NCBI GenBank assembly: GCA_030039095.1
Contig: JASHQP010000674.1
Coordinates: forward strand, 1 to 10,699
Reading direction: 5' to 3'
DNA length: 10,699 bases
From: Streptosporangiaceae bacterium
Lineage (GTDB): Bacteria; Actinomycetota; Actinomycetes; Streptosporangiales; Streptosporangiaceae
Shown here: in pieces, positions 1 to 10,699 of the stretch
Layout of the letters: every line of letters starts with the position of its first letter
How positions within the stretch are numbered: the first letter of the stretch is position 1
The notes under the pieces: generated by a model
What the model was told of the DNA's origin: nothing
Database searches by the model: none
The model's input: only the letters and a program-made list of their open reading frames with translations
Program-made: the position numbers and the translations under genes

Positions 1-95
1 ACGGCGGCCGTCTGCCTGCGGGGGCCGGCCGTGAACCGCCCGGCCGTCCCGGACTCGGCCGGCGCTGGCGGGGCATTTCGCTCGTCGTCAGCCAT
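1..95 (-). CDS. Probable DppC-type ABC transporter permease, N-terminal fragment cut by window edge
   Basis: An ATG at 95-93 directly follows the TAG stop of the upstream DppB-type permease (TAGATG), so the two would be translationally coupled. The frame stays open to the left edge and encodes 31 residues beginning MADDERNAPPAPAESG and ending in a basic stretch (GPRRQTAAV). A short hydrophilic Pro/Ala-rich leader with arginines before the first membrane helix is usual for DppC/OppC permeases, which nearly always follow DppB in these operons. No membrane segment is visible yet, so the assignment rests on gene order and this leader. It would form the importer's second transmembrane subunit. The alternative is an unrelated coupled gene. 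Confidence 0.6.
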   Translation of the reverse strand, partial: MADDERNAPPAPAESGTAGRFTAGPRRQTAA

Positions 96-1049
96 CTACT
101 CGACTCGCTGCAGCCGGATACGGGGGTCGAGGAGGGTGTAGAGCACGTCGGCCAGCAGCGTCGCCACCAGGTACACGACGCCGATGACCAGCACGCCCGC
201 CTCGAGCATCGGGAAGTCCTTGTCGACGGCCGCGGTATAGATCAGCCTGCCGATGCCGGGGTAGTCGAACAGCGTCTCGATCACGACCAGCCCGCCGATC
301 AGGTACCCGGCCTGGGTTGCGATGACGGTAATGGCCGGGAGCAACGCGTTGCGCAGCACGTGGCGGCGGATGACCACGCGGCGCGGCAGGCCCTTGAGCG
401 TTGCGGTGCGCACGTAGTCGGAGTCCAGCGCCTCTATCGTGCCGGCGCGGGTCATCCGGGCGATGTAGCCGAAGAGGATGAGCACCAGCGGGATGGCCGG
501 CAAGATCAGGTACCGGATCTGGGTGAGGAACCCTGATCCGGCGGGCGCGTCGGCCGTGACGGGGAGGACCCTGAGCCCGATCGCGAAGATCACGATGAGC
601 ACAATCCCGGAAACGAACTCGGGAACCGTGGACAGCGACATCCCGGTCAGGGTGATCAGGCGGTCAATTGGCCGGCCCCGGTTCAGCGCGGCAGCGACGC
701 CGCCCAGGATGCTCAGCGGGACCAGGATCACGGCGGCCACCGCGGCCAGCTTGAGCGAGCGCCCGAGCGCCGGGAACAGGAACGAACTGACCGGGGCACG
801 GTACTGGTAGGACATGCCCATATCACCGTGGATCGCGCCGCTCACCCAGCTCCAGTACTGCGTGACCAGCGGCCGGTTGACGCCCAGGCTGCTGTCCAGC
901 GCGCTGACGGCATGCTGCGACGCGAACGGGCCGAGGATGGCCCGGCCCGGGTCGCCGGGCAGCACCTGCCCAGCGAAGAAGATGATCATGCTGAGCAGCG
1001 CCAGCGTCAGCACGGCGAGCCCCAGGCGTGTCAGCAGGTACCGGGCCAT
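96..1049 (-). CDS. ABC transporter permease, DppB/OppB type (binding-protein-dependent inner-membrane component)
   Basis: A 317-residue integral membrane protein, one half of the pore of a peptide/opine/nickel-class ABC importer. It begins MARYLLTRLGLAVLTLALLS, the usual DppB first helix, followed by the family's GDPGRAILG segment and LGVNRPLVTQYW. Further hydrophobic stretches follow. The cytoplasmic EAA loop that contacts the ATPase is recognisable as DYVRTATLKGLPRRVVIRRH, followed by NALLPAITVIA, and the C-terminus has the typical LFDYPGIGRLIYTAAVDKDFP and DPRIR motifs. Length is normal for the family. An in-frame start exists 31 codons upstream, but that extension is Arg/Pro-rich and unlike the family. 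The ATG at 1049 has AGGGAGG (1053-1059) at good spacing. It lies 58 bases after the binding-protein gene and is followed immediately by the probable DppC start. No ATPase gene is in view; it may lie beyond the left edge. Confidence 0.95.
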   Translation of the reverse strand: MARYLLTRLGLAVLTLALLSMIIFFAGQVLPGDPGRAILGPFASQHAVSALDSSLGVNRPLVTQYWSWVSGAIHGDMGMSYQYRAPVSSFLFPALGRSLKLAAVAAVILVPLSILGGVAAALNRGRPIDRLITLTGMSLSTVPEFVSGIVLIVIFAIGLRVLPVTADAPAGSGFLTQIRYLILPAIPLVLILFGYIARMTRAGTIEALDSDYVRTATLKGLPRRVVIRRHVLRNALLPAITVIATQAGYLIGGLVVIETLFDYPGIGRLIYTAAVDKDFPMLEAGVLVIGVVYLVATLLADVLYTLLDPRIRLQRVE

Positions 1050-1052
1050 GTC

Positions 1053-1059
1053 CCTCCCT
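1053..1059 (-). promoter_or_regulatory. Ribosome binding site fixing the permease start
   Basis: On the minus strand the sequence reads AGGGAGG just before the ATG at 1049. This strong Shine-Dalgarno match favours the internal ATG over the upstream in-frame start at 1142. Confidence 0.7.
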
Positions 1060-1107
1060 GGCGACGGCCGGCGAGCCCGGCGCGCGGGGCGGACCGGGAC
1101 AACAGCC

Positions 1108-2808
1108 TCAGCTCTTGGTCGCGTTCCACAGGAACACAGCACCCATGGCCAGCGGGTAAACGCCGGTCACGTTCTTCTGCGAGGCGCTCAGGTAGTCGTA
1201 GAAGTACGGGTAGATGATCGGCGTCTCGTCCAGCAGCAGGGCCTCGATCTGGCCGGCCAGGCGCCGCTGCGTCGACAGGTCGGGACTGGCGACGAACTCC
1301 CTGGACAGCTGGTCGTAGGTGGGGTCGCTGAACCGTGCCGCGTTCCACGCACCCTGTCCGGTCTTGGCGTTGGTGGACTGCAGGGGTGCCTGGAGGAAGA
1401 GATTGGGCACGGCGCGCGCGGAGTAGTCGACCAGGCTCATCTCCCCGTCCAGCCAGTCCGACTTGCCGAACACGGCGCTGCCGTAGTACTTGGTGGTGGT
1501 TTCGACCGTGAGCTTGATATCGACCCCGATCTGCGCGGCCGACTGCTTCACGATCTGCGCGAAATCCGGCATCTCCTGAAGCTGCTCGGTGAGCAGCGGG
1601 GTGGCGAAGCCACGCGGCACTCCGCCCTTGGCCAGCAGTTCCTTGGCCAGCTTCAGGTTCTTGGAGCGCTGCGGGACGCTCGTGTCGGTCGCCTTGAACA
1701 CCGGCGCGAACGGGCTGTCGTTCCCCACCTGCGCGTAGCCCTTGAACAGCGCAGCCACGATCCCCGGCCGGTCCAGCGTGCAGGCGATGGCCTGGCGGAC
1801 GTACTTGCTCGTGAACGGTGCGACGTCGGTACGCATCGACAGCTCGCGGTGGGTGCTGGCTTTCAGGGCGGTCACGTTGTAGCCGCCGGTGAGCAGCTGC
1901 GGGCTGACCGCCACCGAGAACTGGTCAACGCAGTCCACCGCGCCGGCCGCGAGGGCGGACGTGCGCGCCGCCTCGTCTGGATAGAAGGTGAACTCGACGC
2001 TGCCGGGCAGCGCGGCCTTGCCCCAGTAGTGCGGGTTACGGGCGAACGAAGCGCCGACGTTCGGCGTATAGCTGGTCTTGATGAACCTGCCGGTGCCGAC
2101 GAACGACTTCTGGTAGTTGTCGTAGTCGTAGCCGTTCGGGACGATGATCATGTTGTAGTTGTCCGGCGACACCATGTCCAGGAAGCTGGCATTCGGTCCC
2201 TCCAGGTGAAACGCGATGGTCGAGTCGTCGACCTTGACCACCCCGTCCGGGACCAGCGTGCCGGCAAAAACCGACAGCGCGTTGGCCGAGCTGTTCGGGT
2301 CGCACTGGCTCTTGAAGCTGTAGACGACGTCGTCAACGGTCATCGGCGTGCCGTCGTTGAACTTCACCCCCTGGCGGATCTTGAAGGTCCACACGCTCGC
2401 GTCCGCGTTGGGACTCCAGCTTGTCGCCAGCCAGGGGTGGTAGTTGTACTGCTGGTCGATGAACACCAGCCACTCACCGACCTGGGCGATCATCTCCCCG
2501 CTGCCCTGGTCGGTGAGCGTGATCGGGTTGATCGCCGCGGCCGGCCCGATGATGCCGATCGTGATCGTCGCGCCCGCGTGGCCCGTGGCCGCCGCGGTGG
2601 AACGCGGTGCCGGGCTGCCGCAGGCATCCAGGATGCCCCCGAGAATGGGAGCGGATAGGCCGATCATCGTGCCGCGGCGGATGAACTCCCGCCTGCTCAG
2701 CCGGCCCGCGACGAACTCGTCGATGACGTGCTCCTGGACCTGGCCCCGTCCGCTCCTGAAGCCGTCGAGTCTGCGGTGGGCTATGGTTCGCATGCTGCTG
2801 GTATCCAT
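1108..2808 (-). CDS. ABC transporter substrate-binding lipoprotein, family 5 (SBP_bac_5), Tat-type signal
   Basis: A 566-residue extracytoplasmic solute receptor of the peptide/opine/nickel class that delivers ligand to the DppB/DppC-type permeases encoded downstream. After about 37 hydrophilic residues comes a twin-arginine-like signal (SRREFIRRG, residues 38-46), a hydrophobic stretch, and a lipobox L60-D61-A62-C63, so Cys63 should be lipidated after Tat export. Mature-domain hallmarks include WTFKIRQGVKFNDGTPMTVDDVVYS and, later, VRQAIACTLDRPGIVAALFKGYA. This class binds ligands from oligopeptides to opines and sugars, so the substrate is not predictable. The ATG at 2808 is chosen because AAGGGAG (2818-2824) lies nine bases upstream. 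The TTG at 2817 abuts that site and is unlikely. The gene follows the MmgE/PrpD gene by 53 bases in an apparent operon. Confidence 0.95.
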   Translation of the reverse strand: MDTSSMRTIAHRRLDGFRSGRGQVQEHVIDEFVAGRLSRREFIRRGTMIGLSAPILGGILDACGSPAPRSTAAATGHAGATITIGIIGPAAAINPITLTDQGSGEMIAQVGEWLVFIDQQYNYHPWLATSWSPNADASVWTFKIRQGVKFNDGTPMTVDDVVYSFKSQCDPNSSANALSVFAGTLVPDGVVKVDDSTIAFHLEGPNASFLDMVSPDNYNMIIVPNGYDYDNYQKSFVGTGRFIKTSYTPNVGASFARNPHYWGKAALPGSVEFTFYPDEAARTSALAAGAVDCVDQFSVAVSPQLLTGGYNVTALKASTHRELSMRTDVAPFTSKYVRQAIACTLDRPGIVAALFKGYAQVGNDSPFAPVFKATDTSVPQRSKNLKLAKELLAKGGVPRGFATPLLTEQLQEMPDFAQIVKQSAAQIGVDIKLTVETTTKYYGSAVFGKSDWLDGEMSLVDYSARAVPNLFLQAPLQSTNAKTGQGAWNAARFSDPTYDQLSREFVASPDLSTQRRLAGQIEALLLDETPIIYPYFYDYLSASQKNVTGVYPLAMGAVFLWNATKS

Positions 2809-2817
2809 AGGCGACAA

Positions 2818-2824
2818 CTCCCTT
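2818..2824 (-). promoter_or_regulatory. Ribosome binding site of the substrate-binding protein gene
   Basis: Minus-strand AAGGGAG lies nine bases before the ATG at 2808. It would directly touch the alternative TTG at 2817, so it selects the ATG as start. Confidence 0.65.
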
Positions 2825-2861
2825 GATGCGTTCAGTTCGCGCTGTGGTGCTGTCGGCGTCG

Positions 2862-4286
2862 TCAGGCACCAGTCGGCTGCAATGCCGATGTCAGCCGATC
2901 CATCAGGTCGGCGACGTCTTCCGCAAGTTCCAGCTCGAGGAAGGCCGAGGTCATCTCCTTGATGCTGGCCGGGGCCAGGCTGCCTTCAGCGAGCCAGGCG
3001 AACTTGCGGCATATATCTTCTTCTCGCCAGCCAGGCTCCGGGTACAGGACGTGCTCGACCAGGCCAGATGTGACAGACCGTCCATCGGTGAGCGTGATGG
3101 TGACGACCGCGGCATCCTTGCCCTCGGGGTCGTTGCGCTCCGACAAGTAGTACAGCCTGTCCAGCTCGGCAGAGACACGCGCCTCCACCCGGGAGCACAG
3201 GTCTGCGTGGGAGACCGACGAGAGCGCCTGGTCACTTACCTGAGCGGGGCCGACCTGCTTGTCAAGGATCAAGGCGGCGATCGGCCACGCCAGGCTGAAC
3301 TGCGCCTCCTCCGTTGTGGCCGGGACACCGGTGCCCAGGCGGACCGCATCGGCGTAGGTCTCGACGAGGATCTTGCCGATCATGTCCGGGTGTATGTCAT
3401 GCCGCGCGAGCATCTGCTCCACCGCCAGCAGGGCCGGGTGAGCCCAGGCACAGCAGCTGTACCGCTTCCAGGTGATCCCGTGCGGCAGCAGGTACTCACG
3501 GCCAAGGTCGTCGGCGAAGCCCCGGTACTCCGGCAGGTCCAGGCTTGGCTGGATGCCGGTGAACCCCCTGACCGCGAGGTCGGCGGCCAGCAGGCCGGTC
3601 AGTGCGCCGGGCCCGACACCGTGCTTGACCATCGCCGGGTGGTCAACGTCGCGCATCAGCTCCAGATGCGGGGAGTGGTACTCGGCAATGCCCAGGGCGT
3701 GCCGGGTGGCGTCAGCGTCCGCCTCGAGCACGCGGCAGGCAATGGCCGCGCACGCGATGGCCCCCCACGATCCGCATGCCCGGTAGGCGCGCTCGGCGGA
3801 GCCAACCTGGCTTGCCGGGAAGTTCATGCAGCGGCCTGCGCGGAAGGCGATCTCGTAGCCGATGACGACCGCAAGCAGCAGTTCCCTGCCGGACAGGTGC
3901 TCGTGCTCGGCGAGCGCCAGCGCCGCCGGGACAACCTGCGCCCCGGGATGCCCCCAGGTGTAGATGCCGACGTCGTCGACGTCGACCGCGTTGGCCGCGA
4001 CCGCGTTGGCGAACGCGGCCCCGGCCGCTCCGGCCCGGCTGCCGCCGACGATCAGGTGCGCCTGCGGCGACGGCCACCAGGCAGCGGCCGTGTCTGCCGC
4101 GATCCACGCCGACCGGGCCTGGCGGCCGGCCAGCATCGCGCCCATCGTGTCGATGACGCACATGACCGCGCGCGCCGCCACGTCGCGGGGAAGGTCCTCC
4201 CACGCGAGGCCGGTTATGAAGTTCACCGCAGGCGACGGGTCCGACGGGCGCAGACCGGCTGCCAGGCCCGGCTCGCCTTCTGCCAT
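2862..4286 (-). CDS. MmgE/PrpD family protein (2-methylcitrate dehydratase / cis-aconitate decarboxylase / iminodisuccinate epimerase superfamily)
   Basis: A 474-residue cytoplasmic enzyme covering the whole MmgE/PrpD fold. Family signatures run in order: helical N-terminus with VIDTMGAMLAG (45-54), the conserved acidic and histidine stretch VDVDDVGIYTWGHPGAQVVPAALALAE (101-127), KHGVGPGALTGLLAADLAVRGFTG (221-244), WKRYSCCAWAHPALLA (273-288) and AQFSLAWPIAALI (328-340). The C-terminal lid domain includes VTITLTDGRSVTSG (395-408). Known members dehydrate 2-methylcitrate, decarboxylate cis-aconitate or epimerise iminodisuccinate, so a role on a small polycarboxylate or its amino derivative is likely; the specific reaction is not readable. 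It is not beside prpB/prpC homologues, which argues against a housekeeping methylcitrate cycle. It is the first gene of the importer operon. The ribosome binding site is weak (GGTGGTG). Context suggests it acts on the imported compound (inference). Confidence 0.93.
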   Translation of the reverse strand: MAEGEPGLAAGLRPSDPSPAVNFITGLAWEDLPRDVAARAVMCVIDTMGAMLAGRQARSAWIAADTAAAWWPSPQAHLIVGGSRAGAAGAAFANAVAANAVDVDDVGIYTWGHPGAQVVPAALALAEHEHLSGRELLLAVVIGYEIAFRAGRCMNFPASQVGSAERAYRACGSWGAIACAAIACRVLEADADATRHALGIAEYHSPHLELMRDVDHPAMVKHGVGPGALTGLLAADLAVRGFTGIQPSLDLPEYRGFADDLGREYLLPHGITWKRYSCCAWAHPALLAVEQMLARHDIHPDMIGKILVETYADAVRLGTGVPATTEEAQFSLAWPIAALILDKQVGPAQVSDQALSSVSHADLCSRVEARVSAELDRLYYLSERNDPEGKDAAVVTITLTDGRSVTSGLVEHVLYPEPGWREEDICRKFAWLAEGSLAPASIKEMTSAFLELELAEDVADLMDRLTSALQPTGA

Positions 4287-4423
4287 CTGTCACCACCGTC
4301 CCCGGCGCGCCGCTGAATTTCCTTGCGCATAGAGATATGAGATTGAGCAGTGAGATTACTAAGATGTGAATACACCTGTAAAGGCCGGGATCTACTTGTT
4401 TGTAAGGACACACGGGAGCACGG
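4287..4423. promoter_or_regulatory. AT-rich divergent promoter/operator region between the PrpD operon and the fused regulator
   Basis: This gap is markedly more AT-rich than its surroundings. On the plus strand, ATGAGA (4337-4342), 17 bases, then TAAGAT (4360-4365) is a plausible sigma-70-like promoter for the regulator. On the minus strand, TTTACA (4382-4377), 18 bases, then TAATCT (4358-4353) could serve the PrpD operon, so the two would overlap. Two direct copies of TGAGATT (4338-4344 and 4351-4357, 13 bases apart) overlie the plus-strand -35 and spacer. A small palindrome TACA-CC-TGTA lies at 4371-4380, and TAC-N6-GTA at 4393-4404. The regulator's site GGGAG is at 4414-4418. The promoters and repeats are weak matches read by eye. 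Confidence 0.4.
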
Positions 4424-5506
4424 ATGAGCTCAGGCGCAAGTCAGCCTGCTCCGGCGCGACAAGAGGGCAGCGCGGATGCGCGGCCTGGCGGCGGCGACCC
4501 CCAGGAAGCGGCTGCGCTAGGGGTCATCTGGCGGGCGGTGTACTCGCCGGACGGCAGCACCGCCAGATGCCGCAAGTGTGACGCCCGCCGGCCGTTCCAC
4601 CGGGTGTCCGCCAGGCGCGCCTTCGCCTGCGACCGGTGCGGATCCCACTTGTACCCGGCGTCGGAAACGCCGTTCGCGGGGTCCCCGCTGCCGCTGACCG
4701 CGTGGCTGGAAACCACCGCTGCGGTCGTCGGATCCACCGGGCGGGTGAGCCCGCGCCAGCTAGCCGACGCGCTGCACCTGAGCTACCGGACCGCCTGGCG
4801 GATGTGCCGCAAGATCCAGGACAGCCTGGCTGCCGGCGGCAAGCCCGGGTGTCTGCTACAGGATCTCGCCGCCAGCTGGGCGCGCCAGGTCACGCCCGCG
4901 GCCAGGCCCGCCGCTGCCCTGGACCGGCCCGCGGACCGGATCCGCGCCGCCGCATGCCAGGTGATGGCCAAGCGCGGCGCTTCCGCGGCCCGGATCTCCG
5001 ACATCGCCGCGGCGGCCGGGGTCTCGGTCGGCAGCGTCCACTACTACTTCCGCAGCAAGGACGAGGCGCTGCTCGACGCGCTGCGCTGGGCCGGGGAGCA
5101 GCTGCACGAGAGCCTGCAGCGCCTGCGCGACGCGGACGTCACTCCCATCGAGCATCTGCGAAGGCTGCTGGAGTTGAGTTTCCCCAGCAACGAAGGACTG
5201 CACAACGAGTATCTGCTCTGGCTCGAGGTGTGGGTCCGCGTCCGCGATCATCCTGCGTTCCTCGAGGAGTGCCTGATCATGTCGGGCCGCTGGCACGAGG
5301 CGGTCCGGCAGGTCTTCGGGCGGGGTGCCGCGGCCGGGCTGCTCACCCCGGTCACCGACCTCGAGGAGGTCTGTGAGCGCTACGTGGCCATGGCCGAGAG
5401 CCTGGCCTACCGCGCCGTGCTCGGGTACCGAACCCCGGAACGGGCCCGGGAGATCCTCACCCGTTTCACGGCCGAGCAGCTTGGGCTGCCGGCCGGGGAG
5501 TTCTGA
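4424..5506 (+). CDS. Fused regulator: IS1595-transposase-like zinc ribbon/HTH + TetR-family repressor
   Basis: A 360-residue protein of two unrelated DNA-binding parts. Residues 49-72 hold CRKC...CDRC (Cys49, Cys52, Cys69, Cys72), a four-cysteine zinc ribbon. It continues as ETPFAGSPLPLTAWL (81-95) and GRVSPRQLADALHLSYRTAWRMCRKIQ (106-132). This order (ribbon, then 'T-x-F-x-x-S-x-x-P-L-x-x-W', then an HTH ending in TAWRM) is that of IS1595/ISXO2 transposase N-termini. No DDE nuclease domain follows. After a linker, residues 171-216 form a TetR HTH (ISDIAAAAGVSVGSVHYYFRSKDEALLDAL), and 217-360 a helical ligand/dimerisation domain of normal length resembling BetI-type members. The ATG at 4424 has GGGAG five bases upstream. 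It probably controls the divergent PrpD/transporter operon and perhaps itself (inference). The ribbon may add DNA contacts or zinc sensing. Confidence 0.88.
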   Translation: MSSGASQPAPARQEGSADARPGGGDPQEAAALGVIWRAVYSPDGSTARCRKCDARRPFHRVSARRAFACDRCGSHLYPASETPFAGSPLPLTAWLETTAAVVGSTGRVSPRQLADALHLSYRTAWRMCRKIQDSLAAGGKPGCLLQDLAASWARQVTPAARPAAALDRPADRIRAAACQVMAKRGASAARISDIAAAAGVSVGSVHYYFRSKDEALLDALRWAGEQLHESLQRLRDADVTPIEHLRRLLELSFPSNEGLHNEYLLWLEVWVRVRDHPAFLEECLIMSGRWHEAVRQVFGRGAAAGLLTPVTDLEEVCERYVAMAESLAYRAVLGYRTPERAREILTRFTAEQLGLPAGEF

Positions 5507-5525
5507 CCGCATGCCGCGGCGCCGC

Positions 5526-6224
5526 TCAGCCGCCATTGCCCGCCGGCACGCCGACAGCACCACGGAGCAGCTCCACGAACTCGCGGAGCCGCTCGTCGCG
5601 CAGCTCAGGCGGCTGGGTGTGGTACCCGAACAGGCCGGGGTCGAGCTCCTCGGTCACCATCGCGTCCTGGCAGCGGTCCATCAGCCAGTTGACCAGGGAA
5701 ACGATCATTCTCGTGTCGATGTCCCTGCGCACCTCACCGCGTTCGATGCCGAACTGGACGAACGCGGTGGTGCCGTACGGGTCCTCGCGCAGCAGGTACT
5801 GGGTGATCGCTCGCCTCAGCGGCAGGTCGGAGCAGTAGCTGCCGATCAGGGTGACCCGGTAAGGGACCCAGTCCTCGTGAATGAGGTGCGGGGTATGCGC
5901 GAGCCAGTAACTGATCGTCGCGAAAAATCCCCGGTCGAGCGTCTCGGGCGGCGCATCCAGGTACTTGCTGAACGAGCGCGTCGCCGCCTGGTACGCGCTG
6001 AAGAAAAGCCCGGCCTTGCTGGCGAAGTGGCTGAAAACGCTGCCCTTGGACACCCCGGCGTCGGCGGCCACCGCCTCCACCCGGGTTCCCTCGTAACCGT
6101 CGACGGCGAAGTGCTGCATGGCGGCGGCGACGATCCGCTCGCGCGTTGCCTGCTGTCTCGGCAGCGCCCGCACTGGTTTGCGGCGCTGCCTACCCAAGGA
6201 AGGCACTGATTGACCAAAAGTCAT
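5526..6224 (-). CDS. TetR/AcrR family transcriptional regulator
   Basis: A 232-residue repressor-type protein. After a basic leader (GRQRRKPVRALPRQQ, 11-25) comes the TetR N-terminal domain: RERIVAAAMQHFAVDGYEGTRVEAVAADAGVSKGSVFSHFASKAGLF (28-74), with the recognition helix at about 57-67. The remaining residues are a helical ligand and dimer domain that I cannot assign to a named subfamily. The ATG at 6224 has no clear Shine-Dalgarno sequence (GGTTTGCAAATCATAA precedes it). The message may be nearly leaderless, or translation may begin at the in-frame GTGs (codons 7 or 18), which still precede the HTH. It is divergent from the flavoenzyme operon at 6365 and convergent with the fused regulator, with only 19 bases between stops. 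The most likely target is the shared 6225-6364 promoter region. Confidence 0.93.
   Translation of the reverse strand: MTFGQSVPSLGRQRRKPVRALPRQQATRERIVAAAMQHFAVDGYEGTRVEAVAADAGVSKGSVFSHFASKAGLFFSAYQAATRSFSKYLDAPPETLDRGFFATISYWLAHTPHLIHEDWVPYRVTLIGSYCSDLPLRRAITQYLLREDPYGTTAFVQFGIERGEVRRDIDTRMIVSLVNWLMDRCQDAMVTEELDPGLFGYHTQPPELRDERLREFVELLRGAVGVPAGNGG
6210..6223. promoter_or_regulatory. Possible operator over the TetR start codon (TTGACC-AAAA-GTCA)
   Basis: TGAC-CAAAA-GTCA (6211-6223) is a short perfect inverted repeat overlapping the minus-strand ATG. Its left half with the preceding T is TTGACC, whose reverse complement is the half-site GGTCAA at 6308-6313 in the same promoter region. That sharing hints at autoregulation, but four-base arms can occur by chance. 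Confidence 0.3.
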
Positions 6225-6246
6225 TTATGATTTGCAAACCTATGCG

Positions 6247-6276
6247 TTGACATGATGCTGCTTTTTTGCTGATACT
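6247..6276 (+). promoter_or_regulatory. Sigma-70-like promoter for the flavoenzyme operon
   Basis: TTGACA (6247-6252) is a perfect -35 hexamer. GATACT (6271-6276) follows after 18 bases as a -10, preceded by TGC-T in an extended -10-like context. Transcription would begin near 6283, leaving a leader of about 80 bases before the ATG at 6365. The setting in an AT-rich divergent gap supports it. Confidence 0.6.
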
Positions 6277-6298
6277 CCAACAACGTGGCCAACCCTAA

Positions 6299-6313
6299 TT
6301 TACCACAGGTCAA
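6299..6313. promoter_or_regulatory. Operator-like palindrome TTTACC-ACA-GGTCAA
   Basis: A 15-base near-perfect inverted repeat: TTTACC and GGTCAA (reverse complement TTGACC) differ at one position and are separated by ACA. It lies just downstream of the predicted start of transcription for the operon at 6365, a position from which a bound TetR protein could block elongation or initiation. Size and symmetry fit TetR operators. The binding protein is inferred, most simply the adjacent 5526-6224 product. Confidence 0.45.
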
Positions 6314-6352
6314 ATAAGCCGGCGACATCGGCGGCCCAGCGGAACGCGCGGC

Positions 6353-6359
6353 GGGAGGA
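6353..6359 (+). promoter_or_regulatory. Ribosome binding site deciding ATG 6365 over GTG 6362
   Basis: GGGAGGA is a strong Shine-Dalgarno match. Spacing is five bases to the ATG at 6365 but only two to the GTG at 6362, so the ATG is the likely start. Confidence 0.65.
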
Positions 6360-6364
6360 ATGTG

Positions 6365-7975
6365 ATGACCGGGCAGGCTCAGTGGGACGCCATCGTGGTC
6401 GGAGCGGGCCACAACGGCCTGACCGCCGGCGCGCTGCTCGCCCGGGCGGGCCTATCCACGCTGGTCCTCGAGCGGCGAGCCGTCACCGGGGGATGTTCCG
6501 TCACCGAAGAGATCGCTCCCGGCTGCCGGGTGTCGACGGCCGCGTACATCGCCAGCATGCTCCGCCCGGAGGTCATCCGGACGCTGAACCTGGGCCGGCA
6601 TGGCCTGCGGATGATCCAGTGCGAGCCAGCGGTGCAGGTCGCGCTGGAAAACGGCGGGGTACTCGCGCACTGGAACGACGTCGGCCGGACCGCGGCCGAG
6701 ATCGAGAGGTTCTCCCGCCGCGACGCCCAGGCCTTCCGGGCGATGACCGCCGAACTGCACGGGCTGAGCGCCCGGCTGCAGCCGCTGCTGATGATGCCGC
6801 CCCCCGACACCCGGGCCGCGCCATGGCGCGGGGTCAGCGAGTTGCTGCGGGTCGTCCGGCGGCTGCGCGGGATACGCGGGACCGATATCGAGGGCCTGAC
6901 CATGCTGCTGACGGGCAGCCTCGGCGAGTACATCGACGCCAGGTTCGAGTCCGAAGAGGCGAGATCGCTGCTGCTCGCCAACAACCTCTACGGTAAGCAT
7001 GGCGGCCCGTACCAGCCCGGAACCCTGCTCGGCCTGGTCTTCCACATGCTCAGCGGCGGCGATCAGGCGGAGCAAGGCTTCTCCGGGCACGTGATCGGCG
7101 GGATGGGCGCCATCAGCGACGCCATCGCCGCGGCAGGCACCAGCTACGGAATGCAGATCCGGACCGGCTCTCCGGTATCACGCGTCCTGGTCCGCGACGG
7201 CCGCGCCCGCGGCGTTGCCCTGGACGACGGCGCCGAGCTCGCCGCGCCGGTCGTGCTGTCCAACGCAGACCCCAAACGGACCTTCCTGGGCCTGGTCGAC
7301 GCGGCGGAGCTCCCGGATGAATTCCGCGGCGCGGTTGGCCGGATCAAGATGGACGGCCCCTGCGCCAAGGTCAACCTGGTTCTGGACGCCGAGCCGCAGG
7401 TGCACGGGATGCCTCCCGATGCCGCCCCCGGCCGCCGTGCAATGTTCACCCTCGCACCCACGGCTGCGGTCGCCGACGCCTGTTACGACCGGGCCAAGCG
7501 CGGCGAGCTGCCCGACGCTGACCAGCTGTTCGTCGACTGCGTGCTCGCCTCTGCGGTCGACGGCTCGCTCGCCCCGGCCGGACATCACATCCTGACGTGC
7601 TTTGTGCAGTACGTCCCGTACCGGCTGGCGGCGGGGACGTGGGACGAATTCCGCGAGGAGCTCGGCGACCGGGTCATCGCCAGGATCAGCCGGTTCGCCC
7701 CCGCCGTCGCTCAGTCGGTGCTGGCCCGCCAGGTCCTGACGCCGCTCGACCTGGAGCGCGTCTACGGCCTGACCGAGGGGAACATCTTCCACGGCGACAT
7801 CCGGCTGGAGCAGCTGTTTCACATGCGCCCGGTGCCAGGCTGGGCCCGGTATGCCACGCCCATCCGCGGGCTTTACCTGTGCGGGGCCGGCGCACATCCC
7901 GGCGGTGGCGTTACCGGCGCGCCTGGATACAACGCGGCGCGCCGGGTGCTCGCCGACGCCAGGAGGCACCGGTGA
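6365..7975 (+). CDS. FAD-dependent oxidoreductase, PYROXD2 / phytoene desaturase-like (COG1233 type)
   Basis: A 536-residue cytoplasmic flavoprotein. The N-terminal Rossmann fold carries the dinucleotide motif VVGAGHNGLTAG (11-22), the ribose-binding Glu36 (LVLERR) and the second glycine pair TGGCS (41-45). The C-terminus closes with the FAD signature GLYLCGAGAHPGGGVTGAPG (502-521), typical of PYROXD2-like and carotenoid-desaturase-related proteins. No carotenoid genes are nearby, so a carotenoid substrate is doubtful; the PYROXD2 branch is mostly of unknown substrate. The ATG at 6365 is preferred over GTG 6362 because GGGAGGA (6353-6359) is then five bases away. It is the first gene of a three-gene operon; its stop overlaps the next start (GTGA). 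It probably oxidises or desaturates a pathway intermediate (inference). Confidence 0.9.
   Translation: MTGQAQWDAIVVGAGHNGLTAGALLARAGLSTLVLERRAVTGGCSVTEEIAPGCRVSTAAYIASMLRPEVIRTLNLGRHGLRMIQCEPAVQVALENGGVLAHWNDVGRTAAEIERFSRRDAQAFRAMTAELHGLSARLQPLLMMPPPDTRAAPWRGVSELLRVVRRLRGIRGTDIEGLTMLLTGSLGEYIDARFESEEARSLLLANNLYGKHGGPYQPGTLLGLVFHMLSGGDQAEQGFSGHVIGGMGAISDAIAAAGTSYGMQIRTGSPVSRVLVRDGRARGVALDDGAELAAPVVLSNADPKRTFLGLVDAAELPDEFRGAVGRIKMDGPCAKVNLVLDAEPQVHGMPPDAAPGRRAMFTLAPTAAVADACYDRAKRGELPDADQLFVDCVLASAVDGSLAPAGHHILTCFVQYVPYRLAAGTWDEFREELGDRVIARISRFAPAVAQSVLARQVLTPLDLERVYGLTEGNIFHGDIRLEQLFHMRPVPGWARYATPIRGLYLCGAGAHPGGGVTGAPGYNAARRVLADARRHR
7961..7966 (+). promoter_or_regulatory. Ribosome binding site inside the end of the preceding gene
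   Basis: AGGAGG sits five bases before the GTG at 7972, within the last codons of the first flavoenzyme. It fixes the start of the DAO gene and marks translational coupling. Confidence 0.75.
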
Positions 7976-9132
7976 GCCCGGACGTGCTGATCGTCGGCGC
8001 GGGAGTTATCGGCGCCGCGACCGCATACCACCTCAGCAGCCTCGAGGCCGGCGAGGTGACGGTGATCGACAGGGATGTGGTGGGCTCGGGGATGAGCAGC
8101 CGGTCCTCGGCACTGGTCCGGATGCACTACACGTTCCCGCCCGAGGTCGACCTGGCCGTGCGCAGCGACATGATGTTCAGCAACTGGGCGGAGATGACGG
8201 GACGGCCGCCCTGCGTGCGCCGGACGGGCTTTGTCCGGATCGTGCGGCCAGGGGAAGAACCCCAGCTCAGGGCCAACGTGGCAATGCAGCGCCAGCACGG
8301 AGCACGGGCCGAGATCGTGGACGCGGACGCGCTGCGCGAGCTTGCCCCGGGCCTGTACGCCGACGATGTGTCGTGCGCGGCCTGGGAGCAGAACGGCGGG
8401 TACGGCGACGGCGCGCTCGTCGCCGGCGACCTGCTGGCGGCAGCCCGCCAGCGGGGCGTGCGCTACCGTCCGCACGTCCGGGCGGACGCGCTGGTGCGGA
8501 CGGGCGACCGCATCACCGGGGTCAGCACGGCCGAGGGCATCGAGCACGCCGGGGTGGTCGTGCTCGCCACGGGAGTGTGGTCGCCGGCCCTGCTCCGCAC
8601 GGCGGGTCTCGCCCTCCCCATCGAGACCGAGTTCCACGAGGTGGCGGTGCTCGCTCACGACGAGGGCCGAGGCGCGCCCGTGGCCGGCATCGACTCCACC
8701 ACGGGAACCTATTTCCGGCCGGAGGCGGCCGGCCTCATGACGCTCGCCGGGACCTTCGACGGCCCGCGCGGAGCAGACCCCGATTCCATTCCTGACACTG
8801 CACCGGCCGAGAGACTCGCGTCGATCGCCGGATCGGCGGCACGCCGTATTCCCGCCCTGGCCGACGCCGGGATCACGCGGGGCGTCACGGGTGTCTACGA
8901 CATGACACCCGACGCGCGCCCCTTGCTGGGCGGGCTGCCCGGGCTCGGCGGGCTCGTGGTGGCGGCAGGGCTGTCGGGCATGGGCTTCAAGATCTCGCCC
9001 GCGGTGGGCGAGGCCGTCGCCGAACTCGTGCTGCACGGGAAGGCCACTCACGTTGACCTCGAGCCATTCCGGCCCAGCAGGTTCGACGAGGGCCAGCCGA
9101 TCGAGCCCCCGTTCCCTTACTCCGATGACTGA
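7972..9132 (+). CDS. FAD-dependent oxidase, DAO family (sarcosine/glycine oxidase-like)
   Basis: A 386-residue flavoprotein of the D-amino-acid oxidase superfamily, whose members oxidise secondary or primary amines of amino acids. It shows the Rossmann motif VLIVGAGVIGAATAYHL (5-21), Asp33 at the ribose position (VIDRD), an SSRSSALVRMHY segment (42-53) as in sarcosine oxidase-type proteins, the ATGVWS motif (199-204), and a C-terminal DMTPDARPLLGG (310-321) plus GLSGMGFKISPAVGE (333-347) FAD-binding end. I see no obvious cysteine for covalent FAD attachment near the C-terminus. The GTG start at 7972 overlaps the preceding TGA (GTGA) and has AGGAGG five bases upstream (7961-7966), so translation is coupled to the first flavoenzyme. 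An upstream open stretch in this frame is the shadow of the previous gene. Substrate unknown. Confidence 0.93.
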   Translation: MSPDVLIVGAGVIGAATAYHLSSLEAGEVTVIDRDVVGSGMSSRSSALVRMHYTFPPEVDLAVRSDMMFSNWAEMTGRPPCVRRTGFVRIVRPGEEPQLRANVAMQRQHGARAEIVDADALRELAPGLYADDVSCAAWEQNGGYGDGALVAGDLLAAARQRGVRYRPHVRADALVRTGDRITGVSTAEGIEHAGVVVLATGVWSPALLRTAGLALPIETEFHEVAVLAHDEGRGAPVAGIDSTTGTYFRPEAAGLMTLAGTFDGPRGADPDSIPDTAPAERLASIAGSAARRIPALADAGITRGVTGVYDMTPDARPLLGGLPGLGGLVVAAGLSGMGFKISPAVGEAVAELVLHGKATHVDLEPFRPSRFDEGQPIEPPFPYSDD

Positions 9133-9172
9133 CCGGGCAGCCGCGGCGCAGTCGGCCGGGGAAGTCACATGA
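9125..9172 (+). other. 15-codon mini-ORF bridging the DAO and MBL genes
   Basis: An ATG at 9125 inside the last codons of the DAO gene opens a 15-codon frame (MTDRAAAAQSAGEVT) whose TGA at 9170-9172 overlaps the MBL start in ATGA. It could carry ribosomes across the 36-base gap by termination-reinitiation. There is no clear ribosome binding site, so chance is equally likely. Confidence 0.2.
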
Positions 9173-10065
9173 CCGGCTGGTTCGCCACCCGATCGCTCGG
9201 AAAAGGGCTTTACCTTGTGAGCGAGCCAAGCCACGTCAACAGCTTCCTCATCGAGGGCAGCGCGACCGCCGCACTGATCGATACCGGGCTGGGCATCGGC
9301 AACATCCGCCGGGCCGCCGAGGAACTCGCCAGTCACGACGTGATCGCGGTCAATACTCACTACCACTACGACCACTCGGGCGGGAACCACTGGTTCACCA
9401 ATCGGCTGATCCACGAGGCCGGTGCCGCCGCCATCGAGCGAGAGCTGGAGCCTGGCTTGTACCGCGAATACGCCCAGTTCATCATCGAACTGGCGGAGGC
9501 CCTGCCCAGGTTCCGCGAACTTGACGAGCGGTTTTTCCGGTTCCTCACCGAGGACACCACGCCCCGTCCGCTGCCCCCCGGGTTCGACCCAGATGGCTGG
9601 AAATACGTGCCCACAACCGCGACCCGGACCCTTCGCGATGGAGACAAGGTGGAACTGGGCGGCCGCGACCTGACGGTCCTGCACACGCCCGGGCATACGC
9701 CCGACTCGATCTGCCTGCTGGACGAGCGCCACGGCGTGCTGTTCGGCGGGGACACGATCAATACCGGGCCCATCTATGCCCAGCTACCCGACTCGGACAT
9801 CCATTCGTTCGCGGCATCGACCCGGAGGCTGGCCGATCTGGCTGACTCGGTGCGAGTGGTCTACGTAGCGCACTTCGCACGCTATGCCGCCGATCCGGAA
9901 TTCCTCACCGAGGTGGCCAACGGGTTTGAAAGGCTCGTTAATGGCGAAGCGGCGCTCCGGCCCGCAGCCGGGCACGTCGGCAATGCCGTGCACGAAGCAC
10001 GCTTCGGCCGCTTTTCTATCCTCATCGACGAGCAGGGATGCATGCCCTCGATAGGCGGCTGCTAG
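9169..10065 (+). CDS. Metallo-beta-lactamase-fold hydrolase
   Basis: A 298-residue MBL-fold protein. The metal motif is THYHYDHSGGN (His64, His66, Asp68, His69), followed by the third-ligand motif HTPGHTPDS (His172, His176), the bridging Asp195 in LFGGDTINTG, and a final candidate ligand His235 in VVYVAHFARY. Thus a dinuclear (usually zinc) site is complete on paper, although the last His lies in an AHF rather than the common GH context. Family members hydrolyse thioesters, lactones, esters and amides or act as oxygenases. Length is typical, with an insertion of about 60 residues (93-150) between the first and third motifs. It follows the DAO gene by 36 bases. A modest site (GGGGAAG, 9158-9164) precedes the ATG. 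It probably hydrolyses an intermediate made by the two flavoenzymes (inference). Confidence 0.93.
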   Translation: MTGWFATRSLGKGLYLVSEPSHVNSFLIEGSATAALIDTGLGIGNIRRAAEELASHDVIAVNTHYHYDHSGGNHWFTNRLIHEAGAAAIERELEPGLYREYAQFIIELAEALPRFRELDERFFRFLTEDTTPRPLPPGFDPDGWKYVPTTATRTLRDGDKVELGGRDLTVLHTPGHTPDSICLLDERHGVLFGGDTINTGPIYAQLPDSDIHSFAASTRRLADLADSVRVVYVAHFARYAADPEFLTEVANGFERLVNGEAALRPAAGHVGNAVHEARFGRFSILIDEQGCMPSIGGC

Positions 10066-10066
10066 G

Positions 10067-10267
10067 TCACGCAGCGCTGCCGCGCTCGCCGATCCGTTGT
10101 GCGTACAGGGTCAGGAACGACTGGCCGAACGGACAGTTACTCGGCTGCCTGTTAGTCATCCGTGGAGGCGGTGTCGGCCCAGCGAACTCGCCTCCGGCGG
10201 CGAACCGGCCCTGCGCCTCGTCGAGCAGCAGCCCCCTGTCGCCCGCGGCGAATGACAGCAAGTCCAC
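10067..10267 (-). CDS. Unidentified 66-codon ORF, possibly the remnant of a larger gene
   Basis: I do not recognise this ORF. It opens at a GTG without a visible ribosome binding site. The N-terminal part (SFAAGDRGLLLDEAQGRFAA) could form an amphipathic helix, and the C-terminal half contains RQPSNCPFGQSFLTLYAQRIG. Third codon positions are still mostly G/C. It lies downstream of the broken integrase on the same strand, and converges on the MBL gene with stops one base apart. It may be the C-terminal piece of a decayed gene. The frame is closed upstream by TAG at about 10280. Confidence 0.3.
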   Translation of the reverse strand: MDLLSFAAGDRGLLLDEAQGRFAAGGEFAGPTPPPRMTNRQPSNCPFGQSFLTLYAQRIGERGSAA

Positions 10268-10268
10268 A

Positions 10269-10328
10269 TCCGTTAGCTACGCCGTGGATGATCACCAATC
10301 GATCCGCCGGGTCATCGGCGCTAACGGA
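10269..10328. repeat. Pair of 9-bp perfect inverted repeats 42 bp apart
   Basis: TCCGTTAGC (10269-10277) and its exact reverse complement GCTAACGGA (10320-10328) bound a 60-base segment. TCCAC stands just outside both copies (10263-10267 and 10330-10334). The right copy contains the stop codon that ends the integrase remnant. It may be a small insertion scar, a recombination junction or chance. Confidence 0.4.
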
Positions 10329-10637
10329 ATCCACCTGGTGCCTGCGCGCTGCGGCCGCCGCAAGCGTTGCGGCGGGCCACGACGTGGGTCTTGACGTAGG
10401 CCATCAGCTGCCGGATTTCCGACGGGGTGGGCTCGTCCAGGCGGCGGCCGCCCCACTGCCGGTGCCGTCGCTGACGGCCGCCGACACCACCGGGACGTAC
10501 TCGACGAAGGTCGGCACCGGCTTGGAAGGCTGCGGGAGAGCGGTCAGGTCCGCCGGGGACAGGCCCATCCGCTCCAGTACCAGCAGCGCCGCCTCCACGA
10601 GATCCTGCTGGGACGCCTCCGGGGTCACGGCGGTCAT
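10321..10637 (-). pseudogene. Tyrosine-recombinase-type integrase remnant, N-terminal part only, with internal deletion and frameshift
   Basis: The ATG at 10637 has a strong site (AAGGGAGG, 10643-10650) and opens 59 codons ending VPTFVEYVPVVSAAVSDGT (10637-10461). The frame then runs into stop, but after a two-base offset another frame (10458-10321) continues with QWGGRRLDEPTPSEI and QLMAYVKTHVVARRN, to GGRSA, then ends at TAG. Both pieces match, from memory, the N-terminal SAM-like DNA-binding domain of actinomycete site-specific integrases. In those, roughly a dozen residues with a YGSYWNR-like core stand between the two pieces, so I infer an out-of-frame deletion at about 10459-10460. The catalytic domain (Arg, His-x-x-Arg, Tyr) is absent after GGRSA. 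The product is surely inactive. The family call is moderately sure; decay is clear from the frames. Confidence 0.65.
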
Positions 10638-10699
10638 GGCAGCCTCCCTTCGCCGCAGGGGACGGGGGCATGTGCCCGCAGCGCCTGGTCGACCACGGC
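10638..10699. other. Upstream flank of the integrase remnant
   Basis: Apart from the ribosome binding site at 10643-10650 I see no promoter, gene or repeat in this GC-rich stretch before the window ends. Confidence 0.4.

Follow-up and report, generated by a model that had tools for sequence, protein, structure and literature searches.

Organization of the locus

The window, that is, the whole 10,699-nucleotide stretch of Streptosporangiaceae DNA that was analyzed, carries a fusion regulator gene transcribed divergently from an MmgE/PrpD-family gene, with ABC transport genes beyond the latter and a plain TetR gene, a CrtI-like oxidoreductase, a DAO oxidase, and an MBL-fold protein on the other side. 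The annotated features are as follows.

96..1142, minus strand: ABC permease, BPD_transp_1 (Pfam)
1108..2817, minus strand: ABC substrate-binding protein, SBP_bac_5 (Pfam)
2862..4286, minus strand: MmgE/PrpD-family protein, divergent partner (Pfam; a 61-64% identical counterpart lies beside the fusion in 7/7 Nonomuraea genomes)
4287..4423: intergenic region of 137 bp between the divergent genes, likely operator (its Nonomuraea counterparts, 7 in all, contain conserved blocks that the window has only in part)
4424..5506, plus strand: fusion regulator gene, 360 aa (38 homologues; model mean pLDDT 84.7)
4553..4663, plus strand: IS1595-type zinc ribbon, residues 44-80 with Cys49, 52, 69, and 72 (PF12760 below threshold; Cys4 in 61/61 fusion rows; three strands in the model)
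4694..4834, plus strand: IS1595-type helix-turn-helix (HTH), residues 91-137, with YRTAWRM (NF033547 below threshold; hhalign; model helices)
4892..4921, plus strand: flexible linker, residues 157-166 (pLDDT <50; linker pN/pS 0.50 in 7 Nonomuraea genes)
4940..5065, plus strand: TetR_N DNA-binding HTH, residues 173-214 (PF00440, E 2.6e-13)
5144..5482, plus strand: BetI-type TetR ligand-binding/dimer domain, residues 241-353 (PF13977, E 1.1e-14; best fold matches 4nel, 4jnn, 4ich, and 4kwa)
5526-6224, minus strand: second, ordinary TetR gene, tail to tail with the fusion gene (Pfam)
7978..9132, plus strand: DAO-type FAD oxidase, N-methyltryptophan oxidase/sarcosine oxidase-like, start putative (Pfam; NCBIfam models below cut-off)
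10404-10697, minus strand: open-ended ORF, 97 aa, without a Pfam match

Domain architecture of the fusion protein

The fusion ORF comprises an IS1595-type zinc ribbon and HTH (residues ~30-137) followed by a complete BetI-type TetR repressor (residues 171-353). The original prediction had likened the N-terminal part to an IS1595/ISXO2 transposase N terminus, with a CxxC-x16-CxxC ribbon and an HTH ending in TAWRM, and both motifs were confirmed: the cysteines are spaced Cys49-x2-Cys52-x16-Cys69-x2-Cys72, ETPFAGSPLPLTAWL occupies residues 81-95, and TAWRM lies at residues 123-127. The ribbon family expected by Pfam search of residues 40-135, Zn_ribbon_IS1595 (PF12760), did match at residues 44-74 (E 9e-4), with a score of 19.6 bits that falls below the curated cut-off of 25.4. 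The NCBIfam IS1595 transposase model NF033547 likewise matched residues 87-136 (E 9.9e-6) at 25.6 bits, below its cut-off of 75, and Pfam HTH_24 matched residues 105-130. The TetR half passed its thresholds, as anticipated: TetR_N, expected within residues 165-230, scored 49.9 bits (cut-off 24), and TetR_C_6 scored 55.1 bits (cut-off 27), the all-helical domain being recovered by fold matches as well.

In an AlphaFold2 model of the 360-aa protein (mean pLDDT 84.7, pTM 0.68), a three-stranded ribbon and an HTH precede the TetR fold; modeled alone, the N-module reached a pLDDT of 94.1, and its helices span residues 91-103, 110-117, and 121-137. The predicted absence of the DDE nuclease held: Pfam and NCBIfam gave no DDE match in the ORF, and tblastn with nine DDE queries found no such domain in 20 fusion loci, the window included.

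The N-module is homologous to IS1595 transposases

Since single-sequence matches to the ribbon were weak, homology was checked at the profile level. Alignment with hhalign of 14 fusion N-modules against 28 transposase N termini, which had been retrieved with the fusion profile and are thus among the closest available, each with an IS1595 DDE match of its own, gave a probability of 100%, an E value of 6.2e-43, and 38% identity over 110 columns. The window N-module itself is at most 40% identical to the transposases (best match, L028) and 36-97% identical to those of other fusions. The N-terminal ~110 residues of IS1595-family transposases (zinc ribbon, HTH, and DDE) are therefore homologous to those of the regulator, in which the DDE domain is missing and a TetR protein stands in its place. 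These data support a real and conserved capture of an IS1595 transposase DNA-binding module onto a full TetR protein with loss of DDE.

Distribution and selection of the fusion family

A protein search that scored the 7,998 candidates with the most words in common with the query yielded 38 matches. The N-module was present in 37 of the 38 homologues; the exception, P0036, begins inside the HTH at its annotated start. Among the names of the homologues are Nonomuraea species and one Mycobacterium sp., and several bear the JGI label "AcrR family transcriptional regulator/transposase-like protein." When residues 20-150 of P0033 served as the query, nine proteins were recovered, P0033 among them, and every one had TetR domains. 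An all-species genome scan with one peptide pattern recovered five Nonomuraea and two Thermoleophilia fusions plus one intact transposase. Within the genus of genome G001, fusions occurred in 9/54 genomes, a window-like group in seven and a second group in three, with G004 holding both; two of 150 genomes of the taxonomic family of G001 matched, one by a fusion. In the class of G006, the N-module matched in 28/149 genomes, with fusions in six of these among the matches listed, and in a phylum sample 13/396 genomes matched, with G001 the only fusion among the matches listed. The fusion family is real and patchy, observed in Actinomycetota, where the search effort mostly went.

None of 79 frames with an N-module carried TetR and DDE together, and the four cysteines are kept in 61/61 fusion rows (60 distinct N-modules; the ribbon-less P0036 was left out). 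Across seven Nonomuraea genes, the whole N-module had a pN/pS of 0.35 (ribbon, 0.25; captured HTH region, 0.33). The values for the remaining parts were 0.14 (TetR HTH), 0.29 (TetR C-domain), 0.50 (linker), and 0.62 (N-tail). The N-module is under purifying selection, less tight than that on the TetR HTH. In this respect, the earlier proposal of a transposase module grafted onto a regulator is supported. One Thermoleophilia metagenome-assembled genome holds a fusion gene that is seemingly frameshifted between the N-module and the TetR half (L074:7960-9354, minus strand), by decay or assembly error.

Origin of the captured module

An unrooted N-module tree was built from 101 rows (61 with TetR, 29 with DDE, and 11 in which neither was found; gaps led to the removal of P0036 and L048) over a short alignment of 123 columns. 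Support of 100/92 was obtained for the branch that sets all fusions and the frameshifted L074 apart from the 29 transposases; of the 11 rows with neither domain, 10 fall with the transposases. Two changes of the TetR label were counted on the tree, because L074 is labeled "other." The placement of the fusions on one side of a branch is consistent with one origin, and the module was probably captured once.

We also looked for inverted repeats and 8-bp duplications around the transposases. Some members of the clade nearest to the fusions are mobile elements: the inverted repeats of L008, L029, and L051 match at 14-16 of 20 bases, and their 8-bp duplications are perfect. A left end with the consensus GGTAATTATCCCTTGACAGG is common to 12/24 frames of this clade and scores above all 60 of its own shuffles; the ends of the clade resemble GGNAAYTATCCCTTGACNG. 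The candidate terminal inverted repeats (TIRs) and duplications delimit IS1595 elements of ~1.9-2.0 kb (L008:4638-6527, L029:1351-3311, and L051 at ~1352-3316 of the reversed locus), and as their right ends lie ~0.9-1.0 kb past the transposase, they may carry passenger DNA. Part of a selfish element was apparently co-opted for the control of metabolism.

Comparison with known TetR regulators

The TetR half is homologous to that of the XRE-TetR regulators of Pseudonocardiales (Saccharomonospora viridis; PDB 4ich, 4kwa, 4nel, and 4jnn), the nearest relatives with a structure, and the closest of these was crystallized with choline and with trimethylamine (4kwa contains choline). The N terminus of the XRE-TetR proteins is an XRE/lambda-type HTH (HTH_31, HTH_3) unrelated to the IS1595 module, and Pfam detected neither family in the window protein. 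P0044, which has HTH_31/HTH_3, is 99% identical to the solved XRE-TetR chain and shares its start; P0046 has HTH_31/HTH_3 too. XRE-TetR genes adjoin BKACE, 3HCDH, and BCCT genes in carnitine-type operons (L089-L098, P0044-P0163), unlike the fusion genes, and judging from these neighbors, they are likely regulators of carnitine catabolism.

BetI and other TetR_C_6 repressors share TetR_N and TetR_C_6 with the window protein and lack its ~130-residue N-module. The BetI model (TIGR03384) matched at 5.5e-18, with a score of 65.3 bits that lies far under its cut-off of 201.3.

Gene neighborhoods and a probable link to methylated-amine breakdown

In 7/7 Nonomuraea loci, the fusion gene is accompanied by the divergent PrpD counterpart, an SBP_bac_3 gene, a DAO gene, and an amidohydrolase gene downstream. 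Other PrpD matches in these seven genomes are at most 35% identical to the window PrpD, and the window DAO oxidase is 57% identical to the L001 enzyme. The Nonomuraea loci also each have an ORF of similar length, which in L001 is a fused ABC permease/ATPase.

In Thermoleophilia, genes for MttB-family methyltransferases adjoin the fusion in six loci (L006, L007 with two, L075, L076, L077, and L078) and are divergent from it in all except L078; the L006 MttB was matched as two overlapping pieces and may be frameshifted. The chance of adjacency in 6/6 loci is roughly 2e-11 with the loci taken as independent, which L076 and L077, sharing neighbors, are not; with 17-37 MttB matches per Thermoleophilia genome, adjacency is also less rare than elsewhere. 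L075, with both MttB and PrpD, bridges the two contexts. The L073 neighborhood includes SBP_bac_5 along with a URO-D protein and a B12-binding protein. At the frameshifted L074, the seventh Thermoleophilia locus, none of the query genes lay within 18 kb.

The neighborhoods might instead mislead, the protein being an ordinary TetR regulator of unrelated catabolism linked to amines by coincidence. Neighbors do differ between subgroups, and none of the PrpD, amidohydrolase, and CrtI-like enzymes is specific for methylated amines. There are counterexamples to an amine context: L069-L071 with ALDH and GFO/IDH/MocA genes (L069 also with a nucleobase-type permease) and L072 with an amino-acid permease and a saccharopine-dehydrogenase-type protein. 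Against coincidence stand the six MttB-adjacent loci, the bridge locus, and the presence of choline and of trimethylamine in crystals of the nearest TetR protein with a structure, and we consider this alternative rather unlikely.

The Thermoleophilia genomes G006, G007, G159, G176, G182, and G212 merit a separate remark. Each of them has 17-37 MttB-family matches; of the matches listed, many contain a single in-frame TAG and a few a TGA. A PylS match above the curated cut-off is present in 6/6 genomes. On these sequence features, they are candidate pyrrolysine-using Actinomycetota; a literature search on pyrrolysine in Thermoleophilia turned up a single study, concerned with serpentine soils.

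Possible DNA targets of the fusion protein

The intergenic regions of the Nonomuraea loci contain strongly conserved blocks, with inverted repeats that are only short. We searched the promoters with a transposon-end matrix of 20 columns derived from 14 ends, run also with its first 12 columns. Transposon-end-like sites were near background in 17/19 fusion promoters, with a mean z over all 19 of 0.9 (20 columns) or 0.2 (12 columns). The promoters of L003 and L005 (Nonomuraea) contain GGTAAATCATTCCTTGACAGG, which scores 19 bits with one insertion and is the top among all windows of their own loci, a score that owes much to a -35-like TTGACA. With TTGACA masked, the site scored 9.5 bits, still above the other windows of its loci, and 8/60 shuffles for L003 and 1/60 for L005 scored as high. 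The other six of eight closely examined promoter regions, that of the window among them, showed no clear transposon-end site. The resemblance of the L003/L005 sequence to the donor-clade transposon end is offered as a lead only.

These results bear on what the N-module does. It may have ceased to bind DNA and persist because it helps folding, contacts within the dimer, or interaction with a partner protein, leaving operator binding to the TetR half alone. The lack of an identified operator, the 17/19 promoters free of TIR-like sites, and the higher pN/pS of the N-module than of the TetR HTH would fit such a loss. On the other hand, the ribbon and the recognition helix (YKTAWRM-like) are kept, the module is 38% identical to the transposases over 110 columns, and in the XRE-TetR relatives the corresponding position is taken by an unrelated HTH, which favors a DNA-binding role there. 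We judge a loss of binding to be unlikely and two DNA-binding modules per chain, as read from sequence, to be likely.

A second possibility is that the N-module still reads the IS1595 TIR, in which case the regulator would target sites of transposon origin or the elements as such. The shared left end of the nearest transposase clade and the L003/L005 site, also when masked, speak for it; the near-background scores elsewhere, the shuffles that reach the masked score, and the position of L003 and L005 as sisters in the tree make it quite improbable.

The original prediction also raised metal sensing, by which the zinc ribbon would gate DNA binding. The four conserved cysteines invite this reading, but the same ribbon is near-invariant in the transposases (26/26, 25/26, 29/29, and 29/29 of the rows with a residue there) and hence not specific to the regulator; structural zinc is therefore the simpler reading. 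Since no metal-transport family appeared among the scanned neighbor proteins either, we hold a sensor to be very improbable. That two genes were joined by a sequencing or assembly error can be dismissed, as the same fusion occurs in 61 rows with 60 distinct N-modules and also on 9-13 Mb contigs (G673:C1, G693:C1, and G004:C2).

Discussion

We favor, with somewhat better than even confidence, a one-component amine-responsive repressor whose chains each have two DNA-binding modules, the N-terminal one captured from an IS1595 transposase. A BetI-type TetR dimer would bind a core operator in the divergent promoter and release it when the TetR half binds a small methylated or quaternary amine of the betaine class. 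The N-terminal half, a nuclease-free IS1595 zinc ribbon and HTH on a short linker, would give each dimer two modules for additional contacts with the flanking DNA, to the benefit of specificity or affinity. The regulator would control its own gene and a neighboring, mostly divergent catabolic gene, namely, PrpD in the window and Nonomuraea and MttB in Thermoleophilia. Of this picture, the domain architecture, the homology, the placement of the fusions on one branch, the purifying selection, and the conserved neighbors come from the analysis; dimer formation, ligand, operator, repression, and DNA contact by the N-module are inferred.

A broader and more tentative idea, which we think may well prove wrong, is that unrelated sources have on two or more occasions supplied a ligand-responsive methylated-amine repressor scaffold with an additional DNA-binding domain, in one lineage the XRE HTH and in another the IS1595 module. 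Each dimer would then read a four-part operator or bridge two sites, and the transposase module would by now be adapted to new metabolic promoters. The protein would be a bacterial host-transposase fusion transcription factor.

In vertebrates, host-transposase fusions reuse the DNA-binding part of a mobile element for gene control, a theme well known in animals. TldR is reportedly related to TnpB. Such reuse is common to TldR, the vertebrate proteins, and the fusion described here, which differs from them in joining a DDE-transposase protein module to a bacterial ligand-type repressor, with no guide RNA and no nuclease. TldR is presented as a transposon protein turned regulator (PMC13418256). 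The original prediction cited no described regulator of the present architecture. Because XRE-TetR proteins are in databases and the PDB, a TetR protein with a second N-terminal DNA-binding domain is not new, and the JGI names already note a transposase-like part; literature searches, in the portions of text they returned, found no description of a DDE-transposase module as the second DNA-binding part of a bacterial regulator. What is new, as far as those searches reach, is a DDE-transposase module in that place, with its donor clade and donor ends identified.

With donor, recipient, donor TIR, and living relatives of both in hand, the fate of a transposase's DNA specificity after capture is directly testable: if the fusion N-module and a nearest-clade transposase select the same motif, GGNAAYTATCCC, specificity would have been retained. 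The family also suggests candidate regulators for the use of quaternary and methylated amines in Actinomycetota, including the six genomes with a PylS match.
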